A stretch of DNA of 64,000 nucleotides from Paludibacter sp. (lineage in GTDB: Bacteria > Bacteroidota > Bacteroidia > Bacteroidales > Paludibacteraceae): NCBI GenBank assembly GCA_010365115.1, contig JAAFGX010000003.1:1-64000 (forward strand), in the 5' to 3' direction. The notes beneath the pieces were generated by a model. It had not been told where the DNA came from and searched no databases. It saw nothing but the letters and a program-made list of their open reading frames with translations. A program made the position numbers and the translations under genes. This document shows positions 1 to 64,000 of the stretch, in pieces; the first letter of the stretch is position 1; the number at the start of each line of letters is the position of its first letter.

Positions 1-93
1 CGGAAGGCTTTCAAACAAATAGTACAATTAGACATACTTGCCTGCGGCAGGCAGGGTCGACATTGGACTATATTGTTTGTGCAATCGGTATTA
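1..93 (+). repeat. MITE-like dispersed repeat, copy A (cut by window edge)
   Basis: Shares CGGAAGGCTTnCAAACAAAT...CTTGCCTGCGGCAGGCAGGGTCGAnATTGGACTATATTGTTTGTGCAATCGGTATTA with 12555-12672, and is related to the reverse complement of 6789-6936. Confidence 0.85.
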
Positions 94-393
94 GATGTAG
101 CTAAAGATTGGGAAAATGGTAATGCTTCAGTTGGCGATGCCAGAAAAGCATCTTTAGAAGCAATTTCAGTTGCAAATGAATCATCTAATCAAACTTCTAT
201 AGCAGTGGCACGCTCGGTAGGACATGCCGTTGCAACTGCTCACATGGCAGATCACTCGTTAATTGCTGCACAGTATGCATTAAAAGATTTGAAAAATGAA
301 GTAAAATCAGAAGAGGCTGAAAGAAAATGGCAAAATGAACAATTGTCAATAGAAATCAAAGAACTCATCTTATCAGCGAGGGCAAATAACTAA
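73..393 (+). pseudogene. N-terminally truncated Imm5-like immunity protein, 5' end made of repeat copy A
   Basis: The ARSVGHAVATAHMADHSLIAAQYALKDLK block resembles the Imm5 immunity family. The only start is TTG, and the first codons (FVQSVL) are translated repeat terminus. Confidence 0.55.
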
Positions 394-410
394 AAACAGT
401 AGAATCCAAC

Positions 411-1475
411 TTAATATTCCTTACTTTTTTCTCCTCTTAAAACACGCAATCCACTCATAGCCAAAGCTTCCATTTCATCTTCTCCAGGATAAATAACCAC
501 TTTGGCTAATGAAGAAATCATTTTTTTGATATATCCAACCACCAACTGACTATGTGCAATACCACCTGTAAGAATAATGGCATCGGCTTCACCTTTCAGT
601 ACCACATACATTGATCCGATTTCTTTTGCAACGGTGTATGCCATTGCCTGAATTATCAGTTTTGATTTTTCATCGCCGGCTTCGGCTCTTTCAACCACCA
701 AATTTGCTTCATTGGTTCCTAAATGTGCCATTAACCCACCATTTCCTACCAACATTTTTTTAATATCTTCGTAACTATGTTTTCCGTCAAAACACAACTT
801 AACAAGTAGTCCTGCATCCAGAGTTCCTGCACGTTCCGGCGAAAACGGACCATATCCATCCAATCCCTGATTTACATCCACCACTTTTCCCTGCTTGTGT
901 GCTGCTACAGAGATTCCACCTCCCATATGAGCAACTACCAGATTCAACTTTTCGTATATTGTACTATTTGCTGCTGCATATTTACGTCCCACTGCCTTGT
1001 GATTCAATGCGTGAAACATCGAACGTCGGGGTATTTGTGGCAAACCGCTGATTCGTGCTACATCCTGCAATTCGTCTACTACAACTGGGTCGGCAATAAA
1101 TGCTTTGCAATTTAGTATGCCATCTGCTATTTCCCGTGCAAGAATTCCGCCCAGATTACTGGCATGTTCACCTATAGTAGAATACTTCAAATCATAGATT
1201 AATTTATCATTGACTTCATAAACTCCTGATTCGAGTGGGCGAACTAATCCTCCGCGACCAACTACCGCAGACAAGTCAGACAAAGCAATGCCATCATCTT
1301 TCAATCGTTTCAGTATAATATCTTTTCTGAAAATATATTGTTCATACATTGTAATAAAAGGTCTTAATTCTTCCGAAGTATGACGAATCGTATGAAGACA
1401 AATTAGTTTTTCTTCTTCATAAACGGCCAGTTTAGTGGAGGTAGATCCCGGATTTACAGAAAGAATTTTATGCAT
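411..1475 (-). CDS. buk: butyrate kinase
   Basis: 354 aa; MHKILSVNPGSTSTKLAVYE, VVAHMGGGISVAAHKQGKVVDVNQGLDGYGPFSPERAGTLD, acetokinase family. Confidence 0.92.
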   Translation of the reverse strand: MHKILSVNPGSTSTKLAVYEEEKLICLHTIRHTSEELRPFITMYEQYIFRKDIILKRLKDDGIALSDLSAVVGRGGLVRPLESGVYEVNDKLIYDLKYSTIGEHASNLGGILAREIADGILNCKAFIADPVVVDELQDVARISGLPQIPRRSMFHALNHKAVGRKYAAANSTIYEKLNLVVAHMGGGISVAAHKQGKVVDVNQGLDGYGPFSPERAGTLDAGLLVKLCFDGKHSYEDIKKMLVGNGGLMAHLGTNEANLVVERAEAGDEKSKLIIQAMAYTVAKEIGSMYVVLKGEADAIILTGGIAHSQLVVGYIKKMISSLAKVVIYPGEDEMEALAMSGLRVLRGEKSKEY

Positions 1476-1532
1476 AATGATTAATTGAATGATTATTGAT
1501 GCTGTAAATGGTTGAATTTACATTTACATTTA

Positions 1533-1540
1533 CAAAGATA
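1533..1540 (-). promoter_or_regulatory. Bacteroidota -7 element (CAAAGATA = TATCTTTG on minus) upstream of buk
   Basis: TAnnTTTG consensus on the minus strand, 58 nt upstream of the buk ATG. Confidence 0.5.
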
Positions 1541-1653
1541 GTTTTAAGTAATGAATTAAAAACAAAAACCGAATAGATTTCTATCATAAATCTGTATAAA
1601 AATACCTTACTAAAAAACATTATGAATTTGAAAGTCTTTTTTTCTTTTAAATC

Positions 1654-1685
1654 TTTGTATCATAAAGAATTATTTTGTACTTTTG
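1654..1685 (+). promoter_or_regulatory. Bacteroidota-type promoter for rimP-nusA-infB
   Basis: TTTG (1654-1657), 20 nt, TACTTTTG (1678-1685). Confidence 0.7.
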
Positions 1686-1705
1686 CAAACGATATAGGAT
1701 ATATG

Positions 1706-1725
1706 GAGGGGACGACAGTCCCCTC
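1706..1725 (+). promoter_or_regulatory. Perfect 8-bp hairpin in the rimP leader
   Basis: GAGGGGAC-GACA-GTCCCCTC, about 15 nt after the predicted transcription start. Confidence 0.55.
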
Positions 1726-1747
1726 ATTTGTTAGAATAACACCAAAT

Positions 1748-2215
1748 ATGATATCAAAAGATACAGTAAATCAGATAGTTGAAGATTTTTTAATTGAAAA
1801 GAACTATTATCTGGTAGATATAAAAATCACATCGGATAACCATATTTCGGTAGAAATAGACTCATTTGATGGAGTAAGAATTGAGTTTTGTGCTGAATTA
1901 AACCGTCATATTCAATCATTACTCGACCGAGAAGTGGAGGATTATGAATTAGATGTGAGTTCGGCGGGTTTGACCGAGCCATTTAAAGTGACTAAACAAT
2001 ATGAAAAAAATATTGGCAACGAAGTAGAAGTATTGTCCAAATCGGGTCAAAAATTTGTTGGTGAATTGATAGAAGTAAACGATACTGAATTTGTTTTACA
2101 AATTGAAAAGATAGAGAAACCGGAAGGATCGAAACGCAAAGTTACTGTAAACGAAAACCTTACATTCTTATACGAAGATATAAAAACTACAAAATATATT
2201 ATTAGATTCAAATAA
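1748..2215 (+). CDS. rimP: ribosome maturation factor RimP (start corrected from ORF 1622)
   Basis: MISKDTVNQIVEDFLIEKNYYLVDIKI...DVSSAGLTEPFK; 155 aa. The upstream part of the ORF contains the promoter. Confidence 0.85.
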   Translation: MISKDTVNQIVEDFLIEKNYYLVDIKITSDNHISVEIDSFDGVRIEFCAELNRHIQSLLDREVEDYELDVSSAGLTEPFKVTKQYEKNIGNEVEVLSKSGQKFVGELIEVNDTEFVLQIEKIEKPEGSKRKVTVNENLTFLYEDIKTTKYIIRFK

Positions 2216-2218
2216 GCC

Positions 2219-3505
2219 ATGAGCAAAAAAGAAACTATTAGCTTAATTGATACTTTTTCGGAGTTTAAAGAGCTAAAAAACATCGACAGAAGTACACTGA
2301 TAAGTGTAATGGAAGAGTCGTTCCGCAATGTAATTTCAAAAATGTTCGGGACCGATGAAAATTATGATGTGATTATTAACCCTGACAAAGGTGACTTCGA
2401 AATTTATCGCAATCGTACTGTGGTAGCCGATGATGAATTGGAAGATTCAAATTTAGAAATTTCATTAACTGATGCTAAAAAAATAGATGAGGATTATGAA
2501 ATTGGTGAAGATGTTACCGATACTGTGGACTTTTTAGGTTTTGGACGTCGTGCTATTCTTACACTTCGTCAAACTCTTTCATCCAAAATTCTTGAGTTAC
2601 AAAAGGACAATGTTTTCTCGAAATACAGTGAGAAAGTTGGACAGATTGTAAGTGCTGAATTATATCAAATCTGGAAAAAAGAAATGTTGCTCATCGATGA
2701 TGAAGGCAATGAGCTATATTTACCAAAATCGGAACAAATCCCAACTGACTTTTACCGCAAAGGCGATACCGTTCGTGCTGTTGTAGCCATGGTTGAGAAT
2801 AAAAATAATAACCCTAAAATTATTCTTTCGCGTATCTCTCCTGTATTTCTGGAACGATTGTTCGAACTTGAAGTTCCTGAAATTCACGAAGGATTAATTA
2901 CTATTAAGAAAATTGCACGTATTCCGGGTGAACGTGCTAAAGTGGCAGTGGAATCGTACGACGATCGTATTGATCCTGTTGGGGCTTGTGTGGGTGTAAA
3001 AGGTTCACGTATTCATGGTATTGTTCGTGAGTTACGAAATGAAAACATAGATGTGATTAATTACACTAACAATTTAAACCTGTTTATTTCCAGAGCTTTA
3101 AGCCCGGCAAAAATATCCTCTATCCGCCTGAACGAGGCTGATAAAAAAGCAGAAATATATCTGAAACCCGATGAAGTTTCGCAAGCAATAGGAAAAGGCG
3201 GATTAAATATCAAATTAGCCGGATTACTCACTGGTTATACATTGGATGTTTTCCGCGAATTAGATGAAGAAGCTGAAACGGAAGATATTTACTTAGATGA
3301 ATTCAGTGATGAAATTGATCAATGGGTAATTGATGCTTTAAAAGCCATTGGTTGTGATACTGCAAAAAGTGTTTTGGCAATTTCTCGTCAGGATTTAGTA
3401 CGTCGTACTGATTTGGAAGAAGAAACTGTTGACGAAGTGCTTGCTATTTTGACTGCGGAATTTGAAGAAGAAACTGAAGAAACAGAGCAAACAGAAGAGA
3501 AATAA
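2219..3505 (+). CDS. nusA: transcription termination/antitermination factor NusA
   Basis: S1/KH architecture: IPGERAKVAVESYDDRIDPVGACVGVKGSRIHGIVRELRNENIDVI; acidic C-terminus. Confidence 0.96.
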   Translation: MSKKETISLIDTFSEFKELKNIDRSTLISVMEESFRNVISKMFGTDENYDVIINPDKGDFEIYRNRTVVADDELEDSNLEISLTDAKKIDEDYEIGEDVTDTVDFLGFGRRAILTLRQTLSSKILELQKDNVFSKYSEKVGQIVSAELYQIWKKEMLLIDDEGNELYLPKSEQIPTDFYRKGDTVRAVVAMVENKNNNPKIILSRISPVFLERLFELEVPEIHEGLITIKKIARIPGERAKVAVESYDDRIDPVGACVGVKGSRIHGIVRELRNENIDVINYTNNLNLFISRALSPAKISSIRLNEADKKAEIYLKPDEVSQAIGKGGLNIKLAGLLTGYTLDVFRELDEEAETEDIYLDEFSDEIDQWVIDALKAIGCDTAKSVLAISRQDLVRRTDLEEETVDEVLAILTAEFEEETEETEQTEEK

Positions 3506-3612
3506 TACGTTACGTGTTTCGCATTATAGTTTTGAAAAAAATATATTTTAAAACTTTGCAAAAACGCTAGTCGTGTCATATTAAACAAATAAGAAAACTG
3601 TAATTATAGAAT

Positions 3613-6600
3613 ATGTCCATAAGATTAAGTAAAGCCTGTAAAGATTTGAATGTGGGAATGACCACCGCAGTAGAATTTTTGGCGAAAAAAGGTCATAAAA
3701 TTGTTGTCGACCCAAATTTAAAGTTGTCTGACGATTTGCACCTTTTGCTTGCAAAAGAATTTAACAAAGATATGGCTCTGAAAATTGAATCGGAGCGATT
3801 AAGTTTGGAGCGCCATCTAAAAGAAAAAGCCGAGACGGTTGCATTAGAAGGCTACAACACACCAAAACCAACCGAAAAACCGGTTGATTCTATTCATGTT
3901 TCAATTTCAGAAGATCAATTGCCTCATTTTAAATCTGTTGGACATATCGATTTGAATGCCAAAGCAAAACACCCTGAAAACAAAAAAGAAGAAACTAAAA
4001 AAGATATTAAGGAAAAGGTTATTGAAACTATAGTTCCTCAGGAGACTCCAAAAGTGCATATTGAGGAAGTTATTGTTAAAAATGAAACAATTAAAGCTGC
4101 CGAATCTAAAGCAGTAGTAGACGTATCAGCTCCTGAACCGGAAAAAGAGGTAATCAAACCGGTGGAAATTCCAACACCACAACCTGAAGTAGTGATTCCA
4201 AAACCTATAATAGAAACCCCAAAAGAGGAATTGAAAGAGGTGGAAAAACCAGTTGAAGAACAAGTACCTGCTAAGGAAGAAAAACCTGCATTTATTAAAC
4301 CAGCAAAAAAGATTGAATTAAAGATACAGGAAGTTGCTGAACCAATTGAAAAAAACGTCGAAACTAAAGATAACGATCACAAGGAGGATGAAATATTTTC
4401 ACTTGCTCGCCCGGCAATGGATAAAGCTCCAGTTGTGATTGGAACAATTGATCTTGGTCTTTTAAATCAAAGCACGCGTCCTAAGCCGAAGTCAAAAGAA
4501 CAAAAACGCAAGGAAAGAGAAGAAAAAAGTAAGTTTGTAGTTGATAAAAATAAACCGGTTGGAGATGGCGAGAAAAAAATTCTCCGATCAGCAGCTGAGG
4601 TAGCGAATTCACCTGCAACTAATCAACATAAAAAGAAACGCGAACGTTTCACGAATCAAAAAGTAGACATTACAAAAGTACCTCAACAAAACGGTCCTAC
4701 ACAAGGTTTTGCACATCCTAAAAAAGTTACGCCAGGCGCACCTGGAGCTCCAGGGAAACCAAACAACAATAACAAAGACAGAGTTAAACGACCAATCAGA
4801 ACAGCAGTTAACGAAGTTGATGTTCAAAAACAAATTAAAGAAACTTTAGCCCGCCTTTCTGGAGCAAACAAAAAAGGAAAAGGCTCCAAATATCGCCGCG
4901 ATAAACGTGACAGTGTGAATGTTCGTCAACAAGAACAAGCTCAACGGGAACGTGATGAAGAAAGCGTAATCAAACTTACAGAATTTGTTACTGCAAACGA
5001 ATTGGCGGTAATGATGGATGTATCGGTAAATCAAGTTATTGCAACTTGTATGAACATTGGGTTAATGGTTTCTATCAATCAACGATTGGATGCTGAAACT
5101 ATCAATATTGTAGCTGAAGAATTTGGATTTTCAACGGAATACGTGAGTGCCGATGTAATTGAAGCCATAGGCGAAGAAGAAATTGACACCGAAGCAGATT
5201 TAGTACCACGAGCACCGATTGTAACCGTTATGGGTCACGTCGATCATGGTAAAACATCATTGCTCGATTATATTCGTAAAGCAAATGTAATTGCCGGAGA
5301 AGCTGGAGGTATTACCCAACATATTGGTGCATACAATGTACAACTCGAAAATGGTCAACGAATAACTTTCCTTGATACTCCCGGACACGAAGCGTTTACC
5401 GCCATGCGTGCACGTGGAGCAAAAGTTACTGATATTGCCATCATCATTGTGGCTGCCGACGATAACGTGATGCCTCAAACTATTGAAGCGATTAATCATG
5501 CTGCAGCTGCAAATGTTCCAATGGTATTTGCAATAAACAAAGTAGACAAACCGGGAGCAAATCCTGAGAAGATTAAGGAAACATTAGCTCAAATGAATTA
5601 TCTGGTTGAAGATTGGGGTGGAAAATACCAGTCACAGGATATTTCGGCAAAACAAGGAATTGGCATTGCAGAATTATTGGAAAAAGTACTACTAGAAGCT
5701 GAATTACTTGAGCTGAAAGCTAATCCAAACAAACGTGCCATTGGTTCAGTTATTGAGTCAACATTAGATAAAGGTCGTGGTTTTGTTTCTACAATTTTGG
5801 TTCATAACGGTACACTTCGTCAAGGCGATGCAGTACTTGCTGGAACACATTACGGAAAAATAAAAGCCATGTTTAATGAACGAAACCAACGTATCCAAGA
5901 AGTAAAACCGGGTGAACCAGTATTAATCTTAGGATTGAATGGTGCTCCTCAAGCTGGTGATAATTTCAACGTAATGTCTTCGGAACAAGAAGCAAGAGAC
6001 ATTGCAAACAAACGCGAGCAATTACAACGGGAACAAAGTATACGAACAAAAAAACACTTTACACTTGACGAATTGGGTCGCCGTATTGCATTGGGTGATT
6101 TCAAGGAATTAAATATTATCGTAAAAGGTGACGTTGACGGTTCAGTAGAAGCTTTATCAGACTCTTTACTTAATCTATCGACCGAGAATATTCAGGTAAA
6201 TGTAATTCACAAAGCTGTTGGGGCTATTTCCGATTCGGATATAATGTTGGCAGCAGCTTCCAATGCAATAATTTGTGGATTCCAGGTACGACCAACTTCA
6301 ACTGCACGTAAAATGGCAGATAAAGAAGAAATTGATATTCGTTTGTATTCTATCATTTACGATGCAATTGAAGAAATCAAATCAGCAATGGAAGGTATGC
6401 TTTCTCCGGAAATCAGAGAAGAAATTACTGCTACAGTTGAAATCCGTGAAGTATTCAAAATTACAAAAGTGGGTACAATTGCCGGTTGTTTGGTTCGCGA
6501 AGGAAAAATCAAACGAGGAAATAAAGTACGTATTATTCGTGATGGTATTGTAGTCTTTACCGGAGAACTTGAATCCTTGAAGCGTTTTAAAGAAGATGTA

Positions 6601-6714
6601 AAAGAAGTAGGAACAAACTACGAATGTGGTTTGAATATCAAGAATTACAATGATATACAAGTAGGTGATATGGTGGAAAGTTATGAAGAAACTGAAGTAA
6701 GAAAAACGTTATAA
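3613..6714 (+). CDS. infB: translation initiation factor IF-2
   Basis: [51 protein letters not shown]; 1033 aa with a long low-complexity N-terminus. Confidence 0.98.
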
Positions 6715-6731
6715 TAAATTCCAATTATCCT

Positions 6732-6769
6732 AAAAAATGCCGGACTCAGAAGAGTTCGGCATTTTTTTA
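6732..6769 (+). terminator. Intrinsic terminator after infB
   Basis: GCCGGACTC-AGAA-GAGTTCGGC followed by a T tract. Confidence 0.85.
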
Positions 6770-6788
6770 TGTAAGTATAAATTATGTC

Positions 6789-6981
6789 TAATACCGATTG
6801 CAGAAATAATTCAGTTCAATGTCTACCCTGCCTGCCGCAGGCAAGTGCGTCTAATGGAACATCCCGTATATTGGGATTGTACTGTTTATTTCTATACCTT
6901 CCGCAAGCGGAATCTCGAAATACTCAATCGGCATTATACCAAAGTTGACTTTGGGCTGAAATAAAAATTCATTTGGTATAA
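6789..6981 (-). repeat. MITE-like dispersed repeat, copy C (minus orientation)
   Basis: Core 6789-6936 bounded by TAATACCGATTGCA...CAATCGGCATTA. Outer inverted repeat ATTATACCAAA/TTTGGTATAAT to about 6982. Internal CCTGCCTGCCGCAGGCAAG and TTCCGCAAGCGGAA palindromes. Confidence 0.8.
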
Positions 6982-7001
6982 TTGGAAATTCAGAGTAATT
7001 T

Positions 7002-8210
7002 CTACTGTTTATTTATCACTTCCAATCCTGCATCGAGCCAAACAGTCATGTCTTTTGTATAATTCTGATCCAGATTATATTCTTTATCTCGCTTTTTTCC
7101 CAGACGAACAATAACCGCGTCTAATTCAGGGATTACAAAAATATATTGTCCGAGAATTCCTCGCATATACGGTATTTGAAGTCCATTATAATTGACTAAC
7201 CAAAACTGATAACCATAAAATTTGCAGGGAAAAGGTACAGGCACAATAGTATCATTTGGCAATGCTTTTGGTGTGTATTGCAACCAACTTGCAGGAGCTG
7301 TGGCAGCATTTATATAATTTGAATCAACAATTTGCTGTCCATTCCATTCGCCTTTATTCAATACTAACTGACCTAATCTTGCAAAATCACGCGCATTAGA
7401 ATTGAAACAACAATATGCTTTTTCCATTCCATCCTTGTGATCGAGAGACCAAAGTGCATCTTCTTCAGCCTGAATTGGAGTCCATATTTTTTCGGAAGCA
7501 TAGGTTGAAATATTTTTCCCAGTCGCTTTTTGAAGTAAAAATGCTAATATCTGACTCACACCACTTTGATAATTAAAACGCACACCGGGAATTTCTTCTA
7601 GCTTTTCAGTAAGTGTCAACTTCCATAAATCTTTTCCGTAATATGCATTGGTTGTTTTTGAGAATAGCGAGTTGTGCGATTCGTCCCACTCCACGCCTGC
7701 ACTCATTGTCAATAGATCTAATATTGTCAACACTTTACCATCGTACGAAGTCCATTCGGGCAAAAAGTCGCTAACCGGTTGTTCTACACTTTTGATAAAA
7801 CCATCTTGAATAGCACATCCTACAAGTAGTGAAATAATACTTTTTGACATTGAAAATGAATTACTTAAGCTCAATGGGCTATAATTACCCCAATATTGCT
7901 CTAAAATAATTTTATTATGTTGAATAACAATAAAAGCTACTGTTTCGTATTTTTTAAAATCGTCTTCAAATTCCACAGGAATTGAATTTTCAGTTGCATT
8001 TGCAGTGAATTTCCAAGGTTGAGGGTCATCTGCGCTGACTATCCTGTTTTCGAAAATTTTATGCTGATCAATCTTTGGCATTTGATGAATTAATGCCCTA
8101 TGAATATAATAATTAGAAGGAATAAATAAAAAAATACCTGCTCCGCCAAAAAATGACAAAAGCAGATAAAGAGCAATTTTCTTGAAAGAGATTTTTTTAG
8201 TAGACTTCAT
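7002..8210 (-). CDS. serine hydrolase, class C beta-lactamase-related family
   Basis: SNSFSMSKSIISLLVGCAI (SxxK), FNYQSGVSQILAFLLQ (YxS-like), N-terminal TM. Confidence 0.85.
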   Translation of the reverse strand: MKSTKKISFKKIALYLLLSFFGGAGIFLFIPSNYYIHRALIHQMPKIDQHKIFENRIVSADDPQPWKFTANATENSIPVEFEDDFKKYETVAFIVIQHNKIILEQYWGNYSPLSLSNSFSMSKSIISLLVGCAIQDGFIKSVEQPVSDFLPEWTSYDGKVLTILDLLTMSAGVEWDESHNSLFSKTTNAYYGKDLWKLTLTEKLEEIPGVRFNYQSGVSQILAFLLQKATGKNISTYASEKIWTPIQAEEDALWSLDHKDGMEKAYCCFNSNARDFARLGQLVLNKGEWNGQQIVDSNYINAATAPASWLQYTPKALPNDTIVPVPFPCKFYGYQFWLVNYNGLQIPYMRGILGQYIFVIPELDAVIVRLGKKRDKEYNLDQNYTKDMTVWLDAGLEVINKQ

Positions 8211-8314
8211 AACAAATTTATTTATAAGTTATTAAATCTGTTTTGCAGTTTTCGGAAAAACAATTGTTTTTCGGTTGTTGTAGAGCAGAATTTAAATTTT
8301 TAAAAAAGGGAAAA

Positions 8315-9208
8315 CTAACATTTTATATTTAATTCATTTAATACAACACGTATTTTTTCGTATGTTTTAATAGTATTAGGAACCAACGGTAATCTTAATT
8401 GATTTTCGATAAAACCCATAACAGCCAACATACTTTTTACTCCGGCCGGATTTCCTTCAACAAAAAGCAACTCAATAAGTTCGGTAAAATGGTGATGAAT
8501 CTGACGCGAACTTGCATAATCGCCCTGCAAAGCCAGTCGAACCATTCTGCTGAATTCTTTCGGGAATGCATTTCCAATAACAGAAATAACACCTACAGCA
8601 CCAAGCGTGATGAGCGGAAAAGTAATTCCATCATCACCCGATATTACCATAAATTCATCTGGTTTATTCTTAATAATATCATCAATTTGTGTGAAATTTC
8701 CAGATGCCTCTTTTATGGCACAAATATTTTTATACTCCTTTGCAAGACGTAATGTAGTAGATGCCAACATATTTACACCGGTTCGTCCAGGAACGTTATA
8801 AAGTATTACCGGTAATGGCGAAGCGTTGGCAATTGCAGTATAATGTTGATACAAACCTTCCTGAGAGGGCTTGTTATAATAGGGTGTAACCGACAATATG
8901 GCATCAATTCCACTAAAATCGTACGTTGTAAGCTTTTCAACAACGGCCTTGGTATTGTTACCACCAACACCCAACACAATTGGCAATCTACCCGCAGCAC
9001 TTTGAATTACAAATCGGGTAACGTCTTCCTTTTCCTGTTCTGTTAATGTTGGAGTTTCAGCGGTTGTACCACATACAACAAGATAATCTGTTCCACTTTT
9101 AATTTGAAGCTCAACTATTCGGGCCAAAGCATCAAAATCAATAGATTCATCATTTTTGAATGGTGTAATCAAGGCAACACCCATTCCTGTCAGTTTATTA
9201 TTAGTCAT
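8315..9208 (-). CDS. dapA: 4-hydroxy-tetrahydrodipicolinate synthase (start corrected from 9235)
   Basis: MTNNKLTGMGVALITPFKNDESID, VLYNVPGRTGVNM, CAIKEASGNFTQ. A promoter-like CAAAAGTA lies at the longer ORF's 5' edge. Confidence 0.95.
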   Translation of the reverse strand: MTNNKLTGMGVALITPFKNDESIDFDALARIVELQIKSGTDYLVVCGTTAETPTLTEQEKEDVTRFVIQSAAGRLPIVLGVGGNNTKAVVEKLTTYDFSGIDAILSVTPYYNKPSQEGLYQHYTAIANASPLPVILYNVPGRTGVNMLASTTLRLAKEYKNICAIKEASGNFTQIDDIIKNKPDEFMVISGDDGITFPLITLGAVGVISVIGNAFPKEFSRMVRLALQGDYASSRQIHHHFTELIELLFVEGNPAGVKSMLAVMGFIENQLRLPLVPNTIKTYEKIRVVLNELNIKC

Positions 9209-9245
9209 CGGTAGAAAAATACAATTTGTTTGCAAAAGTAACGTT

Positions 9246-9833
9246 TTAATCGTTTGTTTGTATGCTTTTGAGGTAAAAAATTATTTGATTGAACAGGTAA
9301 GTTTCGTCAATTTCGTTATTTGTAGTTTCAAATGAATCAGAAGTATCAATTGGACTTGAAAGATTATCCACGTCCAACATAAAATCATATATTGGCAAAT
9401 CCGTTTTTTTTATACCCGTTTTGCACAGTGCTTTGGCATACATTGCTATATATTGTAAGGGAATGATGGGCTTTAAAGTCAAATCTACCAATAAATCAAA
9501 TTCTAATATATCGAGCTCATTAATATAAGAAGGTAATGGTTTTTTGAAAGAATCTGTTTCTTTATGATGGAGAATTCTGAATTCAGGTAGAATTGAAGTC
9601 AATACTTCCTTTTTATCAATAAATCCCCATGCACACACTTTTTTGCCATCTTGTTGTAATTTATGGATTATTTTGCGGATTTGAGGATTTTTTTCCGAAA
9701 AATCACTTTCGAATAACAACAAAATGGTTTTTGCTTTTCCGTAACTGACAAACCGATGCTCACGAATATTAGTGTTTAAATATTTCTTAGCACGGTTTTG
9801 AAATAGAAAGTTATTTATTTTTTTCATTTTCAT
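9246..9833 (-). CDS. DUF6913-like conserved hypothetical protein
   Basis: 195 aa; HRFVSYGKAKTILLLFESDFSEKNPQIRKIIHKLQQDGKKVCAWGFIDKKE. Confidence 0.55.
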   Translation of the reverse strand: MKMKKINNFLFQNRAKKYLNTNIREHRFVSYGKAKTILLLFESDFSEKNPQIRKIIHKLQQDGKKVCAWGFIDKKEVLTSILPEFRILHHKETDSFKKPLPSYINELDILEFDLLVDLTLKPIIPLQYIAMYAKALCKTGIKKTDLPIYDFMLDVDNLSSPIDTSDSFETTNNEIDETYLFNQIIFYLKSIQTND

Positions 9834-9841
9834 GTATTTTT

Positions 9842-11878
<2,037 letters not shown>

Positions 11879-12411
11879 TTAGTAAGACTTACGAGTTGCA
11901 TGTTTCAATAAAACATCAGATTGGAACGGTGAAATTAATTGTTTAAATTATAACGCATTAACAGCGATTTGAGTTTTAAATTGGAATAAAAATAATTCTA
12001 TCAACCCATAAATTGCAAAATTACGAAAAAAAATCATGCCACATAAATGTAAATAGATGAATATGAAAAGAAAGTTGAATAATATCGATTTATGCATCTT
12101 CCTGTTTTCTTGTAGCCGTAAAAAAAACAAAGCAGAATATTTATTGTAAAATACCTTTTTTTGAATTATTTTTCAATTTGTGTTGTAAAACATATTTTTA
12201 AATTAAACAACATAAAAGTACTAGAGACAAATAATGTCTAAAATTGTGAACTCATAAAAATATTGATTTTACAAGTGTAACAAATTTATAAATATTTTTG
12301 TTCTTTTACAATTCAAATCATAATGACTTCAACGTCAACGTCAAAAAATTAAAATAATACTCAATGCGCCCGCTTTTCTTATTATTAGGAACACTTTTTT
12401 TAATGCTGTAA

Positions 12412-12453
12412 AGCAAAAAAAAGAGACTCTCTCATTACGAGAAAGTCTCTTAA
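12412..12453 (-). terminator. Intrinsic terminator (minus strand), probably of the FadR-type gene
   Basis: Minus strand reads AAGAGACTTTCTCGTAATGAGAGAGTCTCTTTTTTTT. Confidence 0.75.
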
Positions 12454-12499
12454 TCTTATACTATATAAAATAAATCAGATTAGTCAATCCATTATAGTC

Positions 12500-12672
12500 T
12501 TATACCAACTGTACATTTAAAACAGTCCAATCTGTTTTAAATGTAAACTGTTGTTAATGCCGATTGCAAATTCCGCTTGCGGAAGGCTTACAAACAAATT
12601 GGACAATAAGACGAACTTGCCTGCGGCAGGCAGGGTCGAAATTGGACTATATTGTTTGTGCAATCGGTATTA
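12500..12672 (+). repeat. MITE-like dispersed repeat, copy B (complete)
   Basis: Core 12555-12672: TAATGCCGATTGCA...TGCAATCGGTATTA. Preceded by TTATACCAA and hairpin ACATTTAAAACAG-TCCAAT-CTGTTTTAAATGT. Confidence 0.85.
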
Positions 12673-12694
12673 TTTATTAATTGTGAAACGATTT

Positions 12695-13408
12695 TCAATT
12701 GCCTTCCTTCATTTTTTGTTTGGCAAAATCGACCACGCCCTTTAAATGTTGCGCCATAATCTGGGCTGCCATTTCACCATCGCGATTTTTAATGGCATCA
12801 AGCATCAATTTATGCTCATCTACAACTACTTCGTTCGGAGCGCAAATTCTGTCACGCTGGTAAATAGTCATAATGTCAGGAATTACGATTAAAAGCATGG
12901 CTTTAAAAACAGGATTATGACTGGCTTCAGCTATTGCTCGGTGAAAAGCAAAATCAAGACGAATTCGATCAGGCGTATCATAATGTTTGACATAACTTTC
13001 ATGTACTTTTTCAAGTTTTTCAAGATCCTCCTCTGTTCGGCGTTCGGCACACAGCCTAATGGCATTAACTTCTAAAACTAATCTGGTTTCTACCAAAGAG
13101 AAAAAGTCGTAATTCTGTAAATTTAACACATCGGATATCAAACCATCCAGCGTATTAATATCCAAACCGTTAATAACTGAACCACTTTGTGGCAAAGTTT
13201 TAATAATTCCATAGAATTCTAATTTGTGTAATGCTTCTCTTACCTGCGTTCTTCCAAAGCCTAAGTCTAGTGCTAATTTTCGCTCTGCAGGAAGCCGGTC
13301 GCCGGGTTTTAAAACACCCGAGTTGATTAATTCCTTAACTTTTGAAATTACTTTATCTGATGGGCTTTCAACCGATTGGTCTTTTGCCCTTGTTAGCGTA
13401 TTTGCCAT
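12695..13408 (-). CDS. FadR-type GntR-family transcriptional regulator (FCD domain)
   Basis: GDRLPAERKLALDLGFGRTQVREALHKLEFYGIIKTLPQSGSVI wHTH, then FCD helices (DFAFHRAIAEASHNPVF). Confidence 0.92.
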   Translation of the reverse strand: MANTLTRAKDQSVESPSDKVISKVKELINSGVLKPGDRLPAERKLALDLGFGRTQVREALHKLEFYGIIKTLPQSGSVINGLDINTLDGLISDVLNLQNYDFFSLVETRLVLEVNAIRLCAERRTEEDLEKLEKVHESYVKHYDTPDRIRLDFAFHRAIAEASHNPVFKAMLLIVIPDIMTIYQRDRICAPNEVVVDEHKLMLDAIKNRDGEMAAQIMAQHLKGVVDFAKQKMKEGN

Positions 13409-13528
13409 GATATATTTAAAAATTGAAATTCAGTTACAATCACATTCATTAAGATCGATAAAAAACAACATAAATTAATGCGTATTATTCTTTATACCAA
13501 CACATTTATGCTTTTTCAAATTGGAGTG

Positions 13529-13536
13529 CAAAGATA
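13529..13536 (-). promoter_or_regulatory. Bacteroidota -7 element upstream of the FadR-type gene
   Basis: CAAAGATA (TATCTTTG on minus). Confidence 0.5.
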
Positions 13537-13809
13537 TATTTAAAAAAACAATATAACAAATAACCTTTAAAATCAATTCAATATAAGTACAACACGTTGA
13601 TTTAATCTCTATTCAATTTGGTCGACCAAAATTAATTGTAAGTTTTATATGTACAAAACATTTTAATCATTATTTTATCATTTATGCTTTTAAACATATA
13701 ATATGCCTAATTTTTGAACCAATATAGAATTTAGGAAGACTAAAATACACAAAAAAATCCTCTTAAAATAAATCAAGAGGAGTTTTCTGCAAAATTAAAG
13801 AGTCAATTT

Positions 13810-14898
13810 TCAAAGTTTAAAAGTATCGGCAACCGCTTTACAAACAACTTTTCCGTTTACAATGTTCAAACCGGTATTCAAGTCTTCATTTTCAGCACAA
13901 GCTTTTTTCCAACCAATATTTGCGAGCTTCAAAGCATAAGGCAAAGTCGCATTTGTTAAAGCAAGAGTAGAAGTAAATGGAACTGCACCGGGAATATTGG
14001 CTACGCAATAATGTAAAATACCATCCACCATATAAACCGGTTGCGCATGAGTTGTAGGAACTGAAGTTTCAAAACAACCACCCTGATCAATAGCCACATC
14101 AACTAATACTGATCCTGGTTCCATAAGTTTCAGCATATCACGGGTAATTAAATGTGGTGCTTTTGCTCCGGGAATTAAAACTGCACCGATTACTAAATCG
14201 GTGAGTGGTAACATTTGTTCGATATTATAGGCTGTTGACATTAATGTATCCACATTTGCCGGCATAATTTCACTCAAATAACGCAGTCGGGGCAATGAAA
14301 TATCAGCAATAGTTACATGAGCACCCAATCCGGCAGCCATCAATGCTGCTTGTGTGCCAACTATTCCACCACCCAACACCAATACATTAGCTGGTTTAAC
14401 ACCGGGAACTCCACCCAATAAAATGCCCTTACCACCTTTTGGTTTTTCAAGGTATTTTGCTCCTTCCTGAATAGACATGCGTCCGGCAACTTCGGACATT
14501 GGAATAAGCAATGGCAATGTATTATTCATTTCCACAGTTTCGTAAGCCAGACAAATTGCGTTGCTCTTAATCATCGCAAGTGTAAGTTCTTCGTTTGAAG
14601 CAAAATGGAAATACGTAAAAATTAATTGATTCGGACGAATGAGATTGTATTCGCTTTTGATAGGTTCTTTTACCTTCATAATCATATCGGCAGTTGCATA
14701 CACTTCTTCGGCAGAAAGAAGAATGAGCGCTCCGGCTTTTACATAGTGTTCATCACTAAATCCACTATTTTCACCAGCATGAGTCTCAATGTAAACTGTG
14801 TGACCATTCATTACAAGGGTTTTTGCACCTGAAGGAGTTAACGAAACGCGACTTTCGTTATTTTTAATCTCTTTTGGAATTCCAATTTTCATACACAT
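13810..14898 (-). CDS. ald: alanine dehydrogenase
   Basis: MKIGIPKEIKNNESRVSLTPSGAKTLVMNGHTVYIETHAGENSGFSDEHY; VLVLGGGIVGTQAALMAAGLGAHVTIADIS. Confidence 0.96.
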   Translation of the reverse strand: MCMKIGIPKEIKNNESRVSLTPSGAKTLVMNGHTVYIETHAGENSGFSDEHYVKAGALILLSAEEVYATADMIMKVKEPIKSEYNLIRPNQLIFTYFHFASNEELTLAMIKSNAICLAYETVEMNNTLPLLIPMSEVAGRMSIQEGAKYLEKPKGGKGILLGGVPGVKPANVLVLGGGIVGTQAALMAAGLGAHVTIADISLPRLRYLSEIMPANVDTLMSTAYNIEQMLPLTDLVIGAVLIPGAKAPHLITRDMLKLMEPGSVLVDVAIDQGGCFETSVPTTHAQPVYMVDGILHYCVANIPGAVPFTSTLALTNATLPYALKLANIGWKKACAENEDLNTGLNIVNGKVVCKAVADTFKL

Positions 14899-15182
14899 TA
14901 TATTTAAGAAATTAATTGTAATTAAATTATTTCAAGACTGATTTAAATACTTCAGAGAAGAAATCGCGGTAAAAATACAAGATTAATTTCAAATTGGAAC
15001 TAAAACATGAATATATTTTAATCAAAGAGTAAATATATTTTCTAAACAGCTATTATACAAAACATAAAGCTTGTTACGAATTGATAGTATTGCGCATTAT
15101 GACCCCTAACCCATTACGGGGAACTATGCAAGCGCTGTCTCCTAATTATTATGAATTATGAATTGTGCATTATCAACATCGT

Positions 15183-16172
15183 TTACAAGTCCATTTTTTC
15201 AAACACATTACTTGTATAGCTTCCCAAAATTCCTATGCCACCTACAATATTGTTATGAATTTGAATAGGCTCAGAGAAAACTCCATTGGAACTACTACTT
15301 GCATCGCGCGATTTTAGGTATAAATAATAACTTTTACTAATAGTTTGTAAGTCGACATAAATTTCTTTTTGAATATTTTTATAGTAAATATTCATATATT
15401 CATATTCCGGCAATAATTCTGTTGTGTTATTTGTAACATAAAAAGTAAGTGGATATTCTTTCCCATTAAACATTTCGTCGGAAAAGACATTAAACTGATT
15501 TGAGTTCAAAGAAGTTGGCGGCCCTACTGTACTATTGCTATTGTTCCCAGAAACCAGATCATCGAATGTAAAAAAATATTCATTTGACACTTGTCCACCG
15601 GGTAAACTTGATTTCGTTCTAACCGTCAATCTATAAAAGTTTTTTGTAGCTTCATCATCTTTAAATTTTAGTTTAAAGTGATATTCATAAATTGAATTAT
15701 AACCGATTGTATCTTCCTTTTGAGTTATATTGTTATAATGAGTAAGAGGATATTTTCCAGTAAACACTTTTGCGGTATCTAAAGTGAGCATATTACTTTT
15801 GGGTTCAATAATCGTTTCGGAACTCACATCATTTTTTGATGGAATTTTCACCTCCAATCGGATAGTATCACCTACTCCCGGCTTGAAATTAGATCTATAA
15901 ATTCCGTTGGCTGTATACATCATTTTTTCTTTAAAAATATGGTTTACCAGAACTGAAACATCTGCATTTTCAACATCTTTAAATGTATATCCACTTGAAA
16001 GGAAAAACTTACTTTCAGATATATGTGCCTTTATTACAGAATCAGGCGTTATAAAACTATTCATTACTACCTGAGGTTCAGTAATTTCACCATTGAATTC
16101 AATTATCTTTTCGCAAGATGCCAATAAGATAATCGAAATGGAAATTGATATATATTTTAGTAGTGATTTCAT
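15183..16172 (-). CDS. DUF4249-type lipoprotein
   Basis: Lipobox LLASCEKII; ITEPQVVMNSFITPDSVIKAHISES; directly downstream of a TonB-dependent receptor. Confidence 0.8.
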   Translation of the reverse strand: MKSLLKYISISISIILLASCEKIIEFNGEITEPQVVMNSFITPDSVIKAHISESKFFLSSGYTFKDVENADVSVLVNHIFKEKMMYTANGIYRSNFKPGVGDTIRLEVKIPSKNDVSSETIIEPKSNMLTLDTAKVFTGKYPLTHYNNITQKEDTIGYNSIYEYHFKLKFKDDEATKNFYRLTVRTKSSLPGGQVSNEYFFTFDDLVSGNNSNSTVGPPTSLNSNQFNVFSDEMFNGKEYPLTFYVTNNTTELLPEYEYMNIYYKNIQKEIYVDLQTISKSYYLYLKSRDASSSSNGVFSEPIQIHNNIVGGIGILGSYTSNVFEKMDL

Positions 16173-16180
16173 TTGAATTA

Positions 16181-18643
16181 TTAAAATTTATAGGTATAAC
16201 TAACCGATGGTATAATGGGGAAAATTGATATTTGTTTTAAAACTTTCTTTTCAGTGTAAACATCGTTTATCATCTCACCTGTAGTATCTACAGTTGTTAG
16301 GAAAGGATTCAACTGATTGTATGCATTATATACACTAATATTCCATGTTCGCTTTCCGTATTTTAATTGTTTGTGGAAATTCATTCCAACATCTAATCTA
16401 TGATATGGTTCGTACCTGAAATTATTACGGGAACTAACATAAGGCAAAGGTGTTGTAAAAGTCGAATAAATAACGTCTCCACTAACTTTCGGCATCTCAG
16501 GAATTGAAAAGAAAGCGCCTCCAGTTTGAGGTATTTCGGCTCCTGAATATTCTTGAAGTGCAAGTGTTCCAGCACTTCCTGTACTGTAAACCCAGGTGGC
16601 AGCCAAATCAAATTTTTCGCTGAACTTATGTGATACCACAATGCTTAAATCATGACGTCGGTCATACTTTGCAGGAAAAACTTTCCCGTAATTTAACTCC
16701 TCTCCAGGTCTATCGAAAAGTCGTTCGGCTTTTGACCAAGTATACCCAACCCAACCCGTGGTTTTTCCCACGGTTTTCTGAGCTAAAAACTCAACTCCAT
16801 AAGCCCAACCTCGTCCCAGACTCACCTTGTCTTCCCAACCGGTGCTCGACCCAAAAAATGAAGCGCCATCTTTATACTCAATAAGGTTATCCATCGATTT
16901 ATAATAGCCCTCGAGCGATAAATCGAAAATATTCAACAAATTATAAAACGTTCCAATTGAGTATTGATGGGATTTCATGGGTTCAATGCGCTTGGTAACC
17001 GGCACCCACAAGTCGGTTGGCAAGCTGATATTACTATTTGACAACAAATGTATATACTGACTCATAGATGCATAGCCTGCTTTAAACGAAAGTTTATCAT
17101 TTATCAGAACCCTTAATCCCAGTCGGGGTTGTAAAGATTGGTAAAATTTTTCCTGAACATAAAAATTAGAATAATGCAATCCAACATTGGCTTTAATATA
17201 ATAACCCAACGAGATATTATCTTCGAAGTACGCCATTGTTTCATGAGAATAAACATCTTTATCTCCTATGGTCGTTTCGAAGGAATCAGTTTTACTGGTC
17301 ATTTGTGCCACGGTAACTCCGGGTCGAAAAGTATGATTGGTATAATTAGCTCCAAATTTTATATCATGATTGGGGTTTGGAGCATAATCAAAAACGACTT
17401 TACCCGAAAAATCCTCAATTCCAGAACGATATCCCAATGTTATTGATTCAGTGGTATTTGTCGATGGAGTTTGAGTTTTAGATTCTGTACCTACACTCAA
17501 TAGGAACCTATAACGAGTATATGAGGCAGTAGTATTCATAAACAACTTGTTATTTATGAGGTGATTCCATCGAAGAGCAGTAATAATATTGCCCCAATCC
17601 CAATTCATTTTCAATCTGTTCTCCTGTTTTATCGTGTCAGATTCTGTTGAACCCTGCTTAATATTAGCATAGATTACATCATCGCCCATATAAGCGCTCA
17701 GGTAAAGTCGGTCTTTATCGGAAAATTTATGACTTATTTTGGCATTTAAATCATAAAAATAATAACCTGCTGTGGTTTTTTCCATACCTGATTCCTTGCC
17801 TAACGTCCCATTTATTATCGGTTGAGCCAAAATATCGGCGTATGTACGACGGGCCGAAACATTGAAAGTAGTTTTCCCTTTTATGATTGGTCCTTCAATA
17901 TTGATTTTAGATGAAATTAAACCAACTGTAACATTACCATGGTAACCAGTTTCCGAACCATCATTCATTCTAATATCAACAACTGACGAAAGTCGACCAC
18001 CAAAACGAGCCGGGAAACTACCTTTGTATAACGTTACATTTTTTACCGCATCGGCATTAAAAACAGAAAAGAAGCCAAACATGTGATTCACATTATAAAC
18101 CGGTACACCATCCAACAGCAACAGATTTTCGTCAGGACCTCCGCCCCTAACAAACAAACCGGCAGAACCTTCGGCACTTTTAACACCAGGAAGCAACTGT
18201 AATGCTTTAATTATATCGGTCTCTCCAAAAAGTGCAGGAACAGATTTTATTTGACTAATGGGAACATCGATTGCACTCATTTGTGAACCCTGAACACCCA
18301 GTTCTTTGCGGTTCCCGATAACTGTAACTTCTTTTAAAAAAGTTGATTCAAACATTTTTACATTGATAGTGGTATCTTTCGATAGTTTGAAAATACGTTT
18401 CTGATCGCCAAAACCAACATACGAAAACAGAACATTGACAAATCCTTTTGGCACTGTCAATGAATAAAATCCGTAGGCATTACTTACCGTTCCTTTTTTG
18501 TAATTGGTCTCGAAAACAGAAGAGCTGATGAGTGTTTCACCGCTTTTTGCATCTGTAATATACCCGCTAATCGTATAATTTTGAGATGGTAACAAAAAAG
18601 CAAAAGATAGTATTGAAAATAGAAGAAGGATGAATCGTTTCAT
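16181..18643 (-). CDS. TonB-dependent receptor with carboxypeptidase-like domain
   Basis: YTISGYITDAKSGETLISSSVFETN; plug VPALFGETDIIKALQLLPGVKSAEGSAGLFVRGGGPDENLLLLDGVPVYN; C-terminal VSYTYKF. Confidence 0.95.
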   Translation of the reverse strand: MKRFILLLFSILSFAFLLPSQNYTISGYITDAKSGETLISSSVFETNYKKGTVSNAYGFYSLTVPKGFVNVLFSYVGFGDQKRIFKLSKDTTINVKMFESTFLKEVTVIGNRKELGVQGSQMSAIDVPISQIKSVPALFGETDIIKALQLLPGVKSAEGSAGLFVRGGGPDENLLLLDGVPVYNVNHMFGFFSVFNADAVKNVTLYKGSFPARFGGRLSSVVDIRMNDGSETGYHGNVTVGLISSKINIEGPIIKGKTTFNVSARRTYADILAQPIINGTLGKESGMEKTTAGYYFYDLNAKISHKFSDKDRLYLSAYMGDDVIYANIKQGSTESDTIKQENRLKMNWDWGNIITALRWNHLINNKLFMNTTASYTRYRFLLSVGTESKTQTPSTNTTESITLGYRSGIEDFSGKVVFDYAPNPNHDIKFGANYTNHTFRPGVTVAQMTSKTDSFETTIGDKDVYSHETMAYFEDNISLGYYIKANVGLHYSNFYVQEKFYQSLQPRLGLRVLINDKLSFKAGYASMSQYIHLLSNSNISLPTDLWVPVTKRIEPMKSHQYSIGTFYNLLNIFDLSLEGYYKSMDNLIEYKDGASFFGSSTGWEDKVSLGRGWAYGVEFLAQKTVGKTTGWVGYTWSKAERLFDRPGEELNYGKVFPAKYDRRHDLSIVVSHKFSEKFDLAATWVYSTGSAGTLALQEYSGAEIPQTGGAFFSIPEMPKVSGDVIYSTFTTPLPYVSSRNNFRYEPYHRLDVGMNFHKQLKYGKRTWNISVYNAYNQLNPFLTTVDTTGEMINDVYTEKKVLKQISIFPIIPSVSYTYKF

Positions 18644-18673
18644 GAATTAGTACTATTGATTTTTTTGAGGATA

Positions 18674-18681
18674 CAAATGTA
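18674..18681 (-). promoter_or_regulatory. Bacteroidota -7 element for the TonB receptor/DUF4249 pair
   Basis: CAAATGTA (TACATTTG on minus) just upstream of the receptor start. Confidence 0.5.
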
Positions 18682-18882
18682 ATCATTTATTTTTAAGAGT
18701 TCCATTTTTGAAAAAACGTATCTAATGTTGATATTGTTGAAATTTATACATTTATTAGGCAAAAAGAAGCCCCACAACTTTAAAGAAATGGGGTTTTAGT
18801 AAGGATGTTCAATGTGTAAGCCGTACAACCGCATAAAGCGGTTTGTTGGCTGAAACAATATATAACGATCAATTATGAATTA

Positions 18883-19542
18883 TCAATTATGAATTTTTTC
18901 TTTTGCAAGCTCAACTACTTTTTCAAGCGCATAGGTTTTGGAATTCTTTTTTTTTGCAGCATTTATCATCGCTTTTGCCACCAAACGGGCCTGAATTGGT
19001 TTATATCGAAGAAAAAAACCCAGTTTATTCAATAAAACCATTACTTTTAAACCTACTTTTTCGCCAAAACGTTTTTCTATACGATCACCATCTAATTGTC
19101 CGGGGCGAAGAATGCTAATTACTTCGAAAGGTAAAGATTGAATGGCTTCTTCCAACTTGCCTTTCATATTCATATAAAAAGTGTTTGATTTGGAATTGGC
19201 ACCAGCCGACGAAACTAATACATAATGCGAAACTCCATTTTTTGCAGCAATTTCAGCTACTGAATATTGATAGGTAAAATCGACTTTAAACTGATTTTCT
19301 TTGATCTTTGCCTGAGAAATTGTAGTTCCGAGAGTGGAAAATAACACATCGCCTGTAACAAGATTTTTCCAAGATTCAGGCAGGTCGAAATCAATACAAA
19401 ACTCAGATAATTTGGGATGTTTAACTCCACTCGATCGTCTTACCAAAGATACAACTTCAGAATATTCTTTATTTTCAAGTAGTACTTGAATTAATTGTGT
19501 GCCAACCATTCCGGTTGATCCTATTACAATTGCTTTTTTCAT
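18883..19542 (-). CDS. NAD(P)H-binding oxidoreductase, HTATIP2-like atypical SDR
   Basis: KKAIVIGSTGMVGTQLIQVLLENKEYSEVVSLVRR...YVLVSSAGANSKSNTFYMNMKGKLEEAI. Confidence 0.85.
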   Translation of the reverse strand: MKKAIVIGSTGMVGTQLIQVLLENKEYSEVVSLVRRSSGVKHPKLSEFCIDFDLPESWKNLVTGDVLFSTLGTTISQAKIKENQFKVDFTYQYSVAEIAAKNGVSHYVLVSSAGANSKSNTFYMNMKGKLEEAIQSLPFEVISILRPGQLDGDRIEKRFGEKVGLKVMVLLNKLGFFLRYKPIQARLVAKAMINAAKKKNSKTYALEKVVELAKEKIHN

Positions 19543-19621
19543 ATTTTATAAACCACGAATTAGAACAAATTTTACGAATTACTTCTTGACTTCCGACTTG
19601 TGACTTCCGACTCTTTTCTCC

Positions 19622-20845
19622 CTAATTATCAATATGAATATCTCTGAATCCCAGAAAATATAACACACCATCCAAACCAATGGTAGAAATAGATTGTTGT
19701 GCGTTGGCAATCACTTTTGGTTTGGCATGAAATGCTATTCCCAAACCGGCTAAATTCAACATTGGCAAATCATTAGCACCATCTCCAACAGCAATTACCT
19801 GTTTCAAATCAATTTTTTCGATTTGTGCAATCAATCTCAACAATTCTGCTTTACGTTTTCCATCAACAATATCTCCAATATAATTTCCAGTAAGTTTTCC
19901 GTCAATAATTTCGAGTTCATTAGCATAAACATAATCCACATCAAAATGTTTTTTTAGCGCATTTCCAAAATAAGTGAACCCTCCTGAAAGAATGGCAATT
20001 TTAAATCCTATTTTTTTAAGAATGGAAATTAAGCGGACTGCTCCATCCATTATCGGCAAGTGTTTGGCAATATCTTCCAATACCGATTCGTCCAATCCTT
20101 TGAGTAAAGACACACGTTTTTTAAAGCTCTCGGAAAAATCGATTTCGCCACGCATTGCGGCTTCAGTAATGGCTCTGACTTCTTCGCCCACTCCTGCTCT
20201 TTCGGCAAGTTCATCAATCACTTCCGTTTTTATAAGCGTAGAATCCATATCAAAACAGATAAGACGACGGTTGCGTCGATACATATCATCTTTTTGAAAC
20301 GAAATATCAATTCCTAATTCTGCCGTATAATTCATTAATTGAGCCGATAACTTTTTTTTATCTTTTAATTCGCCCCGAACCGACAGTTCAATGCAGGCAC
20401 GGACAGAATTTGCATCGGAAACTTCTAACGAAGGTCTACCGGTCAAACGGATAATGGAGTCAATATTCAATTCTTGATCCGTCACAACCCTGGTTACCAT
20501 TGATAATTGTTTGGCAGTAATTACTTTTCCTAAAATAGTTACAATATAACGACTTTTACCCTGCCTGCCCACCCAATTTGTATATCGTTCCTCAGTTACA
20601 GGTGTAAAACGCACATTTACATTTAGTTCAGAACATTTAAACAAAACTTCTTTTAAAATATTCCCTGAATCGGCATCATCTGACATTTTAAAAAGAATAC
20701 CAAGTGAGAGTGTTTGATGAATATCTGCTTGTCCGATGTCCAAAATTGTTGCATTGTATTTTCCTAATATTTCTGTTATTGAAGTTGTAACCCCTGGTTT
20801 ATCGTCACCCGAAATGCTTATTAAAATTATTTCACTTTTTGGCAT
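19622..20845 (-). CDS. serB: phosphoserine phosphatase with N-terminal ACT domains
   Basis: RLICFDMDSTLIKTEVIDELAERAGVGEEV, AILSGGFTYF, AVGDGANDLPMLNLAGLGIAFHAKP. Confidence 0.95.
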   Translation of the reverse strand: MPKSEIILISISGDDKPGVTTSITEILGKYNATILDIGQADIHQTLSLGILFKMSDDADSGNILKEVLFKCSELNVNVRFTPVTEERYTNWVGRQGKSRYIVTILGKVITAKQLSMVTRVVTDQELNIDSIIRLTGRPSLEVSDANSVRACIELSVRGELKDKKKLSAQLMNYTAELGIDISFQKDDMYRRNRRLICFDMDSTLIKTEVIDELAERAGVGEEVRAITEAAMRGEIDFSESFKKRVSLLKGLDESVLEDIAKHLPIMDGAVRLISILKKIGFKIAILSGGFTYFGNALKKHFDVDYVYANELEIIDGKLTGNYIGDIVDGKRKAELLRLIAQIEKIDLKQVIAVGDGANDLPMLNLAGLGIAFHAKPKVIANAQQSISTIGLDGVLYFLGFRDIHIDN

Positions 20846-20918
20846 AGTAAATTTGGTTTTGTAAAGTTTGAAAGTTTGTAAAGTTAAGTAAATAGTTTAT
20901 TAAAAAATTTTGAATAAA

Positions 20919-22298
20919 TTATTTTCGTCTTAAATATTTTTCATAAGTATCCATTGTATTTTGAACATATCGTACAGTTTCTTTTCCACCAAACGATCCA
21001 TATTTTACTACAGGATCATTATAAAATTCAGGATCACTTTTTTTCAATAAGAAATACTCTACGGAATTAAACCATAAATAGGGATCTTTCCCGTACTTTT
21101 TTGCTAATGCCATAGCATCCAGGATGTGTGCAGGACCTGAATTATATCCGGCTAAAATAAATTTAATGCGTTCGTCTTTATTCTCTACTTTTCGGAATGA
21201 TAAATTTAAGCTTTTAATATACTGAACACCGGCTTCAATATTTCTTTCAGGATTAAAAATCGTTTGCCTATCCAGTCCAAAATTTGCAGCAGTACGAGGC
21301 ATTAACTGCATAAGACCTGAGGCTCCGGCCCACGAGACTTCAGAAGAATCAAAACGCGATTCATGAAAGGCAACGGCAGCCAATAAATGCCAGTCCCAAT
21401 TGATAAGTGGAGCGTATTTTTTAAATAAATGATCGTAAGGTGAAATAGCACCTCTCGGAATTTTCACTTTTTTCATTGCAAAATAAGGACTTTTTTCCCA
21501 ATATTTCCCAAAAAGTTTATCCTCCAGTTCTTTGGTGGCGGGCAATTCTGACCAGTCGATAATTTTTTTCTTGAGAAAAGTACTTCCCGAACGAATAAGC
21601 CAACCATTGCGCTGATTAAAACCAACAGGTAATCTGCAATCAAGATTTTTTTGATAATACTTATGAAGTAAACCTACTTTTCGATAGGCAGTAGTGAATC
21701 CAATCTTCTTGTCAGCCACCATATCAATCAAGTCATCATTAGTTAACGAGTCAGCGGCAACTACAATATTAATAGATCCACCAATTTCATCGTTTAAAGT
21801 TGTAAGTCTTTGTTGATAAATACTGTTGGCAGTAACATAAACTGTTTTTCCGTCTAGTTCTGTAACGGAAGAAATTGCTTTACTTCCAATATTTTGCACT
21901 ACCACCTGATAAGATTCGGATTGTGGAACTACAAAACTGAACGAATTCTTAAGCTCTTTAGTTTGAATAAAATTATATGTAATAATATCAACTGATCCAT
22001 TTTGTAATAGTTGAACCATCTCAGCTTCCGACTTTGCAATGCTTATTTTAAAGTTTACTTTCAAAAAATTAGCTAAATCCTGCGCCATTTCATAATCATA
22101 TCCCATTAGTTCATCCCTGTAAAGGAAATAGGAAGTTGCGCCAAACATGGTAGCTACCCTGAGCGTGTCTGAGCTTATAATGTTTTTTAAATCCGTGGAA
22201 ACTGGTTCTGGCTTTGGTTCTTTCTTTTGAACGCAAGATAGAACGCTCAAAGCAAAGAACAGAATAAAATACCATGAGTATTTTTGTTGCATAATCAA
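20919..22298 (-). CDS. mltF: MltF-like membrane-bound lytic transglycosylase
   Basis: SBP-like N-domain plus transglycosylase SLT domain: LAAVAFHESRFDSSEVSWAGASGLMQLMPRTAANFGL. Confidence 0.9.
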   Translation of the reverse strand: MIMQQKYSWYFILFFALSVLSCVQKKEPKPEPVSTDLKNIISSDTLRVATMFGATSYFLYRDELMGYDYEMAQDLANFLKVNFKISIAKSEAEMVQLLQNGSVDIITYNFIQTKELKNSFSFVVPQSESYQVVVQNIGSKAISSVTELDGKTVYVTANSIYQQRLTTLNDEIGGSINIVVAADSLTNDDLIDMVADKKIGFTTAYRKVGLLHKYYQKNLDCRLPVGFNQRNGWLIRSGSTFLKKKIIDWSELPATKELEDKLFGKYWEKSPYFAMKKVKIPRGAISPYDHLFKKYAPLINWDWHLLAAVAFHESRFDSSEVSWAGASGLMQLMPRTAANFGLDRQTIFNPERNIEAGVQYIKSLNLSFRKVENKDERIKFILAGYNSGPAHILDAMALAKKYGKDPYLWFNSVEYFLLKKSDPEFYNDPVVKYGSFGGKETVRYVQNTMDTYEKYLRRK

Positions 22299-22301
22299 TT
22301 T

Positions 22302-23051
22302 TTAAAAAATCGAATTAACGTGTTCAATATTTTCTGCTTCTATTACTTCCCAACCATTCATTCTTAGAAACACTTGAGCAGTAGCCAATACATCTTTCTG
22401 ACAGTAAGTGGCTATCCTATTTACATTTTTTTCAACATAATAAACCTGTGCTACCTGACTTCCATCAATATCATCCTTGGGAGTAGGAATTCCGAAAACA
22501 GCTGTCAACAGTTTGAGTGATGTGTAATTTTTGTAATCGCCAAATTTCCACATTTCCAGTGTATCAATAAAATTAATTTCCCAAGGCTTTTTTCCTGCAA
22601 TCTGAAATATCGGCGGTAAATCGAGAGCATTTATTAAAATTCGTCTACATAAATAAGGAATATCAAATTCTTTAATATTATGTCCGCAAAGGGTATGTTC
22701 TTTTGAAGTACAGAATTTTGTAATCAATGCTATAAAATCTGTCAGAATTTGTTTTTCATCGTTACCAGCAAACGACTTGGTACGAAAATGAACATTGTTC
22801 CTTTGAAAATGAATAAAACCAACCGAAATACAAACAATTTTTCCAAATTCTGCATAAATTCCTGCACTAGTATTAAAAGCCTCAGCTGCAGTTGTTTCTT
22901 CAGGATATTTTTCCGGCATCCGTTTATGAATCAAGGAAAACTTGTCTTCCCAAAGATGGGCTAATACTGCTGGAATCTCAGAAAAGTCTGAAGTTTGTGG
23001 AACTGTTTCGATATCCAGAAACATGATTTTGGGTAAGTCGTTCTTTTGCAT
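22302..23051 (-). CDS. 3'-5' exonuclease, predicted PolB/DnaQ-like RNase H fold
   Basis: KIMFLDIETVPQT, LCGHNIKEFDIPYLCRR, YCQKDVLATAQVFLR. Confidence 0.85.
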   Translation of the reverse strand: MQKNDLPKIMFLDIETVPQTSDFSEIPAVLAHLWEDKFSLIHKRMPEKYPEETTAAEAFNTSAGIYAEFGKIVCISVGFIHFQRNNVHFRTKSFAGNDEKQILTDFIALITKFCTSKEHTLCGHNIKEFDIPYLCRRILINALDLPPIFQIAGKKPWEINFIDTLEMWKFGDYKNYTSLKLLTAVFGIPTPKDDIDGSQVAQVYYVEKNVNRIATYCQKDVLATAQVFLRMNGWEVIEAENIEHVNSIF

Positions 23052-23055
23052 GATT

Positions 23056-23114
23056 CAAAGGTTTGAAGGGTTTGAAAAGTTTGAAAAGTTTGAAAGGTTT
23101 GATAGTTTGAAAGG
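23056..23114. repeat. Tandem array I, 9-bp unit GTTTGAAAR
   Basis: About six degenerate units read directly. Confidence 0.85.
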
Positions 23115-23115
23115 T

Positions 23116-23241
23116 TTTAGCGTTTAGTGTTTAGCGTTTAGTGTTTAGTGTTTAGCGTTTAGTGTTTAGTGTTTAGTATTTAGTGTTTAGTGTTTAGTGT
23201 TTAGTGTTTAGCGTTTAGTGTTTAGCGTTTAGTGTTTAGCG
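23116..23241. repeat. Tandem array II, 7-bp unit TTTAGYG
   Basis: 126 bp = exactly 18 heptamers; variants TTTAGCG/TTTAGTG and one TTTAGTA. Confidence 0.97.
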
Positions 23242-23270
23242 TTGGCTTTGTTGATTTTGTTCGTCTTTGC

Positions 23271-23434
23271 TCTTGACTCTTGGCTCTTGGCTCTTGGTTC
23301 TTGGTTCTTGGTTCTTGGTTCTTGGTTCTTGGTTCTTGACTCTTGGCTCTTGGTTCTTGACTCTTGGTTCTTGGTTCTTGGTTCTTGGTTCTTGACTCTT
23401 GGTTCTTGGTTCTTGGTTCTTGGTTCTTGGTTCT
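23271..23434. repeat. Tandem array III, 7-bp unit CTTGGTT/CTTGGCT/CTTGACT
   Basis: About 23 uninterrupted heptamers abutting the udk stop codon. Confidence 0.97.
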
Positions 23435-24050
23435 ATTTCTTCACTTCCAAATTATTCTCAATATATTTTGACAATATATCAATAGCAATATGATTGTTTC
23501 CACCTTGAGGAATTATCAAATCGGCAAAGCGTTTTGAAGGTTCGATAAATTGTAGGTGCATTGGTTTCACTGTAGTTTCATAACGTTCCATCACTTTATT
23601 AACTGATCTGCCGCGTTCAATTATATCTCGGTTAATTACTCTAATTAACCTATCATCGGCATCGGCATCAACAAAAACTTTCAAATCCATCATTTTACGT
23701 AATTCTGGATTTGTAAGTACCAAAATACCTTCAATAATAATTACATGACAAGGTTTTATCGGAATAGTTTCTGTGGCCCGCGTGCAGGTGAGATACGAAT
23801 AAATGGGCTGATCGATGGTTTTTCCTTTGCGAACATCTTTCAAATGCTTCACCAACAATTCAAATTCGATAGAATCAGGATGATCAAAATTAATCTCCAA
23901 ACGTTCTTCCAGAGGCAAGTGTCCGCTATCACGATAGTAAGAATCTTGGGGTAAAATAACAACTTCGCCATCCGGCAAACGTTCCATAATTTTGCGAACA
24001 ACTGTTGATTTTCCAGAACCAGTTCCACCCGCAATTCCAATTATTAACAT
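23433..24050 (-). CDS. udk: uridine kinase
   Basis: LIIGIAGGTGSGKSTVVRKI (P-loop), ILPQDSYYRD, NFDHPDSIEF. Confidence 0.96.
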   Translation of the reverse strand: MLIIGIAGGTGSGKSTVVRKIMERLPDGEVVILPQDSYYRDSGHLPLEERLEINFDHPDSIEFELLVKHLKDVRKGKTIDQPIYSYLTCTRATETIPIKPCHVIIIEGILVLTNPELRKMMDLKVFVDADADDRLIRVINRDIIERGRSVNKVMERYETTVKPMHLQFIEPSKRFADLIIPQGGNNHIAIDILSKYIENNLEVKK

Positions 24051-24276
24051 ATATTTTTAGTGTTAGTTTTCAGAGCACTAAAGTAATAATTTATTTATTT
24101 TTAGCGGTTGTTGTTTCAGTTTATTTTTGCATTTCAAATTATTATTTTTCTCATACAACTGACAAACAAACACATATATTATTAATTTTACAAATTATTC
24201 TATCAAATATCAAATAAAATAGTATTAATTTTCTGTTTTTTATGCATTTTAGAATGAGTTCTATTCGCAAAGGTTG

Positions 24277-24284
24277 TATATTTG
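24277..24284 (+). promoter_or_regulatory. Bacteroidota -7 element upstream of GH20
   Basis: TATATTTG, 28 nt before the ATG. Confidence 0.5.
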
Positions 24285-24312
24285 TAGGGCTAAAATTTAA
24301 AAACAAGGTACA

Positions 24313-26631
24313 ATGAATAAATCAACTTCAAATATTAGACTTTTACTTTATTTTCTGATTTGTTATTTTTCAACACTTCCAATTATGTCAACTGAATATA
24401 ATATCATTCCTTATCCGGAACATTTGACTCCAAAAACAGGTACTTTTGAATTTAATAAACGAACAATAATATTGTACGATATAAAACATCCGGAGGTCAA
24501 AAAACTAGCACAGCAATTCTACAATCAGTTTGAGTTGGTTACTGGTTTAAAATTGAAAATGATTGATATTAAAAATGCAGACAATTCTAATGCTGTTATT
24601 TTTCAATCAGGTTCATTTGAAAACCGGGAAGCCTATAATTTAAACATCTCGCCAAAATCTATTCAAATAATTGCAGCATCACCAAATGGATTTTTCTACG
24701 GATTGCAAACATTGTATCAATTATTACCACCAGAAATATATGGAAAAAAGAAAGTCGCAATAAAAAAATGGTCAGTTCCTTCTGTTCAAATCACAGATTC
24801 ACCCCGATTTGCATACCGTGGATTACATTTGGATGTAGGTCGGCATTTCTTTCCGGTGGAGTTTATAAAAAAGTACATAGACGCCATGGCTATTCATAAA
24901 TTCAATAAGTTTCATTGGCATTTAACTGAAGATCAGGGTTGGAGAATTGAAATTAAAAAATATCCTAAACTTACTGAAATTGGTTCGAAACGCGATGAAA
25001 CAATTATTGGTCATTTTTACGAACGTTTTCCGCAACAATATGATGGCAAGCCGTATGGCGGTTTCTATACTCAGGACGAAGCCAAAGAAATTGTGGCTTA
25101 TGCAGCTGAAAGATGTATAGATGTGATTCCTGAAATTGAAATGCCGGGACATGCTCAGGCTGCCATTGCTGCCTATCCGTTTTTATCCTGCACCAAAGAT
25201 TCCACCATAAAAGTGGCCACCCGTTGGGGAATTTTCAAGGAGGTTTATTGTCCGCGAGATACTACTTTTAGTTTTCTAGAAGATGTTTTGACTGAGATTA
25301 TGGAGATTTTTCCAAGTAAATACATTCATATTGGTGGCGATGAATGTCCTAAAGACCGTTGGAAAAGCTGTCCGGATTGTCAGTCTTTGATTAAAAGTAA
25401 AAACTTAAAAGATGAAAACGAGCTTCAGAGTTATTTCATCGAACGTATAGAGAAATTTGTAAATTCCAAAGGACGTCAGATTATCGGTTGGGATGAAATA
25501 CTAGATGGTGGTTTAGCTCCAAATGCAACGGTTATGTCCTGGAGAGGAATACGTGGTGGAATAGCCGCTGCAAAAGCCGGACACGATGTAATAATGACAC
25601 CCGGAACTCATTGTTATTTTGACCATTATCAATCCGACCCCGAAACTGAACCAATGACCATTGGCGGTTACACACCTTTGAGTAAAGTGTATCAATATGA
25701 ACCCATTCCTACAGAATTATCGACGGAAGAATCCAAACACATTTTAGGAGCGCAAGCCAACGTGTGGACAGAATATATGCCCACATCGGATAATGTTGAA
25801 TACATGGCCTTTCCACGTATTTCGGCCATGGCGGAAGTAGTCTGGAGCAGCAAAACCAATCGGAACTGGAACTTGTTTAGAAATAGAATGCTGACCAACT
25901 TTAAACGCTACGAACAGTTGAATATCAAACCGTCCAACGCATTTTTCGATGTTCAGTTCCAATCCAATTTAACGGCCGATAAAAAGTTGCAAATAACACT
26001 TTCCTGCGATCATCCCGCATCGCAAATACGTTATTCAATAAATGGCAAACAACAAATTTACAAAGAACCTTTTCTTCTTCCTGAATCGGCAAAAATTACG
26101 GCAACTGCTTATGTGAAAGGCAAGGAAGTTGGCAATCCGATTACGAAATCGTTTATTGTAAGCAAGTTAACCGGATTAAATTACAGCAAAAATGCAACCA
26201 GCAGTTGGTATGATGGAGGAAATGTAAATTCACTTACCGATGGAGTAAGCGGAAACACAAGAGTATATTCACAATGGTTGGGATCTCTAAAAAAACGTGA
26301 TGCACAAGTAATAATAGATTTACAAACTGTCCAACAAATAAAATATTTTTCAGTTGGATTACTTAATGCACCTGCTTTGTGTGTTTTATATCCGCCTGAA
26401 TTGAAATTATATGGTTCAGTAAATGGCTCAGATTATCAACTTCTAGCCGCAAAAGAAATATCGGCATCAACCGCACCAACATGGGAAATGTTCCGATCCG
26501 AATTGACTTTTCCACCTACCGAAGTCCGTTATTTAAAATTGGAACTGAAAAATGCAGGAGCTTGTCCTGCTGATCGAACTGAAAATTCAGAGGGAAGTAT
26601 GCTTTTTATGGATGAAATTGCAGCGTGGTAA
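24313..26631 (+). CDS. beta-N-acetylhexosaminidase, GH20
   Basis: RGLHLDVGRHFFPVEFIKKYIDAMAIHKFNKFHWHLTEDQGWRIEIKKYPKL; YIHIGGDECPKDRW; C-terminal chitobiase-like and F5/8-type regions. Confidence 0.95.
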   Translation: MNKSTSNIRLLLYFLICYFSTLPIMSTEYNIIPYPEHLTPKTGTFEFNKRTIILYDIKHPEVKKLAQQFYNQFELVTGLKLKMIDIKNADNSNAVIFQSGSFENREAYNLNISPKSIQIIAASPNGFFYGLQTLYQLLPPEIYGKKKVAIKKWSVPSVQITDSPRFAYRGLHLDVGRHFFPVEFIKKYIDAMAIHKFNKFHWHLTEDQGWRIEIKKYPKLTEIGSKRDETIIGHFYERFPQQYDGKPYGGFYTQDEAKEIVAYAAERCIDVIPEIEMPGHAQAAIAAYPFLSCTKDSTIKVATRWGIFKEVYCPRDTTFSFLEDVLTEIMEIFPSKYIHIGGDECPKDRWKSCPDCQSLIKSKNLKDENELQSYFIERIEKFVNSKGRQIIGWDEILDGGLAPNATVMSWRGIRGGIAAAKAGHDVIMTPGTHCYFDHYQSDPETEPMTIGGYTPLSKVYQYEPIPTELSTEESKHILGAQANVWTEYMPTSDNVEYMAFPRISAMAEVVWSSKTNRNWNLFRNRMLTNFKRYEQLNIKPSNAFFDVQFQSNLTADKKLQITLSCDHPASQIRYSINGKQQIYKEPFLLPESAKITATAYVKGKEVGNPITKSFIVSKLTGLNYSKNATSSWYDGGNVNSLTDGVSGNTRVYSQWLGSLKKRDAQVIIDLQTVQQIKYFSVGLLNAPALCVLYPPELKLYGSVNGSDYQLLAAKEISASTAPTWEMFRSELTFPPTEVRYLKLELKNAGACPADRTENSEGSMLFMDEIAAW

Positions 26632-26659
26632 TTTTATAAAAACAGATTGTATTAAACCT

Positions 26660-26695
26660 AAAAGCGACCGATTCTTGAGAGAATCGGTCGCTTTT
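26660..26695. terminator. Bidirectional terminator between GH20 and nadC
   Basis: AAAAGCGACCGATTCT-TGAG-AGAATCGGTCGCTTTT perfect stem with A/T tracts. Confidence 0.9.
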
Positions 26696-26723
26696 AATAT
26701 CTTCTTCAAAAAATATAAATACA

Positions 26724-27563
26724 TTACAGAGCTTTGAAACTCATATCCAAACTTTTCACCGAATGAGTCAAAGCACCCACCGAAATAAAGTCCACTCCAC
26801 ATTCGGCATATTCTTTCAAGGTTGCAAAAGTAATTCCACCGGATGATTCAGTTTCGTATTTTCCTCCAATAATTTCAACAGCTTTTCTAGTATTTTCAGG
26901 AGTAAAATTATCGAGCATGATCCGGTTAACTCCACCAACTGCCATAACTTGCGCCAATTCGTCAAAATTTCTGACTTCAATTTCAATTTTCAAATCTTTG
27001 CCATTTTCTTTCAGATAATTTTTGGCACGAAGTATAGCTTTATCAATTCCACCAGCAAAATCCACATGATTATCTTTCAACAAAATCATATCGTAAAGAC
27101 CAATACGATGATTTACTCCACCGCCAATCTTTACTGCTTCTTTTTCAAGTAATCGAAGTCCGGGAGTTGTTTTGCGTGTGTCCAACACTCGGGTTTTAGT
27201 ACCTTCCAACGCTTTTACATATTCGCGGGTTCGCGTGGCAACACCACTCATTCTCTGCATAATATTCAACATCAAACGTTCAGTTTGCAGCAGCGATTGA
27301 ATTTTGCCTTCAACTACAAAAGCAATGTCACCCACATTTACTTCGGCGCCATCATTTATAAAAACAGTCATTTTTAGTTCTGAATCAAAAATGCGAAATA
27401 TTTCGCGTGCTACTTCAACTCCTGCCAAAACGCCATTTTCTTTTATTATTAACTGAGATTTGCCTACAGCAGTTGCAGGAATACACGAAAGTGTTGTATG
27501 ATCGCCATCACCGATATCTTCGGCAAACCAAAGCGAAATAAGTTGTTCGAAATCGTTAGTCAT
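26724..27563 (-). CDS. nadC: nicotinate-nucleotide diphosphorylase (carboxylating)
   Basis: WFAEDIGDGDHTTLSCIP, RMSGVATRTREYV, RVLDTRKTTPGLRLLEKEAVKIGGGVNHRIGLYDMILLKDNH. Confidence 0.96.
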   Translation of the reverse strand: MTNDFEQLISLWFAEDIGDGDHTTLSCIPATAVGKSQLIIKENGVLAGVEVAREIFRIFDSELKMTVFINDGAEVNVGDIAFVVEGKIQSLLQTERLMLNIMQRMSGVATRTREYVKALEGTKTRVLDTRKTTPGLRLLEKEAVKIGGGVNHRIGLYDMILLKDNHVDFAGGIDKAILRAKNYLKENGKDLKIEIEVRNFDELAQVMAVGGVNRIMLDNFTPENTRKAVEIIGGKYETESSGGITFATLKEYAECGVDFISVGALTHSVKSLDMSFKAL

Positions 27564-27945
27564 TGGAAGGTTCAATTCGGAGTTGTTGAATCTCATTTTT
27601 ACGGGTTAATACATATACACGAAAACTTCCTGTACCTGTTTTAAGTGTGCCTATAACAAAACTAGCAGCATCTTTATTGCCTTTGTGTAGCAACTGAAAT
27701 CCTGAAACTCTATTTTTACGGAAAAAATCTACAATAATGCCTGTGGCTTGTTGCTTGCTGAAAATATCATTTTTGTTTTCAATAACAAGTTCTACATTAT
27801 CATTCAAAAAGCCTGAAAGTCGACTTGCATTGCCTTCGTTAAGTGATGCTATTATTTCTGATGGTACTTCTGCTGATTGGGCTTCAATCATTGGAATTAC
27901 ACAAAACAAGCAGAAACTAAAAAGAAGTAATTTAATTGTTTTCAT
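27556..27945 (-). CDS. DUF4783 domain protein
   Basis: 129 aa exported protein: AQSAEVPSEIIASLNEGNASRLSGFLNDNVELVIENK; upstream of and overlapping nadC. Confidence 0.75.
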   Translation of the reverse strand: MKTIKLLLFSFCLFCVIPMIEAQSAEVPSEIIASLNEGNASRLSGFLNDNVELVIENKNDIFSKQQATGIIVDFFRKNRVSGFQLLHKGNKDAASFVIGTLKTGTGSFRVYVLTRKNEIQQLRIEPSND

Positions 27946-28133
27946 ATTGTTATACTTTTTTTTGAAAAAACATTTTTTATTTGAAATGATTTCTCGTTAA
28001 AAAACGCCATATTTGCATTTAATTACAATATCACGTTGCAAAAATACATTAATTAAATGCTAGCAGCAAAATAATTTGACTGTTTTTTATTTGCAACAAA
28101 TAGCAAGCCAGAAAAACTTAAACATCTAAATTA

Positions 28134-28607
28134 ATGAAAATAAATCTATTAACTGTTGGAAAAACAACAAATGCACATATGATTAAACTTCAGGAGGAGT
28201 ATCATAATCGATTGAAATTTTATATTCCTTTTGAATCGCTAGTGATTCCTGAATTAAAAAACACAAAAAATTTATCCATTGTTGAACAACAAGAAAAAGA
28301 AGCTGATTTAATTTTAAAGCAAATTGAAATTGGTGATGAATTAATATTGCTCGACGACAAAGGAAAACAGTTTACATCCATGGGATTCTCAAAATATATT
28401 GAGAAAAAAATGATATCAACTCACAAACGCACGGTTTTTGTAGTTGGCGGACCATACGGATTTTCACAAAGGATATATCAACGTGCAAACGGATTAGTTT
28501 CACTTTCTACAATGACTTTTTCGCATCAAATGATTCGGTTAATATTTTTAGAACAACTTTATAGGGCAATGACAATATTAAAAGGCGAACCTTATCATCA
28601 TGAGTAA
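28134..28607 (+). CDS. rlmH: 23S rRNA (pseudouridine1915-N3)-methyltransferase RlmH
   Basis: MKINLLTVGKT...LLDDKGKQFTSMGFSKYIE...FVVGGPYGFS...LEQLYRAMTILKGEPYHHE. Confidence 0.97.
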   Translation: MKINLLTVGKTTNAHMIKLQEEYHNRLKFYIPFESLVIPELKNTKNLSIVEQQEKEADLILKQIEIGDELILLDDKGKQFTSMGFSKYIEKKMISTHKRTVFVVGGPYGFSQRIYQRANGLVSLSTMTFSHQMIRLIFLEQLYRAMTILKGEPYHHE

Positions 28608-28650
28608 TAAAATTGCTACAAAAAGCTAAAAAGAAAAAACATATAACTCA

Positions 28651-31600
28651 ATGAATTTAAAAAAAAGCAGTCGTTTACTTATTTACTCTTTGTTATTAAG
28701 CATAACAATTGGTTTAATGTGCGATTTTTTTTATAGAAATTCACCGAAAAATGCAATCAATATTGAAGCATTTCAAACTCAACTAATACAAAAAGAAACT
28801 GAAGCAGCCACTACTCTTGAAAGTCTCAAACAAATAATTGTCAAAAAATCAGTTGATTCTTTAATTAACTATTCATTCCTCAAGAGTGATATATCCTATT
28901 ATGTTTTCAAGAATAATAATATGATATTCTGGTCGGATAACAATCTTGATATAAGCAACATATCACTCCCCGACTCTACCGACTGGCACTATGTACTTTT
29001 ACCTAATGCACATTGCGTTAGCAGGTTGCTTTCATTCGATTCTGTAAAAATACTGGCATTGATTACCGTAAAAAACAATTATCCGTATGAAAATGAAGAG
29101 TTGGTCAATAATTTTGCGAAAGGGTTCAACATAGACAAACAAGTTCAAATTGTAAAAAGTCAGAAGTCAGATAAATTTGACGTTTTTTGTAAACACGGTA
29201 ATTATTTATTCTCTCTTGCTGAATCTAACAAACCTATTTTCAACGAAACATGGTCAGTAATCAGTTTAAGTGCTTATTCGATAGCCTTTTTACTTTTTTT
29301 TCTGCTTTACAGCCAATCACCTTATTTAATCCGTAGAAAAACGTTCAATATAAAATTATTTTCTTTCGTTTCTTTAAGTGTTGGTCTAATTCTCGGGATG
29401 CTTTTGTTTTTTAATATTCCGGCATCTCTATTTCAAAATAAATTATTTACAGCATTTCAATATGCTTCAAATCCTTTACTAGCTTCAATTTGTCATTTAA
29501 CTATCGTAACCGGTTATTTTTTAGCCACCATTTATTTATTTTACTCTCATGTAAACATTGATAAATTAGTAAATACATACACCAGGATTGCCTTGCAGGT
29601 TTGGTTTGCTCTATATTTTGGTCTTACCTATTATATTATGAGTGGTCTTGTTTACCATTCGAGCATACAGCTTGCAATTCTAAGTTTCAGCGATTTTTCA
29701 ATCATTACTATCTGGATTCATTTCCTAATATTAGTATGGGGAATTGGTCTTACATTACTTTTTTTCAAAACTCATCATTTTTTTAAATTAAAACATCTAC
29801 TTAAAAATGGGCTGTATACAGACATTCTATTAACTATTTTCTTAATTCTTATCTGTTTGATTTTGTCAAGTCAAGACGCAATAAGCATGGGGATTTGGTT
29901 CACAGCTCTATGGTTGGTTCTTTATTTGCCATTTTTACTTCCTTCATACAAAAACATATATGTTTTTATTGCGCTGTGGTTGTTTATGTTTACAGCATTT
30001 TGGGTCGTAAATTCATACCGTATAAATGATAATTTAAAGTATGAAAAATACAAACTTCTTGCTCAAAACATATTTATCAATGGCAATACCGAGAATGACC
30101 GCATGGCCGATATTTTATTAGAAGAATTGGATTTGAAAATTAATTCTGATAATAAAGCAAAGGATTTATTAACAAAACCAGATTCATTATCTGCTGCCAA
30201 CAAATATCTGAATGAAAACTACTTGCGTGGTTTTTGGAACAGATATGAAATGCGATTGAATGTAGTAACAAAAAATTCAGAATTGTATAACGAGTATATG
30301 CAATACATTAATGCAGTGGGTACAAAAATAAAAAAAACGCATTTTTACAGTGTACCAGCAAATGAAAATAATATATCTTACATTGGTGCTTTTCCATTTA
30401 AATCTTACAAAACAGATTCGATGGAGTTTTTTATGGAATTTTATCCACGTCGCAACTTTAAGAGCTATAGTTTTCCCAACTTATTAATTTCATCGGCACC
30501 AGACATTCTCACACGCATGAATCTTACAATTGCCCGATATGAAAACCAAAAACTAGTTTATTCATCAGGTAATGAGGAATATCAATACAACATCAAGTGG
30601 ATTCCAAAAAACAAATTGAATTTTTTCAAAGTTATTTATATGGGGAAAGTCCATTTTGTGTTAGCTGCAAATGCAAGTACTTATATAGTTCTTACTGAAC
30701 AACAATTATACAATCCTTCAACTTATTTTCTCTATTTTATTTATACTTTTCTTACTTATTTCGCATTTTGCTGGCTGGTTGTATGGAGTTACCAACTAGT
30801 TAGAAAGAAACGAAATTATCGACTTGGGTTATCTGCCAAATTTCAATATGCATTCATTTCTTTACTTATTATCAGCTTCTTAGGAATTTTCTATGTATCG
30901 GTAAATTTTATCCAAAAAAAATATAGGGATGAACAAATCGTAAATCTAGAGAGCAAAAAAAGTTATATCCAGAAAGCTTTACAAGATATGTATTATTGGA
31001 ATCAGGATTTGAATGTTTTAAACAGTCAAAAGCTAAATTTCGACCTTCAGGATTTATCCTATATTTATCATACCGATATTCATGTTTATAATAATCGAGG
31101 TGTACTTGTTGGTAGCTCTCAACCACTTATATTTAATAAAAGTTTGATTAGCAATCGAATTTCACCAACACCTTACTTTTCTCTGAATCCTAATTTAAAT
31201 CAATACGAACACATTGGAAGATTAAATTATCTGACCGGATATTCTGATTTTTATAATGGCGATTTCCTTCAAATAGGATACATTGCAATACCTCAGTTCT
31301 TTAGTCAGGATGAAATAAGAAGCGAAATTGAAAGTTTCTTAGCAGTAATAATACACATATATCTTATTATTATTGTTTTAGCAATTTTATTAAGTTTATT
31401 TATTGGGAAGCAATTATCAGCCCCGCTTAATATGATTGAAAACAAATTAAAGGAGATGCGATTGGGGCGACGCAATGAAAAGATTGATTATACGCTAAAT
31501 GATGAAATTGGTCAGTTGGTATCACAATATAATAGAACCATTGATGAACTGGAACAAAGCGCTAATCTATTAGCCAAGTCGGAACGTGAAACTGCATGGA

Positions 31601-32271
31601 AATCGATGGCACGACAAGTGGCACATGAAATAAATAATCCGCTCACTCCTATGAAACTCACTATTCAGCAAATGCAACGAACAAAAAAAATGAATGATGA
31701 ACGTTTCGATGAGTATTTTGCAAAATCAACCGATATGCTAATCGAGCAAATTGACAATTTATCACGCATTGCTGGTACATTCTCAAATTTTGCACGTATG
31801 CCCGAAGCAAATTTCGAGAAAGTGGATATTGCTGCAAAAATAGTTTCGGTAGTACAATTATTCTCAAATAACAACGAAGAAATACAAATAAAATTCAAAG
31901 GGTTAAAAAGAGGAGTATATGTTTTTGCCGATCCTGAGCAATTGGTACAAGTATTTAATAATCTGCTCAAAAATGCCATTCAATCTATTCCTGAGACTCA
32001 AAATGGGAATGTTCAAGTAGTATTGAAACAAATCGGAGAAAAAGTAATTATCGAAATTAGCGACAACGGTACAGGAATAAATCCTGAGATCAGTGACAAA
32101 CTTTTTGTTCCCAACTTTACCACTAAAACTACCGGTATGGGATTGGGGCTGGCTATTGCTAAAAATATCATTGAACTTTCGGGCGGTACAATTACCTTTA
32201 CCACCAAACTCGCCGAAGGAACAATTTTTACGGTTTCATTACCAAATGAGGTGTCTCAAACATCAAATTAA
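28651..32271 (+). CDS. Large polytopic sensor histidine kinase (HAMP-HisKA-HATPase)
   Basis: 1206 aa, many TM segments; MARQVAHEINNPLTPMKLTIQQMQR H-box; VQVFNNLLKNAIQSIP N-box; DNGTGI...TTGMGLGLAIAKNIIELSGG. Confidence 0.92.
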   Translation: MNLKKSSRLLIYSLLLSITIGLMCDFFYRNSPKNAINIEAFQTQLIQKETEAATTLESLKQIIVKKSVDSLINYSFLKSDISYYVFKNNNMIFWSDNNLDISNISLPDSTDWHYVLLPNAHCVSRLLSFDSVKILALITVKNNYPYENEELVNNFAKGFNIDKQVQIVKSQKSDKFDVFCKHGNYLFSLAESNKPIFNETWSVISLSAYSIAFLLFFLLYSQSPYLIRRKTFNIKLFSFVSLSVGLILGMLLFFNIPASLFQNKLFTAFQYASNPLLASICHLTIVTGYFLATIYLFYSHVNIDKLVNTYTRIALQVWFALYFGLTYYIMSGLVYHSSIQLAILSFSDFSIITIWIHFLILVWGIGLTLLFFKTHHFFKLKHLLKNGLYTDILLTIFLILICLILSSQDAISMGIWFTALWLVLYLPFLLPSYKNIYVFIALWLFMFTAFWVVNSYRINDNLKYEKYKLLAQNIFINGNTENDRMADILLEELDLKINSDNKAKDLLTKPDSLSAANKYLNENYLRGFWNRYEMRLNVVTKNSELYNEYMQYINAVGTKIKKTHFYSVPANENNISYIGAFPFKSYKTDSMEFFMEFYPRRNFKSYSFPNLLISSAPDILTRMNLTIARYENQKLVYSSGNEEYQYNIKWIPKNKLNFFKVIYMGKVHFVLAANASTYIVLTEQQLYNPSTYFLYFIYTFLTYFAFCWLVVWSYQLVRKKRNYRLGLSAKFQYAFISLLIISFLGIFYVSVNFIQKKYRDEQIVNLESKKSYIQKALQDMYYWNQDLNVLNSQKLNFDLQDLSYIYHTDIHVYNNRGVLVGSSQPLIFNKSLISNRISPTPYFSLNPNLNQYEHIGRLNYLTGYSDFYNGDFLQIGYIAIPQFFSQDEIRSEIESFLAVIIHIYLIIIVLAILLSLFIGKQLSAPLNMIENKLKEMRLGRRNEKIDYTLNDEIGQLVSQYNRTIDELEQSANLLAKSERETAWKSMARQVAHEINNPLTPMKLTIQQMQRTKKMNDERFDEYFAKSTDMLIEQIDNLSRIAGTFSNFARMPEANFEKVDIAAKIVSVVQLFSNNNEEIQIKFKGLKRGVYVFADPEQLVQVFNNLLKNAIQSIPETQNGNVQVVLKQIGEKVIIEISDNGTGINPEISDKLFVPNFTTKTTGMGLGLAIAKNIIELSGGTITFTTKLAEGTIFTVSLPNEVSQTSN

Positions 32272-32387
32272 AAGTAAATTCATAAACTTGAGTACTATCA
32301 AAGTAGTTACATCCCGATAGCTATCAGTGATTAGTTACGAGTTACAAGGCTAAATATATGAAAGTTATTATCAATTACTTAAAACAT

Positions 32388-32422
32388 AAAACCGCAAACC
32401 AATTAACTTGATTTGCGGTTTT
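32388..32422. terminator. Bidirectional terminator
   Basis: AAAACCGCAAA-N13-TTTGCGGTTTT between convergent genes. Confidence 0.85.
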
Positions 32423-32446
32423 ATTACCTTTTATTAAATGTTGAGT

Positions 32447-33688
32447 TTATCTTAATGCCTGTGTAAAATCTGCCAACAAATCTTCCACATCTTCAAGTCC
32501 GACAGAAATACGAATGGTTTTATCAGAAACGTGCATTTCTTTCCGAACCTCGGGAGTAAATGTACCAAAAATAGTGCTTGCCGGATGTATAGCCAATGTC
32601 TTGTTATCAAACAGATTGGTGGCTCGTTTTATGAGTTTCAACTTATTTAAAAAGTCAAAGCAAAATTCGCGCGACATTAAATTAAAAGTGAACATGGCCC
32701 CCGGACGATCACCAAATTGTTTCTGGCTGATTTCATTGTAACGATTAGTTGAAAGTCCTGTATAATTTACTGATACTACTTCCGGTAATTCTTTCAGTTT
32801 TTCTGCAAGTATCAAGCAGGTATCAGTAGCTCGTTGGTATCTCAGACTTAATGTTTCTAATCCAAGCGTTTGCATATAAGCCACTTGCGGCGTCATATAC
32901 GCACCAAGATTACGATGAATCTCTTTACGAAGTTTGAAAGTAAATGAATTCAACCCTTGATCCTTTGCCAATCCGTGTAATTTCGGTGACGAAAGCCAAT
33001 CGAAATTACCATAGTCAACTATCAAACCACCTAAACTTGTTGCTCCACCCGAAATGTATTTTGTGCTCGATACAATTTCGATATTAATTCCAAAATCTTT
33101 AGCACAAAATGCACAAAAAGGAACTATGGTAGTATCTGCAATTAATGGTACCGATTTTTGTTTTGAAATTTCAGAAATTGCTTTTAAATCTGCAACTTCT
33201 AATTGTGGATTTGTAATTATCTCCAGAAAAATAGCACAAGTATTATTGTCAATGTTTGATTCTAACTGCTCGGGATTCGTCATATCGCAGAATCTGGTTT
33301 CTACACCAAAAGCTGCTAAAGTCGAAACAAAAAAAGAATAGGTATTTCCAAATAAATGACGTGAAGTTACAATGTTACTACCAGTCTGAGCTATTGAAAT
33401 AATGGCATTGCTAATGGCAGCCATCCCTGAGTTTAAGGCAGTTACGCTATGCGCTCCGGTTATTGCTTTAACCCTGTCTTCAAAATATTGAACAGTAGGA
33501 TTCGTGATTCGCGAATAAGTATGATCAGTAGATTTTCCTGTAAATGCCGATTCCATAGCTTCTGCAGAGTCGAATTCGTATGCCGCCGAGTTGTACACCG
33601 GCATACTCAATGCATTGTAAGCATCTGGTTTTGAATATGGTGAATGAAGTAATTTTCCTTCAAATGACAATTCATCTTTATTCATCAA
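32447..33688 (-). CDS. Cys/Met-metabolism PLP-dependent enzyme (MetB/MetY/MetZ class)
   Basis: DHTYSRITNPTVQYFEDRVKAITGAHSVTALNSGMAAISNAI; IEIVSSTKYISGGATSLGG. Confidence 0.85.
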   Translation of the reverse strand: MMNKDELSFEGKLLHSPYSKPDAYNALSMPVYNSAAYEFDSAEAMESAFTGKSTDHTYSRITNPTVQYFEDRVKAITGAHSVTALNSGMAAISNAIISIAQTGSNIVTSRHLFGNTYSFFVSTLAAFGVETRFCDMTNPEQLESNIDNNTCAIFLEIITNPQLEVADLKAISEISKQKSVPLIADTTIVPFCAFCAKDFGINIEIVSSTKYISGGATSLGGLIVDYGNFDWLSSPKLHGLAKDQGLNSFTFKLRKEIHRNLGAYMTPQVAYMQTLGLETLSLRYQRATDTCLILAEKLKELPEVVSVNYTGLSTNRYNEISQKQFGDRPGAMFTFNLMSREFCFDFLNKLKLIKRATNLFDNKTLAIHPASTIFGTFTPEVRKEMHVSDKTIRISVGLEDVEDLLADFTQALR

Positions 33689-33770
33689 GCCTTTGTGTTT
33701 TATAAGTGAAATCGTATTGTAGCAAGTTTATTTAAATTTAAAATAAACTCATAGCTAAATTTTCTTTCTT

Positions 33771-36230
33771 CTATCTTAGTTTCGCTCCTAACTTTGTTTC
33801 GAAATTTACTTGCAACTTTTTCATAATGCTTTCAATCTGACTATCGGTAAGTGTTTTGCTATCATCTTGCAATACAAAACTTACAGCATACGATTTCTTT
33901 CCTGCTTCCAGATTTTTGCCTTCGTATACATCAAAAAGAGTTACTTTCTTCAACAATTTCCGTTCAGTTTCAAAAGCAATTTTTTCTATTTCGGCAAAAA
34001 CAACATTTTTATCCAACAATAAAGCTAAATCGCGTTTCACTTCCGGAAATTTGGAAATTTCAGAATATTTTACATTGTTATTGTCTAATTCTGATAAAAC
34101 TGAATTCCAGTTAATATCAGCAAAATAAACTTCCACATCAATATCCATCATTTTACGAATTTTAGGATGAACGATGCCGTAAACAGCCAATTTCTTTCCT
34201 GTTTTGCTATAAACAGTCAACGCCTCGCTAAATAAATCATCTGAGTATTCGCCAACAACTAAGTTAAGTACATTAAAACCTAAACGACGGAACACATTTT
34301 CGATATAGGCTTTCAATTCATACATACTCGATTTTTCTTCGGATGCAGTCCACGATTGAGCATGTTTATTTCCGGTAACCCACATTCCTAAATGAAAATC
34401 TTCTGAATAGGCTGCCAATGTTTCACCTTCTTTTTTATTTTCGGCATTGTAATAATAGCAATTTCCGAATTCGTAAAATTTTAAATCTGCATTTCTGCGA
34501 TTTATGTTACGTGCGATATTGTCCAATCCACCAAAAAGCAAAGTTTGACGCATTACGTTTAAATCAGAACTTAGCGAATTAATAATTTTAACGCTATTAA
34601 CCGTTGGAAAAGAAGTTAAATCATTATAATAGGCACTTTTACTCAACGAATTATTCAACACTTCGTTAAAACCTTGAGCTGTAAGTTGCTCGGAAATCAA
34701 ATTTTGAAGTTTGTAACTATCCGGTTTCGAACTATAACTTAATGTAGATTTTAGAGTTTCACCAATTTCAATATTATTATATCCATATATTCTCAAAATA
34801 TCCTCAATCACATCCACATCACGCAGCACATCAACACGGTAAGCAGGAACATGAAGAACATATCCTTCTTCATCCTGACTAACGATTTGCATTTCAAGAG
34901 CATTCAGTATTGTTTCAATATTTTCTTTTCCAATTGCCTTTCCAATCAACGAATTGATTTTTTTTAATGTTATAGAAACTTCAATCGGTTTCACTTCCTG
35001 CGGATAAACATCCACGATTTCACTTGAGATCAGACCGCCGGCTACTTCCTGAATGAGCAATGCACAACGTTTAAGCACGTAAATGGTATTGGTTGGGTCG
35101 CAACCGCGTTCGAAGCGGAACGAAGCATCGGTATTCAAACCATGACGGCGAGCCGTTTTACGTATATTTACAGGATTAAAATAAGCACTTTCAAGAAAAA
35201 CGTTTTGAGTAGTTTCAGTTACACCCGAATCAAATCCACCAAAAACACCTCCAATACACATTGGATCTACAGCATTACAAATCATTAAGTCAGCCGCATT
35301 CAGTTTGCGCTCCATTCCTTCCAGACTTATGAATGAAGTTCCTTCTGGCAAGCATTTTACACGCACTTCTCCACCTTTTATTTTATCGGCATCAAATGCG
35401 TGAAGTGGTTGTCCTAACTCGTGCAACACGAAATTAGTAATATCTACAATATTATTAATTGGTCGTAATCCTATAATGAGTAAGCGGTTTTTCAACCATT
35501 CGGGCGATTCAGTTACTTTTACTCCCGAAATGGTTAGAGCAGAATAACGTGGGCAAGCATCCGCATTTTCAACCGTTACAGGAATGGTAAGATTTGTATT
35601 TTGAACCGTAAATTTATCAACCAAAGGTTTAATCAATTGTACTGATTTATCTTTCAAAGCAAAAAATGCTGCCAAATCACGAGCTACACCAAAATGTGAT
35701 GCTGCATCTATACGGTTTGGAGTAATATCCACTTCCAATAAATAATCACTTTTTATTCCATAATAATCTTTTGCCAATGTTCCCACAATTGCTTGGGCAG
35801 GTAAAATAATAATGCCATCGTGACTGGTTCCTATTCCAATTTCGTCTTCGGCACATATCATTCCCATAGATTCCACACCACGGATTTTCGAACGCTTAAT
35901 AGTAAAACTATCTTCACCAGAATACAATTTTGTTCCAACAGTTGCTACCACCACTTTTTGTCCGGCAGCTACATTGGGAGCTCCACAAACTATTTGAAGC
36001 GGCTCTTCAATGCCAATATTAACTTTAGTTACATGCAAATGATCGGAATTTTCATGGGCTTCGCATGTGAGAACTTCACCTATTACCAATCCTTCCAAAC
36101 CTCCTTTTACAGTTTGCACTTCTTCTACACCGCCAACTTCCAGACCTATAGAAGTTAATGCTTTTGATAATTCATCTGGTGTAACATCTATATTAATGTA
36201 CTGTTTAAGCCAATTATAAGAAATATTCAT
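33771..36230 (-). CDS. pheT: phenylalanyl-tRNA synthetase beta subunit
   Basis: MNISYNWLKQYINIDVTPDELSKALTSIGLEVGGVEEV; B1-B5 and FDX-ACB domains. Confidence 0.98.
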   Translation of the reverse strand: MNISYNWLKQYINIDVTPDELSKALTSIGLEVGGVEEVQTVKGGLEGLVIGEVLTCEAHENSDHLHVTKVNIGIEEPLQIVCGAPNVAAGQKVVVATVGTKLYSGEDSFTIKRSKIRGVESMGMICAEDEIGIGTSHDGIIILPAQAIVGTLAKDYYGIKSDYLLEVDITPNRIDAASHFGVARDLAAFFALKDKSVQLIKPLVDKFTVQNTNLTIPVTVENADACPRYSALTISGVKVTESPEWLKNRLLIIGLRPINNIVDITNFVLHELGQPLHAFDADKIKGGEVRVKCLPEGTSFISLEGMERKLNAADLMICNAVDPMCIGGVFGGFDSGVTETTQNVFLESAYFNPVNIRKTARRHGLNTDASFRFERGCDPTNTIYVLKRCALLIQEVAGGLISSEIVDVYPQEVKPIEVSITLKKINSLIGKAIGKENIETILNALEMQIVSQDEEGYVLHVPAYRVDVLRDVDVIEDILRIYGYNNIEIGETLKSTLSYSSKPDSYKLQNLISEQLTAQGFNEVLNNSLSKSAYYNDLTSFPTVNSVKIINSLSSDLNVMRQTLLFGGLDNIARNINRRNADLKFYEFGNCYYYNAENKKEGETLAAYSEDFHLGMWVTGNKHAQSWTASEEKSSMYELKAYIENVFRRLGFNVLNLVVGEYSDDLFSEALTVYSKTGKKLAVYGIVHPKIRKMMDIDVEVYFADINWNSVLSELDNNNVKYSEISKFPEVKRDLALLLDKNVVFAEIEKIAFETERKLLKKVTLFDVYEGKNLEAGKKSYAVSFVLQDDSKTLTDSQIESIMKKLQVNFETKLGAKLR

Positions 36231-36314
36231 AAATTCAAATGTTTAATTTTCAATTTAATAGTTTGCAACTTTAATTGCAAATCCAGGAATTCTCATCCTT
36301 TTTTTTAAAAGGCA

Positions 36315-36322
36315 CAAAGATA
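36315..36322 (-). promoter_or_regulatory. Bacteroidota -7 element for pheT
   Basis: CAAAGATA (TATCTTTG on minus). Confidence 0.5.
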
Positions 36323-36497
36323 CAAATTTTTTTACAATTTTTGAATTTTAACTGTTCAAATTTGAAACTGAAATAGGCTTATTCTTTTTTATTAATTCAA
36401 CACGTATCCTTTTAACTAAAACAAATAAATTCATTGTAAGAAATTCAATAAACAATTAATAATTGCACATAATCCTTTGATATGTGTAATTATTAGT

Positions 36498-36505
36498 TAT
36501 TTTTG
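36498..36505 (+). promoter_or_regulatory. Bacteroidota -7 element for the AMP-binding gene
   Basis: TATTTTTG. Confidence 0.45.
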
Positions 36506-36549
36506 CACGGATATAAAACACAACATAAAAAAAAGCAACAACAATTATC

Positions 36550-38274
36550 ATGATTCAGGAAAATTTTATTCGCTTATTTGAAGACGGATTCCGAAAAAAC
36601 TGGGATCTTCCGGGATTTAGTAACTACGGCGAAAATATTACATTAACTTACGCTGAGATTGCAAAGAAAATAGCTGAATTGCATATTTTATTTGAATTAT
36701 GCCGTGTAAATAAAAATGACAAAATCGCACTTATTGGACGAAATAATGCAAATTGGGCAGTTACATATCTGGCTGCGATTACTTATGGAGCTATAATTGT
36801 TCCAATTTTGCAGGATTTTACTCCAAATGATGTTCATCATATAACGAATCATTCGGAATCAAAACTTCTATTTGCTGGTGATAATATTTGGGAAAACTTG
36901 GAAGAAGAAAAGTTCACATCGGTAAAAGCGGTATTTTCATTAACTAATTATAATTGCATAGCCATCCTTAATCAAGAAGAACCTGAAAATAATATTAAAG
37001 TTAAAGAACCTTCGTACGAAAACAAGGATAAAATTGAAACTTCATTAATTAGAACTGAAGAAATTGATAAATTATTCGTTGAAAAATTTCCATTTGGATT
37101 TCACCGTGATTGTGTTCGTTATGCAGATAAGCCCAATTCAGAAATTGTTTCAATTAATTACACCTCTGGCACAACAGGATTCAGCAAAGGAGTTATGACA
37201 AGCGGAAACGCACTGGCTGGAAATATCACTTTCGGGTTTCGCACAAAATTAGTAGCCCCTTTATACAATATCGTTTCATTTTTACCACTTGCACATGCTT
37301 ACGGTTGTGCTTTCGACTTTCTAACTTCGTGTTGTGCAGGTTGTCACATTCATTTTATCGGAAAAACACCTTCAGCAAAAATTTTATTGAAAGCATTTGC
37401 TGAAATAAAACCAAATGTTATTTTCTGTGTACCTTTAATTATTGAAAAAATATATAAAAAACAAATACAACCCATGCTTGCTAAACCTTCCATGCGTTGG
37501 GTATTAAGCATCCCATTATTAGACCAGCAAATTTTAGGACAAATCAGAAAAAAACTTATTGACGCATTCGGAGGTGAGTTTTCTGAAATAGTAGTTGGTG
37601 GGGCTCCATTAAATGCTGAAGTAGAAGATTTTTTTAATAAAATAAAATTTCCATTTACAGTTGGGTATGGAATGACCGAATGTGCTCCATTAATTAGTTA
37701 TTCAAACACAAAAGACTTTGTTCCAAAATCATCCGGAAAATTACTGGATATTATGGAAGCAAAAATAATTCATCCAGACCCAACTACCGGAGTTGGTGAA
37801 ATTTGTGTTAGAGGCGAGAATGTAATGTTGGGATATTACAAAAACCCGGAAGCCACTGCACAAATATTAGATACAGAAGGCTGGTTGCATACCGGCGATT
37901 TGGGGAAAATAGATGCAGATAGCAATATTTATATTCGGGGAAGAAATAAAACCATGATATTGAGCGGAAGTGGACAAAATATCTATCCAGAAGAAATTGA
38001 GGCAAAACTTAATAATATGCCTTATGTGATGGAAAGTCTGGTTATTGAAAAAAATGGAAAACTTGTCGCATTAGTTTGTCCTGATTATGAAGCCGTAGAT
38101 GCCGAACAAGTCGATCAAAATCAATTGGAAAATTTAATGGAAGATAACCGAAAAATGCTTAATTCCATAGTTGCCTCATACGAAGGAATATCAAAAATTC
38201 AACTTTATCCTAACGAATTTGAGAAAACTCCAAAGAAAAGCATTAAACGTTATCTCTATACTACCACAACATAA
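36550..38274 (+). CDS. AMP-binding protein / long-chain fatty acid-CoA ligase
   Basis: SINYTSGTTGFSKGVMTSG, VGYGMTECAPLISY, GWLHTGDLGKID. Confidence 0.92.
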   Translation: MIQENFIRLFEDGFRKNWDLPGFSNYGENITLTYAEIAKKIAELHILFELCRVNKNDKIALIGRNNANWAVTYLAAITYGAIIVPILQDFTPNDVHHITNHSESKLLFAGDNIWENLEEEKFTSVKAVFSLTNYNCIAILNQEEPENNIKVKEPSYENKDKIETSLIRTEEIDKLFVEKFPFGFHRDCVRYADKPNSEIVSINYTSGTTGFSKGVMTSGNALAGNITFGFRTKLVAPLYNIVSFLPLAHAYGCAFDFLTSCCAGCHIHFIGKTPSAKILLKAFAEIKPNVIFCVPLIIEKIYKKQIQPMLAKPSMRWVLSIPLLDQQILGQIRKKLIDAFGGEFSEIVVGGAPLNAEVEDFFNKIKFPFTVGYGMTECAPLISYSNTKDFVPKSSGKLLDIMEAKIIHPDPTTGVGEICVRGENVMLGYYKNPEATAQILDTEGWLHTGDLGKIDADSNIYIRGRNKTMILSGSGQNIYPEEIEAKLNNMPYVMESLVIEKNGKLVALVCPDYEAVDAEQVDQNQLENLMEDNRKMLNSIVASYEGISKIQLYPNEFEKTPKKSIKRYLYTTTT

Positions 38275-38379
38275 ATATTTCAAATATCTGATTTACTGAA
38301 ATATAGTATCATCTATCACTGCATATAAAAAAAATAAAAAAAAAATTGAGTTTTATTTATGTACTATAAAAAATTGATG

Positions 38380-38387
38380 TAACTTTG
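38380..38387 (+). promoter_or_regulatory. Bacteroidota -7 element, mini-lipoprotein copy 1
   Basis: TAACTTTG; the same motif lies 428 bp downstream for copy 2. Confidence 0.6.
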
Positions 38388-38440
38388 CAGCGATTTTGAA
38401 TTGCAAAATTAACATGTTAAATTTTAAAAGGTTAAAAAAA

Positions 38441-38602
38441 ATGAAAAAAGTATTATTATTCTGTGTAGTAGCTTTGGCTTTTGCATCATGTGCTCCAAAA
38501 GCAGCTGAAGAAGCTCCTGCAGTAGACTCTACAGTAGTTGTTGTTGATACAGTAGCAGTAGTTGACACTACAGTTATCGACACTGTAGCTCCAGCTATGT
38601 AA
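38441..38602 (+). CDS. 53-aa mini-lipoprotein, copy 1
   Basis: MKKVLLFCVVALAFASC|APKAAEEAPAVDSTVVVVDTVAVVDTTVIDTVAPAM; lipobox FASC; own promoter and terminator. Confidence 0.8.
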   Translation: MKKVLLFCVVALAFASCAPKAAEEAPAVDSTVVVVDTVAVVDTTVIDTVAPAM

Positions 38603-38635
38603 TTAAAACAAACGTAAATTTCATTTACGAAGTTA

Positions 38636-38673
38636 AGAGTCCGTTAGAAAAATTTCTATCGGACTTTTTTTTA
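38636..38673 (+). terminator. Intrinsic terminator, mini-lipoprotein copy 1
   Basis: AGTCCGTTAGAAA-AA-TTTCTATCGGACT + T8. Confidence 0.88.
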
Positions 38674-38807
38674 TAAAATAATAAATTTCATGTACGAGGT
38701 TTATGTTAAATTTTACAAAACACACGGAAAAAGAATCAAATTTGACTCAAAACGAAAAATAAATTAAAAATAAATGATATTTATTAATGCATAATCAAAA
38801 AATGATG

Positions 38808-38815
38808 TAACTTTG
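38808..38815 (+). promoter_or_regulatory. Bacteroidota -7 element, mini-lipoprotein copy 2
   Basis: TAACTTTG in the same sequence context as copy 1. Confidence 0.6.
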
Positions 38816-38868
38816 CATCGATTTTGAATTGCAAAACAAACATGTTAAATTTTAAAAGTTTAAAAGAA

Positions 38869-39030
38869 ATGAAAAAGGTAATTTTATTTTTTGTGGTAGC
38901 TTTGGCTTTCGCATCTTGCGCTCCTAAAGCAGCTGAAGAAGCTCCTGCAGTTGATTCAACTGTTGTTGCTGTTGACACTGTAGCAGTAGTTGATACTACT
39001 GTTGTTGACACTGTAGCTCCTGCTATGTAA
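38869..39030 (+). CDS. 53-aa mini-lipoprotein, copy 2 (tandem paralogue)
   Basis: MKKVILFFVVALAFASC|APKAAEEAPAVDSTVVAVDTVAVVDTTVVDTVAPAM. Confidence 0.8.
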   Translation: MKKVILFFVVALAFASCAPKAAEEAPAVDSTVVAVDTVAVVDTTVVDTVAPAM

Positions 39031-39069
39031 TTAAAAAGCTATCGCAAAAAGAAATTCTTGCTGGCATTT

Positions 39070-39103
39070 AAAGTCCGTTATTGCGATAACGGACTTTTTT
39101 TTT
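39070..39103 (+). terminator. Intrinsic terminator, mini-lipoprotein copy 2
   Basis: AAAGTCCGTTA-TTGCGA-TAACGGACTTT + T tract. Confidence 0.88.
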
Positions 39104-39133
39104 CGCAAAAATGTCAAATTCATGCATTTTTTG

Positions 39134-39141
39134 TACCTTTG
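39134..39141 (+). promoter_or_regulatory. Bacteroidota -7 element for hisG
   Basis: TACCTTTG, 30 nt before the ATG. Confidence 0.55.
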
Positions 39142-39170
39142 TGAACTAAATTAAAATAATACAAAGAATT

Positions 39171-40022
39171 ATGTTACGAATTGCTGTACAAGCTAAAGGA
39201 CGATTATTTGAGGAAACAATGTTACTACTAACAGAATCGGGAATAAAACTTGAATCTGGAAAACGCTTATTGCTTTTACCGGCAAGGAATTTTCCAATAG
39301 AAGTATTGTTTCTTCGTGATGATGATATTCCACAGTCGGTAGCAGATGGAGTAGCAGATATTGGAATTGTTGGCGAAAATGAATATGTCGAAAAAAGAAA
39401 AAATGCAGTTATCACGAAAAGACTAGGCTTCAGTAAGTGCAGGCTTTCCCTTGCTATTCCTAAACAAATTGATTATCCTGGAATATCTTGGTTTAATGGA
39501 AAAGTGATAGCTACATCATATCCTGAAATATTAAAAGATTTTCTACTTGAAAACAAAGTAAATTCTGACATTCACGTCATTACCGGTTCAGTAGAAGTTG
39601 CACCTGGAATTGGTCTTTCCGATGCTATTTTTGACATTGTTAGTTCTGGCAGCACACTGGTTACTAATAATTTGAAAGAAGTTGAAGTTCTTATGAAGTC
39701 TGAAGCTCTACTTATTTCAAACCCCAATCTTTCTGCTGAGAAACTGGCTGTGCTCGACGAATTACTCTTCCGCATCGAAGCAGTTCAAATGGCGGAAGAC
39801 AAAAAATATGTTTTAATGAATGTGCCCACAAATAATATTGACAAAATAATAGAAGTGCTACCAGGCATGAAAAGCCCGACAATAATGCCTTTGGCAAAAG
39901 AAGGGTGGAATTCACTTCATGTTGTGATTGATGAGAAAAGATTCTGGGACATAATCGGCAAATTAAAATCGTTGGGAGCAGAAGGTATTCTTGTTATCCC
40001 TATTGAAAAAATGATTTTGTAA
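39171..40022 (+). CDS. hisG: ATP phosphoribosyltransferase, long form with C-terminal regulatory domain
   Basis: MLRIAVQAKGRLFEETMLLLTESGI, VADGVADIGIVGENEY, C-terminal PGMKSPTIMPLAKEGWNSLHVVIDE. Confidence 0.95.
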   Translation: MLRIAVQAKGRLFEETMLLLTESGIKLESGKRLLLLPARNFPIEVLFLRDDDIPQSVADGVADIGIVGENEYVEKRKNAVITKRLGFSKCRLSLAIPKQIDYPGISWFNGKVIATSYPEILKDFLLENKVNSDIHVITGSVEVAPGIGLSDAIFDIVSSGSTLVTNNLKEVEVLMKSEALLISNPNLSAEKLAVLDELLFRIEAVQMAEDKKYVLMNVPTNNIDKIIEVLPGMKSPTIMPLAKEGWNSLHVVIDEKRFWDIIGKLKSLGAEGILVIPIEKMIL

Positions 40023-40063
40023 ATTCATTATATTTAAAAATTCAATTAACCGATACCCGGAAT

Positions 40064-40786
40064 ATGAATTTATGTATTGATCAGGGAAATTCTAGCACAA
40101 AAGTTGGTGTTTTCAATCAAAATAACTTGATTGAAAGTTTTACTTTTACAACTCTTAACAAAAATGACATTTCTAGCCTCATTAATAAGTTTGATATAAA
40201 TGCGTGTATACTTTCTAGTGTGATTATTGAAAACGAGAAATTGAATATTTGGCTTACAAAAAACACAAATCATTTTATTAATTTATCTCATAATACACCT
40301 GTTCCAATTACAAATTTATATAAAACGCCTGAATCGTTAGGAAAAGACAGACTTGCAGCAGTTATTGGGGCATCATTTCTAAAGCCGGAAACAGATCTTT
40401 TAATTATTGATGCCGGAACAGCAATAACCTATGATTTTATTGATTCAAATAACAACTACCATGGCGGAAATATTGCTCCTGGTTTAGATTTGAGATTACG
40501 TTCTTTACATGAATTCACAAAAAAATTACCGTTGGTAAGTGTAACAACAGATCAACCATTTTTAGGCAACGATACAAATTCAGCTCTCGTTTCGGGTGCT
40601 GTATATGGTATTGTTTTCGAGATAGATGGTTATATTAATACATTAAAAATTAAATATCCACAACTTTCAACATTTTTAACAGGCGGTAGCATTTTTTACT
40701 TTGATAACAAGCTAAAAAATGCCATCTTTGCAGATAAAAATTTAGTGTTAATCGGGCTCAACCGAATACTTCAATATAATGTATAA
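40064..40786 (+). CDS. coaX: type III pantothenate kinase
   Basis: MNLCIDQGNSSTKVGVFNQNN; PESLGKDRLAAVIGA; LLIIDAGTAITYDFID. Confidence 0.95.
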   Translation: MNLCIDQGNSSTKVGVFNQNNLIESFTFTTLNKNDISSLINKFDINACILSSVIIENEKLNIWLTKNTNHFINLSHNTPVPITNLYKTPESLGKDRLAAVIGASFLKPETDLLIIDAGTAITYDFIDSNNNYHGGNIAPGLDLRLRSLHEFTKKLPLVSVTTDQPFLGNDTNSALVSGAVYGIVFEIDGYINTLKIKYPQLSTFLTGGSIFYFDNKLKNAIFADKNLVLIGLNRILQYNV

Positions 40787-42050
40787 AAATAAGAATTTCT
40801 CGCTCGTTATTTCATTGTTTTTTTTAATTCAAATCGTTAGCAGTCAGAATAATACAAACTCACCTTATACCCGATTCGGCTTTGGTGAACTTAGTGACAC
40901 AAACTCCGGAGAACAAAGAGCTATGGGAGGAGTTTCTATAGGTGCTCGTGCAAGTGAAAATATAAATACTGTTAATCCAGCATCCTATAGTGTAGTTGAC
41001 AGCATGACATTTATGTTTGATATTGGATCTTCAGCGCTTGTTTCACGCTTTTCTGATCCAACCGGAGGAAAAACAACCTTCAATGCCAATATCGAATACA
41101 TTACTATGCAATTTCCATTATATAAATGGATGGGATTTAGTGCTGGTCTTTTACCCTATTCATTTTCGGGCTACAATTTTTTTACTAATGATACTGCATC
41201 TATCCCTAACAACAATGCTGAACCCAGCAAAATAGCTTACACTAAAAACTTCAATGGAGTCGGAGGTTTCAGTCAGGTCTACACCGGCTTATCCGTAAAT
41301 CTATTCAATCATTTATCTTTGGGAATTAATGCATATTATATGTATGGCAGCGTAAATAACTATAGAAATATTAGTTTCGCAAACACTTCTGGTTTTCAAT
41401 CAACTACTCAGTTAAATTCTATTTCTGCTAATAATTTTCGTTTTCGTTTTGGAGCACAGTTTTATAATACATTTGCAACAAAACATGACATTACTCTGGG
41501 TGTAATTTACGAACAAAAAGCAAAATTGAATGGCAACTTCACACAAATAAACTCTGGCGTATTAACTGATACAGTTAACGTATCTGGAAGTAATGATTTT
41601 GAAATGCCAACAATATATGGACTTGGACTCTATTACACTTTCGACAAAAAACTTTCTGTAGGAATTGATTATAGCATGCAAGGTTGGAAAGCAGCCAATT
41701 TTTTTGGCAAGACAGACAGTTTATGTAATCGTTCAAAAATAGCTCTTGGATTAGAATACTTACCAGACATTCGGAGCAGAAAATTTTCTGATAAAATAAG
41801 ATACCGTGCAGGTTTCAATTTGTCTGATGCATATTATAAAGTGGATGGAGTTACATTACCAAAAAACTTTGGCATAAGTTTTGGTTTGGGATTACCGTTG
41901 TACAACAAAGTATCAAATACAACTTCAATGCTTAACACATCTTTTGAGTATGGAAAAATCGGTTCAAACACAATGTTAAGAGAGGATTATTTTAAATTTA
42001 CATTAAATATTGTATTCAATGAACATTGGTTCTTTAAACGCAAACTTTAG
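40779..42050 (+). CDS. Putative outer-membrane beta-barrel protein
   Basis: Signal peptide, NTNSPYTRFGFGELSDTNSGEQRAMGGVSIG, alternating beta-strand pattern; overlaps the coaX end. Confidence 0.75.
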   Translation: MYKNKNFSLVISLFFLIQIVSSQNNTNSPYTRFGFGELSDTNSGEQRAMGGVSIGARASENINTVNPASYSVVDSMTFMFDIGSSALVSRFSDPTGGKTTFNANIEYITMQFPLYKWMGFSAGLLPYSFSGYNFFTNDTASIPNNNAEPSKIAYTKNFNGVGGFSQVYTGLSVNLFNHLSLGINAYYMYGSVNNYRNISFANTSGFQSTTQLNSISANNFRFRFGAQFYNTFATKHDITLGVIYEQKAKLNGNFTQINSGVLTDTVNVSGSNDFEMPTIYGLGLYYTFDKKLSVGIDYSMQGWKAANFFGKTDSLCNRSKIALGLEYLPDIRSRKFSDKIRYRAGFNLSDAYYKVDGVTLPKNFGISFGLGLPLYNKVSNTTSMLNTSFEYGKIGSNTMLREDYFKFTLNIVFNEHWFFKRKL

Positions 42051-42089
42051 ATTTTCAAAAAAAAAAAATAAACAAACAATTAAATTGAT

Positions 42090-43499
42090 ATGAAAACGAG
42101 AAACCTAACAATTCTCTTTGTAAGTTTGGTATTATTTACCAATTGCTTTGCACAAAAAGAGAACAAAAAAGACAAAAAAAGCAAAAGTGCTGCTACCGAA
42201 GAAGTGACTGCACCGGCTATTCCAGCTGTTGAAGATGCAGCACCTGTGATCACTGAACAATGTTTGGTAAACATTAGTTTATTTAACGAATCGGCAAAAA
42301 ACAAACAATATGCTGATGCAATTAAACCTTGGAGAGCTGCATATAAAGAATGTCCGGGAGCAAACAAAGCAATCTATTCACGAGGAAGAGAGATATTACA
42401 ATGGCAATTAAGCCAGACAAAGGATGAGACTTCATATAAAGCTGATTTTGACGAATTAATGGGTATGTACGACAATCGTGTTAAGTACTTTGGGACAGAT
42501 AGTCGTTATCCAACACCATGGATCTTAGGCTTAAAAGCGCTTGATTATATTACTTATGCAAAAGATGATGTTTTAAAAAAACCTGCATATTCATGGTTGG
42601 AACAATCTATAGATGGTTTAGGTGAGGATACAGAATTGGAAATAATTCGTCAGTTCATGGTACTTTCAACTGCTATTTATCAAGCTGATAAAACACATGC
42701 TGAAAAATATCTTGCTGATTATTTGAAAATAAAAACTGTTTTTGAGAAACAATTAAAAAATCCTGAGTTGAAAAATGCAGAAATCACTTCTCAAATGGAA
42801 CAAGGTTTAGATGCCTTGTTTGTACAAAGTGGAGTTGCTGATTGTAAAACATTAGATGGCATTTATCAATCAAAATTGAAGGTTAATATGACAAATTTGG
42901 AATTTCTAAATAATGTAATTAGTTTTTACAAAAGAGTTGGTTGTACCGAATCGGAAGTGTATTTCACAGCTTCAGTTGCAGCACATAAAATACAACCAAG
43001 TGCAGAAACAGCAAATGGTTGTGCAGAAATGTCATATAAAAAAGGTGAATTCTCTAAATCAATTTCATTTTATGATGAAGCTACCAAATTGTCAACAAAC
43101 AAAATGGAAAAAGCTGACTATCAATATAAAATTGCACAAATTTACTACATTGAGTTAGACAATTTCCAACGAGCAAGGGAATATGCCAGAAATTCATTGG
43201 AATTCAACCCGAACAACGGCAGTCCGTATTTATTAATCGGTTCTATGTATGCGAAATCAAGAGGGATTTATGATGATCCTGTTTTAGCAAAAACAATTTA
43301 TTGGGTGGCAGTTGATAAATTTATAAAGGCTAAACAAGTTGATTCAAGTGCTAAAAACATAGAAGATGCGGATAAATTAATACGCGTTTACAGCGCCTAT
43401 TTTCCTTCGAAAGAAGACATTTTCTTTCAACCTGATTTACAAGCCGGAAAATCATTTTTTGTGGGTGGTTGGATAGGTGAAAATACTACTTGCCGATAA
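42090..43499 (+). CDS. Exported tetratricopeptide-repeat protein
   Basis: Signal peptide; TPR-like helices (SFYDEATKLSTNKMEKADYQYKIAQIYYIELDNFQRAREYARNSLEFNPNNGSPYLLIGSMYA). Confidence 0.75.
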   Translation: MKTRNLTILFVSLVLFTNCFAQKENKKDKKSKSAATEEVTAPAIPAVEDAAPVITEQCLVNISLFNESAKNKQYADAIKPWRAAYKECPGANKAIYSRGREILQWQLSQTKDETSYKADFDELMGMYDNRVKYFGTDSRYPTPWILGLKALDYITYAKDDVLKKPAYSWLEQSIDGLGEDTELEIIRQFMVLSTAIYQADKTHAEKYLADYLKIKTVFEKQLKNPELKNAEITSQMEQGLDALFVQSGVADCKTLDGIYQSKLKVNMTNLEFLNNVISFYKRVGCTESEVYFTASVAAHKIQPSAETANGCAEMSYKKGEFSKSISFYDEATKLSTNKMEKADYQYKIAQIYYIELDNFQRAREYARNSLEFNPNNGSPYLLIGSMYAKSRGIYDDPVLAKTIYWVAVDKFIKAKQVDSSAKNIEDADKLIRVYSAYFPSKEDIFFQPDLQAGKSFFVGGWIGENTTCR

Positions 43500-43518
43500 T
43501 CAATTTAGAAGATTTATT

Positions 43519-44145
43519 ATGCTATTTGCCCGAATTGTCAAAGCAATTTCATTAAACAATATATTCAATCGATACGCAACAACTGCCTTTACGGTAGTTG
43601 TTGTGTTATTATTAATTGTGGGTTGTAGCAAGGATAAACCGGATACAATAGCTGCTATTGCCGATAGATCAACACTTCCAAGACTTCACGCATCTGAAAT
43701 CACAACTGTAATTTCAGACTCAGGGATAACACGATATCGTATATCTTCACCACAATGGAATGTATATGACAAAGCAAATCAACCCTATTGGGAATTCCCT
43801 GATGGTATTCATTTTGAAAAATTTGATTTAAACCTGAAAGTTGATGCAAATATACATGCTCAGTATGCTCGTTTCAATGAAAACGAACAAGTCTGGGAAT
43901 TAAAAGGAAAAGTAAAATCTACAAATCTACAAGGAGAACTTTTCGAAACGGAACAATTGTTTTGGAACCAGCGTGAGGAAAGGTTTTACTCTGACAGTCT
44001 AATTAAAATAACACAAAAAAGTCATATAATTACAGGCATAGGATTTGAATCAAATCAATCGATGACCCGTTATCTGATTCGTAAACCACAAGGTATTTTT
44101 CCTGTGGAAGAGAATGCTAAAGATGACAATTCGCCAACTGAATAA
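43519..44145 (+). CDS. lptC: LPS export protein LptC, lipoprotein-type
   Basis: LLLIVGCSKDKPD; TTVISDSGITRYRISSPQWNVYDKANQPYWEFPDGIHFEKFD. Internal start preferred over 43477. Confidence 0.85.
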   Translation: MLFARIVKAISLNNIFNRYATTAFTVVVVLLLIVGCSKDKPDTIAAIADRSTLPRLHASEITTVISDSGITRYRISSPQWNVYDKANQPYWEFPDGIHFEKFDLNLKVDANIHAQYARFNENEQVWELKGKVKSTNLQGELFETEQLFWNQREERFYSDSLIKITQKSHIITGIGFESNQSMTRYLIRKPQGIFPVEENAKDDNSPTE

Positions 44146-44148
44146 ATT

Positions 44149-44185
44149 AAAAATGGTCGTTTCCAAATTGGAAACGACCATTTTT
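44149..44185. terminator. Bidirectional terminator
   Basis: AAAAATGGTCGTTTCC-AAATT-GGAAACGACCATTTTT. Confidence 0.9.
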
Positions 44186-44203
44186 ATAATATTGCAACTT
44201 ATT

Positions 44204-45595
44204 TTAAATATTTGCTATTCGTTTTATTTCATCAATAATTGCTTTTGCAAAAGCCTCGGCCTGTTCAGGTGTTCCGGATTCTGAATAAATTCGGATGATT
44301 GGTTCTGTATTCGATTTGCGCAAATGCACCCACCCTGTAGGAAAATCAATCTTCACACCATCGATATCATTCACTTCAAATTGTTTATAAGAAGTTTTTA
44401 TTGCATTTAATATATTATCAACATCTATTGAAGGTGTCAGTTCTATTTTATTTTTTGAAATATAATACTCAGGATAGGTTTTTCGTAACTCAGACACTTT
44501 GAGCTTAGATTTTGCCAAGTGCGTTAAAAATAAAGCAATACCTACCAATGCATCACGTCCGTAATGACTTTCAGGATAAATAATGCCGCCATTACCTTCA
44601 CCACCAATCACAGCATTTGTGGCTTTCATAGCGGCTACAACATTTACTTCACCTACTGAAGCGGCTGTGTAACTCCCACCATGATTATTTGTTACATCTC
44701 GCAATGCACGAGTTGAACTTAAATTAGAAACAGTATTACCTGGAGTATGATTCAATACATAATCAGCAATGGAAACCAAGGTGTATTCTTCTCCAAACAT
44801 GCTTCCATCTTCGCAAATTATTGCCAATCTGTCGACATCGGGATCAACCACGAAACCAACATCTACTTTTCCCTTTTTCATCAAATTAGAAATTTCTGTC
44901 AAATGTTCAGGAAGCGGTTCTGGATTGTGAGGAAATTCACCATTTGGAGTACAATACAATTTTTCAATAGTTATTACGCCTAACATCTCCAAAAGCTTTG
45001 GTAGTACAATTCCTCCTACTGAGTTCACGCAATCTATGGCAACAGAAAAACCTGCATTTCTAATTGCTTCTACATCTACTAATTTTAGTGCCAAAACACT
45101 ATCAATATGTTTTTGGGTATAACTGAAATCTTCTGTCAATTTACCTAATTCATCAACCGATGAAAACACAAAACTCTCTTCAGCAGCAATTTTCAATACA
45201 TTTTCCCCTTCAAGTGCATTCAAAAACTCACCATTTTCGTTCAACAATTTGAGTGCATTCCATTGTTTTGGATTGTGGCTGGCAGTAAGAATAATACCCC
45301 CTGCTGCTTTTTCCATAATTACAGCCAATTCAGTGGTGGGAGTTGTAGCAAGTCCGATATTTACTACATCGAATCCCATACCGAGCAATGTGCCAATTAC
45401 CAATTGATTCACCATTTCGCCTGAAATACGAGCATCGCGTCCAACAACAATTTTAACTGAATCAGTTTGCTTGTTTGTTTTAATCAGAGTTGCATATGCA
45501 GCTGTAAAGCGCACAATGTCTAAAGGATTTAATCCATCGCCAATCTTTCCGCCAATAGTACCACGAATACCGGAGATTGATTTAATTAAAGTCAT
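44204..45595 (-). CDS. glmM: phosphoglucosamine mutase
   Basis: SISGIRGTIGG, GGIILTASHNPKQWNALK, VDPDVDRLAII, GGEGNGGIIYPE. Confidence 0.92.
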   Translation of the reverse strand: MTLIKSISGIRGTIGGKIGDGLNPLDIVRFTAAYATLIKTNKQTDSVKIVVGRDARISGEMVNQLVIGTLLGMGFDVVNIGLATTPTTELAVIMEKAAGGIILTASHNPKQWNALKLLNENGEFLNALEGENVLKIAAEESFVFSSVDELGKLTEDFSYTQKHIDSVLALKLVDVEAIRNAGFSVAIDCVNSVGGIVLPKLLEMLGVITIEKLYCTPNGEFPHNPEPLPEHLTEISNLMKKGKVDVGFVVDPDVDRLAIICEDGSMFGEEYTLVSIADYVLNHTPGNTVSNLSSTRALRDVTNNHGGSYTAASVGEVNVVAAMKATNAVIGGEGNGGIIYPESHYGRDALVGIALFLTHLAKSKLKVSELRKTYPEYYISKNKIELTPSIDVDNILNAIKTSYKQFEVNDIDGVKIDFPTGWVHLRKSNTEPIIRIYSESGTPEQAEAFAKAIIDEIKRIANI

Positions 45596-45713
45596 GATAT
45601 TTGAGAGTTTGAAGTTTGATAGTTTGAAGTTTCGGGTTTCGTGTTCAGTGTTTTATGATCAAAATAATTGATGAACTAATCATTAATCACTTATCGTATA
45701 TCACTAATAAAAC

Positions 45714-46244
45714 TTATTTCTGAATTTTAATTTTCAAATCATAACGCATCGGAGTAGCAGGTGTCCAATAAGCTTTAAAACCTATTTTTGAAGGAACAAT
45801 AATTTTAGCTACAGATTCATTGCGTTTCATAAACGATACTGCTTCTTGAAAAGCTGTACATGATTGTGTATAATCGCCAAATACAAAATCTTGTGTTATT
45901 GGAAAATCAATTGTAGTCCAATTGCTTATAGTTACTGAATCAATATTTAATGTATATTGCTTATAACGGGGTACTATAACATCGCTTGTTTCAAGAATAT
46001 CTTTCCCAATGCCAGAATCTACTAAATGAAAATATAAGCCGTCAGGAGTCAGGTAATAATCATTGTCTTTCCATTCAGAATTGGCAGGTCTAACATTCAA
46101 CACTTTAATATGATTACGTTTAATATAATCATCGATTAACATCTTTTCTAGTTTTAACTCTTTGGCATAAGTTGTATCATTACAAGAAGAAAAGAAAATA
46201 AAAGCAATAAAAGCACACGAAATATAATAAATTAATCTTTTCAT
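45714..46244 (-). CDS. DUF4827-like lipoprotein
   Basis: Lipobox FFSSCNDTTYAKELKLEKMLIDDYIKRN; 176 aa. Confidence 0.7.
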   Translation of the reverse strand: MKRLIYYISCAFIAFIFFSSCNDTTYAKELKLEKMLIDDYIKRNHIKVLNVRPANSEWKDNDYYLTPDGLYFHLVDSGIGKDILETSDVIVPRYKQYTLNIDSVTISNWTTIDFPITQDFVFGDYTQSCTAFQEAVSFMKRNESVAKIIVPSKIGFKAYWTPATPMRYDLKIKIQK

Positions 46245-46379
46245 TTAAGTAAATTATTTTAGTACAAATATCCGATTAAAATACGGGAATTAAAAGTTAA
46301 ATAAATCAAATAAAGTTATAAGTTATTCAGGTATGAAAATGTACTGTAAAATCTCATAATTTAGGTTTACAACTCAGAA

Positions 46380-46898
46380 TCAATCTTTTATGCTAACATC
46401 AAATATCAATGAAGTATAAGGTGGAATCACATTTTCTAAACCAGTCATTCCATAACCTAAATACCAGGGAATTATAAAGGTAGCACTTTCACCTTTACGA
46501 AGTAGTTTCAGACCTTCCTCCAAACCGGTTACAAGTTCCTTTTTACCAACCGTTATTCCTTTTGTTTCTTCTTGAACAACTTTGCCATCAATAAACCTCA
46601 ATTTAAAGGAGATAACACAGGTATCGTTAATTCTAATTTGCTTACCATTCGTTTTATTATCTATTTTATACCAAAAACCTATTTCATTTTTTTTAAACGA
46701 TTTATCCGTTTTTAAAGCATATATTTGAAGCAAACTATCTTCTTTCATTGCTAAATTCTGATTGATTTCTAACAATGAAATTCCATTATCATCATTCTCA
46801 ATCACTTTATTAGAAGGCAATTGAGGTGAAGGTTTTTTACAAGAAATAAAAAAAAATGAGATAACAATTATAAAAAAAACTGTTTTTAATGAATTCAT
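46380..46898 (-). CDS. FKBP-type peptidyl-prolyl isomerase lipoprotein (GldI-like)
   Basis: FFFISCKKPS; LVTGLEEGLKLLRKGESATFIIPWYLGYGMTGLENVIPPYTSLIFDVSI. Confidence 0.8.
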   Translation of the reverse strand: MNSLKTVFFIIVISFFFISCKKPSPQLPSNKVIENDDNGISLLEINQNLAMKEDSLLQIYALKTDKSFKKNEIGFWYKIDNKTNGKQIRINDTCVISFKLRFIDGKVVQEETKGITVGKKELVTGLEEGLKLLRKGESATFIIPWYLGYGMTGLENVIPPYTSLIFDVSIKD

Positions 46899-46956
46899 AT
46901 GAATATAATTTAGAAATCAACAACTAAAATTCATTAAACTATTACCAAACAATGAT

Positions 46957-47505
46957 TTAGAAGTTTTTATCAGCATTGATAAATAAAGGATGTTTTGTAT
47001 CTTTATCCGAAATAACTTCTTTATCTCCTGGAATTTTCCAGTCGATAGCCAATAATGGATCGTTATAAATAATGCCTCTTTCTAATGTAGGACTGTAAAA
47101 ATTATCGCATTTATAAGAGAAAACAGCCGTTTCGCTCAGAACCGAAAAGCCATGTGCAAAGCCCTGTGGGACAAGAAATTGCAAATGATTATCCTCTGTT
47201 AATTCAACACCGAACCATTGACCAAATGTAGGCGAATCAGCACGCAAATCAACGGCCACATCCCAAACCGAACCCTGAACAACCGAAACTAATTTAGATT
47301 GACTTTCGGGATTTAATTGATAATGTAAACCACGAATAACTCCATAAGAAGATTTTGACTGATTATCTTGACAAAAATGAAGTTCAATTCCAGCTTCACG
47401 ATAGTTTTTTTCGTTGTAAGTTTCACAGAAAAATCCTCGTGCATCTTCAAATACACGGGGTTTTATGATTACTAAATCTGAGATGGTTGTTTTAATTATT
47501 TCCAT
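46957..47505 (-). CDS. rfbC: dTDP-4-dehydrorhamnose 3,5-epimerase
   Basis: RVFEDARGFFCETYNEKNY, FCQDNQSKSSYGVIRGLHYQ, VPQGFAHGFSVLSE. Confidence 0.97.
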   Translation of the reverse strand: MEIIKTTISDLVIIKPRVFEDARGFFCETYNEKNYREAGIELHFCQDNQSKSSYGVIRGLHYQLNPESQSKLVSVVQGSVWDVAVDLRADSPTFGQWFGVELTEDNHLQFLVPQGFAHGFSVLSETAVFSYKCDNFYSPTLERGIIYNDPLLAIDWKIPGDKEVISDKDTKHPLFINADKNF

Positions 47506-47553
47506 GTCGTCAGTGTGAAATTAATAATTAAAAATTGAAAATTAATAATTATT

Positions 47554-48426
47554 TTATATGATTTCTTTTGCAATTTTTATAAGATACTCGCCATAATGAT
47601 TCTTCTTTAATGGCTCAGCCAGTTTAAGCAATTGTTCTTGATTGATATAGCCATAGCGGTAAGCAATTTCTTCCAAACAAGCTATTTTTAATCCCTGACG
47701 ATTTTCGATAGTGGCAATAAAATTGGAAGCTTCAAGCAAACTGTCATGAGTTCCAGTATCAAGCCAAGCCATTCCACGTCCCATCATTTTCAGGCTAAGC
47801 CTTTCTTCTTCAAGATATAAACGGTTCAAATCGGTAATTTCCAATTCGCCACGTTTCGACGGTTTTAAACCTTTCGATTTTTCAACAACATCGTTGCTGT
47901 AAAAATACAATCCGGTCACTGCGTAATTCGATTTTGGTTCAGTTGGTTTTTCCTCTAAACTAAGAACTTTTCCATTTGAATCAAATTCTGCAACTCCATA
48001 ACGTTCAGGATCATTAACGTAATAACCAAAAACTGTGGCTCCATCCTTAAGTTCTGCAGCTTCGCGTAACGTTCTTGAAAAATCGAAACCATAAAAAATA
48101 TTATCACCCAACACCATACAAACGCTATCGTTGCCAATAAATTCTTCACCAATGATAAAAGCCTGTGCAAGTCCATCAGGCGAAGGCTGAATAGCATATT
48201 CAAGTTTAATTCCCAAATCCTCGCCATTTCCCAATAAGTTTTCGTAGAGATGAATGTCGTGGGGTGTGGATATAATTAATATTTCGCGAATTCCGGCTAA
48301 CATCAAAACGGATAACGGATAATAAATCATTGGTTTATCGTAAACCGGAATGATTTGTTTAGAAATACTTTTAGTAATTGGATAAAGACGGGTACCGGAA
48401 CCTCCGGCTAGCACAATACCTTTCAT
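47554..48426 (-). CDS. rfbA: glucose-1-phosphate thymidylyltransferase
   Basis: [46 protein letters not shown]. Confidence 0.98.
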
Positions 48427-48543
48427 GTTAGTTAGTTATAAAGTTAATAACGTTTGATAATCTGTAAAGTTCAAAAGTTTATAAGAGTTTTGAAGCCCAA
48501 AAATAATTAAAAAAAACAACAAAAAATCATCTATAAAAAGATA

Positions 48544-49092
48544 TTATTCTTCCAAATCCAATTCTCCGGTTTTATAACGTTGAAAATATTTATTTAATAG
48601 TACCATAAATTTGCTGATTTCTGCCTGAGCCTGAAGAGTCTCTGGAGTTATTTCAGCTTTTTTCATTCTCAACAACATAATGGCATATTGAAAATTAAAA
48701 CAAAGTTCAATATCACTAATGGTTGAGTTACCTTGCTGTGTACGAAGTTGAGAAACTAGTGGAAGAATGTGATAAAATTTCGCATTATAACCGGCTTCTT
48801 TACCAGAACGAATCAATAAAGTATGAAACTCATCCAGTTCAATAATCACATTGCGGTTCAATTGCAAGTGCCCTACTGTTTGAACGTTTTCAATCCGCAT
48901 CATTTCAATCAAACTTTCGTACCAATTGTACAATGTTTTTCGTTCATCATCAGAAACTGGGTATGGCGCTATAATCCGATGATTTATTTCATCTATATTA
49001 AGATGAAAAGCTCGGATCAAATCCTCTATTTGCCACATATATAGCAAGTATTCGCAAATATTTTCTTTTTTTAGTTGGTGAGCTATGTACAT
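48544..49092 (-). CDS. DUF4924 family protein
   Basis: MYIAHQLKKENICEYLLYMWQIEDLIRAFHLN; 182 aa, helical. Confidence 0.75.
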   Translation of the reverse strand: MYIAHQLKKENICEYLLYMWQIEDLIRAFHLNIDEINHRIIAPYPVSDDERKTLYNWYESLIEMMRIENVQTVGHLQLNRNVIIELDEFHTLLIRSGKEAGYNAKFYHILPLVSQLRTQQGNSTISDIELCFNFQYAIMLLRMKKAEITPETLQAQAEISKFMVLLNKYFQRYKTGELDLEE

Positions 49093-49105
49093 TTCAATAT
49101 TATAA

Positions 49106-49202
49106 ACCCCTAGCCCCTAAAATGGTGACTAAGTTAACACTGTTATTTTTATAAAATAAAATATCAAAGACGAATGTAATTTCAAGTCCTTTGGAGTTGG
49201 GT
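49106..49202. repeat. Degenerate element with inverted CCCC-rich termini
   Basis: AAACCCCTAGCCCCTAAAATGGTGACT ... CAAGTCCTTTGGAGTTGGGTT. Confidence 0.55.
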
Positions 49203-49204
49203 TC

Positions 49205-49618
49205 TTATTCAAAATTCCAATCACCTTCTTCATCCATAAAACTAGGTTCTACAAAATCTTCAATTTCACGACGATCTTTTTTGGTCGGTCTTCCAGTTCC
49301 ACGGTCGCGTCCGGATTGACCAGCAAGTTTAGCGAGTTCTATTAATTCTAATTGATCGGGCGTAGTCACATTTTCCATAAAACCGTTAACCAGTTTCGCA
49401 TTCATCCTATTTTCAGATAATGCCAGAACTTTGAATGAAAAAAGGATTGGATTCCGTTTTATAGAAATCACATCGCCAATTTTCACATTTCGCGATGGTT
49501 TCACCTGAACATTCTGAATAATCACTTTGCCTTTTTTGCAAGCATCGGCAGCTAATGTTCGGGTTTTAAATAACCGAACTGCCCACAGCCATTTATCGAT
49601 ACGTACTTCGATTTTCAT
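49205..49618 (-). CDS. S4-domain RNA-binding protein, HslR-like
   Basis: VRIDKWLWAVRLFKTRTLAADACKKGKVIIQNVQVKPSRNVKIGDVI. Confidence 0.9.
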   Translation of the reverse strand: MKIEVRIDKWLWAVRLFKTRTLAADACKKGKVIIQNVQVKPSRNVKIGDVISIKRNPILFSFKVLALSENRMNAKLVNGFMENVTTPDQLELIELAKLAGQSGRDRGTGRPTKKDRREIEDFVEPSFMDEEGDWNFE

Positions 49619-49712
49619 AACCCTTAACCCTTAAAAGGGAATAAAATTAATATTACTACATTTTTGACATCAAAAACTTCTGCAATCTCTACTTTTGTGG
49701 ATTAAGGAGATT

Positions 49713-50276
49713 TTATTTCCCATTAAACTGTGTCATGGTAAGTTCAAGCCCGGCTAAACAGAAACTCCGAATAATCTCTGTGCAACGTTCAGCTTTTTCA
49801 GGCAAAGCGGCAACTTGTTCAGACGACCATTTCCCCAGAACATAGTCAATTTGCTGACCACGTGAAAACTCGCTTCCAATACCAAAACGCAATCGGGCAT
49901 AGTTACTGTGTCCCAAAATATCCTGAATATTTTTCAAGCCATTATGTCCTGCATCCGATCCTTTTGGTTTTAAACGCAAAGTTCCAAAAGGCAAAGCCAA
50001 ATCATCTACAATAATTAAAACGTTTTCAATCAGAATACTTTCCTTTTGCATCCAATAACGCAAAGCATTACCACTCAGGTTCATGAATGTGGAAGGTTTC
50101 AACAGTATAAGTGTGCGACCTTTTATCTTCACTTCAGAAGTGGAACCGTAGCGGTTTTCTATAAAAAAAACATTGGACGCTTTAGCAAAAGCGTCCAACA
50201 TTGTAAAACCTATGTTGTGGCGGGTATTCTGGTATTCATTACCAATATTGCCCAATCCGACAATTAAATATTTCAT
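49713..50276 (-). CDS. pth: peptidyl-tRNA hydrolase (start corrected from 50312)
   Basis: [56 protein letters not shown]. Confidence 0.96.
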
Positions 50277-50280
50277 CTTC

Positions 50281-50390
50281 AGTAAAAAGTTTATAAAGTT
50301 TATAAGGTTCATAAAGTTTTAAAGTTCATGAGAAAAGACAATGTGGTCTTCCAAACTTTAAACTTTCAAACTTCGAACTTTCAAACTTAA
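50281..50390. repeat. AAGTTT/AAACTT short-repeat clusters in inverted orientation
   Basis: AAAGTTTATAAAGTTTATAAGGTTCATAAAG ... CCAAACTTTAAACTTTCAAACTTCGAACTTTCAAACTT. Confidence 0.7.
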
Positions 50391-50966
50391 TTATTTGCCT
50401 GCTGTTGCAGCGGCTCCACGAGCAGCTCTTGTCAATTTAACCTGTGCAACTACGGCATTCTTTGCATTAAGGATTTCAAGATTTTCAACTGAAACTTTTT
50501 CAACCTGAATTGATTTTCCTAATCCAAGTGAAGTAACATCGATAACAATGTTTTCAGGAATTTGAGTGTATAATCCTTTTACTTTTAATTTACGCATTTC
50601 GAGCGATAATTTCCCACCGGCTTTCACACCTTCTGCAAGTCCTTCAAGTTTAACTGGAAGTTCAACGATAACTGGTTTGTCTTCTGACACTTGTAGGAAA
50701 TCAATGTGTAAAACTTTATCAGTTACAGGATGAAATTGCAACGCTTTCATGATTGATTTTGTTACTTTGCCATCAATACTCAAATTTACTATAAATACTT
50801 CGGGAGTATAAACCAATTTACGCAGTTCACTTACTGTTGTAATAAAATGAACGTTGTCATTTCCACCGTACAATACACAAGGTACGTTTTCGGCAACTCT
50901 TTCTGCTTTAGTAGCTTTTTTCCCCAGGTCAGTTCTAACTGTTCCTTTTAATTCAAATGTTTTCAT
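50391..50966 (-). CDS. rplY: 50S ribosomal protein L25/CTC
   Basis: MKTFELKGTVRTDLGKKATKAERVAENVPCVLYGG; MKALQFHPVTDKVLHIDFLQV. Confidence 0.95.
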   Translation of the reverse strand: MKTFELKGTVRTDLGKKATKAERVAENVPCVLYGGNDNVHFITTVSELRKLVYTPEVFIVNLSIDGKVTKSIMKALQFHPVTDKVLHIDFLQVSEDKPVIVELPVKLEGLAEGVKAGGKLSLEMRKLKVKGLYTQIPENIVIDVTSLGLGKSIQVEKVSVENLEILNAKNAVVAQVKLTRAARGAAATAGK

Positions 50967-51063
50967 TTGTTGTTTTTTTGTGTTACTCAAAATTTAAGCG
51001 TTTTATTTTTAAGTGATTAGTCGCTTAATTTCCCATCACACTTTCTTTCTCAAAAAAGTGGTA

Positions 51064-51071
51064 CAAAAGTA
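51064..51071 (-). promoter_or_regulatory. Bacteroidota -7 element for rplY
   Basis: CAAAAGTA (TACTTTTG on minus). Confidence 0.5.
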
Positions 51072-51197
51072 GTTATAATTTTGCAAATCTGCAATATGTT
51101 TTAGTTAGAAGTTTATGATTGGCAAATTAGCCAGTTAGTGATTGGTTGTTTGGGGTATTTAGCGTTCACGTACTTCTCATCTCTTCAAGAATTTTCT

Positions 51198-51205
51198 GTA
51201 CTTTT
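51198..51205 (+). promoter_or_regulatory. Bacteroidota -7 element for the aminotransferase gene
   Basis: TACTTTTG, 24 nt before the ATG. Confidence 0.5.
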
Positions 51206-51228
51206 GTATTGTTTTTCTGCATTAAAAT

Positions 51229-52368
51229 ATGAATCAAACTATAAAACGAATGACATCCTTTATTGTAATGGATGTTTTGGAACGAGCCAATGAACTTCAG
51301 GCACAGGGAATCGAAGTAATACATCTTGAGGTGGGCGAACCCGATTTTGACATGCCCGAATGCATACTCAGAGCCTCTATTGAAGCACTTAAAAACGGTG
51401 CAACCCATTACACTCATTCGCTTGGCGATCCAAAATTGCGTAAAGCAATTAGTAAATTTCATAAAACAGAATATAATATTGAAGTTGATCCAGAATGCAT
51501 AGTAATTACTTCGGGTTCTTCGCCGGCATTATTAATGACACTAATGTTGCTTTGTCAACCCGGCGATGAAGTAATAATGTCAAATCCAGGCTACCCTTGT
51601 TATCGAAATTTCGCATTAGCTTGTAATGCCGAACCGGTTTTTGTTCCGTTGCATGCCGAATGTGATTTTCAATACAACGTAAACGAGATTAAGAAAAGAA
51701 TCACTGATAAAACACGTGCCATTTTTATAAATTCGCCCATGAATCCTACCGGAACGCTTGTGAATAAGGCTATTTATAAAGAATTATCGAAACTCAACAT
51801 CCCCATTATTTCGGATGAAATTTATCACGGATTGGTGTACAACGGAAAAGCTTCGACAATACTTGAATTTACCGACAAAGCATTTGTAATCAATGGATTC
51901 TCAAAAAGGTTTGCAATGACTGGTTTACGACTTGGCTATTTAATTGCCCCAAAAGAACACATGCGTTCATTACAAATTTTGCAACAGAATTTATTTATCT
52001 GCGCTCCGAGCACTTCTCAAAAAGCAGGAATTGCTGCATTAAAGGAAGCAAAGCCAGATGTTGATAAAATGCTTAAAATATATAATGAACGCCGCATTTA
52101 TTTAATTGAAAGATTAAAACAAATAGGATTTGTTATTCACACCGAACCCCAAGGTGCTTTTTATGTGTTTTGCGATGCACGCAAATTCACGTCCGATTCA
52201 TATCACTTTGCTTTTGATGTTCTTGAGAAAGCGCATGTTGGCATCACGCCCGGCATTGATTTTGGAACAGAAGGTGAAGGATTTGTGCGGTTTTCATATG
52301 CCAATTCATTAGAAAATATTAAAACGGCAATGAACAGGTTGGAAATCTATTTAAACAGTTTGAAATAA
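51229..52368 (+). CDS. PLP-dependent class I/II aminotransferase
   Basis: VIHLEVGEPDFDMPECI, INSPMNPTGTLVNKA, VINGFSKRFAMTGLRLGYLIAP. Confidence 0.93.
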   Translation: MNQTIKRMTSFIVMDVLERANELQAQGIEVIHLEVGEPDFDMPECILRASIEALKNGATHYTHSLGDPKLRKAISKFHKTEYNIEVDPECIVITSGSSPALLMTLMLLCQPGDEVIMSNPGYPCYRNFALACNAEPVFVPLHAECDFQYNVNEIKKRITDKTRAIFINSPMNPTGTLVNKAIYKELSKLNIPIISDEIYHGLVYNGKASTILEFTDKAFVINGFSKRFAMTGLRLGYLIAPKEHMRSLQILQQNLFICAPSTSQKAGIAALKEAKPDVDKMLKIYNERRIYLIERLKQIGFVIHTEPQGAFYVFCDARKFTSDSYHFAFDVLEKAHVGITPGIDFGTEGEGFVRFSYANSLENIKTAMNRLEIYLNSLK

Positions 52369-52461
52369 TAATTATCAGATTTATTGGTTTTTATATATAA
52401 TTTGCCGAAGAAATTGAATGAATTATTTAAGTCAGAATGTTAGTAATTCAAATAATTGTAT

Positions 52462-52469
52462 TATATTTG
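52462..52469 (+). promoter_or_regulatory. Bacteroidota -7 element for infC-rpmI-rplT
   Basis: TATATTTG, located downstream of the ATG of the listed ORF. Confidence 0.6.
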
Positions 52470-52529
52470 CAGGCTCAAAAAGCAAATACAAAATTTATTC
52501 ACTTTTTAAAGTTAGGGAGGAAACAAACA

Positions 52530-53087
52530 ATAGCTAAACAATTAACCATCAGACCTTACAGGGGTCGGATAAAAGAGCAACCCAATCGTATAAACGAAAA
52601 AATAAAAGGGTTAAAAGAAGTTCGTTTGGTCGGAGACAATGTAGAACAAGGTGTTTATTCGTACGAAGAAGCCATCCGCATTGCTGATCAACTCGAATTA
52701 GATTTGGTAGAAATTTCACCAAGCGCTGTGCCACCGGTTTGTAAAGTTGTTGATTACCAGAAGTTTTTATACCAACTAAAAAAACGTGAGAAAGAGGCCA
52801 AAGCAAAAACTTCGAAAGTAATTTTGAAGGAAATTCGTTTCGGTCCTCAAACCGATGATCATGATTATAATTTCAAACTAAAGCATGCTCAGGAATTTTT
52901 GAAAGAAGGATGCAAGGTGAAAGCATACGTATTTTTCAAAGGTCGTTCCATTCTTTTCAAAGAACATGGTGAAGTATTATTACTTCGTTTTGCCAGTGAT
53001 CTGGAAGATTATGCCAAAGTAGACCAATTACCACAATTAGAAGGAAAACGCATGATCATCATGTTTTCTCCTAAAAAAGTGAAATAA
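52530..53087 (+). CDS. infC: translation initiation factor IF-3, proposed ATA start
   Basis: [81 protein letters not shown] at 52514-52520 precedes ATA at 52530; identity is certain, start is inferred. Confidence 0.85.
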
Positions 53088-53129
53088 TCGACTTTAACAA
53101 GGATTTTTACAACTAAATTATAAGTAACA

Positions 53130-53327
53130 ATGCCAAAAATGAAAACTAACTCCGGTGCAAAAAAAAGGTTCACCCTTACCGGAACAGGAAAGATTAAAAG
53201 AAAACATGCTTTTAAAAGTCACATTTTGACTAAAAAAACAACAAAACAAAAACGTAACCTGACTCACACTGCCCTTGTTCACAAAGGCGACTTGACAAAC
53301 GTTAAAGAAATGCTTTGTTTGAAATAG
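53130..53327 (+). CDS. rpmI: 50S ribosomal protein L35
   Basis: [44 protein letters not shown]. Confidence 0.98.
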
Positions 53328-53434
53328 TCAATTTTTCTATCTTTTAAAATCTCATTCTTAGTCAATAAAACAGAATGCCTTTAGCCTTAAGTTCGCAACA
53401 ATAAGCGACGCTAACATTCACAAATCATTTAATT

Positions 53435-53785
53435 ATGCCAAGATCAGTAAACCACGTTGCTTCACGTAAAAGAAGAAAAAGAATTTTGAGCCTCACCAGA
53501 GGTTATTTTGGTGGACGCCGTAATGTATGGACTGTTGCCAAAAACACATGGGAAAAAGGGTTGCAATATGCATACCGCGATCGCAAAAACAAAAAACGTA
53601 ATTTCCGCGCATTGTGGATTCAACGTATCAATGCAGCTGCGCGCTTAGAAGGTATGTCATATTCGAAATTAATGGGTGCATTGCATAAATCAGGTATCGA
53701 AATGAACCGGAAAGTGTTGGCCGATTTAGCCATGAACCACCAGGAAGCTTTCAAAGCAATTGTTATAAAAGCCAAAAACGCTTAA
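53435..53785 (+). CDS. rplT: 50S ribosomal protein L20
   Basis: [37 protein letters not shown]. Confidence 0.98.
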
Positions 53786-53838
53786 TTACTCAATTTCAAC
53801 ATCAAGTTTTGTTTATAAAACAAAATATGTTTAACATT

Positions 53839-53877
53839 AAAAAAGCTGTTTCAAGTAAAATTGAAACAGCTTTTTTT
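53839..53877 (+). terminator. Intrinsic terminator after rplT
   Basis: AAAAAAGCTGTTTCAA-GTAAAA-TTGAAACAGCTTTTTTT. Confidence 0.9.
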
Positions 53878-54061
53878 AATGCTTTAAAAGCATTGTAAAA
53901 AAAAACAATGATGAGATGATCTGCTTTGAAATAAAATTAAAACAAGAAAAACACACTGAAAATTCTATTTGTTTTTTTAATGCATATTTCAATACTGTTT
54001 CAATTCTAACTATCACAAAAACAACGATCTAACAAAAGAAAAACCGAACATTGCACAACAT

Positions 54062-54574
54062 TCATTTTGAAAATATTGGGATTTTTAACACAAGACTATA
54101 TTGATTATATTCAAAATTTGCATCAGAAATTACGCTAAAAATTATTTTGGCTTCAAGACTTGGCTTTTTGGCCACATATTCAAAAGGAAAAAATAATGTT
54201 GTTGCAGTGCCGTCCATTAAAAATAATCCTTCAGAGTATTTTGATGTTGACAGAAAGACTGAATCCATAGAACTTAACGTTGGAAGTAAAATTTCAGAAA
54301 CGCTATCAGCCGATTGCGTTAAACGGAATTCTTTCAAATTATTAGAAAAACCGGAAATATACAATCTGAATTTTACTGTATCGCCAACTTGCAAAGTATC
54401 CATTCTATATACACCAGCTTGATCTGTCAAAAAAATATCTAGTGTGTCCGAATTATTTACAATGGGATTTTGAATAAATTTAATTTCAGGTTTAAAATTC
54501 GATTCACTGGTGAGGATGCAAGCTGTGAATAAATAAATAATTAAACCTAAAAGTCCATAGAAGTAAGTTTTCAT
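54062..54574 (-). CDS. Hypothetical lipoprotein
   Basis: MKTYFYGLLGLIIYLFTACILTSESNF, lipobox FTAC; 170 aa; no family recognised. Confidence 0.6.
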   Translation of the reverse strand: MKTYFYGLLGLIIYLFTACILTSESNFKPEIKFIQNPIVNNSDTLDIFLTDQAGVYRMDTLQVGDTVKFRLYISGFSNNLKEFRLTQSADSVSEILLPTLSSMDSVFLSTSKYSEGLFLMDGTATTLFFPFEYVAKKPSLEAKIIFSVISDANFEYNQYSLVLKIPIFSK

Positions 54575-54763
54575 AATAATTTAATATTTTCAACAAAATT
54601 ACAAAAATTATACCAATAAGCATTTGCAAATAACAATAAAGATTAAAAGTATGCGGTTGAACGAATTTATTTTTTTAGTAAAACTATAACCCCATTCAAT
54701 TTTCAAAACAATCTAAATCCTTTGTTTTTAATGTTTTTGTTTTCGGTAAACGCCATTTTTTCT

Positions 54764-54771
54764 TATCTTTG
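54764..54771 (+). promoter_or_regulatory. Bacteroidota -7 element for valS
   Basis: TATCTTTG. Confidence 0.5.
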
Positions 54772-54877
54772 CATTTGCTTTTTAAAGAACTATCACACTT
54801 ACATTCAGCTGAAAGAGAGCAGAATAACTTTAAATTCAATTCTGAATAAAAAAAAATAATAATTGTAAAACAATAAA

Positions 54878-57520
54878 ATGGAACTCGCAAGCAAGTACAA
54901 TCCAACTGACATCGAATCGAAATGGTATCAATACTGGTTAGAAAATAGATTTTTCAATTCAAAACCTGATGGTCGCGAACCTTATACAATCGTCATTCCA
55001 CCACCAAATGTAACTGGTGTATTGCACATGGGCCACATGCTCAACAATACCATTCAGGATATTTTGGTTCGCCGTGCACGTATGTTGGGCAAAAATGCAT
55101 GTTGGGTTCCCGGAACCGACCATGCATCCATAGCTACAGAAGCAAAAGTGGTTGGAAAACTTGCTGCTGAAGGAATTGCAAAGACAGACCTTACAAGAGA
55201 AGAATTTCTTGAACATGCATGGGAATGGACACACAAACATGGTGGGATTATTTTGGAACAATTGAAAAAACTCGGTGCGTCATGCGATTGGGACCGTACT
55301 GCATTCACCATGGACGAACCGCGTTCCGAAAGCGTTATCAAAGTATTTATCGACATGTACAATAAAGGTCTGATTTACCGTGGCGTACGTATGGTAAATT
55401 GGGATCCAAAAGCATTAACAGCATTATCTGACGAAGAAGTTATTTTTAAAGAACAACAAGGGAAACTGTTCTATCTACGTTATAAAATAGATGCCCCCCA
55501 ACCCCCTGAAGGGGGAGTTGAAGAGCCACAATATGCGGTGATTGCGACTACAAGACCTGAAACAATTTTCGGGGATACAGCTATGTGTATCAACCCAAAT
55601 GATGAGAAAAATAAGTTTCTTCGTGGAAAAAGAGTTTTTGTGCCACTCATTAACCGTTCTATTCCAGTTATTGAGGACGATTATGTGGATGTTGAATTCG
55701 GTACCGGTTGCCTTAAAGTTACTCCAGCACATGATGTAAATGACTATATGTTGGGTGAGAAATATGGTTTAGAATCAATTGATATTTTCAATGACAATGG
55801 AACATTAAATGCACATGGTGAGCAATATGCCGGCATGGATCGTTTTGAAGTTCGCGAACAAATTGTAAAAGATTTAGAAACAGCCGGATTGCTCGAAAAG
55901 ACAGAACCTTACACCAACAAAGTAGGTTTTTCGGAACGTACCGATGCAGTTATTGAACCCAAACTGTCGATGCAATGGTTCATGAAAATGGAAGATTTAG
56001 CTAAGCCGGCTTTGGATGCGGTTATGAGCGATGACATTCAATTGTATCCTGCAAAATTTAAAAATACCTATCGCCATTGGATGGAAAATGTGAAAGATTG
56101 GTGTGTTTCGCGTCAACTATGGTGGGGACACCGCATTCCTGCCTATTTTTTGCCACAAGGAGGTTTAGTTGTTGCTCATTCTAAAGAAGAAGCTTATCAG
56201 AAAGCATTATTAATTGTCGATTATCCAATATCAATTGATGATTTGCGTCAGGACGAAGACTGTCTTGATACATGGTTTTCCTCATGGTTGTGGCCCATCT
56301 CGGTTTTTGATGGTATCAATAATCCTGAAAACGAAGAAATTAAATATTATTACCCAACAAATGATTTAGTAACTGCACCGGAAATCCTGTTTTTCTGGGT
56401 GGCTCGTATGATTATTGCCGGTTATGAATACAGAGGTGAAATGCCGTTTAAGAATGTATATTTAACTGGTATTGTTCGCGATAAACTGGGTCGTAAAATG
56501 TCGAAATCGCTTGGCAACTCGCCAGATCCGCTGGATTTAATAGCTCTTTATGGCGCTGATGCAGTGCGTTTGGGCATGTTGCTTACTTCACCAGCTGGAA
56601 ACGATTTACCTTACGATGACTCTCTTTGTGAACAAGGACGAAACTTCAATAATAAAATATGGAATGCTTTTCGTTTGGTAAAAGGATGGGAAGTAGCGGA
56701 TATTGAACAACCTGAATCCGCACGAATGGCGGTAAAATGGTTTGATGCTCAACTGAATAAAACCTTGCTTGAAATTGATGATTTGTTCACCAAATACCGT
56801 TTATCGGAAGCTTTGATGGCCATTTACAAGTTATTCTGGGACGAGTTCTCGGCCTGGTATTTGGAAATGGCAAAACCTGCTTACCAACAACCCATCGACC
56901 GTATAACTTACGAAGCCACACTTGGCTTTTTCGATTCGTTATTAAAAGTTCTGCATCCATTTATGCCTTTTATTACCGAAGAACTTTGGCAAGCATTGGA
57001 AACTCGCAAAGACGGTGAAAGCATTATGATTGAGTTGCAACCGAAAGCAGTAAAAGTAGACGAAAAACTGATTGTTGAATTTGAAAATGCAAAAGAAATT
57101 ATTGCAGGAATTCGTACTGTTCGTTTGCAAAAAAATATTCCCAACAAAGAAGTATTAAGTTTGCAAATTACCGGCGAACATAAAGCAGGTTTTGATGCTG
57201 TAATTGGAAAATTAGGCAACCTTGAAGCTATAGAAACAGTCAAAGAAAAATCAGCTGGATCTGTTTCATTCTTAGTTGGAACAATTGAATACTCTATTTT
57301 GCTTGGTAGTTTAATCAATATAGAAGAAGAAATTGCCAAAATGGAAGCTGAAATTAAGTATTTTGAAGGCTTTATCGATTCGGTAATGAAAAAACTAGGC
57401 AACGAAAGGTTTGTAGCCAACGCTAAACCGGAAGTGGTGGAAACCGAACGCAAGAAAAAAGCGGATGCGGAAAGTAACATTACTTCGTTAAAAGAGGGAA
57501 TTGCAGGATTGAGGAAATAA
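54878..57520 (+). CDS. valS: valyl-tRNA synthetase
   Basis: [70 protein letters not shown]. Confidence 0.98.
55494..55524. repeat. GC-rich palindromic repeat inside valS
   Basis: CCCCCCAACCCCCTGAAGGGGGAGTTGAAG; translated [11 protein letters not shown] in the listed frame. Confidence 0.75.
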
Positions 57521-57538
57521 ATTAGTAAATCTAATTTT

Positions 57539-57585
57539 AAAACCGCACATATTTGAAGGGACACTTTGAATTTGTGCGGTTTTTT
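57539..57585. terminator. Intrinsic terminator after valS
   Basis: AAAACCGCACA...TGTGCGGTTTTTT. Confidence 0.8.
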
Positions 57586-57679
57586 ATGTACATTTTTCTA
57601 TTTCACATAAATAACTGAATATTAGAAACGCTATAAAAAATAATTTAAAAGTATTTACTTAATATAAACACATTTTCTA

Positions 57680-57710
57680 TTTGTAATCATCTATAAATTA
57701 CGTACATTTG
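57680..57710 (+). promoter_or_regulatory. Bacteroidota promoter for the MaoC gene
   Basis: TTTG (57680-57683), 19 nt, TACATTTG (57703-57710). Confidence 0.65.
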
Positions 57711-57764
57711 CACACAATCTAAACAAATGAGCAAAAATTACTACTGAATCAAAACCCGAAAAAC

Positions 57765-58232
57765 ATGAGTGCTATTATTATCAACAGCTTTGACGATTTA
57801 AATCAATACGTGGGCAAAGAAATGGGCGTGTCGGATTACATTACCATTTCGCAAGAACAAATTAACCTGTTTGCAGATGCAACTTTAGATCATCAATGGA
57901 TACATGTTGATACTGAACGTACCAAAACAGAAAGTCCTTACAAAACAACCATTGCTCATGGTTATCTGAATCTTTCAGTACTTCCTCATCTGTGGGAACA
58001 AATTGTGCAAGTAAACAACTCGAAACTAACCGTTAACTACGGCATTGAAAACCTTCGTTTCAACAGCCCTGTTTTGGTAAATAGCCAGGTACGGGTACGG
58101 GCTAAACTGAAAGCATTGACAAATCTAAGAGGAATTGCCAAAGCCGAAATACAAGTTTCGATGGAAATAAAGGACAATAAAAAAACGGCTTTAGAAGCAA
58201 CTATCGTTTTCTTGTATCATTTTATTTCATAA
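57765..58232 (+). CDS. MaoC-like dehydratase
   Basis: ITISQEQINLFADATLDHQWIHVDTERTKTESPYKTTIAHGYLNLSVLP. Confidence 0.92.
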   Translation: MSAIIINSFDDLNQYVGKEMGVSDYITISQEQINLFADATLDHQWIHVDTERTKTESPYKTTIAHGYLNLSVLPHLWEQIVQVNNSKLTVNYGIENLRFNSPVLVNSQVRVRAKLKALTNLRGIAKAEIQVSMEIKDNKKTALEATIVFLYHFIS

Positions 58233-58277
58233 TTTTAGATCAAAGAAAGATTCGATTCAATTGAAATTCAAATCAAT

Positions 58278-58994
58278 ATGAAAAAGGCCATTATTATTGG
58301 AGCTACTTCCGGCATTGGAAAAGCCCTTGCCGCTTTGCTTATTGAAAATGACTTTCAGGTGGGAATTACAGGAAGAAGAACCAATTTATTGGAAGAAATT
58401 AAATCAACAAATCCAAATAGATACTTCATTAAATCATTTGATATAAAAGAAGTATCTCAAATAAATCAACATTTAAATGATTTAACCCTTGAACTTGGTG
58501 GATTAGATTTGCTGATTATTAGTTCAGGCACTGGCGATCTCAACGAAAAGCTTGAATTTGAAATTGAAAAACGCACTATCGATACCAATATAATTGGCTT
58601 TACAGCAATAGCAGATTGGGCTTTCAATTTTTTTCAGAATCAAAAACACGGACAACTGGTTGCCATAAGTTCCATTGCCGGACTGCGGGGGAACCACCTT
58701 GCTCCCTCCTACTCTGCTTCAAAAGCATATCAGATAAACTACCTCGAAAGTCTGCGCATTAAAGCTTCAAAATCAAAACTACCAATTTACATCACCGATA
58801 TTCGACCTGGATTTGTAAATACAGAAATGGCCAAAGGTGACGGCTTGTTTTGGGTATCTTCTGTTGAAAAAGCAGCCAATCAGATATTCAAAGCGATTTA
58901 TAAAAACCAAAAAGTTGCCTACGTTACCAAACGTTGGGGAGTATTGGCTTGTATTATGAAATCACTGCCAAGTTGGGCTATTGAGAAGATGTAA
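58278..58994 (+). CDS. SDR-family oxidoreductase
   Basis: [47 protein letters not shown]. Confidence 0.92.
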
Positions 58995-59035
58995 GTACAA
59001 AATTTTCAACCATTTTTTCTAAAAATTTAGAGTTT

Positions 59036-60025
59036 ATGAAATACAGAAAATTAGGAAAAACATACATTCTGCTTCCATCTATTGGTCTTGGTTGCATGGG
59101 AATGAGCCATGGTTACGGAGAACCTAATGATGAAGAATCGATTGCGACATTGGAAAAAGCCATTGAAATAGGTGTAACTTTTTGGGATACCGCTGATATT
59201 TACGGTGCTGGTAAAAATGAAGAACTAATCTCGAAAGTACTTAAACAGAACCGCGACAAAATTTTTCTTGCCACCAAATTTGGTTTTATTCCCAATCCGG
59301 AAGATAAATATGCATTTGGCTTCGACGCTTCGCCAAAACATATGAAAAAGGCTCTAGAAGACAGTTTAAGACGATTGAAAACCGATGTGATTGATCTTTA
59401 TTATGCTCATCGCATTGATCCAAATGTCCCCGTTGAAGAAATGGTTGGAGCAATGGCCGATTTGGTAAAAGAAGGGAAAGTGCGTTATTTGGGGTTGTCT
59501 GAAGCTTCTGCCAATTCATTGCGTCGGGCTTGTGCAGTTCATCCAATTTCAGCGTTGCAAAGCGAATATTCGTTACTCACCCGCGATGTAGAAAAAGACA
59601 TTTTACCAACTTGCCGGGAACTGGGAATAACACTTGTGCCTTTCAGTCCGCTGGCTCGTGGGTTAATGACAAACACACTTGATTTGAACCAACTAAAAGA
59701 GGACGATTTCCGCAAGACTTTGCCTCGTTACCAATCAAATCATGCAGAGAACAATACGAATCTGGCTCTTGAATTTGCTGGAATTGCTCAACAAAAATCG
59801 TGTACACCATCTCAACTGGCTTTGGCGTGGGTCTTGGCTCAGGGCGAAAACATTATTCCAATTCCGGGGACAAAACACAGAAAATATTTACTCGAAAATA
59901 AAGGCGCAGTAGATGTTGAACTTAATTTAGATGATTTAAAGAAAATTGACACTGTACTAAAAAAACATCCGGACATAGGTGATCGTTATAATGAAAACAG
60001 CAATAAGTTAGTGGATAAGAATTAA
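59036..60025 (+). CDS. aldo/keto reductase
   Basis: [69 protein letters not shown]. Confidence 0.95.
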
Positions 60026-60176
60026 TGCATCCATTAAAAAATAATGTAAATATTGATTTAATTAATCTTATTAATTTCCAATATCTTGAACAAATCTATC
60101 GATGTATTCTTAATAATAAAAATATAGTTGTATTTTTACAGCTGAATTTTCATTTAAAAATAAAAAAAGAACTATT

Positions 60177-60389
60177 ATGAATCACTTAATGTTACTGGGA
60201 AATTTGGGTACTGGCGAAATTATTCTTATTGCGCTTATTGTTCTATTATTATTCGGGGGTAAAAAAATTCCTGAATTGATGCGGGGCATTGGTAAAGGTG
60301 TGAAGAGCTTTAAAGACGGACTCAATGATGTAGAGAACGAGATAAAAAAAGATGAAACTAAAGAAGAAAAACAAGATTTATCGAGGTAA
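60177..60389 (+). CDS. tatA: Sec-independent translocase TatA
   Basis: GTGEIILIALIVLLLFGGKKIPELMRGIGKGVKSFKDGLNDVE. Confidence 0.93.
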   Translation: MNHLMLLGNLGTGEIILIALIVLLLFGGKKIPELMRGIGKGVKSFKDGLNDVENEIKKDETKEEKQDLSR

Positions 60390-60391
60390 AC

Positions 60392-61180
60392 ATGGGTGAG
60401 CCGAGTGAAAGTGAAATGACTTTTTGGGATCATCTGGATGAGTTACGAAAGATATTGTTTAGAATAGCAGTTTTTGTGGTAGTGGTTGCTTTGGTCTTTT
60501 TCTCGTTCATGAGAGAATTATTTGACAATGTGATACTTGCTCCTACCAGAAGCGACTTTTTTCTATACAACTGGTTGAATGATTTAGCGCTGAAGTTTCC
60601 TGTATTGCCTGATTTTTGTATTGGCGATTTTCAAGTGAAAATTATCAACATCAATTTAGCATCTCAGTTTTTCATCCATATGTCAACTTCTTTTTGGTTT
60701 GCATTGGTATTTAGTTTCCCTTTTGTAATTTATCAACTTTTTCTTTTTGTAAAGCCGGCACTTTACAGCCATGAGCAGAAAAATACAGGATTAGCATTTT
60801 TCTTTGGAAATTTGTTGTTTTATATTGGAGTAGCCGTTGGTTATATAATGGTTTTCCCATTGACGTTGAGATTTTTGGCGGGTTATCAACTTAGTTCATA
60901 CATTGAAAACAGTGTTTCACTAGATTCCTATATGGGAAGTTTTCTAATGTTATGCTTTATAATGGGATTAGTATTTGAACTACCTTTACTCTCTTGGCTT
61001 TTATCTCAAATTGGCATTTTAAGACGAAGTTTTTTTAATAAATTCAGAAAACATGCTATTGTTGCATTATTGGTTTTAGCAGCATTTATAACTCCATCGA
61101 GCGATCCATTTACACTAATGGTGGTATTTTTACCAATTTATATGCTTTGGGAAATTAGCGCTATGATAGTAAAAAAGTAA
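60392..61180 (+). CDS. tatC: Sec-independent translocase TatC
   Basis: EMTFWDHLDELRKILFRIAV; multiple TM; FRKHAIVALLVLAAFITPSSDPFTLMVVFLPIYMLWEIS. Confidence 0.96.
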   Translation: MGEPSESEMTFWDHLDELRKILFRIAVFVVVVALVFFSFMRELFDNVILAPTRSDFFLYNWLNDLALKFPVLPDFCIGDFQVKIININLASQFFIHMSTSFWFALVFSFPFVIYQLFLFVKPALYSHEQKNTGLAFFFGNLLFYIGVAVGYIMVFPLTLRFLAGYQLSSYIENSVSLDSYMGSFLMLCFIMGLVFELPLLSWLLSQIGILRRSFFNKFRKHAIVALLVLAAFITPSSDPFTLMVVFLPIYMLWEISAMIVKK

Positions 61181-61210
61181 TTTATACATGACTTCTAAAA
61201 TCTAGACCTC

Positions 61211-61310
61211 ACCCCAACCCTCTTCATTTGAAGAGGGAGAAAGAGGAGAAAGAGAACGGAAAACAGTTTTTTTGGAGAGGGAGGAAGAGGGGGACTTAAA
61301 GACGTAGTCA
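61211..61310. repeat. Purine-biased intergenic repeat with CCCTCTTCA/TGAAGAGGG hairpin
   Basis: CCCCAACCCTCTTCATTTGAAGAGGGAGAAAGAGGAGAAAGAG...GGAGAGGGAGGAAGAGGGGGACTT. Confidence 0.6.
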
Positions 61311-61449
61311 GCCTAAATTTAAAAAAAAATAAATCAACCAAAATACAAGACAAAGCTAATTTAATTACACGCAATTTATCCCGATTTGTTGGAAGGGTTT
61401 AGTGGCTGTATTTGTCAATTGAGATTTCATTATTAAAAACTGAAAAAAT

Positions 61450-62382
61450 ATGAAACGAAGAGATTTTTTTAAGTCGGCAGCAGTAGTTGGCCTAGCTACT
61501 GTTTTGAAACCTTCTACACTTGATGCAGCAACATTGAATAGTAGTATGTCAGTCCAGTCAGGACCTGACATGGTAGCAGTTATGGGTGGTGAACCTGCAG
61601 CAATGCTTACCCGTGCCATAAAAGAAATGGGTGGCATTGGTAAATATGTAAAAAAAGGCGATAAGGTTGTGGTAAAACCGAATATCGGTTGGGATAGAAA
61701 GCCTGAGTTGGCTGCCAATACCAATCCAGAGCTAATAGGCACATTAGTAAAAATGTGCAAAAGTGCTGGTGCTTCTGAAGTTTTGGTTTTCGATCATACT
61801 TGCCACGATTGGAAAAAAAGTTACACAAACAGTGGTATTGAAAAAGCAGTGACCGCAGCCGGAGGAATAATGGTACCAGGTAATGACGAGTCATATTATA
61901 AAGAAGTAGAATTGCCTCAAGGTGTTAATTTAAAAAAAACCTTGATTCATAAGTCACTTATTGATTGCGATGTTTGGTTTAATGTGCCGGTATTGAAACA
62001 TCATGGTGGAGCTAAAAATTCAATCTCCATGAAAAACTTGATGGGAATTGTTTGGGAAAGAGGTTTTTTCCATAAAAATGATTTGCATCAATGTATAGCT
62101 GACGTAGCAACTTTCTATAAAAAACCGGCGCTTAATATTGTGGATGCTTATCGGATTATGAAATCAAATGGTCCACAGGGAAAATCGGAAGCAGATGTAG
62201 TCACCTTAAAATCTCTTATTATTTCTCCTGATTATGTTGCTGCCGATACTGCAGCCATGAAAATGTTCTCTCAAGTTCAACCCACCGATATAAAAGATGT
62301 TCGTTATATTGGGATGGCCGAAAAATTGAACGTAGGAACGCAAAATTTAGAGAAACTGAATGTGAAGAAAATTAAAATGTAA
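61450..62382 (+). CDS. DUF362 family protein with Tat signal
   Basis: MKRRDFFKSAAVVGLATVLKPSTLDAA signal; VVKPNIGWDRKPELAANTNPELIGTLVKMCKSAGASEVLVFDHTC. Confidence 0.9.
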   Translation: MKRRDFFKSAAVVGLATVLKPSTLDAATLNSSMSVQSGPDMVAVMGGEPAAMLTRAIKEMGGIGKYVKKGDKVVVKPNIGWDRKPELAANTNPELIGTLVKMCKSAGASEVLVFDHTCHDWKKSYTNSGIEKAVTAAGGIMVPGNDESYYKEVELPQGVNLKKTLIHKSLIDCDVWFNVPVLKHHGGAKNSISMKNLMGIVWERGFFHKNDLHQCIADVATFYKKPALNIVDAYRIMKSNGPQGKSEADVVTLKSLIISPDYVAADTAAMKMFSQVQPTDIKDVRYIGMAEKLNVGTQNLEKLNVKKIKM

Positions 62383-62465
62383 CAATACATGATTCTGCCA
62401 TTAGTAATAAAACAGTCTAAAAGTCTTTTCACTAATCATTTATCACTAATCGTTTATCACTGTCA

Positions 62466-64000
62466 ATGAAATTCCTTAAAAATATCCGTGTTGCAATTGC
62501 TATTTTGTTTTTTCTTCCAATTTTGCTGTTTTTTATAGATTTTATCGGTAAATTGCCATTGCAACTTCATGAATTATTGAAATTTCAATGGATTCCAGCA
62601 TTGTTATCGCTTAATTTGGTACTTATTGGAATTTTATTAGTTTTAAGTCTGTTATTTGGGAGAATATATTGCTCTACAATTTGTCCTTTGGGCGTTTTTC
62701 AGGATATAATTTCATGGAAATCACGTTTTTTTAAAAAGAAAAAGAAAAAATTCCGCTTCAAATACATGAAATCGCAAAACATCTTGCGATACACCATACT
62801 CGGATTAACAATAGTTGCATTCATTTTCGGAAGTTCTTTATTAGTCATTTTATTTGATCCATACAGCACGTTTGGTCGTATCATTTCGCAACTATTTCGT
62901 CCTCTGGCAATATGGGGCAACAATAGTATGGCTGCATTGTTGAGTGGAATGGGGAATTATTCAATGTACAAAGTGGAGCAAGTTGGTTTTGTCCCCGTTG
63001 CTTTTAGCATTACAATACTTTTTTTCATTGGTATCGGAATTATGTCATGGTTTCGTGGCAGATTATATTGCAATACCATTTGTCCAGTTGGGACCACGCT
63101 GGGTTTGTTTGCACCTTTCTCATTATTTCGAATTTCAATAAAAAAATCCACCTGTACACGATGCGGTTCATGTGAAAAAACCTGTAAATCACAATGCATC
63201 GACAGCGAGACGATGAAAGTGGATGATTCTCGCTGCGTCAGTTGTTTTAATTGCTTGACAGTTTGCAAAAAAGCAAGCATGAAATACGAATTCCGTTACA
63301 AAAAATCGGAAGTGGCACCCATAAAAGTTTTAACTGGAAAAAATAGCAGACGAACATTTCTTTTGACTTCTGGAGCAGTAATCACTTCAATTGCTCTTGC
63401 AAAAGCTAACACGATTACAGGTAAAAAAGATTCCATTCTTTCACGTAAACCTATAATGCCTCCGGGTGCAATAAATATTGAACATTTCAATACCAATTGT
63501 ACAGGTTGCCAACTTTGTGTCACAAAATGTCCAATGCAAGTATTAAAGCCTGCTTCATTACAATATGGGATTTCGGGAATTATGCAACCCCATTTAGCTT
63601 TTTCTACACATATATTTTGTACTTTCGATTGTAATATTTGTTCTGCGGTTTGTCCGACAAAAGCATTGACAAAAATGCCAATGGAAGAAAAAAAAGTGAC
63701 ACAGATTGGTATTGCAAAACTAAGGTTAGATATGTGCGAAGTGATAACACACGAAACTGATTGTGGAGCTTGTTCAGAACATTGTCCTACACAGGCAGTT
63801 CACATGATTCCTTACAAAAACGGACTGACCAAACCAGAAGTCATACCTGAATTATGTATTGGTTGTGGTGGTTGTGAATCAATTTGTCCCGTCAGACCCT
63901 ATCAGGCTATTTACGTTGAAGGAGTAACAAGTCAACTAAAAGCAAAAAAACCGGAAGAAGCAAAAAAATTCGATAAAGTAATTGATGATTTTGGGTTTTA
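62466..64000 (+). CDS. NapH-like membrane polyferredoxin fused to a 4Fe-4S ferredoxin region (stop just past window end)
   Basis: Continuous frame from ATG 62466, missing from the ORF track. TM helices, CSTICPLGVFQ, CNTICPVGTTLG, CTRCGSCEKTC, CVSCFNCLTVC, internal NSRRTFLLTSGAVITSIA, CTGCQLCVTKCP, CGACSEHCP, CIGCGGCESICP. Confidence 0.9.
   Translation, partial: MKFLKNIRVAIAILFFLPILLFFIDFIGKLPLQLHELLKFQWIPALLSLNLVLIGILLVLSLLFGRIYCSTICPLGVFQDIISWKSRFFKKKKKKFRFKYMKSQNILRYTILGLTIVAFIFGSSLLVILFDPYSTFGRIISQLFRPLAIWGNNSMAALLSGMGNYSMYKVEQVGFVPVAFSITILFFIGIGIMSWFRGRLYCNTICPVGTTLGLFAPFSLFRISIKKSTCTRCGSCEKTCKSQCIDSETMKVDDSRCVSCFNCLTVCKKASMKYEFRYKKSEVAPIKVLTGKNSRRTFLLTSGAVITSIALAKANTITGKKDSILSRKPIMPPGAINIEHFNTNCTGCQLCVTKCPMQVLKPASLQYGISGIMQPHLAFSTHIFCTFDCNICSAVCPTKALTKMPMEEKKVTQIGIAKLRLDMCEVITHETDCGACSEHCPTQAVHMIPYKNGLTKPEVIPELCIGCGGCESICPVRPYQAIYVEGVTSQLKAKKPEEAKKFDKVIDDFGF

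Follow-up and report, generated by a model that had tools for sequence, protein, structure and literature searches.

The valyl-tRNA synthetase gene (valS) of Paludibacter sp. contains, in frame, a GC-rich palindrome that is best read as a solo, nuclease-less copy of a REP-like palindrome. It is probably related to homing-type elements that are inserted in frame, are not spliced, and consist of a DUF559 domain with REP-like ends; the palindrome in valS would be a solo derivative of such an element or an insertion of one of its ends. The window (the whole stretch of DNA analyzed; 64,000 nucleotides) contained the following features.

54878-57520, + strand: valS, valyl-tRNA synthetase (ValRS), 880 amino acids in an intact frame (Pfam tRNA-synt_1, Anticodon_1, and Val_tRNA-synt_C)
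55492-55516, + strand: solo REP-like palindrome TGCCCCCCAACCCCCTGAAGGGGGA in valS, 25 nt (exact and near copies in the genome)
55493-55531, + strand: whole insert, common to genome G002, in place of (E)GEDG of empty alleles (valS alignment and junctions)
55502-55515, no strand assigned: hairpin core CCCCCTGAAGGGGG (direct reading)
15099-15122, no strand assigned: decayed intergenic palindrome of a similar type (direct reading)
49622-49650, no strand assigned: decayed intergenic palindrome of a similar type (direct reading)
61211-61237, no strand assigned: variant palindrome ACCCCAACCCTCTTCATTTGAAGAGGG, like the CTCACCCC...AACCC type at the metH DUF559 locus (L066) (direct reading)

Residues 1-863 of the window ValRS matched PDB 1gax (E-value of 1.1e-193), and the in-frame position of the palindrome, proposed in a preliminary description of this DNA, was confirmed. 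Its codons (GCC CCC CAA CCC CCT GAA GGG GGA) are read as APQPPEGG, and the tail GTT GAA GAG CCA CAA completes an insert of 13 residues (ValRS residues 206-218), through which the CP1 linker is longer by 9 residues. AlphaFold2 was used to model ValRS of the window and a ValRS with a DUF559 domain; both models were of low confidence (mean pLDDT of 49 and 51, respectively, with six sequences each), and only hinted that the insert may be a coil between two strands. The DNA fold of the hairpin core was weak taken alone: -6.3 kcal/mol with a z of -2.0. The 20-mer with three or fewer mismatches was never reproduced in dinucleotide shuffles of the window, and CCCCTNNAGGGG occurred once in the window versus 0.01 expected. 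Similar palindromes elsewhere in the window had also been proposed: those at 15099-15122, 49622-49650, and 61211-61237 were recovered as decayed or variant C/G palindromes, while the stretch at 49106-49202 contained at best two decayed halves.

In the genome of the window (G000; 4.79 Mb, 7% contamination), a search for further copies found the core CCCCTNNAGGGG at 134 sites, versus two for the reversed control. These copies, together with the empty sites of relatives (see below), supported the earlier suggestion that a mobile palindrome has been tolerated as a protein insert. The 25-mer TGCCCCCCAACCCCCTGAAGGGGGA had an exact copy at one intergenic site (L185, contig C29), and 15 other placements with one or two mismatches in the G000 sequence examined, some of which represent one copy seen in loci that overlap; these near copies included both ends of a DUF559 element in purL (2/25 mismatches with the valS palindrome). 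The palindromes combine a C-rich head (for example, CCCCYAA) with a hairpin of the form CCCC(Y)..(R)GGGG behind it. Among 50 sites, 12 adjacent pairs were found, every one with its heads outward, and GTAG and CGTC tags near the core were present in only 4 and 2 sites, respectively, unlike in the GTAG/CGTC REP superfamilies (RAYT REPs), where such a tetranucleotide marks one end of the stem.

The reading frame was surveyed at 86 sites, taken from G000 and a single-contig relative (G016) rather than from all 134. Only six of these were within long ORFs, versus 60% of random positions, and the family is thus mostly extragenic, presumably through selection. Two of the six (L287 and L294) looked like chance or spurious ORFs, and the remaining copies were located in valS, a DNA methylase (L286), and, as an inverted pair, an aldolase/short-chain dehydrogenase (L285). 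The copies in valS and the methylase, and one of those in L285, used the same frame, APQPP[EK]GG; other open frames were used elsewhere: PLTPEGG in G009 and MPPNPQKGE in purL. Intragenic palindromes may be tolerated when the frame stays open. In G016 (L183 and L184), arrays of outward-facing palindrome pairs surrounded successive small ORFs in a cassette-like manner, including a DUF559 gene and a Y1 gene.

The same valS site was compared among 45 genomes: 37 were empty, five carried a solo palindrome, and three carried a DUF559 element. A short linker was, as previously stated, normal among these homologues: empty alleles typically read KIEGEDGYAV at CP1, with a canonical GEDG turn, and the residues of the insert were missing in the alignment rather than encoded by diverged codons. 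One type of solo insert was common to G000 and G002, another to G028 and G004, and a third was found in G054, from another family of the order. G000 and G002 were not sisters on the valS tree, and their inserts were identical at 36/39 bases versus 33/54 and 11/21 in the flanks, indicating that the history of the insert differs from that of the flanks.

According to the alignment and junctions, the DUF559 elements of G009, G013, and G025 occupied the site of the insert. Their valS genes contained ~140 extra residues in frame, consisting of a palindrome, a DUF559 domain (Pfam E-value of 2e-35), and an inverted palindrome, and DUF559 elements at this site were found in these three congeners and in other Bacteroidales. 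Palindromic or nuclease-bearing inserts at this site needed six changes on the valS tree. The DUF559 domain of G009 showed 60-63% identity with those of G013 and G025 (hosts: 84-85%), and a single Paludibacter clade was rejected by the AU test (p = 0.00026). Palindromes were also found elsewhere in this gene. Further palindromic inserts were present at other positions, in both orientations and in a decayed state in G032, and in valS of G013 (L052) the DUF559 element was accompanied by about four more of them, each at another site and in frame. Six congeners had a palindrome of a different family, AGTGAGGCCGTCACTGAAAGTGACAGTCTCACT, in frame near residue 755 of valS (L018, L024, L025, L026, L028, and L033).

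In G000 itself, the host proteins MetH and PurL both contained a DUF559 domain in frame, bracketed by palindromic ends that were inverted and matched each other. A third, intergenic copy was broken or decayed. Matches to DUF559 were found in 31/40 congeners and 78/148 sampled Bacteroidota. The genomes were mostly metagenome assemblies; the single-contig G016 also has palindromes and DUF559, and a scan of named genomes added 80 DUF559 loci, with cultured isolates among the carriers of embedded elements, such as Flavobacterium amnicola (RecG), Marinilabilia salmonicolor (IleRS), and Dysgonomonas (ValRS). In this named-genome set, DUF559 was embedded in long frames in 53 of 82 cases. By Pfam/NCBIfam, the host genes were valS, leuS, ileS, metG, pheT, metH, purL, recG, uvrA, and gmk, and also mazG, miaB, and genes for RNase H, urocanase, a UvrD-like helicase, and an alpha-xylosidase. 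Across Bacteroidota, the elements were located in linker regions of housekeeping enzymes. Inverted repeats with a score of at least 11 flanked 92% of the elements in valS, 100% in purL, 75% in metH, 58% in leuS, and 62% in ileS, while the value at control positions was 2.8%.

Most recG elements were without flanking inverted repeats: 25 elements of Flavobacteriia (loci among L207-L265, together with L154 and L155) shared one conserved site and had mostly decayed ends. Since these elements seem old and look vertically inherited, some copies have probably been domesticated. Several further features of embedded copies were observed. Two DUF559 domains, with separate palindromic ends, were inserted at different sites of a single IleRS frame of 1442 amino acids (L256). 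In nearly every embedded copy (L066-L276), and in any host gene, the short motif [YF]xT[ATG]xxxx[YW] was located upstream of the DUF559 domain. DUF559 domains were also found inside type I, type ISP, and other restriction-modification proteins (L104, L106, L153, L156, L099, L100, and L132), some with inverted-repeat flanks; those in HsdR and type ISP genes were set aside as possible native fusions.

When the host gene was used as a label on the tree of 87 DUF559 domains, 10 changes were needed versus 53 after shuffling; the nuclease lineages follow the host gene, as expected of site-specific elements. The purL nucleases formed one clade (98*), while the host PurL tree needed seven changes for seven occupied alleles. 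All seven of these alleles had MRLTF before the insert, whereas all empty alleles read had M[KNQDR]FVF, with EQADGEK as the canonical turn. Over the 40 bases immediately upstream of the junction, G002 matched the occupied G014 at 38/40 positions (as counted by eye), versus 34/40 for its near relative G011, and the identity between G002 and G011 fell to 0.72 over the first 60 bases downstream of the junction. In this one close pair, the pattern suggests an allele replacement centered on the insertion, which would fit gain or loss alike. Together with the MRLTF alleles, it may reflect co-conversion of host sequence next to the element.

The DUF559 profile matched PDB 3r3p (E-value of 1.6e-6), which we take to be the homing endonuclease I-Bth0305I, and 3hrl (E-value of 1e-29). 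Putative catalytic residues (Glu17, Asp45, Glu56, Asp58, and His62; alignment A1) were kept in about 97% or more of the domains, and dN/dS values of about 0.16-0.32 indicated purifying selection. DUF559 combined features by which a homing endonuclease element may be recognized: a homologue among known homing endonucleases, conserved catalytic residues, and elements that spread horizontally and recur at one and the same site. No intein/protein-splicing (Hint) domain was found by Pfam, with only DUF559 between the host domains, and the extra sequence was too little for one; an intein was, therefore, rejected. A group I or II intron was also rejected: there was no Rfam match in six element-bearing loci, and the insert is an open frame.

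These results may be brought together in the following mechanism, in which we infer cleavage, mobility, and homing from the pattern of the sequences. An inverted pair of palindromes, with heads outward, forms the ends of a small element with a DUF559 (Vsr/EDxHD-like) endonuclease. The nuclease would cut an empty allele at a conserved target, and the element would be copied in by recombinational repair (homing). It would then stay in the host protein without being spliced out, as an additional domain behind Pro/Gly-rich linkers that the palindromes encode, and its survival may be due to ends that allow in-frame read-through. Solo palindromes would be nuclease-less derivatives or independent insertions of one end, found in genes only if the frame is kept. 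Their origin as a plain core-core deletion of a full element is unlikely, because a head would then remain on either side, and the copy in valS has a single head. It seems rather likely that homing elements of this kind, without splicing, occur phylum-wide in Bacteroidota, with a DUF559/Vsr-like endonuclease, palindromes acting as both DNA ends and peptide linkers, and palindromes of the valS type as their nuclease-less relics or derivatives.

Other explanations of the palindromes have to be weighed against this mechanism. They may be REPs of the usual kind, mobilized by a Y1 (RAYT) transposase, with the DUF559 genes as passengers that came to be bracketed by REPs. Y1_Tnp proteins were found in 33/40 congeners, the number of palindromes correlated with that of Y1 (rho of 0.63), two genomes with ~100 palindromes (G011 and G026) were without DUF559, and intragenic REPs are known from RAYT systems (PMC3733652). 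However, the Y1 genes examined in the genus have their own, other palindromes (TCCCCGTAGGGGA, TGGGCTTTAGCCCA, and AGGGGCGTAGCCCT) and not the C-run type, which flanks DUF559; G021 and G033 contained 50-55 palindromes with no Y1 match; and the GTAG/CGTC tags near the core were rare. The number of palindromes correlated with that of DUF559 at 0.70, and partial correlations were 0.53 for DUF559 versus 0.40 for Y1. Since the palindrome number tracks DUF559 better with the other controlled, and the examined Y1 genes carry other palindromes, DUF559 is favored, with moderate confidence, as the partner of the C-run palindromes, and movement by Y1 is unlikely. A Y1_Tnp-like HUH domain was also observed in frame in restriction-modification methylase-like frames of ~1230-1340 amino acids (L177 in G017:C10, L178 in G022:C301, and G024:C141); no C-run palindromes were found near these domains.

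The DUF559 domains may instead be ancient useful fusions that are vertically inherited, the empty alleles being losses and the palindromic linkers leftovers of the first insertions. The recG-DUF559 fusion, which in many Flavobacteriia occupies one site and has decayed ends, and the purifying selection on DUF559 are what would be expected from this, but the occupied valS and purL alleles were scattered over the host trees, the empty alleles had canonical turns (GEDG and EQADGEK), the tree of the valS nucleases conflicted with that of the host, and several types of solo palindrome recurred at one valS site. As an account of the embedded domains in general, we consider it quite improbable. Slippage at the site, or an expansion of low-complexity sequence, with no link to mobile DNA would suit a palindrome as short and GC-rich as that in valS, and is hardly credible in view of its exact 25-nt copy and many near copies elsewhere in the genome, and of the near-identical insert in the non-sister G002. 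Chance or slippage as its origin was ruled out by the shuffles, the exact copy, and the excess of core sites over the control. Homing-type DUF559 elements with REP-like ends are retained as the best reading.

These elements share features with several known systems, and differ from each of them. REPs inside genes, including tRNA synthetase and DNA repair genes, have been described previously (PMC3733652; Di Nocera et al. 2013). Like the Rickettsia palindromic elements (RPE) and intragenic REPs, the palindromes in this study occur in high copy number, are mostly extragenic, and are found in frame in a conserved housekeeping gene that lacks them in relatives. They differ in being mostly without the GTAG/CGTC tag, in sequence and phylum, and in also bracketing the gene of a nuclease, which is in turn embedded in host proteins. 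The comparison with RPE made in the preliminary description was a good analogy, with no membership in that class being claimed. The RAYT/REP system (REPtron and REPIN) similarly has a nuclease gene with inverted palindromes, together with solo copies and heads-outward pairs genome-wide; on the other hand, the nuclease in the present elements is DUF559 (PD-(D/E)XK/Vsr-like) and not a HUH Y1 transposase, and is in frame in essential genes. The EDxHD (Vsr-like) homing endonuclease I-Bth0305I (PDB 3r3p) resembles them in its nuclease domain, which is homologous, in having lineages tied to particular sites of conserved genes, and, as it appears, in the exchange of flanks. 3r3p was deposited as a mobile intron protein, whereas no intron or intein was detected here and the host protein keeps the nuclease as one of its domains. 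Inteins also place a nuclease in frame in conserved housekeeping proteins at recurrent sites, but no splicing domain was matched in the present elements.

The WHO elements of yeast are eukaryotic, and their nuclease lineage is other than DUF559. They are homing-type nuclease elements that have been described as unorthodox (PMC7282813). VsrA of Caulobacter, which has been investigated as a Vsr-like nuclease, contains DUF559, and gene deletion showed that it triggers a DNA damage response in vivo (PMC12907096); it differs in being a stand-alone gene with a proposed role in mismatch repair. By title or abstract, the open-access papers mentioning DUF559 in the collection searched gave no sign of DUF559-palindrome elements or of DUF559 being inserted in frame in housekeeping proteins.

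Annotators should be aware that many of the proteins labeled as DUF559-containing are housekeeping enzymes that have been invaded. With the finding, the question of what moves REP-like palindromes can also be put to the test in genomes where the Y1 transposases are associated with other repeats. The usual view is that a homing endonuclease in a coding gene requires an intron or intein in order to spare the host, while the nuclease of these elements appears to be permanently carried in essential enzymes (tRNA synthetases, MetH, PurL, RecG, and UvrA). If true, the parasite would have solved its problem in a new way, which would also supply proteins with new domains and linkers and may be how coding palindromes of the Rickettsia type arose.
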